64,000 nucleotides of DNA from Nocardioides sp. zg-1228 (GTDB lineage: Bacteria; Actinomycetota; Actinomycetes; Propionibacteriales; Nocardioidaceae), in contig NZ_CP070961.1 of NCBI RefSeq assembly GCF_017086465.1, forward strand, positions 1,364,001-1,428,000. Reading direction: 5' to 3'. The stretch's first letter is position 1; each line of letters opens with the position of its first letter. Below, piece by piece: positions 1 to 64,000 of the stretch. The position numbers and the translations under genes are program-made. Under the pieces are notes generated by a model. It was not told the origin of the DNA. It worked only from the letters and a program-made list of their open reading frames with translations, and did not search any database.

Positions 1-337
1 GCCCGCGGCGATCCAGCGGGACGACGTCGACCACGGCGCGGCGGTCGAGGGGTCCGTAGACGTGCGGATAGGTGTCGTCGCCGACGGGCTCGACGCGTAC
101 GTCCGCCGCGGTCAGGCGCGCCGGGTCGATGGTGAGCAGGACCAGGTGCTCGCGGACGTCGCGGTAGTAGCGGTCGAAGACGCCCTGCACCTGGTCACGC
201 CGGCTGGCGTGGATGAACCCCTCCTCCTCGAGGCTGCGCCCGAGGGTCGAGGTCGTGTAGGTCCCGGTGGCCAGGGCCCGTCGCCAGTCGGCCGCCGTGG
301 CGATGTGGAAGATGCGCTCGGGCGGGGTGGCGGTCAC
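1..337 (-). CDS. DUF952 domain protein (3' end cut by window edge)
   Basis: The visible 112 residues begin VTATPPERIFHIATAADW and carry the DUF952 pattern: an early hydrophobic strand with His, then EEGFIHAS, then a D-x-Y-P-H-V-Y-G-P-L block near the end. DUF952 proteins are small (about 110-120 residues) cytosolic proteins of unknown biochemical role, so only a few codons should be missing beyond position 1. The GTG at 335-337 was chosen because it is the last good start before the conserved strand. The next gene on the same strand, nucS, ends about 120 bases upstream of this start. The family assignment is firm, but the function is unknown. Confidence 0.8.
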   Translation of the reverse strand, partial: MTATPPERIFHIATAADWRRALATGTYTTSTLGRSLEEEGFIHASRRDQVQGVFDRYYRDVREHLVLLTIDPARLTAADVRVEPVGDDTYPHVYGPLDRRAVVDVVPLDRRG

Positions 338-457
338 CGTGCGAGCGTAGCGAGCCCCACGCCCTCACGACCCCGGGCGAGCGCCGACGCACGATCGTGG
401 ACGATCCGCGTCACCTGGTGGCTCGGACCATCCACGAGGTCCGCCCGGGCCCGGTGG

Positions 458-1144
458 TCAGAACAGCCGGTGCTCGGCGTCGTCCATCCCGCGCAGGGCG
501 TCGTAGTCGACCAGGGCGCAGGCGATGCCGCGGTCGGTGGCGAGCACCCGCGCCTGGGGCTTGATCTCCTGCGCCGCGTAGATGCCGCGGACCGGCCCCC
601 GGCTGGTGAGCATCGGGTCGCGGTTGAGGAGCTCGAGGTAGCGGGTGAGCTGCTCGACGCCGTCGATCTCGCCGCGGCGCTTGATCTCGACCGCGACCGA
701 CAGGCCGTCGGCGTCGCGGCACATCAGGTCGACCGGACCGATGGCGGTCATGTACTCGCGGCGGACCAGGGTCAGGCCGTCGGCGAGGGTGGCGGGGTGC
801 TCGGCGAGCAGCTCCTGGAGGTGCTTCTCGACGCCGTCCTTCTGCAGGCCGGGGTCGATGCCGAGGTCGTGCGAGCTGTCGTGGAGCACCTCGTCGATGA
901 GGATGCGCAGGGTGTCGTCGGACTTGGTGGCGCTCACCAGCCACTCGGCGCGGCCGTCCTCGGAGAGCCCCTCACGCACCGTGCACGGCGGCGACATCCA
1001 GTTGAGCGGCTTGTAGGAGCCGCCGTCGGAGTGGATCAGCACGGAGCCGTCCGACTTCAGCATCAGCACCCGGGTGGCCAGCGGCAGGTGGGCGGTGAGC
1101 CGTCCGGCGTAGTCCACCTGGCAGCGCGCGACGACGATCCTCAC
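458..1144 (-). CDS. nucS: endonuclease NucS, mismatch-specific
   Basis: This 228-residue protein matches NucS/EndoMS along its length. The N-terminal DNA-binding half contains [12 protein letters not shown] and KPLNWMSPP. The C-terminal RecB-like nuclease half contains the PD-(D/E)xK elements VDLMCRD and AVEIKRR. In actinobacteria, which generally lack MutS/MutL, NucS cuts both strands at mismatches and keeps mutation and homeologous recombination low. The last residues, EHRLF, resemble the terminal clamp-binding tail described for actinobacterial NucS. The start is the GTG at 1142-1144, giving [12 protein letters not shown], which fits the family N-terminus; the frame stays open further upstream but that extension has no family similarity. 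A TAGATT box lies 8 nt before the start. Confidence 0.93.
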
Positions 1145-1152
1145 GACGGGGG

Positions 1153-1158
1153 AATCTA
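1153..1158 (-). promoter_or_regulatory. putative -10 box of nucS
   Basis: TAGATT on the minus strand ends 8 nt before the nucS GTG. This spacing would place the transcription start at or next to the start codon, so the mRNA is probably leaderless or nearly so. No Shine-Dalgarno sequence is visible. Confidence 0.45.
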
Positions 1159-1265
1159 CCGTGCGTCCGTGGTGCGGAGTGGGGGAGCACCCGGGGTGCC
1201 GGGGCACCCGCCTGCGTGACGCTTCCCACAGCCCCGCGGGCCCCGCGCCGTGGGAGCATGCGTCC

Positions 1266-3059
1266 ATGACTGACACGCCCGTTCGCGAGTTCACCACCGT
1301 CGGCGTCATCGGCCTCGGCACCATGGGCGCCGGCATCGCCGAGGTGTTCGCCCGCAACGGCTACTCGGTCGTCGGCGTGGAGGTCACCGAGGCCGCCGTC
1401 CAGCGCGGACGCGAGCACCTGGAGCACTCCACGGCGCGGGCGGTGAAGCGCGAGAAGATGACGCCCGAGGAGCAGGCCGAGCTGCTGGGCCGCGTCACCT
1501 TCACCACCTCGATGGCCGACCTGGCCGACGCCGACTTCGTCGTCGAGGCAGTGGTGGAGTCGCTGGAGCTGAAGAAGTCGATCTTCCGCGCGCTGGACGA
1601 CGTGGTGCGCCCCGACGCGATCCTGGCCACCAACACCTCGTCGCTGAGCGTCACCGAGATCTCGACGGCCAGCTCCCGGCCGGGACGGGTCGTCGGCGTG
1701 CACTTCTTCAACCCCGCGCCGGTGCAGGACCTCGTCGAGATCGTCCGCACCGTGGTCACCGAGCCCGACGTCCTGGCGAGCGTGCAGGGACTGCTGCGCA
1801 GCGTCGGCAAGAACCCCGTCGTGTGCGGCGACAAGGCGGGCTTCATCGCCAACACCCTGCTGTTCGGCTACCTCAACCACGCCGTGTCGATGTACGAGGG
1901 CAAGTACGCCTCGCGCGAGGACATCGACGCGGCGATGCGCTTCGGCTGCGGCTACCCGATGGGCCCCCTGGCGCTGCTCGACCTGATCGGCCTCGACACG
2001 GCCTACGAGATCCTCGACACGATGTACAAGCAGGGCCGCGACCGCCTGCACGCCCCCGCGCCGATCCTCAAGCAGTACGTCACCGCCGGCCTGCTGGGCC
2101 GCAAGTCGGGACGTGGCTTCTACACCTACGAGGCGCCCGACAGCCCGGTGGTCGTCGCGGACGCCCAGACCCCGAGCTCGGAGGACAAGCCCCAGCTGCG
2201 CCACGACGTCGAGCTCGTCGGCGTCGTCGGCACGGGCACCATGGCGTCGGGGATCGTGGAGGTCTTCGCGAAGGCCGGCTACGACGTGGTCTTCACCGGC
2301 CGCGGGCAGGACAAGGTCGACGGCGTCGTCGCGGGCATCACCAAGAGCTTCGACAAGCAGATCCAGCGCGGCCGGGCCACCGAGGAGCAGAAGGCCGACG
2401 CCCTGGCCCGGGTGCGCGGCACCACCTCGCTCGACGACCTCAAGGACGTGGACCTCGTGGTCGAGGCCATCGCCGAGGACCTCGCGGTCAAGACCACCCT
2501 GTTCGAGAACCTCGACGAGATCTGCAAGCCGGGCGCGATCCTGGCGACGACCACCTCGTCGCTCCCGATCATCTCCATCGCCAGGGCGACCTCGCGCCCG
2601 CAGGACGTCATCGGCATGCACTTCTTCAACCCGGCCGCGGTCATGAAGCTGGTCGAGGTGGTCTCCACCGTGGCCACCGACGAGGCCGTCACCGAGACCG
2701 TGCTCGCGATCGCCGAGAAGGTCGGCAAGGTGCCGGTGAGGTGCGGGGACCGCTCGGGCTTCATCGTCAACGCGCTGCTCTTCCCCTACCTCAACGACGC
2801 CGTCAAGATGCTGGAGGCGCACTACGCCACGGCCGACGACATCGACACCGCGATGAAGCAGGGCTGTGCGCTGCCGATGGGGCCGTTCGAGCTGCTCGAC
2901 GTGGTGGGCAACGACGTGTCGCTGGCCATCCAGCGCGAGCTCTACCTGGAGTTCCGCGAGCCGGGCTTCGCCCCGGCACCGCTGCTCGAGCACCTGGTCA
3001 CCGCCGGCTACCTCGGGCGCAAGGCCGGTCGCGGCTTCCGCGACTACAGCAGCCGCTGA
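1266..3059 (+). CDS. tandem 3-hydroxyacyl-CoA dehydrogenase (two complete units in one chain)
   Basis: This 597-residue enzyme oxidises 3-hydroxyacyl-CoA to 3-oxoacyl-CoA with NAD+ in beta-oxidation or short-chain acyl-CoA metabolism. It holds two full HCDH units. Unit 1 (about residues 10-290) has the NAD loop [12 protein letters not shown] and the catalytic His block [17 protein letters not shown]. Unit 2 (about 315-595) has [12 protein letters not shown] and [17 protein letters not shown]. Each unit ends with a C-terminal HCDH domain containing [11 protein letters not shown] or [11 protein letters not shown], and [10 protein letters not shown] or [11 protein letters not shown] typical single-unit FadB2/PaaH protein is about 285 residues, so this is an internal duplication or fusion. 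The ATG at 1266 begins MTDTPVREF. It converges on the VOC gene. Confidence 0.93.
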
Positions 3060-3072
3060 GCCGGCCGGCACC

Positions 3073-3534
3073 TCAGTCGAGGCAGAACTCGTTGCCCTCG
3101 GGGTCGGTCATCACCAGGTGACCCGCGTCCATCGGGGGTGACGGCTCGTGACGCTCCACCCGCGTCGCGCCGAGGGCCACGAGACGCTCGGACTCGGTCT
3201 CCAGCGCGGACATCCGCTCCTCGCCCTCGAGGCCGGGGGCGGCGCGCAGGTCGAGGTGCACGCGGTTCTTCGCCGCCTTGCCCTCGGGCACGCGCTGGAA
3301 GAACAGCCGCGGCCCCACGCCGTCGGGGTCCTGCGCCGCGGACGCGGAGTTCCACTCCGACTCGGGCACGCCGACCTCGCGGAGGAAGTCGTGCCACGCC
3401 TCGAAGACGTCCTGGCCCGGCGCGAGCTCGCGCCCGGGTGGTGGCGGGTTGACGTAGCCCATGGCGGCTGCCCAGAAGCGGGAGAGCGTCTCGGGGTCGT
3501 GGGCGTCGAAGGTCACCTGGATGGTCCGGCTCAT
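3073..3534 (-). CDS. VOC family protein (glyoxalase-like)
   Basis: This 153-residue protein begins MSRTIQVTFDAHDPETLSRFWAAAMGY, the first beta-alpha-beta unit of the vicinal-oxygen-chelate fold. It closes with GHLVMTDPEGNEFCLD, the usual second metal-ligand strand of actinobacterial glyoxalase-like domains. Substrate cannot be read from sequence; such proteins may act as isomerases, dioxygenases or binding proteins. The ATG at 3534 was preferred over an in-frame GTG at 3549 because a GGATGACGGG purine stretch precedes the ATG. The gene converges on the dehydrogenase with a gap of about 13 nt, and the LuxR-type regulator ends just upstream on the same strand. Confidence 0.85.
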   Translation of the reverse strand: MSRTIQVTFDAHDPETLSRFWAAAMGYVNPPPPGRELAPGQDVFEAWHDFLREVGVPESEWNSASAAQDPDGVGPRLFFQRVPEGKAAKNRVHLDLRAAPGLEGEERMSALETESERLVALGATRVERHEPSPPMDAGHLVMTDPEGNEFCLD

Positions 3535-3563
3535 CCCGTCATCCTGCACCCGCCCACCGACAG

Positions 3564-5981
3564 TCAGCGGTTGTCGACCACCAGGGCCGCGAGCCGCGCC
3601 CGCGTGTTGATGTCGAGCTTGCGGTAGATGTGGGTCAGGTGCGCGTCGACGGTCCGCGGTGAGACGTAGAGCTCCTGGGCGATCTGGCGGCTCGTCAGGC
3701 CGTGGGCGACCCGGTCGGCGACCTGCCGCTCAGCGGGGGTCAGGACGTCGAGCACCGAGGGGCGCAGGGACGGCGCGCCGACGAAGATCTCCGTCACGAG
3801 CGCGACGGCGTGCGCGGACAGGTCGTCGCCGTCGAGCCACTCCGCGGGCGGCCGGCTCGCGGGCACCACGTCATAGTCGGCGGAGTAGCCCCAGCGCACC
3901 GCCATCCGCGGGCTGCGCAGCGCCAACGCCGCCGCCGCGAGCGAGCGCGCCTCGGGCAACTCGCGTGCCCGGGCCACGCCCGCGAGGCCGTCGAGCACGT
4001 CGGCGGCGCGGAGCGGCAGGCGCATCGTGGCGCACTGCTCGAGCGCGGTGAGGTAGGTGGTGGTGGCCTGGTCGAGGTCGTCGAGCTGGACCAGCGCCCG
4101 CCCGAGCAGCAGCCGGGCGTCGACGCCGTCGCGTCCGAGCCGCGCCGAGTCGGCCAGCGCGACGACGTCGGCGGCGAGTCCGGCGGCCTGGCGCGCGTCG
4201 CCCCGGGCCAGCAGCTCGCGGCCGTCCTGGGCCAGCACCGGCAGCCGCACCGCCCAGGGCAGCGTCTCGCGCACGACGTCGCTGGCCACCCAGGTCGGAT
4301 CGAGACCGCGCAGCAGTGTCTCGGCCAGCAGCCCGACCCGGTCCTCGGCCAGCTCGCGGGCCTCGACGACGACCGCGCGGGTGCCGGCGACGGCCTCGGC
4401 GATGCGGCCCTGCTCGAGCGCGATGCGGGCCAGGATGGTGCGCGCGGACAGGTCGATCCAGCGCTCGTCGCGGGTCGTACGAGACGGCATCGCGTCCGCC
4501 ACGGCCCGGGTGGCCTCGGCGAAGCGGCCCTGCGAGGCGTAGAGGTCGGCCAGCGTGCGCGTGGCCTGCCGGCCGATCGACCCGTCGGGGTCGAGCTCGA
4601 TGGCGCGCCTGGCCTCGGACTCCGCGCTCGCCAGGTCGCCGGCGTCGAGGTGCATCTCGGCGCGGATCGAGGCCGTCTTGGCGAGCTGCTCCTCGGGACG
4701 GGGGGCCGACGAGGCGTGCTGGTCGGCGCGCTCGAGCAGCCACAGCCCCTCGTAGGTGCCGCGCATCTCGGAGGCGGCGATGCCCGCGCGACGCGCCACC
4801 TGCGCGCCGATGGCGGGCGGGCCGTCGCCGCTCGCGAGGGCCCCCTCGAGGATCTCGACGGCCTCCCGGGCGCGCATCGAGGTGTAGAGGGAGGAGAAGA
4901 TGCGGTTGGCCACGGAGTAGCCCTCGGCCCGGGTGGCCGGGTCGGCGCACGCGGCGAGGACCGCCTGGCGCATCGCGGGCAGGTCGCCGAGCCACTCGGC
5001 GTCGGCCGCGCCGTAGTTGTCGTGGGCGGGCGCGTGCGCCTGGGCCCAGGCGAGGAGGCCGGTGCGGACCGCCGCCTCGTCGTCGGGCCCGGCGAGGACG
5101 CGGGCCCGACCGCGGATGGGCGAGAGCATGTCGAAGCGACCCTGGGCGTCGACCTCGAGGAGGCTGCGGCGCACCAGGTTGCCGGCGAGCTCGGCGGCCT
5201 CGGGCACCGGCACGTCGAGCACCTGCGCGAGCACCCCGAGCCCGACGCCGAAGTCGAGCAGGCCGATGCGGCGCAGCGCGGTGGCGCTGGCGGGGTCGAG
5301 GAGGTCGTGGGCGGAGTCGACGGCCTGGTCCAGGCTCACGGTGGCCATCGCGTTGCTGAGCCCGACGAGCGCCGACTGCACGGCGACCTGCTCGATCAGC
5401 AGCGGCAGGCCACCCGTGGCGCGCAGCAGGCGGCGCACCTCGGGCGCCTGCACGTCGAGGTCGACCCGCTGGCCCCCGGCCGCGCGGATGCGCTGGAGGA
5501 ACAGCTCCACCGCGGGTCCCTCGAGCGGCCCGCGGACAGAGGGGACGGGCAGCGGTCCGACCCGGACGACCGACTCGGCGGGTTGGCCGGCCGTCGTCAG
5601 CGCCGTGACGACCACGCGCGCGTCGGTGGTGCCATCCAGCACCGACTGCAGCACCGGGCCGGCGCCGGTGGTGTCGAGGTCGAGCCCGTCGAGCACGAGC
5701 AGGCAGTCGCGGCCGTCGACCGCGCGCCCCAGCGCGCCGACCAGCGAGTCGCCCGGGGCGGTCTCCGCGCCCAGGCTCTCGAGCGCCGCCACGAGCACCT
5801 CGTCGAGGGTGCGGAGGGTGCGCGCGTCGACCCAGGACACGGGCACGCCGGCGGCCGCGTGGCGCACCAGCAGGGTCTTGCCGCTGCCGGGCGGGCCCAC
5901 GACCGTCACCCACCGCGCCTCCCCGAGGGCCTCCTCCAGTGCTCGCTGGACGTCGTCGCGACCGAGACAGGGGGACAGCAC
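3564..5981 (-). CDS. large ATPase-TPR-LuxR transcriptional regulator (LAL type)
   Basis: This 805-residue regulator has a P-loop NTPase module at the start (Walker A GPPGSGKT, residues 29-36; Walker B-like CLLVLDGLD), a long alpha-helical TPR-like middle rich in Ala and Leu, and a C-terminal LuxR/FixJ helix-turn-helix (about 745-800) with LTPAERQVADRVAHGLTSRQIA and VSPRTVDAHLTHIYRKL. LAL/MalT-type proteins bind ATP and an inducer and then activate promoters; the inducer here is unknown. The start is the GTG at 5981, and the minus-strand TAGATT box 7 nt upstream suggests a leaderless mRNA. No obvious target gene adjoins it. Family call firm, targets unknown. Confidence 0.9.
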   Translation of the reverse strand: MLSPCLGRDDVQRALEEALGEARWVTVVGPPGSGKTLLVRHAAAGVPVSWVDARTLRTLDEVLVAALESLGAETAPGDSLVGALGRAVDGRDCLLVLDGLDLDTTGAGPVLQSVLDGTTDARVVVTALTTAGQPAESVVRVGPLPVPSVRGPLEGPAVELFLQRIRAAGGQRVDLDVQAPEVRRLLRATGGLPLLIEQVAVQSALVGLSNAMATVSLDQAVDSAHDLLDPASATALRRIGLLDFGVGLGVLAQVLDVPVPEAAELAGNLVRRSLLEVDAQGRFDMLSPIRGRARVLAGPDDEAAVRTGLLAWAQAHAPAHDNYGAADAEWLGDLPAMRQAVLAACADPATRAEGYSVANRIFSSLYTSMRAREAVEILEGALASGDGPPAIGAQVARRAGIAASEMRGTYEGLWLLERADQHASSAPRPEEQLAKTASIRAEMHLDAGDLASAESEARRAIELDPDGSIGRQATRTLADLYASQGRFAEATRAVADAMPSRTTRDERWIDLSARTILARIALEQGRIAEAVAGTRAVVVEARELAEDRVGLLAETLLRGLDPTWVASDVVRETLPWAVRLPVLAQDGRELLARGDARQAAGLAADVVALADSARLGRDGVDARLLLGRALVQLDDLDQATTTYLTALEQCATMRLPLRAADVLDGLAGVARARELPEARSLAAAALALRSPRMAVRWGYSADYDVVPASRPPAEWLDGDDLSAHAVALVTEIFVGAPSLRPSVLDVLTPAERQVADRVAHGLTSRQIAQELYVSPRTVDAHLTHIYRKLDINTRARLAALVVDNR

Positions 5982-5988
5982 GGGTACG

Positions 5989-5994
5989 AATCTA
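5989..5994 (-). promoter_or_regulatory. putative -10 box of the LAL regulator
   Basis: TAGATT on the minus strand lies 7 nt from the GTG at 5981, which is leaderless spacing. No ribosome-binding site is visible between the box and the start. Confidence 0.5.
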
Positions 5995-6123
5995 TCGCCC
6001 CCGGGGACCGCAGTTAGGTAGGACTACGGATGCCGGGCCGGCCTCCGTCGCGGGAGGGTTGGCGTACGCCGAGGGGACGGGGCCGCGCGAGGGGATGGCC
6101 CCGCCGCCCACCGGCCGCTTGTC

Positions 6124-6167
6124 AGGGCAGGTCGCACATCGTCGGGGGTCGATGGGCGACCTGCCCT
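6124..6167. repeat. long stem-loop in the LAL regulator/membrane protein intergenic region
   Basis: A 12-bp perfect inverted repeat (AGGGCAGGTCGC at 6124-6135, complement at 6156-6167) continues after one mismatch into a further 5-bp stem (CATCG/CGATG), leaving an 8-nt loop. There is no T-run on either side, so it is not a standard terminator. It sits about 130 bases upstream of the regulator start and about 75 bases before the -10 box of the next gene. Confidence 0.6.
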
Positions 6168-6243
6168 CGCAGGTCTCGCCCCGCCTTCGCGGGCCGCCGC
6201 GAACGGGCGTCGGATCCGGTGCGGGCACGTTGTCGCGACTGCG

Positions 6244-6249
6244 TAGGCT
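6244..6249 (+). promoter_or_regulatory. putative -10 box, leaderless
   Basis: TAGGCT is followed by 6 nt and then the ATG at 6256. This matches the TANNNT-plus-6/7 spacing of leaderless actinobacterial genes, and there is no Shine-Dalgarno sequence. Confidence 0.55.
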
Positions 6250-6255
6250 TGAGCC

Positions 6256-7017
6256 ATGGAACTCGTGCTCGTGCTGATCGTCCTCGGCGGGCTCACCGCG
6301 GTCGCGGTCGCCGCGGGGCGGACGGGCAAGAAGCGTGAGCTGGCGCGCGCCGAGGCGGAGGTCGCCCCCGTGAGGAGGCTCGCCGAGGAGGACGTCACCG
6401 CCCTCGGCGTGGAGCTGCAGGACCTCGACATCGACCTGGCCGGCGAGCCGCTCGACGCCGGTGCCAACGCCGACTACCAGCGCGCCCTCGACTCCTACGA
6501 GTCGGCCAAGACGGCTGCCGCGGGACTCACCCGCGCCGAGGACGTCAAGCACGTCACCGAGATCCTCGAGGACGGGCGCTACGCGATGGCGTGCGTGCGA
6601 GCGCGGGTCGCGGGCGAGCCGCTGCCCCAGCGCCGCCCTCCGTGCTTCTTCGACCCCCGGCACGGCCTGTCGGTCGCCGACGTTCCGTGGACCCCGCCCG
6701 GCGGCGCCCCGCGCGACGTGCCGGCCTGCGCGCTCGACATCGAGCGGGTGCGGGCCGGGGCCGAGCCCGACATCCGCAAGGTGATGGTCGGCTCGCGGCG
6801 CGTGCCCTACTGGCAGGGCGGGCGCGCCTACCAGCCCTACGCCCAAGGCTACTTCGGTGCCTTCTCGCCGATGGACTGGATGTTCATGGGCATGCTGTTC
6901 GGGGGCGGCTTCGACGGCCTCGGTGAGGGGATCGGGGCGATCGGTGAGGGGATCGGCGACCTGTTCGGCGGCATCGGCGACGGCATCGGCGACCTCTTCG
7001 ACGGCTTCGACTTCTGA
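6256..7017 (+). CDS. hypothetical membrane-anchored protein with Gly-rich repetitive C-terminus
   Basis: Unrecognised 253-residue protein. Residues 1-21 (MELVLVLIVLGGLTAVAVAA) form one membrane helix, followed by basic residues (GRTGKKR) that favour a cytoplasmic remainder. A charged helical region (about 25-115) follows, then a Pro-rich section (PPCFFDPRHG, TPPGGAP) and an aromatic stretch (YWQGGRAYQPYAQGYFGAF). The end is a short-period repeat with units such as GIGAIGEGIGDLF and GIGDGIGDLF, finishing DGFDF. The pattern of Gly with Ile or Leu at regular spacing recalls glycine-zipper helices. It stands alone between a regulator and a hydrolase. Coding use matches its neighbours, so the gene is likely real. 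Confidence 0.8.
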   Translation: MELVLVLIVLGGLTAVAVAAGRTGKKRELARAEAEVAPVRRLAEEDVTALGVELQDLDIDLAGEPLDAGANADYQRALDSYESAKTAAAGLTRAEDVKHVTEILEDGRYAMACVRARVAGEPLPQRRPPCFFDPRHGLSVADVPWTPPGGAPRDVPACALDIERVRAGAEPDIRKVMVGSRRVPYWQGGRAYQPYAQGYFGAFSPMDWMFMGMLFGGGFDGLGEGIGAIGEGIGDLFGGIGDGIGDLFDGFDF

Positions 7018-7091
7018 GTCCGGTCACCACCCGCACCGGCCGGCGAAGGGTCGGTGGCGGGCGGTCGAGCGGGGTGCGTCAGGATGGCCGC

Positions 7092-7859
7092 GTGAGCCTG
7101 CACCGCACCGAGCTCGGTGAGTCCGGACCCCGCGTCGTGTTCTGCCACGGACTCTTCGGCCAGGGCAAGAACTGGACGCAGGTCGCGAAGGCGCTCAGCG
7201 CCGACCACCGCGTCCTGCTGCTCGACATGCCCAACCACGGGCGGTCGTCGTGGACCGAGCGCTTCGACTTCCTCGAGCTGGCCGACCTCGTCGCCGCCGA
7301 GCTCGGCGACGAGCCGGTCGCCCTGGTCGGGCACTCGATGGGCGGCAAGATCGCGATGTGCGTCGCGCTGCGGCACCCCGAGCTCGTCGACCGGCTGGCG
7401 GTCGTCGACATCGCCCCGGTGGCGTACGAGAGCGGGCGGGAGTTCGTCGGCTACATCGAGACGATGCGCGCCCTCGACCTCGGCTCGCTCGAGCGCCGCG
7501 ACCAGGCCGAGGCCGCCCTCGCGGAGGCGGTGCCCAGCCCGACGGTGCGCGGGTTCCTGCTGCAGAACCTGCGCCGCACCGACGACGGCTGGCACTGGCA
7601 GGTCAACCTCGAGCTGCTGGGCGAGCACATGGACCAGCTCGTCGGCTGGCCCGACGAGGAGCTCGGCGACGCGACGTACGACGGGCCGGTGCTGTGGGTC
7701 GGCGGCGCGCGCTCGGACTACATCTCCGACGAGCACGCCGCCGAGATGGACCGCCGGTTCCCGCGCAACCGCCGGGTCCTGGTCAAGGGCGCCGGGCACT
7801 GGGTGCACTCCGAGCAGCCGGAGGTCTTCCTCGAGGTGCTGCGGCGCTTCCTCGCCTGA
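7092..7859 (+). CDS. alpha/beta-fold hydrolase
   Basis: This 255-residue serine hydrolase resembles the YbfF/acyl-esterase branch. It shows the oxyanion strand VVFCHGLFGQGKNW, the loop DMPNHGRSSW, the nucleophile elbow VGHSMGG, an acid-strand block VLWVGGARSDY and the catalytic His in GAGHWVHSEQPEVF. It should cleave ester or thioester substrates in the cytosol; no signal peptide is visible and the substrate is unknown. The GTG at 7092 was chosen because AGGA lies 7 nt upstream; an in-frame GTG at 7074 would add six residues without homology. The next gene on the opposite strand converges on it 12 nt away. Confidence 0.9.
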   Translation: MSLHRTELGESGPRVVFCHGLFGQGKNWTQVAKALSADHRVLLLDMPNHGRSSWTERFDFLELADLVAAELGDEPVALVGHSMGGKIAMCVALRHPELVDRLAVVDIAPVAYESGREFVGYIETMRALDLGSLERRDQAEAALAEAVPSPTVRGFLLQNLRRTDDGWHWQVNLELLGEHMDQLVGWPDEELGDATYDGPVLWVGGARSDYISDEHAAEMDRRFPRNRRVLVKGAGHWVHSEQPEVFLEVLRRFLA

Positions 7860-7871
7860 CCTCGGCGTGGA

Positions 7872-8408
7872 TCAGCTGCGCCGGCGCGCCCGGTAGGCGG
7901 CGACGGCCTCGCGGTTGCCGCAGGTCGTCGAGCAGAAGCGGCGGGAGCGGTTGCGCGAGAGGTCGAGCACGACGTCCTCGCAGTCGTCGGCCGCGCACGT
8001 GGCCAGGCGCGACATCTCGTCGGCGCGGATCACGTCGACCATCGCCATCGCCGTCTCGACGACCACCCGCTCGTCGAGGGGACGGTCGGGGTCGACGGCG
8101 TGCAGGTGCCAGTCCCAGTCGCCGTGCCGCTGGAGCTGGGGCAGCGCACGGGACCGGGCGAGCATGTCGTTGACGATCTCTGCGGCCCGGTCGCGCTCGG
8201 CGAGCAGCAGGGAGCGGAGGTCGGGACGCAGCCGGCGCACCGCCTCCAGCTCGGCGGTCGTCGCGTCGTGGCGGCCCGTGTAGGTCCACCGGGCGAGGAA
8301 GGCGGACAGGTCGTCGATCGAGCCGAGGGGATCTCCGGGCTCGTCGGTGGAGTTGGCGAGGGCGACGGCCGCTTGGAGCGCGGCGTCCGTGTCATCGGTG
8401 AAATGCAC
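7872..8408 (-). CDS. CGNR zinc-finger regulator (ABATE domain)
   Basis: This 178-residue protein has an N-terminal ABATE-type helical region and a C-terminal CGNR zinc finger: CAADDCEDV, a basic linker, then RRFCSTTCGNREAVAAYRARRR. The finger carries four Cys and the family name motif CGNR, and its basic tail is expected to contact DNA. Members are commonly encoded next to a transporter or enzyme they are thought to control, and here the divergent partner is an EamA transporter only 38 bp away. The start is the GTG at 8408; the minus-strand TAATGT box 6 nt upstream indicates a leaderless mRNA. The protein is a good candidate to act on the inverted repeat at 8436-8469. Confidence 0.9.
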   Translation of the reverse strand: MHFTDDTDAALQAAVALANSTDEPGDPLGSIDDLSAFLARWTYTGRHDATTAELEAVRRLRPDLRSLLLAERDRAAEIVNDMLARSRALPQLQRHGDWDWHLHAVDPDRPLDERVVVETAMAMVDVIRADEMSRLATCAADDCEDVVLDLSRNRSRRFCSTTCGNREAVAAYRARRRS

Positions 8409-8409
8409 G

Positions 8410-8439
8410 TTGACACATTACAGTCACCGCGCCTAGCGT
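8410..8439 (+). promoter_or_regulatory. promoter of the EamA transporter gene
   Basis: TTGACA (8410-8415) and TAGCGT (8434-8439) are separated by 18 nt. The GTG at 8447 lies 7 nt after the -10 box, so the mRNA is probably leaderless. The -35 box overlaps the start region of the divergent CGNR gene. Confidence 0.65.
8415..8420 (-). promoter_or_regulatory. putative -10 box of the CGNR regulator gene
   Basis: TAATGT on the minus strand ends 6 nt before the GTG at 8408. The box lies inside the EamA promoter, so the two divergent promoters physically overlap. Confidence 0.55.
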
Positions 8440-8469
8440 CATGGGTGTGACAGCTTTGACCCATGACGC
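8436..8469. promoter_or_regulatory. 11-bp perfect inverted repeat, candidate operator
   Basis: GCGTCATGGGT (8436-8446) is repeated inverted at 8459-8469 around a 12-nt spacer that contains the EamA start codon. It could be an operator for the divergent CGNR protein or a hairpin at the extreme 5' end of the EamA mRNA. Confidence 0.55.
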
Positions 8470-9442
8470 GCGATCGTCCCGGACCGCAGCGGGCCTGCTC
8501 CTCGCGCTCGCGTCGGCGCTCACCTTCGGCCTCTCCGGCGCGCTCGCCCGCGGGCTGCTCGACACCGGCTGGAGCGCGGGCGCCGCGGTGACGCTGCGCA
8601 CCGCGATCGCCGCGCTCGTCCTGCTGGTGCCCGGCCTGCTGGCCCTGCGCGGGCGCCTCCACGTGCTCCGGGCCAATGCCGGGCTCGTCACCGTCTACGG
8701 CATCACGGCGGTCGCCGGCGCCCAGCTGTGCTACTTCTACGCCGTCACCTACATGCAGGTGAGCGTGGCGCTGCTGCTGGAGTACACCGCGCCGGTCGCG
8801 GTGGTCGTCTGGCTCTGGGTGCGCCACGGCCACCGGCCCTCGGGGCTCACGGTGATCGGCGCGGCGATCGCCGCTGCCGGACTGGTGCTCGTGCTGGACG
8901 TCGTCTCGGGCGCCGAGCTGAGCACGGCCGGGGTGCTGTGGGCGCTCGGCGCCATGGTCGGGGCGGCGAGCTACTTCGTCATCTCCGCCGACGAGGGCAA
9001 CGGGCTGCCCGGCATCAGCCTCGCCGCGGGCGGGCTGTTCGTCGCGACCGCGGTCCTCGGCGCGGCCGGGGCCATCGGCGTCCTGCCGTTCCGCACCTCG
9101 ACGGCCGACGCGGCCTACGCCGGCGTCGCGGTGCCCTGGTGGGTCACGGTCCTGGCGCTCGGGCTGGTCACGGCCGCGTTCGCCTACGTCACCGGCATCG
9201 AGGCCGGGCGCCGGCTCGGGAGCCGGCTGGCGTCGTTCGTCGCGCTCGGGGAGGTGCTGGCCGCGGTGGTGTGGGCCTGGCTCCTGCTCGACGAGCTGCC
9301 GCGACCGATCCAGCTCGCCGGCGGGCTGCTGGTGCTGGCCGGTGTGGTCGTGGTCAAGCTGGGCGAGGAGCGGGCGCCGCTCCTGGCGGAGCCGCTCCCC
9401 GCGGCGGACCCTGACCCCGTCAGCGGGCGTCCTGCCGGGTGA
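8447..9442 (+). CDS. EamA/DMT superfamily transporter
   Basis: This integral membrane protein of 331 residues has about ten predicted helices in two EamA repeats (roughly residues 15-150 and 160-310). Examples are LLLALASALTFGLSGALARGLL and, in the second half, ASFVALGEVLAAVVWAWLLLDE, the conserved end of the DMT repeat. DMT proteins export metabolites or amino acids, but the substrate cannot be told. The GTG at 8447 was chosen over the ATG at 8441 because the -10 box TAGCGT ends at 8439, which places the transcript start at the GTG. It diverges from a CGNR regulator, its probable controller. Its 3' end overlaps the convergent AI-2E gene by 23 nt. Confidence 0.9.
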   Translation: MTALTHDARSSRTAAGLLLALASALTFGLSGALARGLLDTGWSAGAAVTLRTAIAALVLLVPGLLALRGRLHVLRANAGLVTVYGITAVAGAQLCYFYAVTYMQVSVALLLEYTAPVAVVVWLWVRHGHRPSGLTVIGAAIAAAGLVLVLDVVSGAELSTAGVLWALGAMVGAASYFVISADEGNGLPGISLAAGGLFVATAVLGAAGAIGVLPFRTSTADAAYAGVAVPWWVTVLALGLVTAAFAYVTGIEAGRRLGSRLASFVALGEVLAAVVWAWLLLDELPRPIQLAGGLLVLAGVVVVKLGEERAPLLAEPLPAADPDPVSGRPAG

Positions 9443-10691
9443 GGAAGACCTCGCGGTGCAGCAGGAGCAGCGCCGCGGCGACCGGGACGGCCAGCAGCGC
9501 GCCCACCACGCCCATCAGCGACCCGCCCACGAGGGCCGCGACCACGGTGACCGAGCCCGGCAGGTCGACCGACCTCTTCATGATGCGCGGGTAGATCACG
9601 TAGGACTCGAACTGCTGGTAGGCCAGGTAGTAGACCAGCGCCACCAGGGCGACCGTGGGGGAGACCGTCAGGCCGAGCAGCGTCATGATCGCGCCGGACA
9701 CGAAGGCGCCCACGATCGGGATGAGCGAGAAGAGGCCCACGACGAAGGCCAGCGCGAAGGCGTAGTCACCCAGCCCGATGAGGGTCGAGAACACCAGCGT
9801 GCTGATGCCCGCGCACAACGCGACGAAGAAGGCGCCCGCGACGTAGGCGCCCGTCGAGCGGATGATGCCGTCGCCCAGCTCGCTGACGCGCCGACGCCGC
9901 GACGCCGGCGCCAGGGAGTAGGCCGCGTGCTTGATGCTCGGCAGCGAGGCCAGGAAGTAGATCATCAGCACGAGGACGATGAGGCTGTTGGTGACCACCG
10001 AGAGCACCCGCAGGCCGACGCCGAGCGCGCCGCCGAAGACGCGCTGGCCGAAGTCGCCGTTCTGGATGTAGTCGCGCACCTTGGCGATCACGTCGTACTT
10101 GTCGTCGAGCCTCTGCACCTGGGCGTTGGACTGCAGGTCGTCGAGCCAGCCGGGGGCGCTCCGGGTGATCGCGGCGATCTGCTCGCTGATCACCGGCGCG
10201 ACGGCCACGACGAAGAGGGCGAGCACGCCGAGCACGACGACGAGGACCAGGAGCACCGACAGCCCGCGCCGCACGCCGCGCCGCATGAAGAACTCGACCG
10301 TGGGATTGAGGCCGATGGCCAGGAACATCGACATCACCAGCAGCACGAGGATCGAGGAGATGCTCAACAGCTGCTGGCTGAGGAAGATCGCGACGACCGC
10401 GCCGAGCGCGCCGAAGAACCCGATGTTGAAGGGGGAGTGCCGCAACAGCATCGGCGAGGGGACCGGCTCGGCCGGGACGTAGGGCACGTCGAGGGCCTCG
10501 TCGACCACGAGATCGGTGGCGTCGTCGATCCGCTCCGCGATGTCGACGGCCGAGCGCGCGGAGTCGTGGGCCGCCCCCTCTGCCGCGTCGGCGGCCGCCT
10601 CGGCGCGGTCGGCGTCATCGGCGACCTGCTCGGCGACCCGTGCGGCGACCCCGTCGAGCGAGCGCGGCGTCTCGGCGGTCCGGGTGTCCAC
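9420..10691 (-). CDS. AI-2E family transporter / permease
   Basis: A membrane protein of 423 residues from this start. An acidic, Ala-rich N-terminus (VAARVAEQVADDADRAEAAAD) leads to about eight helices with the family pattern, including the QLLSISSILVLLVMSMFLAI helix pair, VFGLFSLIPIVGAFVSG-like loops and ALLAVPVAAALLLL at the end. The family includes E. coli TqsA, which exports autoinducer-2, but most actinobacterial members have no proven substrate. The start is uncertain: the reading frame continues to the stop of the upstream gene, where a CTG at 10769 overlaps that stop (CTGA). The first conventional start is the GTG at 10691. It probably forms an operon with the upstream coiled-coil gene. 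Confidence 0.85.
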   Translation of the reverse strand: MDTRTAETPRSLDGVAARVAEQVADDADRAEAAADAAEGAAHDSARSAVDIAERIDDATDLVVDEALDVPYVPAEPVPSPMLLRHSPFNIGFFGALGAVVAIFLSQQLLSISSILVLLVMSMFLAIGLNPTVEFFMRRGVRRGLSVLLVLVVVLGVLALFVVAVAPVISEQIAAITRSAPGWLDDLQSNAQVQRLDDKYDVIAKVRDYIQNGDFGQRVFGGALGVGLRVLSVVTNSLIVLVLMIYFLASLPSIKHAAYSLAPASRRRRVSELGDGIIRSTGAYVAGAFFVALCAGISTLVFSTLIGLGDYAFALAFVVGLFSLIPIVGAFVSGAIMTLLGLTVSPTVALVALVYYLAYQQFESYVIYPRIMKRSVDLPGSVTVVAALVGGSLMGVVGALLAVPVAAALLLLHREVFLTRQDAR

Positions 10692-10765
10692 GGAGATGCG
10701 GCCCGAGTGGTCGGGCGAGTTCCCGGACCCGGAGGCGACCAGCGCCCGGAGCCGGTCGCGCCAGC

Positions 10766-12109
10766 TCAGGACTCGTCCTCGGCGAAGCCCGCGACCACGT
10801 CGCGCAGGGCGCCGAGCTGGGCGGTGATCGCGTCGCGGCGCTTGGCCGCGCGATCGACCTCCGCCTGGATGTTGGCCAGCTCCCGCTCCGCCTGGGCGAT
10901 GCGGGTGGCGCCGATGGAGTCGGCCTGGGTGCGGGCCGAGGCGACGATCTGCTCGGCCTCGCGCCGGGCGCGGGAGAGCAGGCCCTCGGACTCCGACTGG
11001 GCCTGCTGGCGGTGGGCCGTGGCCTGGGCCGTCGCCTCGCGCGCCCGCTGCTCGGCGGCGTTGGCGCGTGCCTCGGCCTCGGCGACCAGGCGCTGGGTCT
11101 CGGCGGTGGCGTTGCTGTGGTGCTCGGCGGCCTCGCGGGCGAGGCGCTCCTTCTCCACCGCCAGGGTGCGCCGCGCCTCCTGGACCTCGCGGTCGGCGGC
11201 GGCGCGGGCCTGCTCGGCCTCGCGGGTCGCCGTCACGCGCACCTCGTTGGTCTCCTGCTGTGCGGCGAGGCGGAGCTGGTCGGCCTCGCGCCGGGCGGCC
11301 GCGAGCAGGTCGTCGGCCTCGGCCTTTGCGAGGGCGCGCTCGGTCTCGGCGTCGGTGGTCAGGCGCGAGCGCATCTCGTCGAGCTCCTTGAGCTGGACCA
11401 TCCGCATGTCGTCGGCCTCGCGGGCCGCGTCGGCCCGGATGCTGTGGGCGTCGCGCTCGGCCTGCGCGCGGATCTCGTCGGCCTCGCGGCGGGCGGCGGC
11501 GCGCACGTCGGCGGCCTCGTCCTCGGCCATCTTGAGCATGGAGGTCGCCCGGCCGCCCAGTCCGGCGTAGGTCGGGTTGGCGTTCTCCGCGACCTCGACC
11601 CGCAGCCGCTCGAGCTCGGCCTCGAGCTCGATGACCTGCTGCTCGCTGCTGGCCAGGCTGGTGGCCAGGCCCGACTTCTCGCTCAGGAGCTGGCCGAGGC
11701 GCTGGTCGACGGCCGCCTTGTCGTAGCCACCGCGCCGCACCACCGGCAGCGGACCGGCTGCCGGTGCGGGCACCGGGGGGAGCTGCGCGGGCGGGGGGAC
11801 CACGGGCGCTCGCCGGGTGGTCTCGCCCCGCGGCACCGGGGCCGCTGCGCGGACCGGCTGGGTGGCCTGCGGGGTGGCCGGCGGGGTGGCCGGCGGGGGA
11901 GCGGGGGTCGTCGCCCCACCGGCGGGGGCGCGGCGTGGCTCGTCGTCCGGCGTCTCCTTCGGGGTCACCGGGAGGACCTGGGTCTCCTCGGCGGCGGAGT
12001 CCGGGGTCGTCCGACTCTCGGTGCCGGCGCCGGCGGGGCCGGAAGGGGTGGCCTTGCCGTCGGCGGGCTCCGGCTCGTCGAAGATGGACAGGCCCTGGTC
12101 GGAAGCCAT
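10766..12109 (-). CDS. DivIVA/Scy-like coiled-coil polarity protein
   Basis: This cytosolic protein of 447 residues has a short N-terminal stretch, a long Pro/Ala/Thr-rich linker (about 20-125), a DivIVA-like segment VVRRGGYDKAAVDQRLGQLL (about 128-150), and then roughly 290 residues of near-uninterrupted heptad coiled coil rich in Ala, Glu and Arg (ADVRAAARREADEIRAQAER and many similar repeats). Related actinobacterial proteins (DivIVA, Scy, FilP, cellulose-binding-protein homologues) scaffold polar growth and cell division. The ATG at 12109 begins MASDQGLSIFDEPEP. The AI-2E transporter follows in the same direction, overlapping by up to 4 nt if its rare CTG start is used. Confidence 0.8.
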   Translation of the reverse strand: MASDQGLSIFDEPEPADGKATPSGPAGAGTESRTTPDSAAEETQVLPVTPKETPDDEPRRAPAGGATTPAPPPATPPATPQATQPVRAAAPVPRGETTRRAPVVPPPAQLPPVPAPAAGPLPVVRRGGYDKAAVDQRLGQLLSEKSGLATSLASSEQQVIELEAELERLRVEVAENANPTYAGLGGRATSMLKMAEDEAADVRAAARREADEIRAQAERDAHSIRADAAREADDMRMVQLKELDEMRSRLTTDAETERALAKAEADDLLAAARREADQLRLAAQQETNEVRVTATREAEQARAAADREVQEARRTLAVEKERLAREAAEHHSNATAETQRLVAEAEARANAAEQRAREATAQATAHRQQAQSESEGLLSRARREAEQIVASARTQADSIGATRIAQAERELANIQAEVDRAAKRRDAITAQLGALRDVVAGFAEDES

Positions 12110-12176
12110 GCTGCGGCACCCACTCTCACGTCGTACGGACTGCGTCCCGGCCAGTCTCTCCGATGGGTCCTCAAGT

Positions 12177-12228
12177 TCACACCCCGGCTCGCGGGCGACC
12201 GGGATCTGGTCGGCGAACCGGGGTGTGA
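12177..12228. repeat. inverted repeat with GGGGTGTGA arms
   Basis: TCACACCCCGG (12177-12187) and its complement CCGGGGTGTGA (12218-12228) flank a 30-nt spacer just downstream of ccrA. The right arm's CCGGGGTGTGACG is found again at 14295-14307. It may be a weak terminator or a protein-binding site. Confidence 0.45.
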
Positions 12229-12262
12229 CGACCCTCGCAGGCCGGGTGCGGGCGCGGGGCGT

Positions 12263-13603
12263 TCAGACGCCGCGGAAGCGGTTGATCGCGGTCTCGTGCT
12301 GGGCGCGCATCTCGTGGTCGAGGACGCCGAGGCCCTCCTCGGGGGCCAGGCAGAGCACGCCGACCTTGCCCTGGTGGGCGTTCTGGTGGACGTCGAGGGC
12401 CGCCTGCCCGACCTCCTGGAGGGTGTAGGTCTTCGACAGGGTCGGGTGGATCTTGCCCTTGGCGATGAGGCGGTTGGCCTCCCACGACTCGCGGTAGTTG
12501 GCGAAGTGGCTGGAGATGATGCGCTTGAGGTTCATCCACAGGTAGCGGTTGTCGTACTCGTGCATGTAGCCCGAGGTGGACGCGCAGGTGGTGATGGTGC
12601 CGCCCTTGCGGGTGACGAAGACCGAGGCGCCGAAGGTCTCCCGGCCGGGGTGCTCGAAGACGATGTCGATGTCCTCGCCGCCGGTGAGCTCGCGGATGCG
12701 GGCGCCGAAGCGCTTCCACTCCCGCGGGTCCTGCTGGGTGCCCTCGTCGTTCCAGAACCTGTAGTCCTCCTCGGAGCGGTTGATGATCAGCTCCGCGCCC
12801 ATGCTGCGGGCGATGGAAGCCTTCTCCTCGTTGGAGACCACGCACACCGGGGTCGCCCCGCCGTTGAGGGCGTACTGCGTCGCGAACCCGCCCAGGCCGC
12901 CGGAGGCGCCCCAGATCAGGACGTTGTCGCCCTGCTTCATGTCGCCGCCGTTCTTGCTGACGAGCTGGCGGTAGGCGGTGCAGTTGACCAGGCCGGGGGA
13001 GGCGGCCTCCTCCCAGGTCAGGTGCTCCGGCTTGGGCATGAGCTGGTTGGCCTTGACCATCGCCACGTCGGCCAGGCCGCCGAAGTTGGTCTCGAAGCCC
13101 CAGATCCGCTGCTCGGTGTCGAGCATGGTGTCGTTGTGGCCGTCGGGACCCTCGAGCTCGACGGAGAGGCAGTGGGCCACCACCCGGTCGCCGGGCTTCC
13201 ACTTGGTGACGCCGGGGCCGGTCTTGAGCACGACGCCGGACAGGTCGGAGCCCACCACGTGGTAGGGCAGGTCGTGGCGCTTGGTCAGCTCGCTGTTGCG
13301 GCCGTAGCGCTCGAGGAACCCGAAGGTGGACACCGGCTCGAAGATGGAGGTCCACACGGTGTTGTAGTTGATGGCGCTCGCCATCACGGCCACGAAGGCC
13401 TCGCCGGGTCCGAGCTCGGGCAGCGGCACGTCCTCGACGTGGAGCGACGCGCGCGGGTCCTTGTCCTTCGACGCCACCCCCTCGAACATGTCGACCTCGT
13501 CCTTCTTGACGAAGGCGGCGCGGTAGGACTCCGGGAGGTCGAGGCTGGCGAAGTCCTCCGCCGTGGCGCTGCCGGACTGGATGGCGTCGAGGATGTGGTG
13601 CAC
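12263..13603 (-). CDS. ccrA: crotonyl-CoA carboxylase/reductase
   Basis: This 446-residue medium-chain dehydrogenase converts crotonyl-CoA, CO2 and NADPH to ethylmalonyl-CoA, the key step of the ethylmalonyl-CoA pathway and a source of extender units; without CO2 it yields butyryl-CoA. The length and full-length pattern match Ccr: ASAINYNTVWTSIFEP, PYHVVGSDLSGVVLKTG, the nucleotide loop IWGASGGLGGFATQYA and HPGRETFGASVFVTRKGG with NLKRIISSHFANYRE. The GTG at 13603 is preferred because AGGAGA lies about 7 nt upstream and VHHILDAIQSG aligns with the family start; an ATG seven codons upstream would bury that site. The methylmalonyl-CoA epimerase gene lies upstream on the same strand. Confidence 0.95.
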   Translation of the reverse strand: MHHILDAIQSGSATAEDFASLDLPESYRAAFVKKDEVDMFEGVASKDKDPRASLHVEDVPLPELGPGEAFVAVMASAINYNTVWTSIFEPVSTFGFLERYGRNSELTKRHDLPYHVVGSDLSGVVLKTGPGVTKWKPGDRVVAHCLSVELEGPDGHNDTMLDTEQRIWGFETNFGGLADVAMVKANQLMPKPEHLTWEEAASPGLVNCTAYRQLVSKNGGDMKQGDNVLIWGASGGLGGFATQYALNGGATPVCVVSNEEKASIARSMGAELIINRSEEDYRFWNDEGTQQDPREWKRFGARIRELTGGEDIDIVFEHPGRETFGASVFVTRKGGTITTCASTSGYMHEYDNRYLWMNLKRIISSHFANYRESWEANRLIAKGKIHPTLSKTYTLQEVGQAALDVHQNAHQGKVGVLCLAPEEGLGVLDHEMRAQHETAINRFRGV

Positions 13604-13737
13604 GGGTGTCTCCTGGTGCGGCATCGGGGGGACGAGTGCCGGGGACGATACCGGCGAGTAACCACTGGTGGTGGGTGGTGTGACGTACGTCGCGGTGGGG
13701 CCCGGGGCGAGCCCGCGGGTGCTGGTGGGCGGGGGCG

Positions 13738-14202
13738 TCAGTGCGCGGACGCGGCGGGCTCGACGAGCTCGACCAGCACGCCGCCCGCGTCCTTGGGGTG
13801 GATGAAGTTGACCCGGCTGTCGGAGGTGCCACGGCGCGGGGCGTCGTAGAGCAGGCGCAGCCCACGCTCGCGCAGGACGCCCGCCACGTGCTCGACGTCG
13901 TCGACGCGGAAGGCGAGCTGTTGGATGCCCGGGCCGTTGCGGTCGAGGAACTTCGCGATCGTGGACTCGGGGGTCAGCGGGGCGAGCAGCTGGATGCACG
14001 AGCCGGAGTCGCCCACCCCGACCATCGCCTCGCGCACGCCCTGCTCCTCGTTGACCTCCTCGTGGAGGACCTCCATGCCGTAGGTGTCGCGGTAGAAGGC
14101 CATCGCCTCGTCGAGGTCGGGGACGGCGATGCCCACGTGGTCGATGGCGGTGAACAGGTGCTGGACGTCACCGAGGGGGTGTCCGGGCAGGTCGGGGCTC
14201 AT
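13738..14202 (-). CDS. mce: methylmalonyl-CoA epimerase
   Basis: This 154-residue VOC-fold enzyme interconverts (2S)- and (2R)-methylmalonyl-CoA. Family features are FTAIDHVGIAVPDLDEAMAF (first metal His), YGMEVLHEEVNEEQGVREA (the NEEQGV block is typical), GIQQLAFRVDDVEHV with its metal ligand near the middle, and VNFIHPKDAGGVLVELVEP with the final metal ligand. It links propionyl-CoA carboxylation to methylmalonyl-CoA mutase. MeaB, the mutase chaperone, is encoded 1.4 kb away, and Ccr lies downstream in the same direction. The start is taken as the ATG at 14202; an in-frame GTG two codons upstream is possible. It is divergent from the thiolase. Confidence 0.95.
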   Translation of the reverse strand: MSPDLPGHPLGDVQHLFTAIDHVGIAVPDLDEAMAFYRDTYGMEVLHEEVNEEQGVREAMVGVGDSGSCIQLLAPLTPESTIAKFLDRNGPGIQQLAFRVDDVEHVAGVLRERGLRLLYDAPRRGTSDSRVNFIHPKDAGGVLVELVEPAASAH

Positions 14203-14361
14203 GCGCACATGGTGGCCGACGCGGCGCCCGGGGGCGAGGGGGTGTGAGCGTCACCACGCGGACTGAGCGGGGGTCCCGGAACGAGAGCGCCGACCCGGGG
14301 TGTGACGCGTGCCTCACGGGACGCCGGCACCACACCCTCCCGGCGCCGTCACCGAGGTGGG

Positions 14362-14367
14362 TAGGGT
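14362..14367 (+). promoter_or_regulatory. putative -10 box of the thiolase-meaB operon
   Basis: TAGGGT lies about 44 nt before the thiolase ATG, giving a short 5' leader that contains the GGAGG ribosome-binding site at 14399-14403. The divergent gap to the epimerase carries copies of a GGGGTGTGA motif. Confidence 0.4.
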
Positions 14368-14410
14368 CCGAAGGAGCAGCACCTCGATCCTTTCGACTGG
14401 AGGCACCTCA

Positions 14411-15601
<1,191 letters not shown>

Positions 15602-15637
15602 GCGCACCGGCGCGGCGGCGGGGGCGTGTCCGGCGGC

Positions 15638-16594
15638 ATGACGAGGCGTGGCGCCGTAACGGTGCCCGACCTCGTCGATCGCGCCCGCCGGGGCGACCCG
15701 GCCGCCGTGGCCCGGCTGATCACGCTCGTCGAGGACGCGTCCCCGCTCCTGCGGGAGGTGATGGCCGCGCTCGGCCCGCACGCCGGGCGCGCCCACGTGC
15801 TGGGCATCACCGGCGCGCCGGGCGTGGGCAAGTCGACCACGACCAACGCGCTCGTCACCGGGCTGAGGCGCTCGGGCAGGCGCGTCGGCGTCCTGGCCAT
15901 CGACCCCTCGTCGCCGTTCTCCGGTGGGGCGCTGCTCGGCGACCGGGTCCGGATGGGCGACCACGCCCTCGACCGCGACGTCTACATCCGCTCGATGGGT
16001 GCCCGCGGCCACCTCGGCGGGCTCGCGTGGTCCACGCCGCAGGCGGTCCGCGTCCTCGACGCGGCCGGGTGCGACGTCGTGGTCGTCGAGACCGTCGGCG
16101 TGGGGCAGAGCGAGGTCGAGGTCGCCGGGCTGGCCGACACGACGCTCGTGCTGCTCGCCCCGGGAATGGGTGACGGGATCCAGGCCGCCAAGGCGGGGAT
16201 CCTCGAGGTCGGTGACGTCTACGCGGTCAACAAGGCCGACCGCGAGGGCGCCGACCGCACCCGCCGCGAGCTGCGCACCATGCTGTCCATGGCGGAGCGT
16301 CGAGACGGGGCGTGGCGTCCGCCCGTGGTCCAGACCGTGGCGAGCACCGGCGAGGGGGTCGACGCGCTGCTCGGCGAGGTCGACCGGCACGCCGCGTGGC
16401 TCGCGGAGTCGGGCGAGCTCGCGCGCCGTCGTACGCTCCGTGCCCGGCACGAGGTCGAGGCGATCGCGCTCGCCGCGCTGCGGGAGCGTTGGGGGCGCAC
16501 CGAGGCGGGAGCCGAGCTCGACGTCCTGGCCCGGCGGGTGGCCGCGGGCGACGTCGACCCCTACGCGGCGGCCGACGAGCTGCTGGCCGACTGA
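15638..16594 (+). CDS. meaB: methylmalonyl-CoA mutase-associated GTPase MeaB
   Basis: This 318-residue G3E-type P-loop GTPase protects and gates methylmalonyl-CoA mutase during cobalamin loading. Visible motifs are Walker A GAPGVGKSTT, the switch region AIDPSSPFSGGALLGDRVRM, the RSMGARGHLGGLA block, VVVVETVGVGQSEVEV (G3) and YAVNKADREGADR (NKxD base recognition). The C-terminal helices end YAAADELLAD, the dimerisation region. The start may be the ATG at 15638 or the in-frame GTG at 15626; neither has a strong ribosome-binding site. It follows the thiolase closely. The mutase subunits themselves are not in this window. Confidence 0.94.
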   Translation: MTRRGAVTVPDLVDRARRGDPAAVARLITLVEDASPLLREVMAALGPHAGRAHVLGITGAPGVGKSTTTNALVTGLRRSGRRVGVLAIDPSSPFSGGALLGDRVRMGDHALDRDVYIRSMGARGHLGGLAWSTPQAVRVLDAAGCDVVVVETVGVGQSEVEVAGLADTTLVLLAPGMGDGIQAAKAGILEVGDVYAVNKADREGADRTRRELRTMLSMAERRDGAWRPPVVQTVASTGEGVDALLGEVDRHAAWLAESGELARRRTLRARHEVEAIALAALRERWGRTEAGAELDVLARRVAAGDVDPYAAADELLAD

Positions 16595-16619
16595 GCGGGA
16601 ACCGCCCGGGGCTGCGGCG

Positions 16620-17354
16620 TCAGCTGATCAGCAGGGTCTGGCCGGTGATCCGGGCGGCGGCACTGCTCGCCAGGAAGAGCGTCGCATCGGCGACGGCGTC
16701 GGCGACCTGCGGCGAGCGGGCCCGCACGAGCGTGCCGCCGGCGGTCCGGCTGCCGCCGCCAGACGCGGGGCCGGGGGCGTACTGGCGCGGCAGCACCGAC
16801 GGCGACATCGGGAGCACGGCGTTGACGCGCACGCCGAGTCCGGCCCAGTTGTGGCCGGCGCGGGCCGTCGTCTCGACGAGGTCGCGGCGGGCCGCCTCCG
16901 GGGTGCCGGAGAGCTGCAGCCAGCTCGTCACCGCCCCCGTGTGGACGACGCACCCCCCGCCCAGGGCCGGGCTCTGCCCGAGCTTGAGCCGTAGCCGAGT
17001 GGTGAGGAACGTCGGTCCGAGCAGCCCCGACCGGACGGCCTGGGCGATGAAGGCCTGCTCGTCGGGGGGAAGGCCGTGGGGGAGGGCGCAGGGCGCCGCC
17101 AGCACCAGGACGTCGATGTGCGTGATCGACGCGGCGAGGTGGTCGATCGAGTCCTGCCGAGCGAGGTTGACCGACTCGTAGTCGAACGCCGAGAGATCGG
17201 TGTCGTAGAGGGAGCGCAGCATCATCGTGCCGGTCACGGTCACGGAGGCGCCGGAGGACGCGAAGTCGGAGGCGATGGCGTGCCCTTCGCCGCGCGCGCC
17301 ACCGACGACCAGCACCTGGTAGCCGGTGAAGTCGTACGACCCGGATGTCGTCAT
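16620..17354 (-). CDS. SDR-like protein lacking the catalytic Tyr-x3-Lys
   Basis: This 244-residue Rossmann-fold protein has an SDR-like N-terminus (VLVVGGARGEGHAIASDFA, the dinucleotide loop), the strand IDVLVLAAP in place of the usual NNAG, and a normal SDR finish (GVRVNAVLPMSPSVLP, then ITGQTLLIS). At the active-site helix, where SDRs read Y-x3-K, this protein reads SGTPEAARRDLVETTARAG, with neither Tyr nor Lys in place. Oxidoreductase activity is therefore doubtful; a binding or regulatory role is possible. GGAGGGG upstream supports the ATG at 17354. It converges on meaB and has no functional partner nearby. Confidence 0.82.
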   Translation of the reverse strand: MTTSGSYDFTGYQVLVVGGARGEGHAIASDFASSGASVTVTGTMMLRSLYDTDLSAFDYESVNLARQDSIDHLAASITHIDVLVLAAPCALPHGLPPDEQAFIAQAVRSGLLGPTFLTTRLRLKLGQSPALGGGCVVHTGAVTSWLQLSGTPEAARRDLVETTARAGHNWAGLGVRVNAVLPMSPSVLPRQYAPGPASGGGSRTAGGTLVRARSPQVADAVADATLFLASSAAARITGQTLLIS

Positions 17355-17459
17355 GCCCGTCGCACCCCTCCCGTCGGACCCCGGCTTGTTGTACCACGCA
17401 GTAGCCCCCCAGTGACAGGTGCTGGAGGGGGCCTCTTCAGCCCCGTCGCGCGCCGACGC

Positions 17460-18035
17460 TCACCGCGTCCGTACGTCGTCGGCCCGGCGCGGCTCGCCCA
17501 GGTCGACGCGGGCCGTGCGCACCGCGGCGAACGTCCACAGCTTGTTGACCACGAACGACAGGGGGGTCACCAGCGTGATCACGATCAGCTGGGCCCAGTA
17601 GAGCCGGTTGCGCAGGCCCGAGGAGTCGTCGAGCAGCTCGCGCGACAGGCCGATCGGGGAGTGGGGATGCATGAGGAGGGTGAGCAGCGCGAGTCCGACC
17701 ACCTGGCAGCCGACGCCCACCACGAAGAACGGCCAGTACTCGCGCCACCAGGGCGCGGCGCCGCTGCTCTTGAAGGTCCACGTGCGGTTGAGCTGGAAGT
17801 TGGACAGGTTGGCCACGAGGAAGGCGATCGTGGAGTAGACGTGGTACCAGCGCAGGTTGAAGCCGGACGAGCCGATCGCGACGACGGCGTCGTCGAAGTG
17901 CGGGCCGAGGCGGCGCAGCACGACCAGCGTGAGCAGGTTGACCAGCACGCCCGAGGCGCCCACCACACCGAAGCGGGCGAGCAGGCCGACGTTGCGCCGG
18001 TGCCGCGTCAGCAGGGCGGCCGCCCGGGATCCCAT
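17460..18035 (-). CDS. GtrA family membrane protein
   Basis: This 191-residue protein has four hydrophobic helices in the GtrA pattern: FGVVGASGVLVNLLTLVVLR, STIAFLVANLSNFQLNRTWTF, the third near FFVVGVGCQVVGLALLTLL, and LIVITLVTPLSFVVNKLWTF. Both characteristic N-x-x-W-T-F endings are present. GtrA-like proteins are thought to move lipid-linked sugars across the membrane for cell-surface glycan decoration; no glycosyltransferase lies beside it here. A minus-strand TAGCCT box 6 nt before the ATG implies a leaderless mRNA. It diverges from the thioredoxin-TPR gene. Confidence 0.9.
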   Translation of the reverse strand: MGSRAAALLTRHRRNVGLLARFGVVGASGVLVNLLTLVVLRRLGPHFDDAVVAIGSSGFNLRWYHVYSTIAFLVANLSNFQLNRTWTFKSSGAAPWWREYWPFFVVGVGCQVVGLALLTLLMHPHSPIGLSRELLDDSSGLRNRLYWAQLIVITLVTPLSFVVNKLWTFAAVRTARVDLGEPRRADDVRTR

Positions 18036-18041
18036 GCCGTG

Positions 18042-18047
18042 AGGCTA
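18042..18047 (-). promoter_or_regulatory. putative -10 box of the GtrA gene
   Basis: TAGCCT on the minus strand lies 6 nt upstream of the ATG at 18035, which is leaderless spacing. Confidence 0.5.
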
Positions 18048-18080
18048 CCGACCCGGGCGCGCGAGCATGGTCGCGCTCCC

Positions 18081-18086
18081 TAGGAT
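18081..18086 (+). promoter_or_regulatory. putative -10 box of the thioredoxin-TPR gene
   Basis: TAGGAT is followed by 7 nt and the ATG at 18094. There is no Shine-Dalgarno sequence, so the mRNA is probably leaderless. Confidence 0.55.
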
Positions 18087-18093
18087 TGGGCCC

Positions 18094-19014
18094 ATGACGC
18101 AGCAGCCGTTCAGCCGCCCCGGTGCCATCGACCTGTCCGGTCTCGGCCGGCCCGCACCCCAGGCGGGCGCACCCGCTCCCCACCCCACCTCGCCGACCGG
18201 CGCGCACTCCTACAGCGTGACCGTCGACGAGCAGAGCTTCCAGGGCCTGCTCGAGCAGTCGACGACCGCGCCCGTGCTCCTCGCCTTCTACTCGCGCTCC
18301 CGGATGCCCGAGAGTGGGCAGCTCGCCGACGACCTCGCGACCGTGGTCGAGGAGCACGAGGGTCGCTACCTGCTCGGCCTCGTCGACATCGACGCCACGC
18401 CGCAGATCGCGCAGGCCATGCAGATCCCGTCGATCCCGCTGGTCGTCGCCGTGGTCGACGGCCGCCCGATGCCGCTGCTGCAGGACCCGCTGCCGATTGA
18501 CGAGCTGCGCACCGCGCTCACGCAGGTCGCCCAGCAGCTCACCGCCCAGGGCATCACGGGCCGCCACCAGCCGCGCACCGGCGCGGTGCCCGACGCCGAG
18601 GGCGAGGAGGAGACCGTCGACCCGCGCTACGCGCCCGCCCAGGACGCGCTCGCCGCCGGCGACATCGACGCCGCCGTCGCGGAGTACCAGAAGCTCGTGG
18701 ACGCCAACCCGGCCGACGTCGAGGCCGCGGGCGGGCTCGCGATCGCCAAGGTCATGCAGCGTACGCAGGGGGTCGACCTCGCCGCCGCGCGTGCGGCGGC
18801 CGCCGACAACCCCGACGACGTCGATGCCCAGACCATGGTCGCCGACCTCGACATGCTCGGCGGCCACGTCGAGGACGCCTTCGCCCGGCTGGTCGGCCTG
18901 GTCGCCCGCACGAGCGACAAGGACCGCGAGCGCGCCCGCGACCACCTGCTCGGTCTGTTCGCGGCCGTCGGCAACGACGACCCGCGCGTGCTGGCGGGTC
19001 GTCGCAACCTGGCC

Positions 19015-19029
<15 letters not shown>
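18094..19029 (+). CDS. YbbN/CnoX-like thioredoxin-TPR protein without CxxC
   Basis: This 311-residue cytosolic protein has a Pro-rich N-terminal tail (about 1-40), a thioredoxin-fold domain (about 45-155: APVLLAFYSRSRMPESGQLA, then LVDIDATPQIAQAMQIPSIPLVV with the cis-Pro) and a C-terminal TPR region (about 180-311: YAPAQDALAAGDIDAAVAEYQKL). The usual redox CxxC site reads SRMPES, so it cannot act as a dithiol oxidoreductase. YbbN/CnoX homologues act as chaperedoxins with DnaK and GroEL, and many lack one or both cysteines. Its last 15 nt overlap the end of ppdK on the other strand. Confidence 0.86.
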
Positions 19030-21693
<2,664 letters not shown>

Positions 21694-21707
21694 GGTCGCA
21701 TCCTGCC

Positions 21708-22733
21708 TCAGCGGCCGGACTCCGTATACGGCAGTGTCCCCTCAACGGCCGCGCGCACCCGCCTGGCGGTGAAGTCCGCGGCCAGCTCGTCGACCTCCTC
21801 GAGCGTGCAGAAGCGCACGTCGCGGATCTCGCGCTCCTGCATCACCACGTCCTCCAGCACCTCCGGGGCGTGGGTGCCGCCGTCGTAGACCAGGCACAGC
21901 GCGTCGTCCCAGCCGCCCCACGGCGGCAACCAGTCGGTGAGCACGAGGGCGCCGGGCTCCACCTCGAGGCCGAGCTCCTCCTCCACCTCGCGCTGCACCG
22001 CGAGCCGCGGGGACTCGCCGACCTCGACGACGCCGCCGGGGAGGTCCCAGTCGCGCTTGTAGGTGAGCTGGCACAGCAGCACGCGGCCGTCGGGGTCGCG
22101 CAGCAGCATCTGGGAGATGGCCCGCTTGCGGGGCAGGAAGGAGTTGAGCAGCGAGCGGAAGCTCTCGGGGTCCGACAGCGGCGGGTCGCCGGCCAGCCGC
22201 GCCAGCACGACGTACTCGGTGGTCTCCGGGCGGTCGCCCGACCCGGGCTCGACCCGCTGGACACCCTCCTGGCGCAGGCCGGCCCGGGTGGCCACGCGCA
22301 TGCTCGCCCGGTTGCCCGGCTCGACCCGGGCCTGGACGCGGGTCGCGCCCCAGCCGCCCTGGTCGGCGCCGGTCAGCGCCCAGTCGGTGACCACGCGCAC
22401 GGCACGCGTCGCCAGCCCGCGACCGCGCCGGCCGGCGTACAACCACCAGGAGAGCTCGACGCCCCGCTCGGCGATCCGGCGCACCTCGACCACCCCCGCC
22501 GGTCCGCCGGTCGTCGCCTCCTCGATGACGAAGCTGGCGAAGTCGCCGCTCGCGGCGCGCTCGCGCCACCCGCGCACGATCTCGCGCTGCGCCTCGACCG
22601 TGGGGCGCTCGGCGTTGCCGAACCAGAAGTCGATGTCGTCGTCGTGTCCCGCCGCGGCGGGCTCGATGTCGTCGTCGCGCCACGGTCGAAGCGTGACGGT
22701 CCCGTCAGTCAGCGTCGGCTGGGGGGCAGGCAC
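21708..22733 (-). CDS. GNAT acetyltransferase-NUDIX hydrolase fusion
   Basis: A 341-residue fusion. Residues 8-175 form a GNAT domain of the RimJ/RimL type: LRPWRDDDIEPAAAG, the acetyl-CoA loop YAGRRGRGLATRAVR, then EPGNRASMRVATRAGLRQEG. Residues 195-335 are a NUDIX domain with a recognisable box (GGVVEVGESPRLAVQREVEEELGL). The first half should acetylate an amine; the second should hydrolyse a nucleoside-diphosphate-linked compound. The GTG at 22733 is used because a minus-strand TAGGGT box lies 6 nt upstream, indicating a leaderless mRNA. The gene leads directly into ppdK (14-nt gap), so a nucleotide-linked or acetylation-linked role in PEP metabolism is conceivable but unproven. Confidence 0.9.
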   Translation of the reverse strand: MPAPQPTLTDGTVTLRPWRDDDIEPAAAGHDDDIDFWFGNAERPTVEAQREIVRGWRERAASGDFASFVIEEATTGGPAGVVEVRRIAERGVELSWWLYAGRRGRGLATRAVRVVTDWALTGADQGGWGATRVQARVEPGNRASMRVATRAGLRQEGVQRVEPGSGDRPETTEYVVLARLAGDPPLSDPESFRSLLNSFLPRKRAISQMLLRDPDGRVLLCQLTYKRDWDLPGGVVEVGESPRLAVQREVEEELGLEVEPGALVLTDWLPPWGGWDDALCLVYDGGTHAPEVLEDVVMQEREIRDVRFCTLEEVDELAADFTARRVRAAVEGTLPYTESGR

Positions 22734-22739
22734 CGGACC

Positions 22740-22745
22740 ACCCTA
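22740..22745 (-). promoter_or_regulatory. putative -10 box of the GNAT-NUDIX/ppdK transcript
   Basis: TAGGGT on the minus strand lies 6 nt before the GTG at 22733, so the mRNA is probably leaderless. The left palindromic repeat copy begins 30 bp further upstream. Confidence 0.55.
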
Positions 22746-22775
22746 GCCAGAGCGGGGTGGGGGCGGCCCCCTGCT

Positions 22776-22863
22776 GGTTCATCAAGGTATGCAGCCCAGC
22801 CCGCACTTCCCTCGGCGAGTTGAGCGCGGGAAGTGCTGGTTCGGCTGCATACCTTGATGAACC
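22776..22863. repeat. palindromic repeat element, copy 1
   Basis: An 88-bp element whose two halves are complementary: it opens GGTTCATCAAGGTATGCAGC and closes with the inverse, GCTGCATACCTTGATGAACC. An inner arm CCGCACTTCC pairs imperfectly with GGAAGTGCTGG, leaving a loop of about 20 nt with the core GAGTTGA. The second copy is at 23965-24058 and shares both arms and the loop pattern. It lies 38 nt after the AbiEi-like stop codon. There is no T-run, so it is not a typical terminator, and no encoded protein is seen in it. Confidence 0.8.
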
Positions 22864-22901
22864 GTCACCGCTCATGCGGCCCGCGAGCGGGGCGCACGAC
22901 G

Positions 22902-23843
22902 TCAGCTGGCCGCAGACATCAGCCGGCGCAGGCGTGCGGCCGTGGGAGCAGGCTGGTCGAGGTCGGCCCAGACGAGCCGGACCATCCAGGCGCCGGTGAC
23001 CTCCCTGAGCTCGTCCTCACGTCGCTTCTCGCGGAAGACCACCTCGCCGGGCTCCTGGTCCGGCCGGAGGAGCCGGCCGTACTTCACCCTGCCGTCGAAC
23101 TCACCCAGGCCGTGGTGGCGCGGCCATGCCCAGTCCGTACGCCCCACGAGCCGTGCGCCGGCGTACACCTCGTGCTGCAGGACGGGCGCGGGCAGGTGCT
23201 CGACCCAGAAGAGCCACAGCCCGCGGGACTCGCCTACCGACTCCGCCTGGTCGGTCGCCATGCGCACCGGCACGTGGAGATGGCGCATGCGCGGCCACCG
23301 AGCCATGAGGTCGAACTGGTTGCCGATGTCGGCGATCGTGCACTCTCCTCGGTGCAGCGCTGAGTTGAGCAGCACGAGCGCCGCCTCCGCGGTCGCCGCG
23401 GAACCCGCCTCGAGGACGCATCTCGGCGCCGTCAGCACGCGGACGCCACCAGCCTCGGTCACCTCGTCGTCGGCCACGAAGCCCTCGTGGTGGACCACAT
23501 CGCCCTCCACGCGCCCGGGGCCACCGTCGAGCCGGGTGACGTGGACGCGGTCCAGCGGCACGCCCCAGACGTCGATCCCCCACGCGAGGCACGCCGAGAC
23601 GTGGCTCAGGGCGACGACGTCGCCCAACGAGTCGAGGACCGCACGACAGCGCACGAGGTGTCGTTCCTCGGCACTGGCGGCGTGCCACACGTCGGGGAAG
23701 ACGTAGTAGCCGCGCCGGATCCGCAGCCACCTGCCCGACCGGTGCTCGCGCGCCACCGCGCGATCGTCGTACCCGGCCTCACGGGCGTGGGCACGCGTGA
23801 AGAAGCCGCTCTCCCGGGAGACGGCACGAAGCGGGTCATCCAT
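22902..23843 (-). CDS. AbiEi-like protein with nuclease-like C-terminus
   Basis: This 313-residue protein starts with a winged-helix-type segment (ESGFFTRAHAREAGYDDRAV, then GRWLRIRRGYYVFPD), typical of AbiEi-type antitoxin N-terminal domains. The middle holds the conserved ALSHVSACLAWGIDVWGVP and VHVTRLDGG blocks. The C-terminal part (about 230-310) resembles DUF559/Vsr-like PD-(D/E)xK folds: GEFDGRVKYGRLL, EVVFREKRREDELRE and MVRLVWADLDQP. No toxin partner (AbiEii) is next to it. Such lone genes are common in actinobacteria and have no established function. The ATG at 23843 begins MDDPLRAVSRESG. It is bracketed by the two palindromic repeats. Confidence 0.8.
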   Translation of the reverse strand: MDDPLRAVSRESGFFTRAHAREAGYDDRAVAREHRSGRWLRIRRGYYVFPDVWHAASAEERHLVRCRAVLDSLGDVVALSHVSACLAWGIDVWGVPLDRVHVTRLDGGPGRVEGDVVHHEGFVADDEVTEAGGVRVLTAPRCVLEAGSAATAEAALVLLNSALHRGECTIADIGNQFDLMARWPRMRHLHVPVRMATDQAESVGESRGLWLFWVEHLPAPVLQHEVYAGARLVGRTDWAWPRHHGLGEFDGRVKYGRLLRPDQEPGEVVFREKRREDELREVTGAWMVRLVWADLDQPAPTAARLRRLMSAAS

Positions 23844-23964
23844 GACAGCACCCTCGACCGCGCAATGCCCACGCCGGCAGTGGCGGTCCACCTCACTGTG
23901 GACAACCACCCGCGAAGGAGGGCTGGGGACGGCTCGTGGTCCGCGCACCTCTCCGTGTCGCCGT

Positions 23965-24058
23965 CTGCTGGTTCATCAAGGGATGCAGACGAACCCGCAC
24001 CTCCCACGGTGAGCTGACCGTGGGAAGTGCGGGTTCGACGACATACCTTGATGAACCA
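23965..24058. repeat. palindromic repeat element, copy 2
   Basis: A 94-bp element with arms GCTGGTTCATCAAGG and CCTTGATGAACCAGC at its ends and an inner stem in which CCCACGGT pairs perfectly with ACCGTGGG around the loop GAGCTGA. Aligned to copy 1 (22776-22863), both outer arms, the inner CGAACCCGCAC/GTGCGGGTTCG arms and the GAGxTGA loop correspond. It lies 16 nt after the glgB stop codon, and copy 1 also follows a minus-strand stop codon. Confidence 0.8.
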
Positions 24059-24074
24059 GCGGCGAGCGCGGGGG

Positions 24075-26131
<2,057 letters not shown>

Positions 26132-26135
<4 letters not shown>

Positions 26136-27538
26136 GACGTCTCCTCCAACGCTGCCAGGGGGATGGAGATCCATCCCGGACGGTTGCGGGCTTCGTAGAC
26201 CGCCTCGTAGACGACCTTGTCGGCGAGGTAGGCGTCGAGCAGTACCCCGTTGGCGTCCTGGGAGTCCTCGCCCAGCTGGGCGGTGTAGGCGTCCAGGAAC
26301 GCCGCACGGTTGCGCGCGGCCCACTCCGAGGCCCGGTAGGCACGCTGCTCGGCCTCGCCGGGCGCCTCGGCGCCGGTGCTCGAGAGGGCCACGACGCGCG
26401 GCGCGTAGTCGAACGAGCGGACCATGCCGGCGACGTCGCGCCACACCGAGTCGGGCCGGAGACGCTCGGCGAGCGGCTTGGCCGGCTCGCCCTCGAAGTC
26501 GACGATCTTCCAGCCCTTGACCGTCCGCAGCGTCTGCCCCAGGTGCAGGTCGCCGTGGACCTGCTGCACCTCGACGGCGTCGAGCTCGCGCAGGCGGGCG
26601 AACCGCTCACGCAGCCCGGCCTCGTGGGGGGCGAGGTCGGGCACCACGTCGAGGGCCGCGACCAGCCGCTCCTCCATCGCCCTGGCGAGCTCGTCGATGG
26701 CCGTGGCGTCGCGCCGCTCGACGGGGAAGTGCGCGGCCAGGTCGGCGTGCACCTCGGCGAGCGCCACGCCGAGCCGGGCGGCCTCGCCCGCGAAGTCGCC
26801 GCCGACCTCGTCGGCGTGCAGGTCGGCCTCGGCGAAGAGGTTGCGCACACTGGCCAGCGCGAGGTCCCACCCGTCGCTGGCGGTGCGGAGGAACTGCTGG
26901 AGCATCGCGAGCTGGATGGTGGTGTTGGTCTCCTCGTCGACCAGGTCGAGCCACCCGTAGAGCGCGGCGACGTGGGTCGAGCCGGCCTCGGTCAGCACCT
27001 GGTGGATCGCGATGTCGGGGTTGACGCCCGGGGTCACCTTGCGGAAGACCTTCATCAGCGCGTCCTCGCCGAAGGCGACCGAGGAGTTGGACTGCTCTCC
27101 GGAGAAGAGCGTGGAGTGCGCCTCGAGGTCGAGCTCGTGGCCCGGGAGCCGGTGGAACATCAGGTCGCCGCGCGCGTCGGACGGCGGTGCCGGGGCGACT
27201 CCGTGGCGGGCGAACCCGGCCAGCCACAGGGCCATCGCCTGCCGGTCGTGGAGTGCGTCGTAGACGAAGGCGTGTCCCGCCTCCTCGTCGTCCCACTCGC
27301 CGATGAGGGCGTGCGCGATGCGCTCCTGCGGCTCGGTGTAGAACGCCAGCGGCAGCTGGTAGAGCTCGCTCGACCCGTCGTCGAACGCCACCTCGGCGAG
27401 CTCGACGGTCACGCGCAGGCCGTCGGGCGCCCCGGGCAGGACGCCCACGCGGCGTACGTCGCCCAGCTCCCAGTCGCGCCCCTTGCCGCCGAACCAGCGC
27501 GCGCCGTCGATCCAGCTCCTGATCTCTGTCCTGCTCAT
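26132..27538 (-). CDS. mak: maltokinase
   Basis: This 468-residue kinase phosphorylates maltose with ATP to maltose-1-phosphate, the donor used by GlgE. It has the aminoglycoside-phosphotransferase fold: [10 protein letters not shown] at the N-terminus, [16 protein letters not shown] in the N-lobe, the catalytic loop [14 protein letters not shown] and the metal-binding segment [20 protein letters not shown]. These features are characteristic of Mak/Pep2. The ATG at 27538 overlaps the treS stop codon by 4 nt (ATGA), and its own stop overlaps the glgB start in the same way, so translational coupling is expected. In some actinobacteria treS and mak are one fused protein; here they are separate. 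Confidence 0.95.
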
Positions 27539-29289
27539 GGCTCCACCCTCGTGGTGCTCGGATCGGTCAGCCTCAGCCAGAGGAAGCCGTAGCCGCCCAG
27601 CGTCAGCAGGTAGGGCAGCTCGCCGATCGCCGGGAACGGCACGCCGCCGAGCAGCTCGACCGGGATCATGCCCTCCCACTGCCGCAGGTCGAGCTCGACC
27701 GGCTGCGGGAAGCGCGACAGGTTGTTGACGCAGAGGATCACGTCGCGCCCGTCGGGTCCGTCGTGCTCGCGGATGTAGGACAGCACGCTCGGGTTGGAGC
27801 CGCCGAGGTCGACGAAGTCGCCGAGGCCGAACGCGGGGTGCCGCCGCCGCGCGTGCACGAGCCGCCGGGTCCAGTGCAGCAGCGAGGACGTGTTCTCCAG
27901 CTGCGCCTCGACGTTGACCGACTGGTAGCCGTAGACCGGGTCCTGGATGGCCGGCAGGTGCAGCTTGCCCGGCGTCGCCGCGGAGAAGCCCGCGTTGCGG
28001 TCGGGCGTCCACTGCATCGGGGTGCGGACGCCGTCGCGGTCGCCGAGCCAGATGTTGTCGCCCATCCCGATCTCGTCGCCGTAGTAGAGCACGGGGGAGC
28101 CGGGCAGCGAGAGCAGCAGCGCGGTGAACAGCTCCATCCGGTTCACGTCGTTGTCGAGCAGCGGCGCGAGCCGACGGCGGATGCCGATGTTGGCCTTCAT
28201 CCGCGGGTCGTGGGCGTACTCCGACCACATGTAGTCGCGGTCCTCGTCGGTGACCATCTCGAGCGTGAGCTCGTCGTGGTTGCGCAGGAAGATGCCCCAC
28301 TGGCAGCCCTCGGGGATCTGGGGCGTCTGCTCGAGGATCTCCGAGATCGGGAAGCGCGACTCGCGCCGCACCGCCATGAAGATGCGCGGCATGACGGGGA
28401 AGTGGAACGCCATGTGGCACTCGGTGCCGACCCAGCGGCCGTCCTCGGTGCGCTCGGGGCCGAAGTACTCCACCACGTCGGCCGGCCACTGGTTGGCCTC
28501 GCACAGCAGCACGCGGCCGGGATAGTTCTCGTCGACGAAGCGGCGGCACTTCTTGAGGAACTCGTGGGTCTCGGGGAGGTTCTCGCCGTTGGTGCCGGGG
28601 CGCTCGTAGAGGTAGGGCACCGCGTCGAGGCGGAAGCCGTCGAGGCCCATGTCGAGCCAGAACGCCATCGCGTCCAGCATCGCGTCGTGGACCTTGGGGT
28701 TGTCGAAGTTGAGGTCGGGCTGGTGGTGGAAGAAGCGGTGCCAGAAGTACTGCTGGCGCACCGGGTCCCACGTCCAGTTGGACGGCTCGGTGTCGACGAA
28801 GATGACGCGGGCGTCCTGGTAGAGCTCGTCGGTGTCGGACCACACGTAGAAGTCGCCGTAGGGGCCCTCGGGGTCGCTGCGGCTGGCCTGGAACCACGGG
28901 TGGGCGTCACTCGTGTGGTTCATGACGAAGTCGATGATCACCCGGATGCCGCGCTGGTGGCAGGCGTCGATGAACTCGTGGAAGTCCTCGACCGTGCCGC
29001 ACTCGGGGAGGATGTTGTTGTAGTCGGCCACGTCGTAGCCGCCGTCGCGCAGGGGCGAGGTGAAGAACGGCGGCACCCACAGGCAGTCGACGCCCAGCCA
29101 CTCGAGGTAGTCGAGCTTCTCGATCAGCCCCTTGAAGTCGCCCGTCCCGTCCCCGTTGGAGTCGTGGAAGGACCGCACCAGCACCTCGTAGAACACCGCC
29201 GTGCGGAACCACTCGGGCTCCGCGTTGAGCACGGCGGTCGCACGGGTGGCGTCCGTCGGCATCGCGGCGGACGTGGGGTGGTCGGTCAA
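27535..29289 (-). CDS. treS: trehalose synthase (maltose alpha-D-glucosyltransferase)
   Basis: This 584-residue GH13 enzyme interconverts trehalose and maltose. Features are [36 protein letters not shown], the nucleophile in [20 protein letters not shown], the acid Glu in [15 protein letters not shown] and the third carboxylate in [13 protein letters not shown]. The C-terminal beta domain ends [11 protein letters not shown]. The start was placed at the TTG at 29289 because it overlaps the glgE stop as TTGA, repeating the ATGA arrangement of the next two junctions, and AGGAGG lies a few bases upstream. A later ATG ([11 protein letters not shown]) would lack a site this strong. Second gene of the operon. 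Confidence 0.94.
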
Positions 29290-31280
29290 GGGGTCCTCCT
29301 GATGGAGATGACGTGGGCGGGTTCGTAACCGGGGTCGAGGCGTACGTAGTTGTGCGCGGTCCAGCTCCAGTCGGCGCCGGTGATCTCGTCGTGGGCGATG
29401 AAGGAGTCGTGCCAGTCCATGCCGAGCGCGGGCATGTCGAGGTGGACCATCGTCTCGCGGGTGCCGTGCGGGTCGAGGTTGATGACGCTGATGACGATGT
29501 CTCGCTGCCCGTCGGGGAGGGTGTGCGACTTGGAGAACACCAGCACCTGCTCGTCGTCGCTGGAATGGATCGTCACGTTGCGCAGCAGCTGGAGCGCGGG
29601 GTGCTGTCGACGGATCTCGTTGAGCCGGGTCAGGTAGGGCGCCAGGGTCGTCCCCTCGGCGTCGTGCCGCTCCCAGTCGCGGATGCGGATCTGGTACTTC
29701 TCCGAGTCGAGGTACTCCTCCGAGCCGGGCTTGACGGCCACGTGCTCGAAGAGCTCGTAGCCGGCGTAGACGCCCCAGCTCGGCGAGCCGGTGGCCGCGA
29801 GCGCGGCGCGCACCTTGAACGCCGCCGGGCCGCCGTACTGCAGGTAGGCGTGGAGGATGTCGGGGGTGTTGACCCAGAAGTTGGGCCGCATCAGGTGGTC
29901 GGACCGGTGCGAGAGCTCGAGGAGGTAGTCCTCGATCTCGCGCCGGGCCGTGCGCCAGGTGAAGTAGGTGTAGCTCTGGTGGAAGCCCACCGCGCCGAGG
30001 CCGTGCATCATCGCCGGCTTGGTGAACGCCTCGGACAGGAAGACCACGTCGGGGTCGGTGCGCCGGACCTCGGCCAGCAGCCACTCCCAGAAGGCGAGCG
30101 GCTTGGTGTGGGGGTTGTCGACGCGGAAGACCCGCACCCCGTGCGCCATCCACAGCTTGACGATGCGCAGCACCTCGCGGCAGATGCCGGCGGGGTCGTT
30201 GTCGAAGTTGACCGGGTAGATGTCCTGGTACTTCTTCGGCGGGTTCTCGGCGAAGGCGATCGTGCCGTCGGCCCGGGTGGTGAAGAACTCCGGGTGCGTG
30301 GTCACCCACGGGTGGTCGGGCGCCGCCTGCAGCGCCAGGTCGAGGGCGACCTCCAGGCCGAGCTCGCGCGCGCGGGCCACGAACGCGTCGAAGTCCTCGA
30401 ACGTCCCGAGGTCGGGGTGGATGGCGTCGTGACCGCCGTGCCGGCTGCCGATCGCCCACGGCGAGCCGGGGTCGTCGGGGCCGGGGTCGAGGCTGTTGTT
30501 GGGTCCCTTGCGGTTGACCTCGCCGATCGGGTGGATCGGGGGGAGGTAGATGACGTCGAAGCCCATCTCGGCGACCCGGTCGAGCCGCTCGGCGGCCGTG
30601 CGGAGGGTGCCGGTGGTGACCTTGCCGGTCCTCTCGTCGCGGGTCGCGCCCTCCGAGCGGGGGAAGAACTCGTACCAGCTGCCGTAGAGGGCGCGGGTGC
30701 GGTCGGCGCGGAAGCGGAACGGGCCGGTGACGGTCAGCAGCTCGCGCACCGGGTGGGCGAGCAGCACGGCGTCGAGCTCGGGGTCCTGGAGGGCGGCCAG
30801 CCGAGCCGCCACGGGCCGCTCGGTGTCGCTCGCGGCCGCGTGGGCGCCGGCCACCACCGCTGCCGCGTGCTCGTCGAGCGCGTCGGCCCCGGTGGCGCTG
30901 GAGACGCGCTCGAGCAGCAACCGGGCCTCGGTGAACATGAGCTCGACGTCGACGCCGGCAGGGATCTTGAGACCGGCGTCGTGCTGCCAGGTCGCGATCG
31001 GGTCGGACCAGGAGTGGATCTCGAAGGTCCACTCGCCCTCGACGTCCGGGGTGATGTGCGCCACGTAGCGGTTGGGCTCCGCGCCTTCGGGGGTCATCCG
31101 GACCGGGGGGCGCGAACGGCCCGACGGATCGATGGCGACCACCTCGGCGGACAGCTGGTCGTGCCCCTCGCGGAACACCGACGCGCGTACGGGCATCGGC
31201 TCGCCGACCGTCGCCTTGGCCGACTGCCGACCGAGGTCGACCACGGGCGAGACATCCATCACGGGTATCCGTCCAACCAT
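29286..31280 (-). CDS. glgE: alpha-1,4-glucan:maltose-1-phosphate maltosyltransferase
   Basis: This 664-residue GH13_3 enzyme extends alpha-1,4-glucan from maltose-1-phosphate. The N-terminal domains begin [19 protein letters not shown]. The barrel has [35 protein letters not shown], the nucleophile Asp in [21 protein letters not shown] and the acid Glu in [15 protein letters not shown], then [16 protein letters not shown]. These blocks separate GlgE from other GH13 enzymes. The ATG at 31280 begins the operon; glgP diverges from it across a 190-bp gap. In mycobacteria GlgE loss causes toxic maltose-1-phosphate build-up. Length is close to Streptomyces GlgE. Confidence 0.96.
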
Positions 31281-31435
31281 GGCCCCACACTTGCGAACCC
31301 GACCCCGCGCACGCAAGCCGACCGGGGTCGAGGCCACCCCTTGGGACGGCTCGCTGGTGGCCGGCCGGGGCGTGCGTGTGACGCACGCGACCGACGGTGT
31401 CGTGGCGACGCGGTCCGGCGAAGCGGGGGCGCCCT

Positions 31436-31463
31436 TTGAGCGTTCCAACAAATGCCCTAGCGT
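31436..31463 (+). promoter_or_regulatory. promoter of glgP
   Basis: TTGAGC (31436-31441) and TAGCGT (31458-31463) have a 16-nt spacer. The GTG at 31471 begins 7 nt after the -10 box, implying leaderless transcription. The -10 box and spacing are the same as in the EamA promoter (TAGCGT, C, ATG, then GTG). Confidence 0.6.
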
Positions 31464-31470
31464 CATGCCG

Positions 31471-34053
31471 GTGCGAGCGTTCAGACGAATCACTGTCCGT
31501 CCCGTCCTGCCCGAGCCGCTGACGGCGCTGTCCGTCCTGGCCGGAAACCTGCGCTGGTCGTGGCACCCGCCCACCCAGGACGTGTTCTCCTCGATCGACC
31601 CGGCGCTGTGGCGCGAGGTGTCCGGCGACCCGGTGCGCTTCCTCGGCGCCGTCGGTCGCGAGCGGCTCGACGAGCTGGCCGGCGACGCCGACTTCCGCGC
31701 GCGCCTCGACGCCGCCCACGCCGACCTGGAGCGCTACCTCTCCGAGGACCGGTGGTACGCCCGCAAGGCGGGCGCCGACGCCCCGCGCGCGATCGCGTAC
31801 TTCTCGCCCGAGTTCGGCATCACCTCGGTGCTGCCGCAGTACTCCGGCGGCCTCGGCATCCTCGCCGGCGACCACCTGAAGGCCTCCTCCGACCTCGGCA
31901 TCCCGCTGATCGGTGTCGGGCTGTTCTACCGCCACGGCTACTTCGAGCAGTCCCTCGACCGCGACGGCTGGCAGCAGGAGAGCTATCCGGTGCTCGACCC
32001 CGACGAGCTCCCGCTCTCGCAGCTGCGGGAGGCAGACGGCACCCGCGCCACGGTGTCGATCGCGCTGCCCGACGGCCCCGACCTCATCGCCCGGATCCTG
32101 GTCGCGCAGGTCGGGCGGGTGCCGCTGCTCCTGCTCGACACCGACATCGAGGACAACAGCGCCCACTACCGCGACGTCACCGACCGGCTCTACGGCGGCA
32201 CCTCCGAGCACCGGCTGCGCCAGGAGCTGCTGCTGGGCGTCGGCGGCGTCCGTGCGCTCCGGGCGTGGTCGCGCATCACCGGCGCCCCGGTCCCGGAGGT
32301 CTTCCACACCAACGAGGGGCACGCCGGGTTCCTCGGCATCGAGCGCATCCGCGAGCTCACCGTCGCCGACGACGGACCGCACCTCGACTTCGACACCGCG
32401 CTCGAGGTCTCCCGTGCCGGCACCGTGTTCACCACCCACACGCCGGTGCCCGCCGGCATCGACCGCTTCCCGCGCGAGCTCGTCTCGCAGTACTTCGGGG
32501 GCAACTCCCCGACGCCGGGCGTGCCGGTCGAGCGCGTGCTGGCGCTGGGCGCCGAGGACTACGAGGGCGGCGACGCCAACGTGTTCAACATGGCGGTGAT
32601 GGGCTTCCGCCTCGCCCAGCGCGCCAACGGCGTCTCCGAGCTGCACGGGCACGTCTCGCGCGGCATGTTCAACGGCCTCTGGCCGGCGTTCGACGAGGCG
32701 GAGGTGCCGATCACCTCCATCACCAACGGCGTCCACGGACCGACGTGGATCGCACGTGAGGTCGTCGAGCTCGCCGCCAGTCGCGGCGCCGACGTCGACG
32801 GCGACGACACCGACGCCCTGTGGCCGCTGGTCGACCAGGTCGCCGACAGCGAGATCTGGGACCTCAAGCGCCGCCTGCGCACGCGCTTCGTCGACGACGC
32901 CCGCGACCGGATGCGTCGCTCGGCGGCCAAGCGGGGCTTCGCCCCCGCCGAGACGACGTGGATCGACACCGCACTCGACCCCGACGTGCTGACGATCGGC
33001 TTCGCGCGGCGCGTGCCGACCTACAAGCGGCTCACGCTCATGCTGCGCGACCCCGCGCGCCTGAAGAGGCTGCTGCTCGACCCCGAGCGTCCCGTCCAGC
33101 TCGTCATCGCCGGCAAGGCCCACCCGGCCGACGAGACCGGCAAGCGGCTGATCCAGGAGATGGTGCGCTTCGCCGACGACCCCGAGGTCCGCCACCGCAT
33201 CGCGTTCCTGCCCAACTACGACATCGCGATGGCGCAGCCGCTCTACCCCGGTTGCGACGTGTGGCTCAACAACCCGCTGCGGCCCTACGAGGCCTGCGGC
33301 ACCTCCGGCATGAAGGCCGCGCTCAACGGCGGCCTCAACCTCTCGATCCTCGACGGCTGGTGGGACGAGTGGTACGACGGCGACAGCGGCTGGGCGATCC
33401 CGTCAGCCGACGGGATCGTCGACCCCGACCGGCGCGACGACCTCGAGGCCGCCGCGCTCTACGACCTCATCGAGATCGAGGTCGTCCCGCGCTTCTACGA
33501 GACCAACGACGAGGGCGTGCCCCCGCGGTGGCTGGAGATGGTGCGCCACACGCTCAAGTCGCTCGGCCCCAAGGTGCTCGCCACCCGCCAGGTGCGCGAC
33601 TACGTCCGTGAGCTCTACGCCCCGGCCGCGCGCACCGCGCGCACCCTCAACTCCGACTACACCGGCGCCCGCACGCTGTCGCACTGGAAGGCCGAGGTGC
33701 GCGCCGCGTGGCCCGGCGTCCGTGTCGAGCACGTCGACTCCGAGGGCGTCGGCGACCAGGCGGTGGTGGGTGCCACGCTCGGCGTGCGCGCCTACGTGGC
33801 GCTCGGCTCGCTCTCCCCGGACGACGTCGAGGTCCAGGTCGTGCACGGCCGCACCGGCGCCGACGACGTGCTGACCGCGACCACGGTCACGCCGATGCAG
33901 GTGGGGGAGTCCTACGACGGCAACCGCCACCGCTTCGACGCCTCGGTGCCGTTGGCGGTCTCCGGACCGTTCGGCTACACCGTCCGCGTGGTGCCGCGCA
34001 ACCCGTCGCTGGCCTCGGTGGCCGAGCTGGGCCTGGTGGCCGAGCCCGCCTGA
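31471..34053 (+). CDS. glgP: alpha-glucan phosphorylase
   Basis: This 860-residue GT35 enzyme releases glucose-1-phosphate from alpha-1,4-glucan using pyridoxal phosphate. It starts [17 protein letters not shown], as other actinobacterial GlgP proteins do, and has the DUF3417-type N-terminal region (NLRWSWHP), [32 protein letters not shown] and the PLP lysine region [15 protein letters not shown], followed by [14 protein letters not shown]. The GTG at 31471 is used rather than the ATG at 31465 because the promoter spacing points to it. The gene opposes the GlgE operon and allows breakdown of the glucan that the operon makes. Confidence 0.95.
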
Positions 34054-34125
34054 GCGTCGCGCGCGGGGCGGGCGAAACCCCGTTGCCACCGCCGGGCGTC
34101 GCGACGACGATGGCCCCATGGCCCC

Positions 34126-34455
34126 ATGGCCGCGCCGCCGCCCCCGGACCTCCTGGCACCCTTCCTCGCTGCGGCCGACTCGGCGGCCGCTGCCCGGCCC
34201 GAGGTCGACGGGGAGCTCGCCCGGGAGCTGATGGCGGAGGCGGCCGGGCGGTTGCACGACAGCCTCGCGCTCGACCACCTCGACGAGCACGACCGCACGA
34301 TCGCTGTCACGGCGCTCGCCGCCGACCTGGTGGCGTCCGACCCGGGCGCGGCCGTGCGCTCGCGCGCGGCGGGCGTCGAGGGCCACGCCGGCCCCCACGA
34401 CCCCGACGGGGTGCGCGCGGCCTACCTGGTCGCCGCCCGGGTGCTGGGTCTGTAG
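34126..34455 (+). CDS. small hypothetical protein
   Basis: A 109-residue protein, MAAPPPPDLLAPFLAAADSA..., rich in Ala, Asp and Leu and probably all-helical (ELARELMAEAAGRLHDSLAL, then DEHDRTIAVTALAADLVA). I do not recognise a family. There is no signal peptide, membrane segment or metal motif. Third codon positions are strongly G/C, as in neighbours, which supports coding. The region before the start has GATGGCCCC-type short repeats with several out-of-frame ATGs. It follows glgP by 72 nt in the same direction and could be co-transcribed. Treated as a probable gene of unknown role. Confidence 0.6.
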   Translation: MAAPPPPDLLAPFLAAADSAAAARPEVDGELARELMAEAAGRLHDSLALDHLDEHDRTIAVTALAADLVASDPGAAVRSRAAGVEGHAGPHDPDGVRAAYLVAARVLGL

Positions 34456-34469
34456 GGCCGCGTCGACGG

Positions 34470-34838
34470 TCAGGCGAAGGTCAGCCAGAGCCCGACGCCG
34501 GTGGGGACCAGCCCCAGCAGCAGCCACGGCGACACGATGCGCCGGCCGTGGATCGCCAGGCCGGCCGCGACCGCGAAGGCGCCGAAGATGCCCGCGATGA
34601 TGGTGAGCCCGATCTTGGAGGAGTCGGGGACGTCGTCGAGCATCACGGCCGCGGCGACGAGGCCGACGACGAGGTGCAGGATCGTGCTGACGGCGAGGGT
34701 GGACATCACCCATCGCTGCACGCGGGCGAGGTCGCGGGCGTCCTTCTCGGGATCGGCGACCACCCGGCGCGGCGCGTCGAGGTCGAGGAGGTGGCCGCGG
34801 CCCTTCTCGGTACGTCGCGCGGGGACGCTGCCAGCCAT
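34470..34838 (-). CDS. small integral membrane protein, hypothetical
   Basis: A 122-residue protein with a basic cytosolic N-terminus (MAGSVPARRTEKGRGHLLDL, ending near RVQRWVM) and three predicted helices: TLAVSTILHLVVGLVAAAVML, IGLTIIAGIFGAFAVAAGLAI and PWLLLGLVPTGVGLWLTFA. No family is recognised with certainty. It diverges from the OhrR-like MarR regulator across 57 bp containing the operator-like palindrome at 34862-34881, so it may be under that regulator. The ATG at 34838 was chosen over longer possibilities because the upstream frame runs through the MarR gene in reverse. Confidence 0.7.
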   Translation of the reverse strand: MAGSVPARRTEKGRGHLLDLDAPRRVVADPEKDARDLARVQRWVMSTLAVSTILHLVVGLVAAAVMLDDVPDSSKIGLTIIAGIFGAFAVAAGLAIHGRRIVSPWLLLGLVPTGVGLWLTFA

Positions 34839-34861
34839 CTGAGGTGCCTCTCTCGACGAAT

Positions 34862-34881
34862 CGGTTGTTGCGACAACGATT
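34862..34881. promoter_or_regulatory. candidate MarR/OhrR operator
   Basis: CGGTTGTTGCGACAACGATT is a near-perfect palindrome (GTTGTnGCnACAAC core) immediately upstream of the MarR -10 box and inside the 57-bp divergent gap. This position would let a bound dimer block both genes. Confidence 0.5.
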
Positions 34882-34883
34882 GC

Positions 34884-34889
34884 TAGGCT
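34884..34889 (+). promoter_or_regulatory. putative -10 box of the MarR gene
   Basis: TAGGCT is followed by 6 nt and the GTG at 34896. No Shine-Dalgarno sequence is present, so the mRNA is probably leaderless. Confidence 0.55.
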
Positions 34890-34895
34890 AACAAG

Positions 34896-35363
34896 GTGTC
34901 CACGCCGCGCCCAATCGAGGATCCTCTCGCCCTCGAGCAGCAGGTCTGCTTCGCGCTCGCGGTGGCGTCCCGCACGGTGATCTCGGTCTACCGGCCCGTG
35001 CTGGAGCCGATGGGGCTGACCCACCCGCAGTACCTCGTGATGCTGGCGCTGTGGGGCGAGGAGCCGCTGTCGGTGACCGAGCTCAGCCGCCGCCTCGAGC
35101 TCGACCCGGGCACGCTGTCGCGGCTGCTCAAGCGGCTGGAGGCGGCCGAGCTGGTCCGCCGCGACCGCAACCCGGCGGACGAGCGCAGCCTCGCGGTGGC
35201 GCTGACCGAGAAGGGCCGCGGCCTGCGGGCGCAGGCGCTCGAGGTGCCCGGCACCATCCTGTGCCGGCTCGGGATGGACCTGGCCGATCTGGTGGATCTG
35301 CGCGACCGGCTGACCGAGGTCATCGGCGCCGCCAAGGCAGCGACGGAGACCGCGCCGGCCTGA
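34896..35363 (+). CDS. MarR family regulator, OhrR-like
   Basis: A 155-residue dimeric winged-helix repressor. The N-terminus LEQQVCFALAVASRTV keeps the OhrR-type reactive Cys (residue 18) in its usual E-x-Q-x-C-F-A-L setting. In OhrR proteins oxidation of this Cys by organic hydroperoxides releases DNA. The reading head is LSVTELSRRLELDPGTLSRLLKRLE and the wing contains VRRDRNPADERS. The GTG start sits 6 nt after a TAGGCT box, and a palindrome overlaps the promoter, which suggests autoregulation. No ohr peroxidase gene is adjacent; the divergent membrane protein and the downstream AraC-DinB gene are the nearest candidate targets. Confidence 0.9.
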   Translation: MSTPRPIEDPLALEQQVCFALAVASRTVISVYRPVLEPMGLTHPQYLVMLALWGEEPLSVTELSRRLELDPGTLSRLLKRLEAAELVRRDRNPADERSLAVALTEKGRGLRAQALEVPGTILCRLGMDLADLVDLRDRLTEVIGAAKAATETAPA

Positions 35364-35425
35364 CGGGTGCAGACTGCGCACGTGCGATCAAGCGCCCCGT
35401 CCCGCCACGGACGAAGGTGGTGGTC

Positions 35426-36334
35426 ATGACGACAGCGGCCGACACCTTCGCGGCCTTCCTCGACGCCCTGGCCGAGACCCTCGACCTCGGTGGCGAGGCG
35501 CGGGCCCGCCGGCTCCACCTGTCCCGGTTCCACCTCACCCGGGTGGTGTCGGCGGCCGGTGGGGAGGCACCGGAGCGGATGCGTCGCCGGCTGCTGCTCG
35601 AGCGCGCGGCCCACCGCCTGATCACCAGCGACCACCAGGTGGTCGACATCGCGTTCGAGGCCGGCTTCGGCTCCCACGAGGCGTTCACCCGGGCGTTCGC
35701 GCGGGAGTACGGCACCCCGCCGAGCCGCTGGCGTCTGCACCCCACCCGCACCCAGATCGAGGGCGCGAGCGGAGTGCACTTCCACCCGCCCGGCAGCCTG
35801 CGGCTGCCGACCTCACGAAAGGTGACACCGATGGACCTGGTGACACGCATGATCGAGCACCACATCTGGCTGACCGGCGAGATGATCGAGCGGGCCTCGC
35901 GCCTGACCGACGAACAGCTCGACGCCCCGATCGAGGTGCCCATCGGCACCATCGACGACGACATGACCGTCCGGTCGGTGCTCGGCCGCCTGGTCGGCCA
36001 GCTGGCCCAGTGGAACGCCGCCGTCGACCAGCGCTCCTACGACTGGGCCCAGGAGCGGGGCAAGTCGCCCAGCGCCCTGCGGCGCGAGCTCGCCGAGGAG
36101 GGCCCGGCGTTCCTCAGCCAGGTGCGCACGACCGTCGAGGAGGGGCGTCTCGACGACACCTTCGTCGACGTCACCTGCGAGACGCCGCGGGTCTTCACCT
36201 ACGGCGGGATGGTCGCGCACGTGCTGACCTTCGCGGCCGTACGACGCCTCGTCGTGCTCGGCGCGTTGGAGAAGCTGGGGATCGCCGACCTCGACGCCGG
36301 CGACCCGATGGAGTGGGTGGGCGCACCCGCCTAG
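35426..36334 (+). CDS. AraC-type HTH-DinB-like fusion protein
   Basis: A 302-residue two-part protein. Residues 1-107 are an AraC/XylS double helix-turn-helix: RRLHLSRFHLTRVVSAAGGE, DIAFEAGFGSHEAFTRAFARE and GTPPSRWRL. From residue 136, MDLVTRMIEHHIWLTGEMIE opens a DinB-like four-helix domain that ends about residue 295; DinB folds usually bind a metal with His residues, here probably within IEHHIW and VAHVL. An internal ATG at 35831 could also initiate the DinB part alone, as a purine-rich GAAAGGTGAC precedes it. Fusions of this kind are annotated as regulators with unknown inducer. The ATG at 35426 is the first start after the MarR gene. Confidence 0.85.
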   Translation: MTTAADTFAAFLDALAETLDLGGEARARRLHLSRFHLTRVVSAAGGEAPERMRRRLLLERAAHRLITSDHQVVDIAFEAGFGSHEAFTRAFAREYGTPPSRWRLHPTRTQIEGASGVHFHPPGSLRLPTSRKVTPMDLVTRMIEHHIWLTGEMIERASRLTDEQLDAPIEVPIGTIDDDMTVRSVLGRLVGQLAQWNAAVDQRSYDWAQERGKSPSALRRELAEEGPAFLSQVRTTVEEGRLDDTFVDVTCETPRVFTYGGMVAHVLTFAAVRRLVVLGALEKLGIADLDAGDPMEWVGAPA

Positions 36335-36352
36335 CCGTACCTGGCCGGGGTC

Positions 36353-38539
36353 TCAGGTCTCGCGCAGCACCAGCACCGAGCGGGCCTGGAGCCCGAGCGT
36401 CCCGCCCGCCACGACCGGCGTGCCGACCGCCACGTCGGGGTTGGTCGACAGCACCACCTCGCCGTGGTGGACCCACGTGTTGGCGGGCAGGACCAGCTCG
36501 ACGTCGTCGACCCCGGCGTTGAGCCAGATCATGAACGAGCGGTCCCGCACCTGCTCCCCGCGTGGGCCGGGGGAGCGGAGCGGGGCGCCGTTGAGGAACA
36601 TCCCGATGGTCCGGATGGAGTCGTCGTTCCAGTCCGCGACGGTCATCTCGCGTCCGCTCGGGTGCACCCAGACGAGGTCCTTCATCCCGCCCTTGATGGT
36701 GGGGCGGCCCGCGAACCAGTGCCGCTGGCGCAGCACCGGGTGCTCCCGGCGCAGTCGCAGCGCGGCCTTGGTGATCTCGTAGACGTCGAGCCACGCGTCG
36801 TCGGGGCGCCAGTCGATCCACGACGTCTCGTTGTCCTGGCCGTAGGCGTTGTTGTTGCCGTGCTGGGTGCGCCCGCGCTCGTCGCCGGCGGTGAGCATCG
36901 GCACGCCACTGGAGAAGCAGAGCGTGGCCATCAGGTTGGCCGCCTGGCGGCGGCGCAGCGCGAGGATGGTGGGGTCGTCGGTCTCGCCCTCGACGCCGCA
37001 GTTCCACGACCGGTTGTTGTCGCTGCCGTCGCGGTTGTCCTCCCCGTTGGCCTCGTTGTGCTTGACGTCGTAGGACACCAGGTCGCGCAGCGTGAAGCCG
37101 TCGTGGGCGGTGATGAAGTTGACCGACGCGTAGGGGGAGCGGCCGTCGTCTGCGTAGAGGTCGCTCGATCCGGCCAGCCGCGTCGCGACCGTGCGTACGC
37201 CGCCGGAGTGGCCGCGCCAGAAGTCGCGCACGGTGTCGCGGAACTGGTCGTTCCACTCGATCCACGGCGGGGGGAACTGTCCGACCCGGTAGCCCTCCAT
37301 GGAGGCGTCCCACGGCTCCGCGATCAGCTTCACGTGCCGCAGCACGGGGTCCTGGCCGATCGCCGTGAGCAGGTGCGAGCCCATGTCGACCGCCTGGTCG
37401 GTGCGTGACAGCGCGCTCATCAGGTCGAACCGGAACCCGTCGACGTGCATCTCGTCGACCCAGTAGCGGAGCGAGTCGAGGATCAGCCGCAGGCTCTGGG
37501 TGCGGGTGGCGTCGACGGTGTTGCCGCACCCGGTCACGTCCCAGTAGCGCACCGGCTCCGGCGCCTTGCCCGTCGCGGGCTCGCGCGGCACGACGTGCTG
37601 GTAGTAGCCGCGGTCGTCGAGGCCCCGGAAGCTCAGCGTCGGCCCCGACGGACCCGCCTCGGCGGTGTGGTTGTAGACCACGTCGAGGATGACCTCGAGC
37701 CCGGCGGCATGGAGGTCCTTGACCATCTGCTTGAACTCGGCGACCTGCTCGCCGCGGTCGCCCGAGGAGGAGTACGCGTTGTGCGGGGCGAAGAAGCACA
37801 GCGAGTTGTAGCCCCAGTAGTTGACCAGCCCACGCGCGGAGAGGGCGGGCTCGGAGAAGAACTGGTGGACCGGCAGCAGCTCGACCGCGGTCACGCCGAG
37901 GTCCTTGAGGTAGTCGGTCACCGCGGGGGCGGCGAGGCCGGCATAGGTGCCGCGCAGGTGCTCGGGCACGCGGTCGTGCAGCTCGGTCATGCCCTTGACG
38001 TGCAGCTCGTAGATGACCGTGTCGCGCCACCGCCGGTCCGGCGACCGGTCCTCGCCCCAGTCGAAGTCGTCGTGGACCACGACGCTGCGCGGGACGTAGG
38101 GCGCCGAGTCGAGGTCGCTGCGCCTCGCCGGCTCGCCCTTGACGTAGCCGAAGATGGCGTCGTCCACGACCAGGTCGCCCGAGACGGCCCTGGCGTAGGG
38201 GTCGAGCAGCAGCTTGGCGGGGTTGAACCTCAGCCCGGCGTCGGGGTTCCACGGACCGTCGGCCCGGTAGCCGTAGCGGGTGCCCGGCGCCACGTCGGGC
38301 AGGGCGCCGTGCCACACGCCCAGCGAGTGCTCGGTGAGCCGGTGGCGGGTCTCGGAGCCGTCCTCGTCGAACAGGCACACCCACATCGCCGTCGCCTCCG
38401 GGGCGTAGACGGCGAAGTTGGTCGACTCGGCGGACCACGTCGCCCCCAGCGGGTGGTTGCGACCCGGCCACACCGACCGGGTCTCGCCGTCGTGGTTCCA
38501 CACGGGCGTCGTCTCCGGGGGTGGCGTCACGCGGGCCAT
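36353..38539 (-). CDS. glgX: glycogen debranching enzyme GlgX
   Basis: This 728-residue GH13_11 enzyme hydrolyses alpha-1,6 branches of phosphorylase-limited glycogen. It has the CBM48-like N-terminal domain (NHPLGATWSAESTNFAVYAP), RDTVIYELHVKGMTELHD, ILDVVYNHTAEAG, the nucleophile in MHVDGFRFDLMSALSR, the acid Glu in VKLIAEPWDA and the third carboxylate in FITAHDGFTLRDLVSYD, followed by NEANGEDNRDGSDNNRSWN, a GlgX/TreX hallmark. It completes the local set with glgP (breakdown) and the GlgE operon (synthesis). The ATG at 38539 begins MARVTPPPETT. It diverges from an enoyl-CoA hydratase. Confidence 0.95.
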   Translation of the reverse strand: MARVTPPPETTPVWNHDGETRSVWPGRNHPLGATWSAESTNFAVYAPEATAMWVCLFDEDGSETRHRLTEHSLGVWHGALPDVAPGTRYGYRADGPWNPDAGLRFNPAKLLLDPYARAVSGDLVVDDAIFGYVKGEPARRSDLDSAPYVPRSVVVHDDFDWGEDRSPDRRWRDTVIYELHVKGMTELHDRVPEHLRGTYAGLAAPAVTDYLKDLGVTAVELLPVHQFFSEPALSARGLVNYWGYNSLCFFAPHNAYSSSGDRGEQVAEFKQMVKDLHAAGLEVILDVVYNHTAEAGPSGPTLSFRGLDDRGYYQHVVPREPATGKAPEPVRYWDVTGCGNTVDATRTQSLRLILDSLRYWVDEMHVDGFRFDLMSALSRTDQAVDMGSHLLTAIGQDPVLRHVKLIAEPWDASMEGYRVGQFPPPWIEWNDQFRDTVRDFWRGHSGGVRTVATRLAGSSDLYADDGRSPYASVNFITAHDGFTLRDLVSYDVKHNEANGEDNRDGSDNNRSWNCGVEGETDDPTILALRRRQAANLMATLCFSSGVPMLTAGDERGRTQHGNNNAYGQDNETSWIDWRPDDAWLDVYEITKAALRLRREHPVLRQRHWFAGRPTIKGGMKDLVWVHPSGREMTVADWNDDSIRTIGMFLNGAPLRSPGPRGEQVRDRSFMIWLNAGVDDVELVLPANTWVHHGEVVLSTNPDVAVGTPVVAGGTLGLQARSVLVLRET

Positions 38540-38613
38540 TGTGGTGCCATCGCCGCGGCACGGCACAATGCGCCACGCACGGGCCGCGCCAACCACTCGA
38601 CCAGGGAGCCACC

Positions 38614-39390
38614 ATGGAGTTCGTCTCGATCGACGTGACCGACGGGGTCGCGGTGCTGCGGCTGGACCGTCCGAAGATGAACGCGATCAGCAGCCAGGTG
38701 CAGGCCGACCTGCGCGAGGCCGCCGCCGAGGTGACCGAGCGCGACGACGTACGGGCCGTGGTGCTGTGGGGCGGCGAGCGGGTCTTCGCGGCCGGCAACG
38801 ACGTCAAGGAGATGGCGGGCATGACCCACGCCGAGATGGTCAAGCTCTCCGCGTCGGTGAGCTCGGCCACGACGGCCATCGCCCGGATCCCGAAGCCCGT
38901 CATCGCCGCCGTCAACGGCTACGCCCTGGGCGGCGGCTGCGAGCTCACCCTGGCCGCAGACCTGCGCTTCGCGGCCGAGGACGCCGTGTTCGGCCAGCCC
39001 GAGGTGCTGCTCGGCATCATCCCCGGCGCGGGCGGCACGCAGCGGCTCGCCCGCCTGGTCGGGACGGCCAAGGCGAAGGACATCGTCTTCACCGGCCGCT
39101 TCGTCAAGGCCGACGAGGCGCTCCGCATCGGCCTGGTCGACCGGGTGGTCCCGGCCGCGAAGGTGCTGGAGGAGTCGGTGGCCTACGCCGCGCAGTTCCG
39201 CGGGGCCGCCGCGCTGGCGATCCGCGCCGCCAAGGAGTGCATCGACCGGGGGAGCGAGGTCGACCTCGAGACGGGGCTGGAGATCGAGCGCCAGCAGTTC
39301 GCCGGCATCTTCGCCACCGAGGACCGCACCCGCGGCATGACGTCGTTCGTCGAGAACGGGCCCGGCAAGGCCACGTTCGTGGGCCGCTGA
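38614..39390 (+). CDS. enoyl-CoA hydratase
   Basis: A 258-residue crotonase-fold enzyme. Features are AVLRLDRPKMNAISSQVQAD, the oxyanion segment AGNDVKEMAGM, PVIAAVNGYALGGGCELTLA, and FGQPEVLLGIIPGAGGTQRL with the two catalytic Glu residues of hydratases (GQPEV and IPGAGG). It should hydrate 2-enoyl-CoA to 3-hydroxyacyl-CoA in beta-oxidation, upstream of a dehydrogenase such as the one at 1266-3059. AGGGAG about 8 nt before the ATG at 38614 supports the start. It precedes a small membrane protein and etfBA, the electron acceptor for acyl-CoA dehydrogenases, which fits fatty-acid use. Confidence 0.94.
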   Translation: MEFVSIDVTDGVAVLRLDRPKMNAISSQVQADLREAAAEVTERDDVRAVVLWGGERVFAAGNDVKEMAGMTHAEMVKLSASVSSATTAIARIPKPVIAAVNGYALGGGCELTLAADLRFAAEDAVFGQPEVLLGIIPGAGGTQRLARLVGTAKAKDIVFTGRFVKADEALRIGLVDRVVPAAKVLEESVAYAAQFRGAAALAIRAAKECIDRGSEVDLETGLEIERQQFAGIFATEDRTRGMTSFVENGPGKATFVGR

Positions 39391-39434
39391 ACGACGCCGG
39401 CAAGACACGGGAAGACACGGGGAGGCACTGCGCT

Positions 39435-39737
39435 GTGGTCACCAAGATCCGGGCGACGCTCGCCCAGCTCATCTGGCTGGCGTGCGCGCTCGCGGCACTG
39501 CTGCTGGCGGTCGGGGCGCTGCTGATCGCCCTCGAGGCCAACAGGTCCAACGCCCTCGTCGACGTCGTGCTCCGCGCCGCCGACCTCGCCGACCTCGGGG
39601 TGTTCTCCCGCCACGACGGGATCAAGGACTTCCGCGGGCGGGGCGCGGAGGTCAAGAACGCGCTGCTCAACTGGGGCCTCGGCGCGGTGGCCTGGCTGGT
39701 CGCCGGGCGGATCCTCGAGCGCATCGTCCGACCCTGA
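39435..39737 (+). CDS. small two-helix membrane protein
   Basis: A 100-residue protein with two hydrophobic helices: LAQLIWLACALAALLLAVGALLIAL near the N-terminus and ALLNWGLGAVAWLVAGRILERIV at the end, separated by a short loop with charged residues (FSRHDGIKDFRG). Small proteins of this shape are common in actinobacterial genomes, but I cannot name a family. The GTG at 39435 has GGGAGG about 10 nt upstream. It follows the enoyl-CoA hydratase by 44 nt in the same direction and may be in its transcript. It is followed by a triple 10-bp repeat and the etf promoter. Confidence 0.72.
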   Translation: MVTKIRATLAQLIWLACALAALLLAVGALLIALEANRSNALVDVVLRAADLADLGVFSRHDGIKDFRGRGAEVKNALLNWGLGAVAWLVAGRILERIVRP

Positions 39738-39745
39738 CGCCGTCG

Positions 39746-39775
39746 GCGCCACTGTGCGCCACTGTGCGCCACTGT
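39746..39775. repeat. three perfect copies of a 10-bp direct repeat
   Basis: GCGCCACTGT occurs three times in a row with no mismatch, immediately after the small membrane-protein gene and about 50 bp before the etf -10 box. The 10-bp period equals roughly one DNA turn. Confidence 0.8.
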
Positions 39776-39800
39776 GAGCCACCGCACCCGCACGACCATT

Positions 39801-39828
39801 CCGATCGGTCATGACCGGCCGGTAGCCT
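39801..39828 (+). promoter_or_regulatory. etfBA promoter with palindromic operator candidate
   Basis: The -10 box TAGCCT is at 39823-39828. Directly upstream, CGGTCATGACCG (39806-39817) is a perfect 12-bp palindrome that resumes after a 2-bp mismatch on each side (CCG/CGG at 39801-39803 and 39820-39822). This places a symmetrical protein site between the -35 and -10 positions. Confidence 0.55.
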
Positions 39829-39875
39829 CACCCACACATCCGAGTGCACAGGAGGGGCCGCGAGGCCACACCACC

Positions 39876-40676
39876 ATGAACATTGTTGTCTGTGTGAAGT
39901 ACGTGCCGGACGCGACGGCCGACCGCAAGTTCGAGGACGACTTCACGGTCGACCGCGTCGGCGTCGACGGGCTGTTGTCCGAGCTGGACGAGTACGCCGT
40001 GGAGCAGGCGCTGCAGTTCCGCGAGAAGCGCGAGGGTGAGGAGATCACCGTGACCGCGCTGACCGTGGGGCCGGAGAAGGCCGTGGACGCGGTGCGCAAG
40101 GCGCTGCAGATGGGCGCCGACGCCGGTGTCCACGTGGTCGACGACGCGATCGCGGGCTCCGACTACCTCGGCACCTCGCTGGTGCTGGCCAAGGCGATCG
40201 AGAAGGTCAAGGCCGACACCGGTGCCGACCTGGTGATCTGCGGGATGGCCTCGACCGACGCCGCGGGGTCCGTGGTGCCGGCGATGCTGGCCGAGCGCCT
40301 GGGCCTGCCGCAGGTGACACTGGCCTCGGTGGTGGAGTCGCAGGGCGACCAGGTGCGGATCAAGCGTGACAACGAGGGCTCGACCGAGGTCATCGGCGCG
40401 ACGCTGCCGATCGTGCTCAGCGTGACCGACCAGTCGGGCGAGGCCCGCTACCCGTCGTTCAAGGGCATCATGGCGGCGAAGAAGAAGCCGCTGGAGACGT
40501 GGTCGCTGTCGGACCTCGGGCTCGATGCCGACCAGGTCGGGCTGTCGGTGGCCTACAGCCGGGTCGAGGACACCACCGCGCGTCCGCCGCGCACCGCCGG
40601 TGAGATCGTCACCGACGAGGACGGCTCGGGCGCCGGCGCGCTGGTCGACTTCCTCGCGTCCAAGAAGTTCATCTGA
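39876..40676 (+). CDS. etfB: electron transfer flavoprotein, beta subunit
   Basis: A 266-residue ETF beta subunit. It starts MNIVVCVKYVPDATADRKFE and has the YAVEQALQFREKREGEEITV and ALQMGADAGVHVVDD blocks; the ETF beta signature is around SDYLGTSLVLAKAIEK and GMASTDAAGSVVPAMLAERLG. It carries AMP and, with EtfA, takes electrons from acyl-CoA dehydrogenases and passes them to ETF-quinone oxidoreductase. It is the first gene of the etfBA pair, with 31 nt to etfA. The promoter carries a palindrome. The nearby enoyl-CoA hydratase fits a beta-oxidation role. Confidence 0.95.
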   Translation: MNIVVCVKYVPDATADRKFEDDFTVDRVGVDGLLSELDEYAVEQALQFREKREGEEITVTALTVGPEKAVDAVRKALQMGADAGVHVVDDAIAGSDYLGTSLVLAKAIEKVKADTGADLVICGMASTDAAGSVVPAMLAERLGLPQVTLASVVESQGDQVRIKRDNEGSTEVIGATLPIVLSVTDQSGEARYPSFKGIMAAKKKPLETWSLSDLGLDADQVGLSVAYSRVEDTTARPPRTAGEIVTDEDGSGAGALVDFLASKKFI

Positions 40677-40707
40677 GCCGGCTGCCGAGACTGGAGAGAG
40701 ACACCAC

Positions 40708-41661
40708 ATGTCTGAGGTTCTTGTTGTCATCGACCACGCCGCCGGCGAGGTCAAGAAGCCGACCTACGAGCTGCTCACCATCGCGCGCCGCCTCGGCGAG
40801 CCGTCCGCGGTGTTCTTCGGCTCGCCCGAGCAGGGCGACGCGGTGGCCGAGAAGGTCAAGAAGTACGGGGCCGCGAAGGTCTACGTGATCGACGACGCCC
40901 CGATCAAGGGCTTCCTCGTCGCGCCCAAGGCCGAGGCGCTGCAGCAGCTGGTCGAGAAGAGCAACCCGGCCGCGATCCTGCTGCCCTCGACGTTCGAGAA
41001 CAAGGAGGTCGCCGCGCGGCTGGCGATCAAGATCGGCTCCGGGCTGATCACCGACGCCGTCGACGTGCAGGAGGGCGGCGTCACGACGCAGAGCGTGTTC
41101 GCCGGCAACTTCACCGTCCAGGCGAAGGTCACCACCGGTACGCCGATCATCACGGTCAAGCCCAACTCCGCTGCTCCGGAGGAGGCCGAGGGCGCGGGTG
41201 TGGTCGAGGCGTTCGCCGCGACCGTGTCCGACGCCGCCAAGGGTGCGCAGGTCGTGGCCACCCAGCCGCGCCAGTCCACCGGTCGTCCCGAGCTGACCGA
41301 GGCCGCGATCGTGGTCTCGGGCGGTCGTGGCACCGGCGGCAACTTCGACCCGATCGAGGGCTTCGCCGACTCGCTCGGTGCCGCGGTGGGCGCCTCGCGT
41401 GCCGCGGTCGACTCGGGCTGGATGCCGCACGCGTTCCAGGTCGGCCAGACCGGCAAGACCGTCTCGCCGCAGCTCTACGTGGCCAACGGCATCTCCGGTG
41501 CGATCCAGCACCGCGCCGGCATGCAGACCTCGAAGACCATCGTCGCGGTCAACAAGGACCCGGAGGCCCCGATCTTCGAGCTCGTCGACTTCGGTGTCGT
41601 CGGAGACCTCCACACGGTGCTGCCCGCCGCCACCGAGAAGATCGCCGAGCGCAAGGGCTGA
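40708..41661 (+). CDS. etfA: electron transfer flavoprotein, alpha subunit
   Basis: A 317-residue FAD-binding ETF alpha subunit. The N-terminal domain begins [21 protein letters not shown]. The C-terminal FAD domain has [41 protein letters not shown] and [32 protein letters not shown], all standard for EtfA. It forms the heterodimer with EtfB and holds the flavin. CTGGAGAGAG precedes the ATG at 40708. A perfect 14-bp hairpin follows 25 nt after the stop codon and should end the etf transcript. Reverse complements in this stretch hold no convincing gene. Confidence 0.96.
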
Positions 41662-41686
41662 GCGACCCGCACGCCCGACCGTGCAC

Positions 41687-41717
41687 AGCGACCCGGCAGG
41701 ACTCCTGCCGGGTCGCT
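41687..41717 (+). terminator. strong hairpin after etfA
   Basis: AGCGACCCGGCAGG (41687-41700) and its exact complement (41704-41717) enclose a 3-nt loop. There is no U-run after it, as is common for actinobacterial terminators. It lies between etfA and the leaderless proA promoter. Confidence 0.75.
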
Positions 41718-41783
41718 GCGCGTCCGGGCCACGACCCCGCCGTCGTGATGCGAGACGCCGCCCGCGGGCCGGCCGGCTCGGCC

Positions 41784-41789
41784 TACCCT
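41784..41789 (+). promoter_or_regulatory. putative -10 box of proA
   Basis: TACCCT precedes the ATG at 41797 by 7 nt. An in-frame GTG at 41791 would begin only 1 nt after the box, so it could not be transcribed in a leaderless mRNA. Confidence 0.5.
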
Positions 41790-41796
41790 CGTGCGC

Positions 41797-43047
41797 ATGA
41801 GCAGCGAGGACGACGTCAGGCAGGCGGCCCAGCGCGCCCGGACCGCGAGCCACGACCTGGCCACGGCGACACGGGCGACCAAGGATGCCGCGCTGCGGGC
41901 GATGGCCGACGCCCTCGTGTCGTCCAGCCCGGAGATCCTGGCCGCCAACGCCGAGGACGTCGCCCGGGCCGACGCGGCCGGCACGCCCGCCCACATCGTC
42001 GACCGGCTCCGGCTCGACGACTCCCGCCTCGAGGCGATGGCGCAGGGCCTGCGCGACGTGGCCGCGCTGCCCGACCCCGTCGGCGAGGTGCTGCGCGGCA
42101 GCACGCTCGCCAACGGCCTGGAGCTGCGTCAGGTGCGGGTGCCGTTCGGGGTCGTCGGGATGATCTACGAGGCGCGTCCCAACGTCACGGCCGACGCGGC
42201 CGGGATCTGCCTCAAGGCCGGCAACGCGGTGCTGCTGCGGGGCTCGTCGAGCGCCCGGTCGAGCAACGGCGCCATCGTCGCCGCGATGCGCGGTGCGCTG
42301 GCCGGCAGCGGCCTGCCGGAGGACGCCGTGCAGCTCGTGCCGGGGGAGTCGCACGACAGCGTCAAGGCGTTGATGCGGGCGCGCGGCCTCGTCGACGTGC
42401 TCATCCCGCGCGGCGGTGCCGGGCTGATCCGCAGCGTCGTCGAGGAGTCGACCGTGCCCGTCATCGAGACGGGGGTGGGCAACTGCCACGTCTACGTCGA
42501 CGCCTCGGCCGACCTCGAGCAGGCGCTCGCGATCGTGCTCAACTCCAAGACCCACCGCACGAGCGTGTGCAACGCGGCCGAGTCGCTCCTCGTGCACGAG
42601 GACGTCGCCGACGAGTTCCTGCCGACCGTCGTCGAGGCGTTGCAGGACGCCGGGGTGCTGATCCACGGCGACCGCTCGTTCGCGGAGTACGACGACGTGG
42701 TCCCGGTGACCGACGAGGACCACGCCGCCGAGTTCCTGGGCCCGGAGATCTCCGCAGCCGTCGTCACCGACGTCGAGGGCGCGATCGCGCACATCCGCCG
42801 CTGGTCCTCGGGCCACACCGAGGCGATCGTCGCGCGCGACCAGGCCACGATCCGCCGCTTCGTCGCCGCCGTCGACTCCGCCGCGGTGATCGTCAACGCG
42901 TCCACCCGGTTCACCGACGGCGGTGAGTTCGGCTTCGGGGCCGAGATCGGCATCTCCACCCAGAAGCTCCACGCACGCGGCCCGATGGGGCTCCCGGAGA
43001 TGACGTCGAGCAAGTACGTCGTGGTCGGCGAGGGCCACGTCCGGTGA
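41797..43047 (+). CDS. proA: glutamate-5-semialdehyde dehydrogenase (gamma-glutamyl phosphate reductase)
   Basis: A 416-residue aldehyde-dehydrogenase-fold enzyme that reduces gamma-glutamyl phosphate to glutamate-5-semialdehyde in proline synthesis. It shows [47 protein letters not shown] and, at the active Cys, [47 protein letters not shown] is typical of ProA. The ATG at 41797 is supported by promoter spacing. proB is not visible nearby. The downstream 49-residue gene has its own -10 box. Confidence 0.95.
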
Positions 43048-43053
43048 TGCCGG

Positions 43054-43059
43054 TAGGGT
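43054..43059 (+). promoter_or_regulatory. putative -10 box of the nadD operon
   Basis: TAGGGT followed by 6 nt leads to the ATG at 43066 of the 49-residue membrane protein, so the nadD operon probably starts with a leaderless small gene. The box overlaps the last bases after the proA stop codon. Confidence 0.55.
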
Positions 43060-43065
43060 GAGTCC

Positions 43066-43215
43066 ATGCTGAGCACCGTCATCCCGCTTGCCGCCGAGAC
43101 CGGCGAGCACTCGCCCGCGATCCACCCCTACGCCGTGGGGGCCATCGCCCTGGGCCTGCTGCTCGTCCTGCTGTTCGCCGTGGTCTCCTTCGGTGGCGGT
43201 CGCGAGCACAGCTGA
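43066..43215 (+). CDS. 49-residue single-helix membrane protein upstream of nadD
   Basis: A short gene whose product begins [20 protein letters not shown] and has one membrane helix ([19 protein letters not shown]) and the tail SFGGGREHS. Similar tiny proteins precede nadD in other actinobacteria; their function is unknown. The ATG at 43066 follows a TAGGGT box by 6 nt, indicating leaderless translation. The stop codon is 4 nt before the nadD GTG. The conserved-looking N-terminal acidic stretch and C-terminal Arg suggest it is a real product rather than a chance frame. Confidence 0.72.
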
Positions 43216-43219
43216 GCCC

Positions 43220-43954
43220 GTGGCCGGTCCGGTGGGGCAGCGTCGCGTCGGGGTGATGGGTGGCACCTTCGACCCCATCCACCACGGCCACCTGGTCGCG
43301 GCGTCCGAGGTGCAGGCCTGGTTCGACCTCGACGAGGTCGTCTTCGTGCCCACCGGCGACCCGTGGCAGAAGAGCGACCGGGAGGTCGCGGGCGCCGAGC
43401 ACCGCTACCTGATGACCGTGGTGGCCACGGCCGCCAACCCGCGCTTCAACGTCTCCCGCGTCGACATCGACCGCGCGGGCAAGACCTACACGATCGACAC
43501 GCTGCGCGACCTCAAGGCGGAGATGCCCGACGCCGAGCTGTTCTTCATCACCGGTGCCGACGCGCTCGCCGACATCTTCACCTGGCGCGACGCCGACGAG
43601 CTCTTCGCGCTCGCCAACTTCGTGGGCTGCACCCGGCCCGGCTACGAGATGGACCCCAGCGCGCTGGCCAAGATCCCGGCCGACCGGGTGACCATGGTCG
43701 AGATCCCGGCGTTGGCGATCTCCTCGACCGACTGCCGCGAGCGCAAGCGTCGCGGCGAGCCCGTGTGGTACCTCGTGCCGGACGGTGTGGTGCAGTACAT
43801 CGCCAAGCACGGCCTCTACACCGACGGCGCGTCGGCTCCCGGCCGCTCCGGCCCCGGGGCCGCCCGCGTCACCAGCAGCACTCCCAGCAGCACTCCCCGC
43901 AGCACTCCCCGCAGCACTCCCCGCAGCACCTCCAGCAGCAAGGACACGGCATGA
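43220..43954 (+). CDS. nadD: nicotinate-nucleotide adenylyltransferase
   Basis: A 244-residue enzyme that adenylates nicotinate mononucleotide to deamido-NAD. The nucleotidyltransferase start [20 protein letters not shown] holds the HxGH-type motif, then [34 protein letters not shown], and [28 protein letters not shown] with the ISST block. Usual length is about 200 residues; this one adds a Ser/Thr/Pro tail (about 215-240) encoded by a 12-bp tandem repeat. The GTG at 43220 is used, with an alternative GTG at 43232. Its stop overlaps the rsfS ATG (ATGA). Confidence 0.95.
43877..43924. repeat. 12-bp tandem repeat in the nadD tail
   Basis: Four units of AGCACTCCC(A/C)GC, the last three identical, with a partial fifth. 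Each unit encodes Ser-Thr-Pro-Arg (first unit Ser-Thr-Pro-Ser) in the reading frame of nadD, giving a low-complexity tail after the enzyme domain. Confidence 0.85.
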
Positions 43955-44310
43955 CTGCCACCGACCACGCCCTCGACCTCGTCGCCGTCGCGGCCCAGGC
44001 CGCCCACGACAAGAAGGCCGACCAGGTCCTGGCGTTCGACGTCAGCGACCAGCTCGCGATCACCGACGCCTTCGTGCTGGCCAGCGCCAGCAACGAGCGC
44101 GCGGTCGGCGCCATCGTCGACGAGGTGGAGGACAAGCTCCGCGAGGTGGGCGCCAAGCCGATCCGGCGCGAGGGCCACAAGGAGGGGCGGTGGGTGCTGC
44201 TCGACTACGGCGAGATCGTCGTGCACGTGCAGCACGAGGAGGAGCGCACCTTCTACGCCCTCGAGCGCCTGTGGAGCGACTGCCCGCTCATCCCGCTGAC
44301 CTTGACGTGA
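43951..44310 (+). CDS. rsfS: ribosome silencing factor RsfS
   Basis: A 119-residue protein of the RsfS/Iojap family. It includes [41 protein letters not shown] and [37 protein letters not shown], the hallmarks of the family. RsfS binds ribosomal protein L14 on the 50S subunit and blocks joining of the subunits when nutrients are scarce. Its ATG overlaps the nadD stop as ATGA and its stop overlaps the next GTG as GTGA, so all three genes are translationally coupled. The nadD-rsfS order is conserved in actinobacteria. Confidence 0.95.
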
Positions 44311-44933
44311 GACGCCTCGTCCTGCTCCGCCACGGCCGCACGGAGTGGAACGACACCGGGCGCGCGCAGGGCCACGCCGACGTCCCCCTCGACGAGGTCG
44401 GTGAGGCGCAGGCCAAGGCGGTCGCACCCGTCCTGGCCGCGCTGCGGCCCGTCGCGGTGTGGTCCTCCGACCTGGCCCGGGCGGCCGCGACGGCGGCCGT
44501 CGTGGCCGCGGAGGCCGGGCTGGAGCCCGTGCTGGACCCGCGGCTGCGCGAGTACGACGTCGGGCGCAACCGCGTCGGGCTCACCGACGAGCAGTACGCC
44601 GGCGCCCACCCCGACGAGCACGCCGCCCTGCTGGCCGGCGACATCGCGGCGATCCCGGGCCGGGAGACCCGCGCCGACGTGGTGGCGCGGCTCCTGCCGG
44701 CGCTGACGTCGTACGCCGACGGGCTGGGGGAGGGCGAGACCGGCATCGTCGTCTCGCACGGGGCCGCCCTGCGCACCGCGGTCCCTGCCTTCCTCGGCTG
44801 GGGCGACGACGCCGGGGACGGTCTGGGCGTGCTGGCCAACTGCGGGTGGGTCGAGCTCACCCACTCGGCCTCCGCGTGGACCGGTGGCGCCGTGCGCTGG
44901 CGGCTCACGGCGTGGAACCGGGTCGTGGCGTGA
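44307..44933 (+). CDS. histidine phosphatase family protein
   Basis: A 208-residue enzyme of the phosphoglycerate-mutase-like superfamily. The catalytic RHG motif is near the start ([18 protein letters not shown]), the second His follows in VVSHGAALRTAVPAFLG, and DVPLDEVGEAQA, SSDLARAAATA and LREYDVGRN are typical. Such enzymes remove phosphate from sugar or glucosylglycerate phosphates, but the substrate cannot be read here. The GTG at 44307 overlaps the rsfS stop (GTGA), and its stop overlaps the following GTG, so it is in the nadD operon. Confidence 0.9.
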   Translation: MRRLVLLRHGRTEWNDTGRAQGHADVPLDEVGEAQAKAVAPVLAALRPVAVWSSDLARAAATAAVVAAEAGLEPVLDPRLREYDVGRNRVGLTDEQYAGAHPDEHAALLAGDIAAIPGRETRADVVARLLPALTSYADGLGEGETGIVVSHGAALRTAVPAFLGWGDDAGDGLGVLANCGWVELTHSASAWTGGAVRWRLTAWNRVVA

Positions 44934-45400
44934 GCGAGCGGGCCCGCGAGGTCGACGTCACCCTGAGCCGCCAGCTGGCGCGGGTGATGGACGACGCGGT
45001 GACGGTGCCCGGGACGCGCATCGGCGTCGGTCTCGACGCCCTCGTCGGGCTCGTGCCGGGCATCGGCGACGCCGTCGGCAGCGCCCTGTCGGGGATCATC
45101 GTCCGCGACGCCATCCGTGCCCGGGTGCCGATGCCGGTGCTGGCGTGGATGGGCCTCAACCTCCTCGTCGACGCGCTGCTGGGCCTCGTCCCGGGGGTCG
45201 GCGACCTGCTCGACGTCGCCCACCGGGCCAACCGCAAGAACGTGCGCCTGCTGATGCGCGAGATCGAGCGCCAGCCGCTGCGCGAGCCCCCGAGCACGGC
45301 GTACGTCGTCGGCGCCGTGGCGCTGATGCTGGTGCCGGTGGTCGCCGGTGTGGTGGCGACGGTGCTCGGGATCTGGTTCCTCTGGCGCTGGCTGACCTGA
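44930..45400 (+). CDS. DUF4112 domain protein
   Basis: A 156-residue membrane protein. The conserved DUF4112 core is TRIGVGLDALVGLVPGIGDAVGSALSG followed by [31 protein letters not shown], with repeated LVPGIGD/LVPGVGD motifs; a final helix is YVVGAVALMLVPVVAGVVATVLGIW. Function unknown. The GTG at 44930 overlaps the stop of the histidine phosphatase by 4 nt, so this is the last protein gene of the nadD operon. About 56 nt downstream is the tRNA-Ala gene with its own promoter. Confidence 0.85.
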   Translation: MSERAREVDVTLSRQLARVMDDAVTVPGTRIGVGLDALVGLVPGIGDAVGSALSGIIVRDAIRARVPMPVLAWMGLNLLVDALLGLVPGVGDLLDVAHRANRKNVRLLMREIERQPLREPPSTAYVVGAVALMLVPVVAGVVATVLGIWFLWRWLT

Positions 45401-45415
45401 GCAGGACCCCCCGGA

Positions 45416-45445
45416 TTTCACCTGCCGTCGGGCGTCGGCTAGTGT
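45416..45445 (+). promoter_or_regulatory. promoter of tRNA-Ala
   Basis: TTTCAC/TTCACC near 45416-45422 and TAGTGT at 45440-45445 are spaced by about 17-18 nt, with the tRNA beginning 11 nt downstream of the -10 box. Confidence 0.5.
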
Positions 45446-45456
45446 TCTCGGCTGTT

Positions 45457-45532
45457 GGGGCTGTGGCGCAGCTGGTAGCGCATCTGCATGGCATGCAGAG
45501 GGTCAGGGGTTCGAGTCCCCTCAGCTCCACCA
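45457..45532 (+). tRNA. tRNA-Ala, anticodon GGC
   Basis: A 73-nt cloverleaf plus encoded CCA. The acceptor stem GGGGCTG (45457-45463) pairs with CAGCTCC (45522-45528) including one G-T pair; the anticodon stem TCTGC/GCAGA encloses the loop ATGGCAT (anticodon GGC, reading GCC and GCT Ala codons); the T-arm is AGGGGTTCGAGTCCCCT. CCA is encoded at 45530-45532. It is followed 15 nt later by a strong terminator. Confidence 0.95.
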
Positions 45533-45546
45533 GGAGGAGATGGACA

Positions 45547-45585
45547 CGAGAGGCCGGGCCCGAGGGCCCGGCCTCTCGTTCTTTC
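45547..45585 (+). terminator. intrinsic terminator after tRNA-Ala
   Basis: A 15-bp perfect stem (CGAGAGGCCGGGCCC at 45547-45561, complement 45564-45578) with a 2-nt loop is followed by TTCTTTC. This is one of the clearest terminators in the window and ends the tRNA transcript. Confidence 0.85.
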
Positions 45586-45648
45586 GGGGGGTGCCGCGCC
45601 GATCGCGGTGGCGCGCGGCGCGCCGCCGCCACGCGCGGGCGGGCGGCT

Positions 45649-45654
45649 TACCGT
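45649..45654 (+). promoter_or_regulatory. putative -10 box of the DHA2 transporter gene
   Basis: TACCGT is followed by 7 nt and the ATG at 45662, which is leaderless spacing. Confidence 0.45.
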
Positions 45655-45661
45655 GGATGGC

Positions 45662-47314
45662 ATGGCCACCGACCCGACCGCACAGCCCGACGTCGCCGCT
45701 GCTCCGCCCGACCGGCGGCGGTGGTACGGACTGGTCGTCATCAGCCTCGGCGTCTCGCTGATCATCGTCGACTCGACGATCGTCAACGTCGCCGTGCCGT
45801 CCATCATCGACGACCTCGGCATCACCTCCACGCAGGCGCAGTGGGTGCAGGAGGTCTACACGCTGGTCTTCGCGGCACTGCTGCTCGTCTTCGGCCGCCT
45901 GTCCGACCAGTGGGGACGACGACGCCTGTTCGCCATCGGCGCGCTGGTCTTCGGGCTCTCGAGCATCCTGGCCGCCACCGCCGAGAGCGGCGCCTGGCTG
46001 ATCGGCGCCCGCGCGCTGCAGGGCCTCGGTGGCGCGATGATGCTGCCCACCTCCCTGTCGCTGCTCAACGCCACCTTCCGTGGCCGTGAGCGCGGGATCG
46101 CGTTCGGCGTGTGGGGCGCGACGATCGGCGGCACGGCCGCCCTCGGCCCGCTCCTGGGCGGGTGGCTCACCACCGACTTCTCCTGGCGGTGGGCGTTCGG
46201 GCTCAACGTGCCGTTCACGATCGTCGTCATCACCGGCCTCTACCTCCTGGTCAGCGAGTCGCGCGAGCCCAGCACGAAGAAGGGCCTGGACTGGGTCGGT
46301 GCGCTCCTCGCCACGCTCGGCTTCGGCGCGGTGGTGTTCGCCCTCATCGAGGGGCGCACCTACGGCTGGCTGCGCACCGACGAGACGCTGACCCTCTTCG
46401 GCCGCCGCTGGCCGTGGGAGGTCTCGCCGATCCCCCTCTCGTTCGTCATCGGCCTCGCCCTGCTGGGGATGTTCGTCGCGGTCCAGCGGCGGCGCAACGC
46501 GGCCGGACGGGTCGCGATGCTCGACCTGTCGCTGTTCGGCATCACCTCGTTCCGCAACGGCAACATCGCCGCGTTGATCGTCAGCCTGGGCGAGTTCGGG
46601 CTGCTGTTCGCGCTGCCGCTGTGGTTCCAGAACGTGCTGGGCTACACGGCGTTCCAGACCGGACTCGTGCTCCTCGCGCTCGCCGTCGGCAGCTTCGCGG
46701 CGAGCGGGATGACGACGGTGATCGGACGCAACCACTCGCCGGTCTTCATCGTGCGCCTCGGCATCTCGCTGGAGATCACGGGCATCGCGGGCATCGCGCT
46801 GCTGCTGCGCACCGACTCGCCGTGGTGGGTCACGGCTCCGCTGCTGTTCGTCTACGGCGTCGGCGTCGGCTTCGCCACGGCCCAGCTCACCGGCGTCGTG
46901 CTGGTCGACGTCCCGGTCGAGCTCAGCGGCCAGGGATCCGGCACGCAGAGCACCGCCAGGCAGGTGGGGTCGGCATTCGGCATCGCGATCCTGGGCACCA
47001 TCCTCTTCACCGTGCTGGGCGCCCGGCTCGACGCGCACCTCGCCGACCAGGACGTGCCCGACCAGGAACGCACCCGCATCGTCGAGGCGGTCAAGGGCAG
47101 CGCCGGCGCCGCGATCCCGGAGCTGGGCAAGAACCCGGCCACCGCGTCGGCGGCGCAGGACGCGCGCGAGGCGTTCACCGACGCGACCCGCATCTCCGCG
47201 GCCGCCGCGGCCATGTTCTTGATCCTGGGCCTGCTCGCCAGCCTGTCGCTGGGCCGGTCGCGACCGGAGCAGCCAGCGACTCCGGAGCACCGGTCCGCCG
47301 AGTCGGCGAACTGA
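45662..47314 (+). CDS. MFS transporter, DHA2 (14-helix drug/H+ antiporter) family
   Basis: A 550-residue multidrug-type exporter with about fourteen helices. The first helix holds VISLGVSLIIVDSTIVNVAVPSI, the DHA2 motif D1 (LDxTIVNVAxP), followed by QWVQEVYTLVFAALLLVFGRLSDQWGRRR (motif A: GRLSDQWGRRR) and GFGLGGAMMLPTSL-type motif C (RALQGLGGAMMLPTSLSLL). A large loop after helix 6 contains the GRRWPWE segment. It likely exports a toxic or amphiphilic compound. The ATG at 45662 follows a TACCGT box by 7 nt. It has no adjacent regulator; an aminotransferase starts 24 nt downstream, so they may share a transcript. Confidence 0.93.
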   Translation: MATDPTAQPDVAAAPPDRRRWYGLVVISLGVSLIIVDSTIVNVAVPSIIDDLGITSTQAQWVQEVYTLVFAALLLVFGRLSDQWGRRRLFAIGALVFGLSSILAATAESGAWLIGARALQGLGGAMMLPTSLSLLNATFRGRERGIAFGVWGATIGGTAALGPLLGGWLTTDFSWRWAFGLNVPFTIVVITGLYLLVSESREPSTKKGLDWVGALLATLGFGAVVFALIEGRTYGWLRTDETLTLFGRRWPWEVSPIPLSFVIGLALLGMFVAVQRRRNAAGRVAMLDLSLFGITSFRNGNIAALIVSLGEFGLLFALPLWFQNVLGYTAFQTGLVLLALAVGSFAASGMTTVIGRNHSPVFIVRLGISLEITGIAGIALLLRTDSPWWVTAPLLFVYGVGVGFATAQLTGVVLVDVPVELSGQGSGTQSTARQVGSAFGIAILGTILFTVLGARLDAHLADQDVPDQERTRIVEAVKGSAGAAIPELGKNPATASAAQDAREAFTDATRISAAAAAMFLILGLLASLSLGRSRPEQPATPEHRSAESAN

Positions 47315-47338
47315 AACACCCGGTGGCACGATGGGCCC

Positions 47339-48583
47339 ATGACCGCGACCGACGTTCCGCACGGCACCACCCCCGCCGTCTCCGAGCGCACCCGGGCCCA
47401 CATCGAGGCCACCGAGCGCTACGCCGCGCACAACTACCACCCGCTGCCCGTCGTCCTCGCCGAGGGTGAGGGCGCCTGGGTCGTCGACGTCGACGGCAAC
47501 CGCTACCTCGACTGCCTCGCGGGCTACTCCGCGCTCAACTTCGGTCACTCCAACGAGCGCCTCGTCGCGGTCGCGCGCGAGCAGCTCGGCCGGCTGACCC
47601 TGACCAGCCGCGCGTTCTTCAACGACAAGCTCGGCGGGTTCGCCGAGGCGCTGTGCCGGCTGACCGGCAAGGACATGGTCCTGCCGATGAACTCCGGGGC
47701 CGAGGCCGTCGAGACCGCGATCAAGGTCAGCCGCAAGTGGGGCTACGAGGTCAAGGGCGTGCCGGCCGGGCAGGCCACCATCATCACGATGGAGGGCAAC
47801 TTCCACGGCCGCACCACCACGATCGTCAGCTTCTCCGACGACGACGTCGCGACCTCGGGGTACGCGCCGTTCACCACCGGTTTCCGCGGCGTGAAGTACG
47901 GCGACATCGAGGCGGTGGCGTCGGCCATCGACGAGACGACGGTCGCCGTCCTCTTCGAGCCCATCCAGGGCGAGGGCGGCGTCGTGATGCCGCCCGAGGG
48001 CTTCCTGCGCGACCTCCGCGCGCTCTGCACCGAGCGCAACGTGCTGATGGTCGCCGACGAGATCCAGTCGGGCCTGGCCCGCTCCGGGCGCACCTTCGCC
48101 TGCGACCACGAGGACGTCGTGCCCGACATCTACGTGATGGGCAAGGCACTCGGCGGCGGCCTCTACCCGGTCTCCGCGATCGCGGCCGACCACGAGGTCA
48201 TGGACGTCATCACGCCCGGCTCCCACGGCTCGACGTTCGGCGGCAACCCGCTGGCCGCCGCCATCGGCACCGAGGTCGTCGCGATGCTCGAGGAGGGCAC
48301 GTTCCAGAGGCGCTCGACCGAGATCGGCGAGCTGCTCGAGGCGGGCTTCTCGCCGCTGGTCGGTCGGGGTCTGTCCGAGGTCCGGGTCCGCGGTGCCTGG
48401 GCCGGCATCGACATCGACCCGACGCTCATGACGGGCCGGCAGATGTCCGAGGCGCTGATGGCGCGCGGCATCCTGGCCAAGGACACCCACGGCTCGACCG
48501 TCCGCTTCGCCCCGCCGCTCGTCGCCAGCGACGAGGACGTCGCGGTGCTCGTCGCCGCCGTCACCGAGGTCCTCACCGCCTGA
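47339..48583 (+). CDS. rocD: ornithine--oxo-acid transaminase
   Basis: A 414-residue class III PLP aminotransferase. It begins with ATERYAAHNYHPLPVVLAEGEGAWV, the ornithine-aminotransferase N-terminal pattern, then YSALNFGHSN, MNSGAEAVETAIKVSRKWGY (PLP phosphate), FHGRTTTIVSFS, VADEIQSGLARSG (PLP pyridine Asp) and YVMGKALGGGLYPVSA with the PLP Lys. It should convert ornithine and 2-oxoglutarate to glutamate-5-semialdehyde and glutamate, which connects to proline synthesis (proA at 41.8 kb). The ATG at 47339 starts MTATDVPHG. A related aminotransferase such as ArgD is less likely given the N-terminus. Confidence 0.9.
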   Translation: MTATDVPHGTTPAVSERTRAHIEATERYAAHNYHPLPVVLAEGEGAWVVDVDGNRYLDCLAGYSALNFGHSNERLVAVAREQLGRLTLTSRAFFNDKLGGFAEALCRLTGKDMVLPMNSGAEAVETAIKVSRKWGYEVKGVPAGQATIITMEGNFHGRTTTIVSFSDDDVATSGYAPFTTGFRGVKYGDIEAVASAIDETTVAVLFEPIQGEGGVVMPPEGFLRDLRALCTERNVLMVADEIQSGLARSGRTFACDHEDVVPDIYVMGKALGGGLYPVSAIAADHEVMDVITPGSHGSTFGGNPLAAAIGTEVVAMLEEGTFQRRSTEIGELLEAGFSPLVGRGLSEVRVRGAWAGIDIDPTLMTGRQMSEALMARGILAKDTHGSTVRFAPPLVASDEDVAVLVAAVTEVLTA

Positions 48584-48612
48584 CGACCCGCCAAATGGCT
48601 GGACGGTGCTCC

Positions 48613-48618
48613 TAGCCT
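48613..48618 (+). promoter_or_regulatory. putative -10 box of the VOC-DUF6226 gene
   Basis: TAGCCT is followed by 7 nt and the ATG at 48626, which is leaderless spacing. Confidence 0.5.
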
Positions 48619-48625
48619 GTCGGGC

Positions 48626-50008
48626 ATGGAGGCACGCTTCGACCACCTCGTCATCGCCGTCGCCGACCTCGACGAGGCGGCGCAGCGGTGGCGCGCGGCC
48701 GGCATCCGCGCCGAGCGCGGGGGAGCCCACCCGGGCGGCACGGAGAACCTGCTCGTCCGCGGCCCACGACCGGCCTACGTCGAGCTGGTGGCACCGGGGA
48801 GGCACGCGACCGGCCCGTGGCTCGACCGGCTCCGTGCGAGCCGTGGACCGATCGCGTGGGCGATCGCGGTCGACGACCTCGACGACGCGCGACGGGCACT
48901 GCTCGCCGCGGGCTTCGCGCCCGATCCGCCGATGCCCGGCTCGCGCCGCACCCCCGACGGGGAGCTCATCGAGTGGCGCGTGTGCGAGGTCGACGGAGGG
49001 TCGGACGAGGGCTTCCTGCCGTTCCTCATCGAGTGGACGTCGCCGATGGGCCCGGGGCCGGGCGACGGGCCGGTCGTGGAGCACCTTCAGCTGACCCCGC
49101 CCGACCCGGACCGGCTCGCCGACCTGCTGCTGGCCCTGGGCCTCCACGCCGACCGCCACTTCCCGCGCCGGGTCTTCCTCGAGCCCGGCGGCACCCACAT
49201 TTCCCTGCTGCCGCTCGGGCGCCCGGAGCGGAGCGAGGGCGTCGTGTGGGCGATCGTGGGGACGGACGACGGGCGGGGGGAGCTCGCCGAGCTGTCCCTC
49301 GCGCTGCCCGTCGAGGCGTCCACCCGCCTCACCCTGGACGGCGTCGTGGTCACCACCCGCCCCGATCGTCGGCGGTTCGCCGCCGCCGCGCTGCTCCCGG
49401 CGGTCGACGAGGTGTTCGCGCGGCTGCGCGGCGACCTCGCCGACTGGCCGGACCCGCACCCGCAGGGTGCCCCCGCGGACGAGGAGGAGTACTCGCGCTG
49501 CCTCGACCCGGGGAAGTACCGGCTGCTCGCCGTGCGTGCGGACGCGTGGGTGGAGGCCATCGTGTCGGCCGGGCTCGGCGTCGCCGAGCAGGTCGACCCG
49601 CGGTCGGTGCGGTGGGGCGCGCCGGTGCTCGAGTCCAGCCGGGTCACCGTGGTCCGCGGACGAGCGGGCACGCAACCGGTCGTCGTGGGCGTCGCGCCGT
49701 CGCCGGGCGCCACCGAGGCGTTCGTCGCCATCGGGGTCGGGGACCCCGCGGAGGTCCTGGTGAGCCAGCCCGACTGCGGCTGCGACGCGTGCGACACCGG
49801 GTCCGCCGACCTCCTCGAGAGGGTCGACGACGCGTTCGTGCTGGCCCTGTCCGGCGGCGTCTACGCGGTCCGCGACGGCGAGCGGGTCGTGCGCCGCTCG
49901 CTCGACGGCTGGGGGAGCTCCGGGGTCGACGACGGCGAGCGGTGGCTCGCCGACGCCGCGCAGGGACGGCGCAGGGACGGCGTCGTCGCGGGCGCGGCCT
50001 GGCTCTGA
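48626..50008 (+). CDS. VOC (glyoxalase-like)-DUF6226 fusion protein
   Basis: A 460-residue protein. Residues 1-230 form two VOC-type beta-alpha-beta units (FDHLVIAVADLDEAAQRWRA at the start; VVEHLQLTPPDPDRLADLLL in the middle). Residues 245-455 match DUF6226: AVDEVFARLRGDLADWPDPH, ADEEEYSRCLDPGKYRLLAVRADAW, and a Cys-rich end, DCGCDACDTGSADLLERVDDAF, that could bind metal. DUF6226 proteins are normally separate and unknown in function. No frameshift separates the two parts, so it is one gene. TAGCCT lies 7 nt before the ATG. Confidence 0.85.
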   Translation: MEARFDHLVIAVADLDEAAQRWRAAGIRAERGGAHPGGTENLLVRGPRPAYVELVAPGRHATGPWLDRLRASRGPIAWAIAVDDLDDARRALLAAGFAPDPPMPGSRRTPDGELIEWRVCEVDGGSDEGFLPFLIEWTSPMGPGPGDGPVVEHLQLTPPDPDRLADLLLALGLHADRHFPRRVFLEPGGTHISLLPLGRPERSEGVVWAIVGTDDGRGELAELSLALPVEASTRLTLDGVVVTTRPDRRRFAAAALLPAVDEVFARLRGDLADWPDPHPQGAPADEEEYSRCLDPGKYRLLAVRADAWVEAIVSAGLGVAEQVDPRSVRWGAPVLESSRVTVVRGRAGTQPVVVGVAPSPGATEAFVAIGVGDPAEVLVSQPDCGCDACDTGSADLLERVDDAFVLALSGGVYAVRDGERVVRRSLDGWGSSGVDDGERWLADAAQGRRRDGVVAGAAWL

Positions 50009-50045
50009 CGCGCCCGACCCCGGCCGGGGCCGGCTCGGGCCGGGC

Positions 50046-50807
50046 TCAGGCGATCGTGAGGCCGCCGTCCACCGGGATCATCTGCCCGGTGACGTAGCCG
50101 GCGGCGTCGGAGGCCAGCCACATGGCGGTCGCGGCGAGCTCGTGCGGGCGGCCGGTGCGTCCGGCGGGCACGCGCTGCAGGGCGAGGTCGAGGTAGCCCT
50201 CGGGGTAGGTGTCGGTCATCTCGGAGGCGAAGAAGCCCGGCGCGAGCGCGTTGACCCGGATCCCCTTGCGGCCCGTCCACTGCTGGGCGAGGTCCCGGGT
50301 GAGTCCGCCGAGCCCGGCCTTGGACGCGGAGTAGGCCGCCTGCGGGAGGGCGCCGGTGGTGATGCCGAGGACGGAGGAGATGTTGATGATGCTCGATCCG
50401 GGCTGCATCACCCGGCCGCACGCCTGTGCCATCCAGTAGCAGCCGTTGAGGTTGACGTCGATCACCGAGCGGAACTGCTCGGGCGTCTCGCGCGTGGCCG
50501 GCACCGCGGTGCCGACGCCGGCGTTGTTGATGAGCACGTCGACCCGGCCGAACGTCGCCATCGTCTCGTCGACGAGGTGCTGGCACTGCTCGGGGTCGGC
50601 GACGTCGGTCACGACGGTCTGCACGCGGCGGCCGGTCGAGCGCACGGAGTCGGCGACCCGCTCGAGCCGGTCGGCGCGGCGGGCTCCGAGCACCAGGTCG
50701 GCCCCGCCCTCGGCGAAGCAGTGGGCGAACGCCACGCCCAGCCCGCTCGACGCGCCGGTGACGATGACGACCTTGTCGTCGAGACGGAAGAGGTCCATGA
50801 CGGTCAT
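50046..50807 (-). CDS. SDR family oxidoreductase
   Basis: A 253-residue classical short-chain dehydrogenase. The cofactor loop is VTGASSGLGVAFAHCF, the NNAG strand is VDVLINNAGVG, and the active site has SIINISSVLGI (Ser), YSASKAG (Tyr-x3-Lys), PGFFASEMT and the end YVTGQMIPVDGGLTIA. Basic residues after the second strand (ARRADRLER) favour NADP(H). Substrate unknown; such enzymes reduce keto groups of acyl, sugar or alcohol substrates. It is preceded on the same strand by an MFS transporter whose stop codon lies 9 nt upstream, so it may be the third gene of the ArsR operon. Confidence 0.92.
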   Translation of the reverse strand: MTVMDLFRLDDKVVIVTGASSGLGVAFAHCFAEGGADLVLGARRADRLERVADSVRSTGRRVQTVVTDVADPEQCQHLVDETMATFGRVDVLINNAGVGTAVPATRETPEQFRSVIDVNLNGCYWMAQACGRVMQPGSSIINISSVLGITTGALPQAAYSASKAGLGGLTRDLAQQWTGRKGIRVNALAPGFFASEMTDTYPEGYLDLALQRVPAGRTGRPHELAATAMWLASDAAGYVTGQMIPVDGGLTIA

Positions 50808-50816
50808 GTCGAGACC

Positions 50817-52064
50817 CTACGGCGTGGGGCCGCTCGCCGTCGCCGCCGGTGCGACGGGCGCGCGCGGCAGGGTGCGCACCGACCGCGAGCACAGCACGAG
50901 CGCGCAGATCACGGCGTAGGCCACCCCCGAGGCCACGAGCACGCGGTCGTTGCCGAACACCTCGCCCAGCGGACCCCACGCGAGCTGGCCGATGGGCATC
51001 GCGATGAAGGAGCCGAGCATGTCGTAGGAGTAGGCCCGCGACAGCAGGTGGTCGTCGATGTTCTCCTGCATGGCCAGGTTCCACCCCATGCCGAAGACCT
51101 CGAGGCCCATGCCGCCGACGAAGGCGGCGACGACGAGGGCGACGAGCACCGGGTCGAGGCCGAGCATGAGCATCGGCAACGACATGGACGCGCAGGCGAG
51201 CATGCCCCACAGCAGCGGCCGCTCGAGGCGCACCCGCAGCAGGATCACCGTCATCACCAGCAGGCCGAGCGCCTCGGCGGACAGCACGTAGCCCCAGCCC
51301 TGCCGGCCGATGGTGTCCTCGGCGACCACCGGCCCGAGGGTGAAGATCGCGCCGTGGTGGATGGCGTTGAGACCACCGAAGCCGAGCACGACCACCCACA
51401 GCCAGGTGGTCCGGCGGAAGAACGTCCAGCCCTCGCGGAGCTCCGCGATGGTGCTGTCGGACGCGGCCCGCTCCAGTGGGGGGATCCGGACCCGGGTCAG
51501 GCACAGTGCGGCCAGCGCCCACGCGAGCGCGTCGATGGCGAGCGCCCAGCCGGCACCGGCCGTGACGACCAGCAGCGCGCCGACGGTGGGCCCGAGGACC
51601 GTGAGCCCGTTGCGGGTCAGCGACAGCAGCGCGTTGGCCGGCTGCAGCTGCTCGCGCGCCACCAGCTGCGGGACCATGCCGGCCATCGCCGGCATCGAGA
51701 TCGCCGACACCGCGCCGTGCACGGCACTCAGCACGATCACCATCCAGAGCTCGGCGGTGCCGGTGAGGACGAGCACCGCGATCACGCCCTGGGTGAGGGC
51801 GGAGGCGATGTTGGAGGCCTGGAGCACGACCGCCCGGGGGAAGCGGTCGGACAGCACACCGCCCCACAGCAGGAGCAGGATCATCGGGATCGTGTGGGCG
51901 GCCAGCACCTGGCCGATGGCGACGGCCCGGCCGTCGATGTCGAGCACCGCGAAGGTCAGCGCGATGTTGGCCATCATCGTGCCGAGGGTGTTGGTGGTGC
52001 GGGAGGCGAAGTACCACGCGAAGTTGCGGTTGCGCAGCGGAGCCAGGGCGCTCGACCAGGTCAC
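50817..52064 (-). CDS. MFS transporter (12-helix)
   Basis: A 415-residue major-facilitator protein in the subfamily often found beside ArsR-type regulators. It begins VTWSSALAPLRNRNFAWYFASRTTNTLGTMM, with the motif A loop GGVLSDRFPRAVV, SRAYSYDMLGSFIAMPIGQLAWGPLGEVF in the C-terminal half, and twelve predicted helices. Exporters of this type can pump drugs or toxic compounds; the substrate is unknown. The GTG at 52064 overlaps the ArsR stop codon (GTGA), so it is translated with the regulator. Its stop is 9 nt upstream of the SDR gene start. Confidence 0.9.
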   Translation of the reverse strand: MTWSSALAPLRNRNFAWYFASRTTNTLGTMMANIALTFAVLDIDGRAVAIGQVLAAHTIPMILLLLWGGVLSDRFPRAVVLQASNIASALTQGVIAVLVLTGTAELWMVIVLSAVHGAVSAISMPAMAGMVPQLVAREQLQPANALLSLTRNGLTVLGPTVGALLVVTAGAGWALAIDALAWALAALCLTRVRIPPLERAASDSTIAELREGWTFFRRTTWLWVVVLGFGGLNAIHHGAIFTLGPVVAEDTIGRQGWGYVLSAEALGLLVMTVILLRVRLERPLLWGMLACASMSLPMLMLGLDPVLVALVVAAFVGGMGLEVFGMGWNLAMQENIDDHLLSRAYSYDMLGSFIAMPIGQLAWGPLGEVFGNDRVLVASGVAYAVICALVLCSRSVRTLPRAPVAPAATASGPTP

Positions 52065-52603
52065 GACGACTCCTGGCCCGGGTCGGACATCCGGAAGGCG
52101 AACAGGGACGCGCTGACGTGGATGGTGCCGGGGGAGCGGGGCGCTCGGGCCTCGGCGTGGAGGAGGTCGCCGGCCTCGCGCAACAGGTCCACGGCCCGGG
52201 CCCAGGTCTCGGGATCGACCCAGGTCTCGATGTCGGACATCTGCCCGACCCCGGACCGGTGCGAGAGCTGGCGTCGGGTGATCTCGCGGGCGGTGGCACG
52301 CACGTAGGCGATGCGGTCGTCGTTGCTCGCGCGCGTGGCGGGCGGGGCGTCGACCACCACGTAGCGGTAGCGCTTCGCGACGCCGCCGCGGATGCGTTCC
52401 TCGCTCTCGACCACCAGCTCGCCCGCCTCGTGCAGCACCCGGAGGTGGTAGGACGCGTTGGCGTGGGTCAGGTCCAGCTCGCGGGCGACCTCGGCCGCGC
52501 TCATCGCCTCCGCGGTCAGCAGCGAGAGGATCCGGAGTCGTACCGGGTGCGCCACCGCGCGCAGTGCCGAGACCGCTTCCGGGTCCGTCAGGTCGTCGGT
52601 CAA
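52061..52603 (-). CDS. ArsR-type winged-helix regulator
   Basis: A 180-residue regulator. The winged helix is ALRAVAHPVRLRILSLLTAE, MSAAEVARELDLTHANASYHLRVL and HEAGELVVESEERIRGGVAKRYRYV, the ArsR/HTH_20 form without the metal-binding Cys box of ArsR, so the ligand is probably organic. A C-terminal helical part (about 90-180) may bind it. The TTG at 52603 is the start. The stop overlaps the MFS start codon. Upstream are a -35/-10 promoter and repeated CCAAGA/TCTTGG palindromes, so it very likely represses its own operon. Confidence 0.88.
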   Translation of the reverse strand: MTDDLTDPEAVSALRAVAHPVRLRILSLLTAEAMSAAEVARELDLTHANASYHLRVLHEAGELVVESEERIRGGVAKRYRYVVVDAPPATRASNDDRIAYVRATAREITRRQLSHRSGVGQMSDIETWVDPETWARAVDLLREAGDLLHAEARAPRSPGTIHVSASLFAFRMSDPGQESS

Positions 52604-52613
52604 GGCTCACCCT

Positions 52614-52673
52614 CCAAGAAGTCTTGGGGGGCAAGTCTGCGCGGGTGGGTCTCGACTGTCAAACACTTCTTGG
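52614..52673 (-). promoter_or_regulatory. ArsR operon promoter with flanking operator repeats
   Basis: On the minus strand TTGACA (52657-52662) and CAGACT (52634-52639) are 17 nt apart. Just downstream of the -10 box is CCAAGAnnTCTTGG (52614-52627), which would cover the transcription start. Just upstream of the -35 box is ACTTCTTGG (52665-52673), an inverted copy of CCAAGAAGT (52614-52622). A repressor bound at both would enclose the promoter. Confidence 0.65.
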
Positions 52674-52736
52674 GTGGTCTGGCCGGCCGACTATGGCTCG
52701 GCTGCGCCGGAGGCCTCCGGCACACCCCTGACCCGA

Positions 52737-52784
52737 CCCTGAATCCACCCCTGGATCCGGCCCTGAATCCGGCCCTGAACCGGG
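52737..52784. repeat. 12-bp tandem repeat upstream of the DUF4870 gene
   Basis: Four consecutive 12-bp units of consensus CCCTGAATCCGG, the third matching it exactly and the others differing at 1-3 positions. It lies in noncoding DNA between the ArsR promoter and the DUF4870 gene; no gene is seen from 52674 to 52867. Confidence 0.7.
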
Positions 52785-52867
52785 TCGAACCACGTGATTC
52801 GGCGCCCTCGACGTGCTTGGCTTGCCTTGATGAGAGCGGGCGCCCGGCCCGCCGAGGAGTGAGCCAG

Positions 52868-53338
52868 ATGTCCGACCAGTACCCGAGCCCGTACGACCCG
52901 GGGGGCTACCAGCGGGACCCCCAGCAGCCCACGACCGCCTACCGGGCGACGCCCACGACCATGTCGCCGCAGGACGAGCGCACCTGGGGAGCGATCAGCC
53001 ACGCCGGCGCGGTGGTCGCGATGGTGTGCTCGGCAGGCTTCCTCGGGTTCCTGGCGTCGATCGCCGTCTACGTGGTCCACAAGGACCGGGGCCCGTTCGT
53101 GCGGGCGCACGCAGCCAACTCGATCAACGTGCAGATCTCGATGTTCATCTGGCTCCTCGTCGCCGGGGTGATCTACGTCGTCCTGGGCGTCATCACGCTC
53201 GGCATCGGCTTCGTCGTGTTCCTGCCGGTGTTCGCAGTCCCGTTCGTCGTCGCGGCCGTCCTGCACGTCATCGGAGCGGTCAAGGCCTACAACGGGGAGT
53301 GGTGGAACCCGCCTTTCACCCCGCAGTTCGTCCGCTGA
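52868..53338 (+). CDS. DUF4870 domain membrane protein
   Basis: A 156-residue protein. A Pro/Gln/Tyr-rich cytosolic N-terminus (about 1-45: SDQYPSPYDPGGYQRDPQQP) precedes the DUF4870 domain: DERTWGAISHAGAVVAMVCSAGFLGFLASIAVYVVHKDRGPFVRAHAANSIN, then two helices (MFIWLLVAGVIYVVLGVITL and FVVFLPVFAVPFVVAAVLHV) and KAYNGEWWNPPF. Function unknown; members are small integral membrane proteins of Gram-positive bacteria. A GGAG site lies about 8 nt before the ATG. It converges on the M36 peptidase across a strong hairpin. Confidence 0.88.
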   Translation: MSDQYPSPYDPGGYQRDPQQPTTAYRATPTTMSPQDERTWGAISHAGAVVAMVCSAGFLGFLASIAVYVVHKDRGPFVRAHAANSINVQISMFIWLLVAGVIYVVLGVITLGIGFVVFLPVFAVPFVVAAVLHVIGAVKAYNGEWWNPPFTPQFVR

Positions 53339-53391
53339 CCACACCTGGGCCCACCTGATCCCACCCGAGCCCACCCGAGCGAGCCGACGCG

Positions 53392-53427
53392 CCGAGGCCC
53401 CGACACGTTCACGTGCCGGGGCCTCGG
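53392..53427. terminator. bidirectional hairpin between DUF4870 and the M36 peptidase
   Basis: CCGAGGCCCCG followed, after one mismatch, by CACG pairs with CGTG and CGGGGCCTCGG around the loop TTCA. It lies between the two convergent genes and could end both transcripts; there is no T-run. Confidence 0.6.
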
Positions 53428-53444
53428 GGGTGCAGCCGTGTCGA

Positions 53445-56393
53445 TCAGCGGCCGAAGGCCTGGAACTCCGTCGCCCGCACGTTGAGGTCCTGGTCGCTGC
53501 CTGCCGAGCAGTCGCTCACCGCACGCGGGTCCTGGTCCTGCTCACCGGCGTAGTCGGGCCCGCCGGTGCACTGGTTGGTGACGACCTGGAGCCACAGGTG
53601 GGTCGCCTTGGTGCGCCGGATGTCGAACGAGCGGAGGATCAGGTCCGGCGCCCGCGGCCGGGGGGCCGTGGCCGGGAACGCGTCCTCCGGGCTGACGAAC
53701 ACCCGGGTGAACTCGTCCTGCTCGTCGCAGTCGACCCCGCGGGCGATGGAGCACGACCAGACCTCGAACTGCCGCAGGGCCGAGTAGCGGCTCTGGCTCG
53801 GCTCGGCCGGGGTGCCGTCGGGGTTGGTCCGGGCCGGTCGCAGGTGGGTGCTGACCTGCACCCGCCGCACGTCCTGGCGCTTGGTGCCGGCCAGGTCGAC
53901 GATCACGTGCTGCTCCGCGACCGGAGCGCCCAGGGCCGCCCACTGGGTGCCCTCCTCGTCGTCGACGAGGCTGACCAGGTCGGTGCCCGTGCCCTCGACC
54001 GCCGCGCCGTTGGTGACGGACGCCAGGTTGGTGTCCATCCGTGGCTTGAGGGTCTTGGCCCGGCCGGCGGCGAACGCCGTCAGCGGGATGCGGGCGTGGC
54101 CGTGCCCGGGGGCGCGGGCCACGAACTCGTAGTTGCCCGGCACCAGCTCCACCCGGTTGGGCAGCGCCGTGGTCGGGTCGGTGTCGGCCACCGGCACGGC
54201 CCGTGCCTGGTAGTGGCCCACGAAGAGCTGGGCTCCGCGCACCAGGCGACCCTGCTCGTCGCGCGGCGCGAAGGTGACCGCCGACTCGTCGGCGTAGGCC
54301 GAGCGGAAGCTCGGCACCGGGTCGGCGTCGGCGTTGCCGGCGCTGGTGGCACCCTCGCCGAGGCCGCGACGGGCGAAGGCGTTCCAGAGGATGTCCTGGT
54401 TGGCCCCGTTGAAGCGGAGCAGGTCGGCGGCCAGCATCGCGTTGCGGGAGTCGACCTGACTGACCTGGCTGTTGGCCATCAGGAGGAACGAGTCGAACAC
54501 CAGCTGCATCCAGCGCCGGTTGCCCGGGCACCCGCTGACCGGTGTCTGGCCGTTGGCGCACGACTTGTTGAGGGCCGCGTCGCCGGCACCGTAGCGATCG
54601 ATGAAGGCCTGCCGGATGTCGAAGTTGGTCGCGGTCCAGATCTCGCCGTCGGCGTGCACCTGCGGGCCGGTGACGTCGTAGCCGATGTCGGTGTAGTTGA
54701 GCGGGCTGCGGCTCATGTTGTAGTTGCGGATGCCGGCCACCGGGTCGCCGGTCGTGTACTGGCCGATCGTGAAGGCCTGGAGACCGGAGGCGGCGTAGCC
54801 GTGCTCGTGGAGGTACTCCATGGCCAGCTGGTCGCTCCAGCTCTCGCTCATGCCCTGCGGCGAGCTGACGCCGCCGTTGGGGCCGGCGATCATCCGGTTG
54901 CTGATCGCGTGGCCGTACTCGTGGCCGATGACGCTCATGTCGTAGTCGCCGTCGACGCACGGGGCGTAGAAGGAGCCGGCGATCGGCTGCCACATGTACA
55001 TGTTGGTGATCGGCGCCTGGCCGTCGGGCGGGGTGAACTGGTTGGCGTTGTTGCGCGCGGCGAAGGTCGGCGGACCGCCCGAGATCGCGCCTGCCTGGGC
55101 GTTGCCCTGCTCGTAGTCGTTGCCGAGGCCACCCCGGCCGAGGTTGTCCTTCTGCATGTTCCAGGTGCTCTCGACGAACCCGAGGTGGTAGGACCAGTCG
55201 TGCATGCGGTTGTGCATCGCGAAGAGGTTGGCGCGGGCGGCGTCGAGGTCGACGTTGTCGGGGGACCCGAACGTCGCGGGGTTGCAGCCCTCCTCGTACC
55301 ACTGGTTGGTCCACGGGTAGGCGTAGTCACGGGTCGGCGACGCGGTCGCCGTCTCGGTGCCGACGGTCCGCGAGTTGTTGCTGTTGCGGTTCTCGACCGC
55401 GATGGCGTTGTTGCCCAGCGTGGTGAACGTCGGCAGGTTGGTCGCCGGGTCGACGTCCCAGGGCAGCGAGGCGCTGGTGCCGACCGTCTCCTCGCAGCCG
55501 GTCAGCGGCGTCCAGCACCACGTCGCCCGGGCGTCGCGGGAGGAGTAGTCCACCGGCGGGCTGCTCGGGAACACCTCCCACTCGGGGTTGTCGGCGTCGT
55601 GGTCGACGAGGTCCTCGCGGACCAGCACCTCGCCGGAGCGGGCGTCGACGTAGCTGGCGAAGCCGACGGCCTCGTCGCCCTCGGAGCGGAGCACCACCTG
55701 GAAGGCGGCGCGCGCCGCGGCGCCCGGCACAGGCACCGCGACCTCGGTCGTGCCGAGCACGACGGGCGCGGCGATGCCGGCGTCGCGGGCGGCGAGCCGC
55801 TCGGCGTCGGCCGCCGTCAGGGTGGCCGGAGCCGGCGCGGCCGCGTCGCGTGCCAGCGACGAGCTGACGTAGAGCACCTTGCCGTTGCGGAGGCCCACGG
55901 CGGCGATGCCGTCGACGCCCGCCGCGAGGTCGCCGAACTGCTGGCGCACGATCACCACGTCGGCGTCCTCGCCCAGCGGGCGGCTGGCGAGCACCTCGAC
56001 GGACTCGGCGGCCCGGGCGGTGAGGCCCAGGACGTCGCGGGACCCGGCGAGGAACGCGAGCGCGGCCGCCTCGGGGTCGGCGGGAAGCCCCGTGGCGAGG
56101 GGCGCGTCCGTGGCCATCAGCACGGCCGGCGTGCCGAGCTTGTTCCACCGGGCCGTGGCGTCGAGGTCCGCGGCAGCGGACCGCTGCTTCGCGGTCGGCG
56201 CGGCCCGGCCGTCGCGGACGTCCTTGTCGCGGGAGGTGGAGTCCTCTCCCTGGAACCCGGCGCCGGCGCCGGGCGGACCCCCTGGTGGTGGGCCGGCCGA
56301 GGAGGCCGGCGAGGCGAACGGTGCGAGAGCTGCTGCCAGGGAGAGCGTCACGAGGGCAGCGCCGACTCCTCCGACCCGAGAACTGAGGTGCAT
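53445..56393 (-). CDS. secreted M36 (fungalysin-type) metallopeptidase
   Basis: A 982-residue extracellular protease. It begins with a signal peptide (MHLSSRVGGVGAALVTLSLA, then ALAPFASPASSA). A propeptide-like FTP/PepSY region (about 60-300) follows. The catalytic domain has the gluzincin motif HEYGH (residues 491-495), in IGHEYGHAISNRMIAGPNGG, and the third zinc ligand Glu517 in SESWSD. The C-terminal part (about 850-975) has a discoidin/F5-8-like fold with VIVDLAGTKRQDVRRVQVS and paired Cys residues. M36 enzymes degrade extracellular protein. The ATG at 56393 has GAAGGGA upstream. It diverges from leuS. Confidence 0.93.
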   Translation of the reverse strand: MHLSSRVGGVGAALVTLSLAAALAPFASPASSAGPPPGGPPGAGAGFQGEDSTSRDKDVRDGRAAPTAKQRSAAADLDATARWNKLGTPAVLMATDAPLATGLPADPEAAALAFLAGSRDVLGLTARAAESVEVLASRPLGEDADVVIVRQQFGDLAAGVDGIAAVGLRNGKVLYVSSSLARDAAAPAPATLTAADAERLAARDAGIAAPVVLGTTEVAVPVPGAAARAAFQVVLRSEGDEAVGFASYVDARSGEVLVREDLVDHDADNPEWEVFPSSPPVDYSSRDARATWCWTPLTGCEETVGTSASLPWDVDPATNLPTFTTLGNNAIAVENRNSNNSRTVGTETATASPTRDYAYPWTNQWYEEGCNPATFGSPDNVDLDAARANLFAMHNRMHDWSYHLGFVESTWNMQKDNLGRGGLGNDYEQGNAQAGAISGGPPTFAARNNANQFTPPDGQAPITNMYMWQPIAGSFYAPCVDGDYDMSVIGHEYGHAISNRMIAGPNGGVSSPQGMSESWSDQLAMEYLHEHGYAASGLQAFTIGQYTTGDPVAGIRNYNMSRSPLNYTDIGYDVTGPQVHADGEIWTATNFDIRQAFIDRYGAGDAALNKSCANGQTPVSGCPGNRRWMQLVFDSFLLMANSQVSQVDSRNAMLAADLLRFNGANQDILWNAFARRGLGEGATSAGNADADPVPSFRSAYADESAVTFAPRDEQGRLVRGAQLFVGHYQARAVPVADTDPTTALPNRVELVPGNYEFVARAPGHGHARIPLTAFAAGRAKTLKPRMDTNLASVTNGAAVEGTGTDLVSLVDDEEGTQWAALGAPVAEQHVIVDLAGTKRQDVRRVQVSTHLRPARTNPDGTPAEPSQSRYSALRQFEVWSCSIARGVDCDEQDEFTRVFVSPEDAFPATAPRPRAPDLILRSFDIRRTKATHLWLQVVTNQCTGGPDYAGEQDQDPRAVSDCSAGSDQDLNVRATEFQAFGR

Positions 56394-56608
56394 CGGTGGG
56401 TCCCTTCCGGCGACCGCGGCCGCCGTGTCCGAGAAACGTGGGAATCTCGTTGTACCCCGGTGGGGGACCGGTGGGAAGACTTGGACAGACATTGTCGTCG
56501 GGCCGGCCGGCGCCGCGGAGGCAGGGCTCCGGTGCCCGGTATCCCGACCGGGCCCCAGCGGGGTCGGGGCGCCGCCCCACCTGATCGGCAGGCGGCCCGG
56601 GGGGCGAG
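56394..56608. other. intergenic region between the peptidase and the leuS leader
   Basis: No gene is seen in this 215-bp stretch. It holds the 5' leader and promoter of the peptidase (minus strand), where TACAAC near 56450 is a possible -10 box, and the upstream part of the leuS promoter. It is GC-rich without clear repeats. Confidence 0.5.
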
Positions 56609-56614
56609 TATGCT
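56609..56614 (+). promoter_or_regulatory. putative -10 box of the leuS leader transcript
   Basis: TATGCT lies 6 nt before the GTG at 56621 of the leader peptide. This is the best match to TATAAT seen in the window and predicts a leaderless transcript beginning at the leader-peptide start. The -35 region is weak. Confidence 0.6.
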
Positions 56615-56620
56615 GGTGCC

Positions 56621-56656
56621 GTGCACGAGCAGCTCCTTCTTGCCCAGCCGCGCTGA
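56621..56656 (+). CDS. leuS leader peptide (predicted attenuator)
   Basis: GTG CAC GAG CAG CTC CTT CTT GCC CAG CCG CGC TGA encodes M-H-E-Q-L-L-L-A-Q-P-R, with three consecutive Leu codons, two of them CTT, which is very rare in this GC-rich DNA. It follows the -10 box by 6 nt and precedes a U-tailed terminator by about 36 nt. This is the standard form of a leader peptide whose ribosome stalls when Leu-tRNA is scarce, here placed in front of leucyl-tRNA synthetase. The conserved order (peptide, terminator, gene) supports it; the exact alternative structure was not resolved. Confidence 0.7.
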   Translation: MHEQLLLAQPR

Positions 56657-56692
56657 TCGAGTCCTCCCACCCACGGAGACCGACGCGCGGCC

Positions 56693-56716
56693 ACCCCTCC
56701 ATGCGAGGGGTTTTTT
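56693..56716 (+). terminator. intrinsic terminator in the leuS leader
   Basis: ACCCCTC (56693-56699) pairs with GAGGGGT (56705-56711) around CATGC, followed by a T-run to 56716. A U-tailed terminator ahead of a gene is unusual here and fits attenuation. The 3' arm GAGGGG also looks like a Shine-Dalgarno sequence for the ATG at 56718. Confidence 0.8.
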
Positions 56717-56717
56717 C

Positions 56718-56761
56718 ATGCCCGACCCCCGCCACAGCAACAGCCAGCACGAGGACACGCG

Positions 56762-56765
<4 letters not shown>
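56718..56765 (+). CDS. short upstream ORF overlapping the leuS start
   Basis: ATG at 56718 opens a 15-residue frame ([15 protein letters not shown]) whose TGA overlaps the leuS ATG as ATGA. A GAGGGG element 7 nt before its start lies in the 3' arm of the terminator hairpin. It may be translated to couple ribosomes onto leuS, or be an accident of the sequence; no similarity to known peptides is seen. Confidence 0.4.
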
Positions 56766-59260
<2,495 letters not shown>

Positions 59261-59262
59261 GC

Positions 59263-59291
59263 GCGCGGCGCCGCCCGGAGCGGCGCCGCGC
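59263..59291 (+). terminator. hairpin after leuS
   Basis: GCGCGGCGCCG (59263-59273) pairs perfectly with CGGCGCCGCGC (59281-59291) around a 7-nt loop, 2 nt after the leuS stop codon. It directly abuts the -10 box of the next gene. Confidence 0.65.
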
Positions 59292-59292
59292 C

Positions 59293-59298
59293 TAGACT
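59293..59298 (+). promoter_or_regulatory. putative -10 box of the ATP-grasp gene
   Basis: TAGACT is followed by 6 nt and the ATG at 59305, so the mRNA is probably leaderless. Confidence 0.5.
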
Positions 59299-59304
59299 CG
59301 GCGG

Positions 59305-60213
59305 ATGGGTGCCGCCTCGGAGCGCACGACCATCCTCGTCACCGGTGCGGCCGGACCCGCGGGGCGGGCCCTCGGCGCGCAGGTCCTGGCGCGCGCCGAG
59401 CGCGGTGGTGGGCTGCGCCTGCTGGGGGTCGACCTCGCGCCGGCCCCCGTGCCCGGCTACGAGACGGTCCTGCCGGTGCCGGGCGCGCCCGACCCGGCGT
59501 ACGACGAGGACATGCGCGACCTGGTGTCTCGCCTCGACCCTGACCTCGTCGTCCCCACCGTGGCCGAGGAGCTGCCCCGGCTCGCCGTGCTCGGGCTCGC
59601 GGCGGGGATGGGCCCGGGACTGGTGCTCTCGGCGCCGGGCCCCGTCGCCGTCGCCGCGGACAAGCTGCTGACGATGTGGGCGCTGGCCGCGAGCGGCGTC
59701 GCGGTGCCTCCGCACGCCACCGTCGCCGAGGCCGGCTCCGCCGCCGACGCCGTGGCCTGGGGCGGCGGGCCCGTGGTGGTGAAGCCGCGGGTGAGCCGCG
59801 GTGGTCGCGGCGTGCACGTCGTCGAGGACGGTGGCGACCCGGTGTGGGACTCCCTCGACGCCACCTGGCTGGTCCAGGGCTACGCGCCGGGGGTGGAGTA
59901 CAGCCCCCAGGTCTACCGCTCACCGCACAGCGGCAGGTGCCGGGTCGTGGTGCTGCGCAAGACCGAGCTCACGCAGGGCCGGGTGGGCAACGCCGCGGCG
60001 GTCGAGAGACTCGGCGACGGTGCCGAGCCCGACGTCGAGGCGCTCGCCGTGCGTGCCGTGGAGGCACTCGACCTGGTCGGACCGGTCGACCTGGACGTAC
60101 GCAGGTCGAGCGACGGCACCCCCGTGGTGCTCGAGGTCAACAGCAGGTTCGGTGCGCTGTCCGCGCAGGCCCCGGAGCTCCTCGCCGACGTGCTTGCCGA
60201 GTGGACAGGGTGA
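59305..60213 (+). CDS. ATP-grasp domain protein (CarB-like)
   Basis: A 302-residue enzyme of the ATP-grasp superfamily, closest in layout to the carbamoyl-phosphate-synthase-like PylC group. The first 110 residues are a Rossmann-like preATP domain (ILVTGAAGPAGRALGAQV, then LDPDLVVPTVAEELPRLAVL). The ATP-grasp part has VAADKLLTMWALAASGVAVPP, GPVVVKPRVSRGGRGVHVV (the conserved Lys), ATWLVQGYAPGVEYSPQVY and PVVLEVNSRFGALSAQAPELL (metal-binding E-x-N). It should ligate a carboxylate to an amine or thiol. It leads the glycosyltransferase by 3 nt, so it is part of that operon. Confidence 0.85.
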   Translation: MGAASERTTILVTGAAGPAGRALGAQVLARAERGGGLRLLGVDLAPAPVPGYETVLPVPGAPDPAYDEDMRDLVSRLDPDLVVPTVAEELPRLAVLGLAAGMGPGLVLSAPGPVAVAADKLLTMWALAASGVAVPPHATVAEAGSAADAVAWGGGPVVVKPRVSRGGRGVHVVEDGGDPVWDSLDATWLVQGYAPGVEYSPQVYRSPHSGRCRVVVLRKTELTQGRVGNAAAVERLGDGAEPDVEALAVRAVEALDLVGPVDLDVRRSSDGTPVVLEVNSRFGALSAQAPELLADVLAEWTG

Positions 60214-60216
60214 CCC

Positions 60217-61494
60217 GTGGTCGCGTTCATGGCGGCGTTGGTCCTCGTGCTGCTCGTCCCGCTCGCGGTCGCCGGAGTCGTGCGCCTCGCGATGGTGCCG
60301 TTCGCGCTGGTCTTCGAGGTCCGGGCCCGGCGCAGCCGGTCCGGACGGGCCGGCTACGGCCCGATGTTCGCCGAGGCCCCCTCCCTGAGCGTGGTGGTGC
60401 CGGCCTTCGACGAGGCACGCGTCATCGACCAGTGCGTGCGCTCGATCGCGCGCAGCGACTACCCACGCCTCGAGATCGTGTGCGTCGACGACGGGTCGTC
60501 CGACGACACCTTCGCGCGGATGCGGCAGCTGGCCGCCGCACACCCCGGGATGGTGCGGGCGCTGCGGCAGGACAACGCCGGCAAGGGCGCCGCCCTCAAC
60601 ACCGGCATCGCCGCCGCCCGAGGCGAGGTCCTCGTGCTCGTCGACGCCGACGGGGTGTTCCGCCCCGACACGCTGGCCCGCTTGCTGCGGGGCTTCCGCA
60701 GCCCGCGGATCGGTGCGGTCTGCGGCAACGACAAGCCCGTCAACCTCGACCGGACGCTCACCCGCCTCCTCTCCGTCATCAGCCACGTCGGCACCGGCCT
60801 GATGCGTCGCGCCCTCGACGTGCTGGGCTGCCTGCCCGTCGTCTCCGGCAACATCGGCGCCTTCCGCCGTGACGTGCTCGAGCGGGTGGGTCCGCTGCGC
60901 ACGGACACGCTCGGCGAGGACCTGGAGCTGACCTGGCGGGTGCACGAGGCGGGCTTCCAGGTGGCGTTCGCCCCCGACGCGCTCGTGTACGCCGAGTCTC
61001 CCTCCACCCTGCGTGGCCTGTGGCGGCAGCGGGTCCGCTGGGCGCGTGGGCTGCTGCAGGCCACCGAGATGCACTGGTCGATGATCGGCAACCCGCGCTA
61101 CGGCGCGTTCGGCGTCTACCTGCTCTTCAACACCGTCACCCAGGTGATCGCCCCCTTCCTCCAGCTCGCAGCCGCGGTGAACGTGGGGTGGCTGGTCGCC
61201 GTGGACGGCTCCGGCTGGCTGCCCGGCACCTGGTGGTCGTGGGTGCTCCTGCTGGGGGTGCCGGCGTCGCTGGCGCTGCTGGCGCTCGCCCTCGCGCTCG
61301 ACCGGGCCGCCGATGACCTGCGCCACCTGTGGACCGTCCCGTTGTGGCCGCTCTACTCGACCCTGATGACCTTCGTCGTGCTCGATGCCGTCCGGCTCGA
61401 GCTCGGGAATGCGGAGAACCGATGGAACAAGCTGGAGCGGACCGGGACGGTGTCGGTGCGTGGCCTGAGCGACGACGATGGCCCTGGCTCCTGA
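60217..61494 (+). CDS. membrane glycosyltransferase, family 2 (IcaA/PgaC-like)
   Basis: A 425-residue processive-type GT2 with an N-terminal membrane helix (MAALVLVLLVPLAVAGVV), the cytosolic GT-A domain (about 55-285) and three C-terminal helices. Motifs are VVPAFDEARVI, VCVDDGSSDD (D91, D92), LVDADGVF (D143-D145), GEDLELTWR (E234-D235) and QRVRW (271-275) followed by ARGLLQATE. The Q-x-x-R-W motif marks processive synthases of beta-linked polymers such as poly-N-acetylglucosamine. The GTG at 60217 follows the ATP-grasp stop by 3 nt. It overlaps the next gene by 73 nt. Confidence 0.9.
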   Translation: MVAFMAALVLVLLVPLAVAGVVRLAMVPFALVFEVRARRSRSGRAGYGPMFAEAPSLSVVVPAFDEARVIDQCVRSIARSDYPRLEIVCVDDGSSDDTFARMRQLAAAHPGMVRALRQDNAGKGAALNTGIAAARGEVLVLVDADGVFRPDTLARLLRGFRSPRIGAVCGNDKPVNLDRTLTRLLSVISHVGTGLMRRALDVLGCLPVVSGNIGAFRRDVLERVGPLRTDTLGEDLELTWRVHEAGFQVAFAPDALVYAESPSTLRGLWRQRVRWARGLLQATEMHWSMIGNPRYGAFGVYLLFNTVTQVIAPFLQLAAAVNVGWLVAVDGSGWLPGTWWSWVLLLGVPASLALLALALALDRAADDLRHLWTVPLWPLYSTLMTFVVLDAVRLELGNAENRWNKLERTGTVSVRGLSDDDGPGS

Positions 61495-62666
61495 TCGTGG
61501 CCGGCATCGTGGTCACCTCGCTGGTGGCTGCGCTGGCGATCTCGCGGCCGTGGCAGTCGGGCGAGTCGGGCACGCCGCCCACGGCTGAGACGCCGCCGAC
61601 GATGCGCCCCGCGCAGCTCCCCGACCGGACCAGGTCGGTGAGCATCGACTTCGCGAGCGTCGTCGACCGGGACACCGACTGGGCGGCGGTGAACGCCCGC
61701 CTCGACGAGGCCGGGGCCAACGCGGTCGAGCTGAACGCGGGCCGGATCGAGTTCACCGCCTTCGACTGGGAGGCGCACCCCGACGCGGCCGCGGAGCCGG
61801 GCACCGACCACCTCACCCGCGCGGCCCGGGCGCTGCACCGGGCGGCGGACGGCTCGAACCGCCAGGTCGGTCTCATCGTCGACACGATGGCGCCGAACTG
61901 GCTGGCCGACCACCCGGAGGCTGCCGGGGTCGCCGCCGACGGTCGGCGGGCGGTCTACCAGGCCTCGGCGAGCGAGCTCGTCGACGGCGAGGTCGGCAGG
62001 CGCCTGGTGGACCTCGTCGGCACGCTGTGCGAGCGCTATCACCCAAGCCAGATCTCGATCACCGAGCTGTTCCTCAGCGACTTCACGTTCGGTGACGACG
62101 ACCTGCGGCTCTTCCGGCGGATGACCGGACTGCCCGACTGGCCCCGCGCCAGCGACGGGTCGATCAAGGAGGACGCGTCCAGCATCAAGGCCTGGCGGGC
62201 GGCGGTGATCGCCGACCTGCTCGCGCGGATGCGGGAGCGGATGGACGCGACCCGGGGCGGCGACGGGGCGCGCGTCGACCTCGCCATGGACGTACGGATC
62301 AACTGGAAGTACCCGGCCCGGGGCGACCTGGCCAGCGGGCACGAGTACGACGTCCTGCTCGGCGAGGTCGAGCGCCTGGTCCTGTGGGCCTACCTCTACC
62401 GCACCCGGAGACCGGCGGACGTCGAGCGGATACTCGGGCGCCTGGAGGCCGAAGGGCTCGACACGTCGCGGCTCACCGTGTCGGTCGGCCTGTGGGAGCG
62501 CCCGCCCGGACCGCCGGTCGGGCCGATCGACCTCGCGCCGTTCGTCGCCGCCCTGCGCGCGGCGGAGACCCACGGCATCACCTCGGTCAACGTCACGCCC
62601 CTGTCGCTGATGTCGCCGGAGTACTGGAGCGCCCTCGCGTCGGTGTGGAACCCGGACGGCACCTAG
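61422..62666 (+). CDS. membrane-anchored TIM-barrel-like glycoside hydrolase candidate
   Basis: A 414-residue protein. An N-terminal helix (about 20-39, PWLLIVAGIVVTSLVAALAI) anchors it; a Pro/Thr-rich linker (about 45-62) leads to a domain resembling the PgaB C-terminal/GHL TIM barrel: SVSIDFASVVDRDTDWAAVN, GANAVELNAGRIEFTAFDW, VGLIVDTMAPNWL, CERYHPSQISITELFLSDF and DLAMDVRINWKYP. Family is not certain. It is encoded inside the 3' end of the glycosyltransferase (ATG at 61422, GGAG upstream) and so probably modifies or cuts the polymer that enzyme makes. Its stop codon overlaps the convergent kinase gene. Confidence 0.72.
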   Translation: MEQAGADRDGVGAWPERRRWPWLLIVAGIVVTSLVAALAISRPWQSGESGTPPTAETPPTMRPAQLPDRTRSVSIDFASVVDRDTDWAAVNARLDEAGANAVELNAGRIEFTAFDWEAHPDAAAEPGTDHLTRAARALHRAADGSNRQVGLIVDTMAPNWLADHPEAAGVAADGRRAVYQASASELVDGEVGRRLVDLVGTLCERYHPSQISITELFLSDFTFGDDDLRLFRRMTGLPDWPRASDGSIKEDASSIKAWRAAVIADLLARMRERMDATRGGDGARVDLAMDVRINWKYPARGDLASGHEYDVLLGEVERLVLWAYLYRTRRPADVERILGRLEAEGLDTSRLTVSVGLWERPPGPPVGPIDLAPFVAALRAAETHGITSVNVTPLSLMSPEYWSALASVWNPDGT

Positions 62667-64000
62667 CGGGGAGGGGCGGCCTCGGGGTCTGCGGCGAGGG
62701 GTACGTCGGGCAGCCGGACGGTCACCTCGGTGCCACGCCCGGGCTCGCTGTCGATGACGAGCGTGCCCCGGTGGTCGGAGACCAGTGCCTGGACGAGCGT
62801 GAGGCCGAGGCCGACCCCGGCGATGTGGCGTCGCCGGGTGTCGCGCGTGCGGTAGAACGGCTGGGTGATCCGGCGCAGCTCGTCGGCGGTGATGCCGGTG
62901 CCGTCGTCGGCGACCCGGATCCGCACCCCCCGCTGCCCGTCGGGCGAGGGCTCGGCCACGACCTCGACGCGGACCTCGCCCCCGGCGTCGCTGTACTTGA
63001 TCGCGTTGGTGAGCAGGTTGTCGACGACCTGCCCGAGCCGCTGTGGGTCGGAGACGAGCGGCACGACCTCGTCGCCGGAGAGGGCCACCCTCACGTCCGC
63101 GGCCTCGGCCATGGGCCGCACGCTCGCGATCGCGGCGCGCGCGACCTGCACGGCGTCGACCTCCTCGGGCGACATCGGGTCGCCGGCGACGACGCGGGCG
63201 CTCATCAGCAGCTCGTCGACGAGGGACCGCAGGCGGCGGGCGTTGCGCGTCAGCACGTCGACGTACTCGCGCTGCTCGTCGGTGAGCCCACCGGGATCCA
63301 GCCGGAGCAGGTCGACGTAGCCGAGGATCGACACCAACGGGGTGCGCAGCTCGTGGCTGACCAGGCCGATGAGCTGCTCCTGGCGCCGCAGCTCCTCCTC
63401 GCGGTCGGTGACGTCGGTGGCGACGACGAGGTAGCCGCGCATCGGGTCGGGCTCGTCCGCGGGCCCGATGGACGGGCGGGACGTCACGACGTACTCGACC
63501 ATGCGCGGCGAGCTGCCGACGGAGCGGCGCCACAGGGACACGTGCGAGCCACCGTCGGCGGCCGCCCCGACCAGCTCGCCCAGCGAGGGGCCGTCGACCA
63601 GCTCGGTCAGGTCGGTGCCCCTCAGCTGCTCCCGCGGGACCTCGAAGAGGCGCTCGGCGCCGCTGCTCGCCGTGAGCAGCCGGCCCGTCTCGTCGGTGGC
63701 CATGATCGCCTGCTCGGTGGCGGCGAGCATGATGCTGCGCAACAGGTCGTAGGCGGCGAGGAGCTGGCGCTCCTGGCGCCGCGTGGTCTCCATGATCGCG
63801 TGGACATGGAGCATGACCGCGCCGATGAGCACGGCGTTGATCGTGCTGTGCAGTCCCGGGTAGAGACGGCCGGTCGTGAAGATCACCGGGACGAGGGACA
63901 CCACCACCACGCCGAGCAGCCCAGCCAGCAGCGGGCGGCCCCCGGGCGCGAGCGCCAGGCTCACTCCTGGCACGAAGAGCAGCATGATGACCGATCCCAT
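62663..64000 (-). CDS. PAS-containing sensor histidine kinase (5' end beyond window)
   Basis: The visible 445 residues, running from the window edge, contain two membrane helices at the start, a PAS domain (about 90-195: MATDETGRLLTASSGAERLFEV), the HisKA dimerisation helix with the phosphorylated His in GLVSHELRTPLVSILGYVDLL, and an HATPase domain with DNLLTNAIKYSDAGGEV (N box), RVADDGTGITADEL (G1) and VGLGLTLVQALV (G2). The first residue visible is a Met codon by chance; the gene most likely continues to the right. The partner response regulator is not in the window. It converges on the TIM-barrel gene with a 4-nt overlap. Confidence 0.9.
   Translation of the reverse strand: MGSVIMLLFVPGVSLALAPGGRPLLAGLLGVVVVSLVPVIFTTGRLYPGLHSTINAVLIGAVMLHVHAIMETTRRQERQLLAAYDLLRSIMLAATEQAIMATDETGRLLTASSGAERLFEVPREQLRGTDLTELVDGPSLGELVGAAADGGSHVSLWRRSVGSSPRMVEYVVTSRPSIGPADEPDPMRGYLVVATDVTDREEELRRQEQLIGLVSHELRTPLVSILGYVDLLRLDPGGLTDEQREYVDVLTRNARRLRSLVDELLMSARVVAGDPMSPEEVDAVQVARAAIASVRPMAEAADVRVALSGDEVVPLVSDPQRLGQVVDNLLTNAIKYSDAGGEVRVEVVAEPSPDGQRGVRIRVADDGTGITADELRRITQPFYRTRDTRRRHIAGVGLGLTLVQALVSDHRGTLVIDSEPGRGTEVTVRLPDVPLAADPEAAPPR

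Follow-up and report, generated by a model that had tools for sequence, protein, structure and literature searches.

The window, a stretch of 64,000 nucleotides from Nocardioides sp. zg-1228, ends in a compact group of genes, three of which lie in a row on the plus strand. The first (59305-60213), recognised as an ORF with a family profile match, encodes an ATP-grasp ligase of 302 aa. After a spacing of 3 nt it is followed by the gene for a 425-aa membrane GT2 synthase of the PgaC/IcaA type (60217-61494), identified from the ORF, a family profile, BLAST and the QxxRW motif. The third (61422-62666, 414 aa) overlaps the second by 73 nt and encodes, according to its predicted model, a protein with one membrane helix and a PgaB-like (beta/alpha)8 barrel. 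On the minus strand, a PAS histidine kinase gene (62663-64000, with profile matches to PAS, HisKA and HATPase_c) converges on this triad; the kinase and barrel genes meet tail to tail, their stops overlapping by 4 nt. In these respects the ORF coordinates agree with the initial annotation, which had described the triad spacing and the convergent kinase.

The kinase gene is cut by the end of the window. In the genome the complete gene (G000:C1:1426663-1428315, or L009:8663-10315, minus strand) encodes 550 aa and overlaps by 1 nt a further minus-strand gene beyond the window (G000:C1:1428315-1429391), whose 358-aa product is a fusion of a receiver domain to a PIG-L domain. The five-gene set sits between leuS and degV. 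Of 30 Nocardioides loci compared, 23 have these two genes side by side with at most 323 bp between them, and it is this gap that the cassette occupies here.

A putative -10 element of a leaderless-type promoter, TAGACT (59293..59298, plus strand), is separated by 6 nt from the ATG that opens the ATP-grasp gene. Of 16 cassettes compared, 12 have TANNNT at this distance from the ATP-grasp start and the remaining four have CANNNT (3, 6 or 7 nt before it, depending on the start chosen). The stretch that follows leuS, ahead of the ATP-grasp gene, holds a possible terminator hairpin; as 12 of 200 shuffled sequences equalled it, no terminator is claimed. The barrel ORF has alternative plus-strand starts at 61329 and 61422. 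The ATG at 61422, which gives the 73-nt overlap and a frame leading into the membrane helix, is credible because a start codon occupies the equivalent place in all 15 cassettes, the window included (ATG in 14, GTG in one), and GGAG lies shortly 5' of it in 12 of the 15. The overlap with the GT2 gene was 73 nt in 11 cassettes, 70 nt in three and 76 nt in one, a likeness that is partly forced, as the same bases code for the GT2 protein.

Properties of the encoded proteins

The initial annotation had noted no separate deacetylase domain, which proved to be due to where the window ends: a receiver-fused PIG-L de-N-acetylase follows the kinase. The receiver scored 80.9 bits (cut-off 30.2) and the PIG-L domain (PF02585) 79.0 bits (cut-off 28.2). 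Receiver residues D57, T85 and K107 were nearly invariant in a 20-row alignment, and the phospho-acceptor D57 was present in 18/18 fused rows, as read from the alignment. In the PIG-L domain, H142, P143, D144 and D145 (HPDD) and H237, D239 and H240 (H-x-D-H) were invariant in 20 aligned rows. By sequence, then, the protein has both the receiver with phospho-acceptor Asp of a response regulator and the domain and metal/catalytic motif of a PIG-L de-N-acetylase. It has no recognised DNA-binding domain, which suggests that the signal would act directly on de-N-acetylation. The deacetylase is the apparent output of the PAS kinase. The kinase had been placed beside the operon; the adjacency holds, and with the fusion directly after it the kinase is most likely a member of the system and not a mere neighbour.

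The nearest named family of the PIG-L domain was BshB1, of bacillithiol synthesis, at 70.3 bits, below the cut-off of 182.5. The familiar substrates of PIG-L enzymes are small GlcNAc conjugates, so a polymer product is not assured here. No receiver-PIG-L protein was found on plasmids at E 1e-40. Full-text searches of the open-access literature found no paper describing such a fusion. The open-access papers that contain both terms name the gene only in lists with others, and no title on such a five-gene set appeared among the open-access matches listed.

The GT2 protein is homologous to E. coli PgaC by BLAST (33% identity over 290 residues), which bears out its proposed kinship with PgaC/IcaA. 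Its best NCBIfam model was PgaC_IcaA (TIGR03937) at 188.7 bits, under the curated cut-off of 422.3 for the PNAG synthase equivalog, and the same model was best, again sub-cut-off, for all five GT2 proteins put to NCBIfam. The motif reads QRVRW here; QxxRW occurred in 20/20 five-gene loci checked and in 24/24 GT2 proteins checked overall. The best PDB match, 6yv7, is entered as a glycosyl transferase of family 2; it is an archaeal enzyme that makes a lipid-linked sugar.

The ATP-grasp product matched ATP-grasp_3 in Pfam (45.9 bits, cut-off 23.2). The structures nearest to its predicted model (pLDDT 92) were 3vot, an L-amino-acid ligase, and 2pn1. K120, K160, D264, E277 and N279, which presumably serve in ATP and metal binding, were invariant in all 14 alignment rows. 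Domain, conserved residues and predicted fold together are those of an ATP-grasp carboxylate-amine ligase.

At E 0.1 the barrel protein had no match in Pfam or NCBIfam, and sequence searches against the PDB gave nothing below E 0.6 in one case and no matches in another. Its AlphaFold model (pLDDT 87) was closest to PgaB, chains of which took ranks 1-5 among solved structures (Z 26.1-27.9, 317-328 residues aligned). Next came Cwp19 at Z 25.2, tied with the lowest PgaB row (26.1) by the rule of the search tool; Cwp19 and the GH42 and GH35 glycoside hydrolases trail PgaB by a few Z units. The predicted model thus has the fold of the PgaB/GH153 hydrolase domain, as expected if the barrel is related to glycan-active ones. 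The sequence was not filed in GH153, since the PgaB sequence tests fail: the family GHL13 (PF14883) had no match in this genome, while the E. coli control matched, and hhalign against a PgaB profile gave non-significant E values of 0.41 and 0.16, the latter with most of the PgaB domain aligned. E215, after counted barrel strand 4, was invariant in a 16-row alignment (A2) and replaced by Asp in one row of another (A1); judged from the alignments, it is only a candidate counterpart of D474, the residue that serves as the PgaB/GH153 catalytic Asp in the Bordetella protein. A PgaB/IcaB-type deacetylase domain was not found on the barrel protein in Pfam at E 0.1, and in this respect the locus is not of the pga/ica type.

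Co-inheritance of the genes

Conservation of the triad order in relatives had been proposed as a check, and the three-gene set is conserved. Of 28 loci with a barrel gene, 25 also have the ATP-grasp and GT2 genes, which is more than chance adjacency; the count of 28 excludes weak matches, all with E above 1e-4 (in 6 of 23 genomes, one of which also gave such a match in a further search, and two in another search). All five genes were present in 21 of the 28, with differing flanks. Pairwise distances of the five proteins correlated at r 0.79-0.91 over 20 of these 21 loci (L043 was excluded because its kinase is split in two frames), calculated on joined domains, a few of which exceed gene length (two barrel and two ATP-grasp segments). 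A calculation in which each segment ended with the first domain recognised gave low values (r 0.24-0.85) for that reason, and was replaced by the joined-domain run. In three barrel loci the other four genes were absent within the stretch examined. Absences are soft, as the genome scans scored four or five candidates per genome; one scan used a single peptide pattern that would miss distant relatives. At L044, one of the triad loci, an extra gene is inserted between the GT2 and barrel genes, and no kinase was found at that locus. At L048 and L049 the PIG-L gene is unfused and first in the operon, and neither kinase nor receiver was found at either locus, suggesting that PIG-L belongs to the pathway itself and that the receiver was added as a switch.

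Outside the barrel clade, PIG-L, ATP-grasp and GT2 genes occurred together in 10 of 14 loci, and where the PIG-L was receiver-fused, the three formed a single co-directional run in 5 of 7 loci. L123 has the GT2 gene and no ATP-grasp gene; at L124 the receiver-PIG-L gene accompanies ABC transporters, with neither GT2 nor ATP-grasp.

A proposed signal-controlled glycan module

The reading that we favour, at a probability of about 45%, is that the five genes form an exopolysaccharide module of the PNAG type under signal control, in which phosphorylation gates cytoplasmic-side deacetylation and the freed amine is acylated by the ATP-grasp enzyme. The membrane GT2 would polymerise a GlcNAc-type glycan and pass it outward, where the membrane-anchored PgaB-like barrel would trim or bind it. 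The membrane sensor kinase would phosphorylate the receiver of the fusion, so that the signal would act directly on amino-sugar de-N-acetylation and not on a gene. The ligase might then couple the amine to a carboxylic acid, which may be an amino acid, exchanging acetyl for acyl on the sugar. Acylation by the ATP-grasp enzyme had been suggested initially and is still conjectural, but PIG-L now supplies a source of free amine.

A plainer PNAG-like system, making partly deacetylated poly-GlcNAc with PIG-L in place of the PgaB/IcaB deacetylases and an ATP-grasp enzyme that only makes or activates a precursor, would suit the PgaC-like GT2 and the PgaB-like barrel, and deacetylated polymer is, according to PMC5933820, the substrate of the PgaB hydrolase. 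We regard it as rather unlikely: an ATP-grasp gene that accompanies GT2 in 25/28 barrel loci and 10/14 others is too steady for an occasional precursor gene, and exported polymer would probably be hard for a cytoplasmic deacetylase to reach. Somewhat less probable again is a small glycolipid or glycoconjugate, for which GT2 would make a GlcNAc-lipid, PIG-L would deacetylate it (as for GPI and mycothiol), the ligase would add an amino acid and the barrel would act on the exported product. The BshB1 and 6yv7 matches point that way, and both steps fit the cytoplasmic side; the QxxRW motif of every GT2 protein checked, the consistent PgaC_IcaA ranking and the PgaB-like barrel speak against it.

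It seems highly improbable that the kinase and the receiver-PIG-L protein are a signalling pair of their own, placed next to an unrelated glycan operon by chance. Their opposite strand and the apparent lack of a kinase at L044 would agree with this, but chance hardly accounts for all five genes recurring between differing flanks, or for the co-directional runs outside the barrel clade.

If the signal-controlled module is real, a de-N-acetylase joins the enzymes that response regulators can control directly, and actinobacteria have an exopolysaccharide system in which a sensor determines the N-acyl chemistry, with a coat whose chemistry could be changed on demand; the cassette would be a defined set for testing this. 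More tentatively, we propose that two-component output here is chemistry and not transcription, a kinase-gated de-N-acetylase and ATP-grasp re-acylation together exchanging one N-acyl group for another on a surface glycan when a signal arrives. The PIG-L/ATP-grasp/GT2 core may go back a long way in actinobacteria, as a device whose further enzymes are interchangeable (the PgaB-like barrel, a PHP protein or a UDP-GlcNAc 2-epimerase) and which often carries the receiver switch.

Comparison with known systems

The locus shares a PgaC/IcaA-type synthase with pgaABCD and icaADBC, and the predicted barrel has the PgaB hydrolase-domain fold. Unlike those operons, it combines a barrel that has no deacetylase domain with a receiver-fused PIG-L, an ATP-grasp ligase and a kinase. 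If the module is real, the PgaB fold stands here apart from the deacetylase that normally accompanies it and has a partner of cytoplasmic type instead. In a survey (PMC7112194) the hydrolase domain is associated with the pga operons of Gram-negative bacteria; Lachnoclostridium and Kitasatospora, the latter an actinobacterium, are dual-domain exceptions, and the main text of the survey mentions neither ATP-grasp nor PIG-L. The amidoligase systems of Iyer et al. 2009 are similar in that ATP-grasp ligases reportedly stand in sugar and peptide operons. In mycothiol and bacillithiol synthesis, an MshB/BshB deacetylase is followed by a ligase. The logic is alike, in that a PIG-L enzyme removes the acetyl group from a GlcNAc conjugate and the amine is then acylated, but here the ligase is of another type, a membrane GT2, a barrel and kinase control are added, and the PIG-L scores under the BshB1 cut-off. 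CheB is a response regulator with enzymatic output; the fusion likewise joins a receiver to an enzyme with no DNA-binding domain, its output here being a PIG-L de-N-acetylase.

A de-N-acetylase gene beside the window

The PAS histidine kinase gene (62663-64000, minus strand) is truncated by the end of the window; the full-length product in the genome, a single contig of 4.05 Mb, has 550 residues. The gene that follows, also on the minus strand (10315-11391 of L009, the window's own locus), overlaps the kinase gene by 1 nt; its product joins a receiver domain (E 1e-22) to a PIG-L de-N-acetylase (E 6e-22), with no further Pfam families at E 0.01. In alignments, every one of the 18 fused proteins kept the phospho-acceptor Asp; these and two unfused proteins also kept the PIG-L motifs. 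The initial annotation, which had seen no deacetylase here, was therefore misled by the window edge, since the receiver-PIG-L gene lies just beyond it.

Within the window, leuS (56762-59260) is followed by genes for an ATP-grasp enzyme (59305-60213), a GT2 glycosyltransferase (60217-61494) and a TIM-barrel-like protein (61422-62666, hereafter the barrel), and then by the genes converging on this triad. The five genes together are referred to as the cassette. The close spacing first reported for the triad was confirmed by ORF reading: the ATP-grasp and GT2 genes are 3 nt apart and, with ATG 61422 as the start, the barrel gene overlaps GT2 by 73 nt. An ATG or GTG was present at this position, 70 to 76 nt before the GT2 end, in 15 of 15 cassettes examined, 12 of which had GGAG upstream, and the frame from ATG 61422 runs into a membrane helix. 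TANNNT was found 6 nt upstream of the ATP-grasp start in 12 of the 16 cassettes printed and CANNNT nearby in the other four; in our reading these motifs, counted without a chance control, fit the expectation for a putative leaderless promoter. A GC-rich hairpin between leuS and ATP-grasp (59263-59291) was equalled in folding by 12 of 200 shuffles. Upstream of leuS is a gene for an M36 fungalysin-type metallopeptidase (54003-56123, minus strand), whose frame extends to about 53445.

Distribution of the cassette and its insertion site

Within the genus, the barrel protein had matches in 4 of 37 genomes, the window's among them. The order contributed 23 of 391 genomes (17 strong and 6 weak matches) and the phylum 3 of 396 (the window's genome and two weak matches). 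When named genomes were scanned, 15 barrel loci emerged, belonging to Krasilnikoviella, Isoptericola, Cellulomonas, Sanguibacter, Promicromonospora, Mumia, Micropruina, Microlunatus, Propionicimonas and Nocardioides; 11 were additional to those from the order search, giving 28 strong loci (17 + 11) as the base for the cassette counts. The triad proved to be conserved, being present at 25 of the 28, and all five genes were present at 21, including one (L043) with the kinase in two frames. Pairwise distances among the five proteins were correlated (r 0.79 to 0.91; 20 of the five-gene loci). At L044 no kinase was found, and GT2 and barrel are separated by the receiver-PIG-L gene. At L048 and L049, where no kinase was found either, the operon begins with an unfused PIG-L whose N-terminus is hydrophobic. 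Only the triad is visible on the 7.3 kb contig of L063, where two tandem barrel genes follow ATP-grasp and GT2 (4521-7294), the second reaching beyond the contig. Three loci (L050, L051 and L058) had the barrel without the other four genes in the stretch fetched, which for L058 stops at a contig end 1.8 kb past the barrel gene. The barrel genes of L051 (9354-13131) and L058 (7887-9991) are near alpha/beta hydrolase genes.

The degV gene was present in 57 of 59 Nocardioides genomes searched, and 30 of these loci were fetched. At 23 of the 30, a gap of 19 to 323 bp separates the end of leuS from degV. Six of the remaining seven (L129-L134, 15 kb views) hold one or two genes in the interval, none matching the five cassette genes; both inserts scanned (L129 and L131) contain an S8 peptidase. 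At the seventh, that of the window's genome, the five-gene set fills the gap. The leuS-degV junction apparently tolerates insertions. Three genomes from a different genus in this family carry the cassette's nearest relatives (barrel identity 76-80%), and no barrel was seen in 33 of the 37 genomes of its own genus. This pattern suggests that the cassette was acquired by transfer.

The wider core and predicted structures

Besides the window's genome, profile searches with receiver-PIG-L identified 6 of 396 genomes in the phylum and 11 of 355 in the class; three of these 11 were known cassettes. Of the 14 new loci, 7 had the receiver fusion and 7 had no receiver match. Five fused loci (L074, L075, L121, L122 and L125) shared the gene order receiver-PIG-L, ATP-grasp, PHP-family protein, GT2, with a kinase nearby at all except L122, which starts at a contig end. 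These five belong to other families, L074 and L075 lying outside the window's class, and L075 has an additional DNA-binding response regulator. The other fused loci had GT2 only (L123) or neither GT2 nor ATP-grasp (L124, where kinase, DNA-binding regulator and receiver-PIG-L are followed by two ABC transporter genes). Among loci with no receiver match, ATP-grasp and GT2 were present at five (L076, L077, L126, L127 and L128) and both were missing from L078 and L079. L126 also encodes a PHP protein and has one stop in the PIG-L frame. A UDP-GlcNAc 2-epimerase adjoins PIG-L, GT2 and ATP-grasp at L076, L127 and L128, hinting at a ManNAc-containing product; the ATP-grasp of L127 and L128 carries HEAT repeats. 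PIG-L, ATP-grasp and GT2 recur as a trio, found together at 10 of the 14 loci. This core predates the barrel.

The model of the barrel protein (pLDDT 87, 16 sequences) shows a single helix at 20-41 together with a (beta/alpha)8 barrel. In the Foldseek ranking, the top match was the Bordetella PgaB hydrolase (E 1.3e-11); Cwp19 came next, and places three to eight went to E. coli PgaB. The suspected likeness to PgaB was supported at the level of predicted structure by a second aligner, which gave its five top ranks to PgaB chains (Z 26.1-27.9, 317-328 residues aligned), followed by Cwp19 (25.2) and other glycoside hydrolases (25.1 and below). Sequence searches, a family profile and a profile comparison all fell below significance for a PgaB relationship. 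The closest viral model was a 240-residue phage protein named PgaB (BFVD A0A8S5Q971, Siphoviridae sp. ctjOC2; E 2e-17, 26% identity, TM 0.84 of target); it has a lower E-value than the best solved structure, although the two come from different libraries. Nearest to the ATP-grasp model (pLDDT 92) were a carbamoyl-phosphate-synthase-like protein and an L-amino-acid ligase; chains of acyl-CoA carboxylase and of D-Ala-D-Ala ligase ranked shortly after them. These model-based neighbours suggest a chemistry rather than a substrate.

Proposed mechanism and known systems

Gene content, order, residues and predicted fold are established; the functional steps that follow we infer. Because PgaC_IcaA was the best model for GT2, though below cut-off, and QxxRW was present in 24 of 24 GT2 proteins checked, GT2 would polymerise a GlcNAc-type sugar. 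PIG-L, being fused to a receiver, would act in the cytoplasm, and the ATP-grasp enzyme could then acylate the amine that it exposes. The barrel, given its helix, would work outside the cell.

As described in PMC5933820, the PgaB hydrolase domain cleaves partly deacetylated PNAG, with D474 as the probable acid. The deacetylases of PNAG systems are of a type other than PIG-L and are located outside the membrane (PMC7112194). Among the matches listed in the open-access literature, no paper described a PIG-L response regulator or a gene set pairing ATP-grasp with PIG-L. We consider the proposed receiver-PIG-L switch the most novel element of the system.
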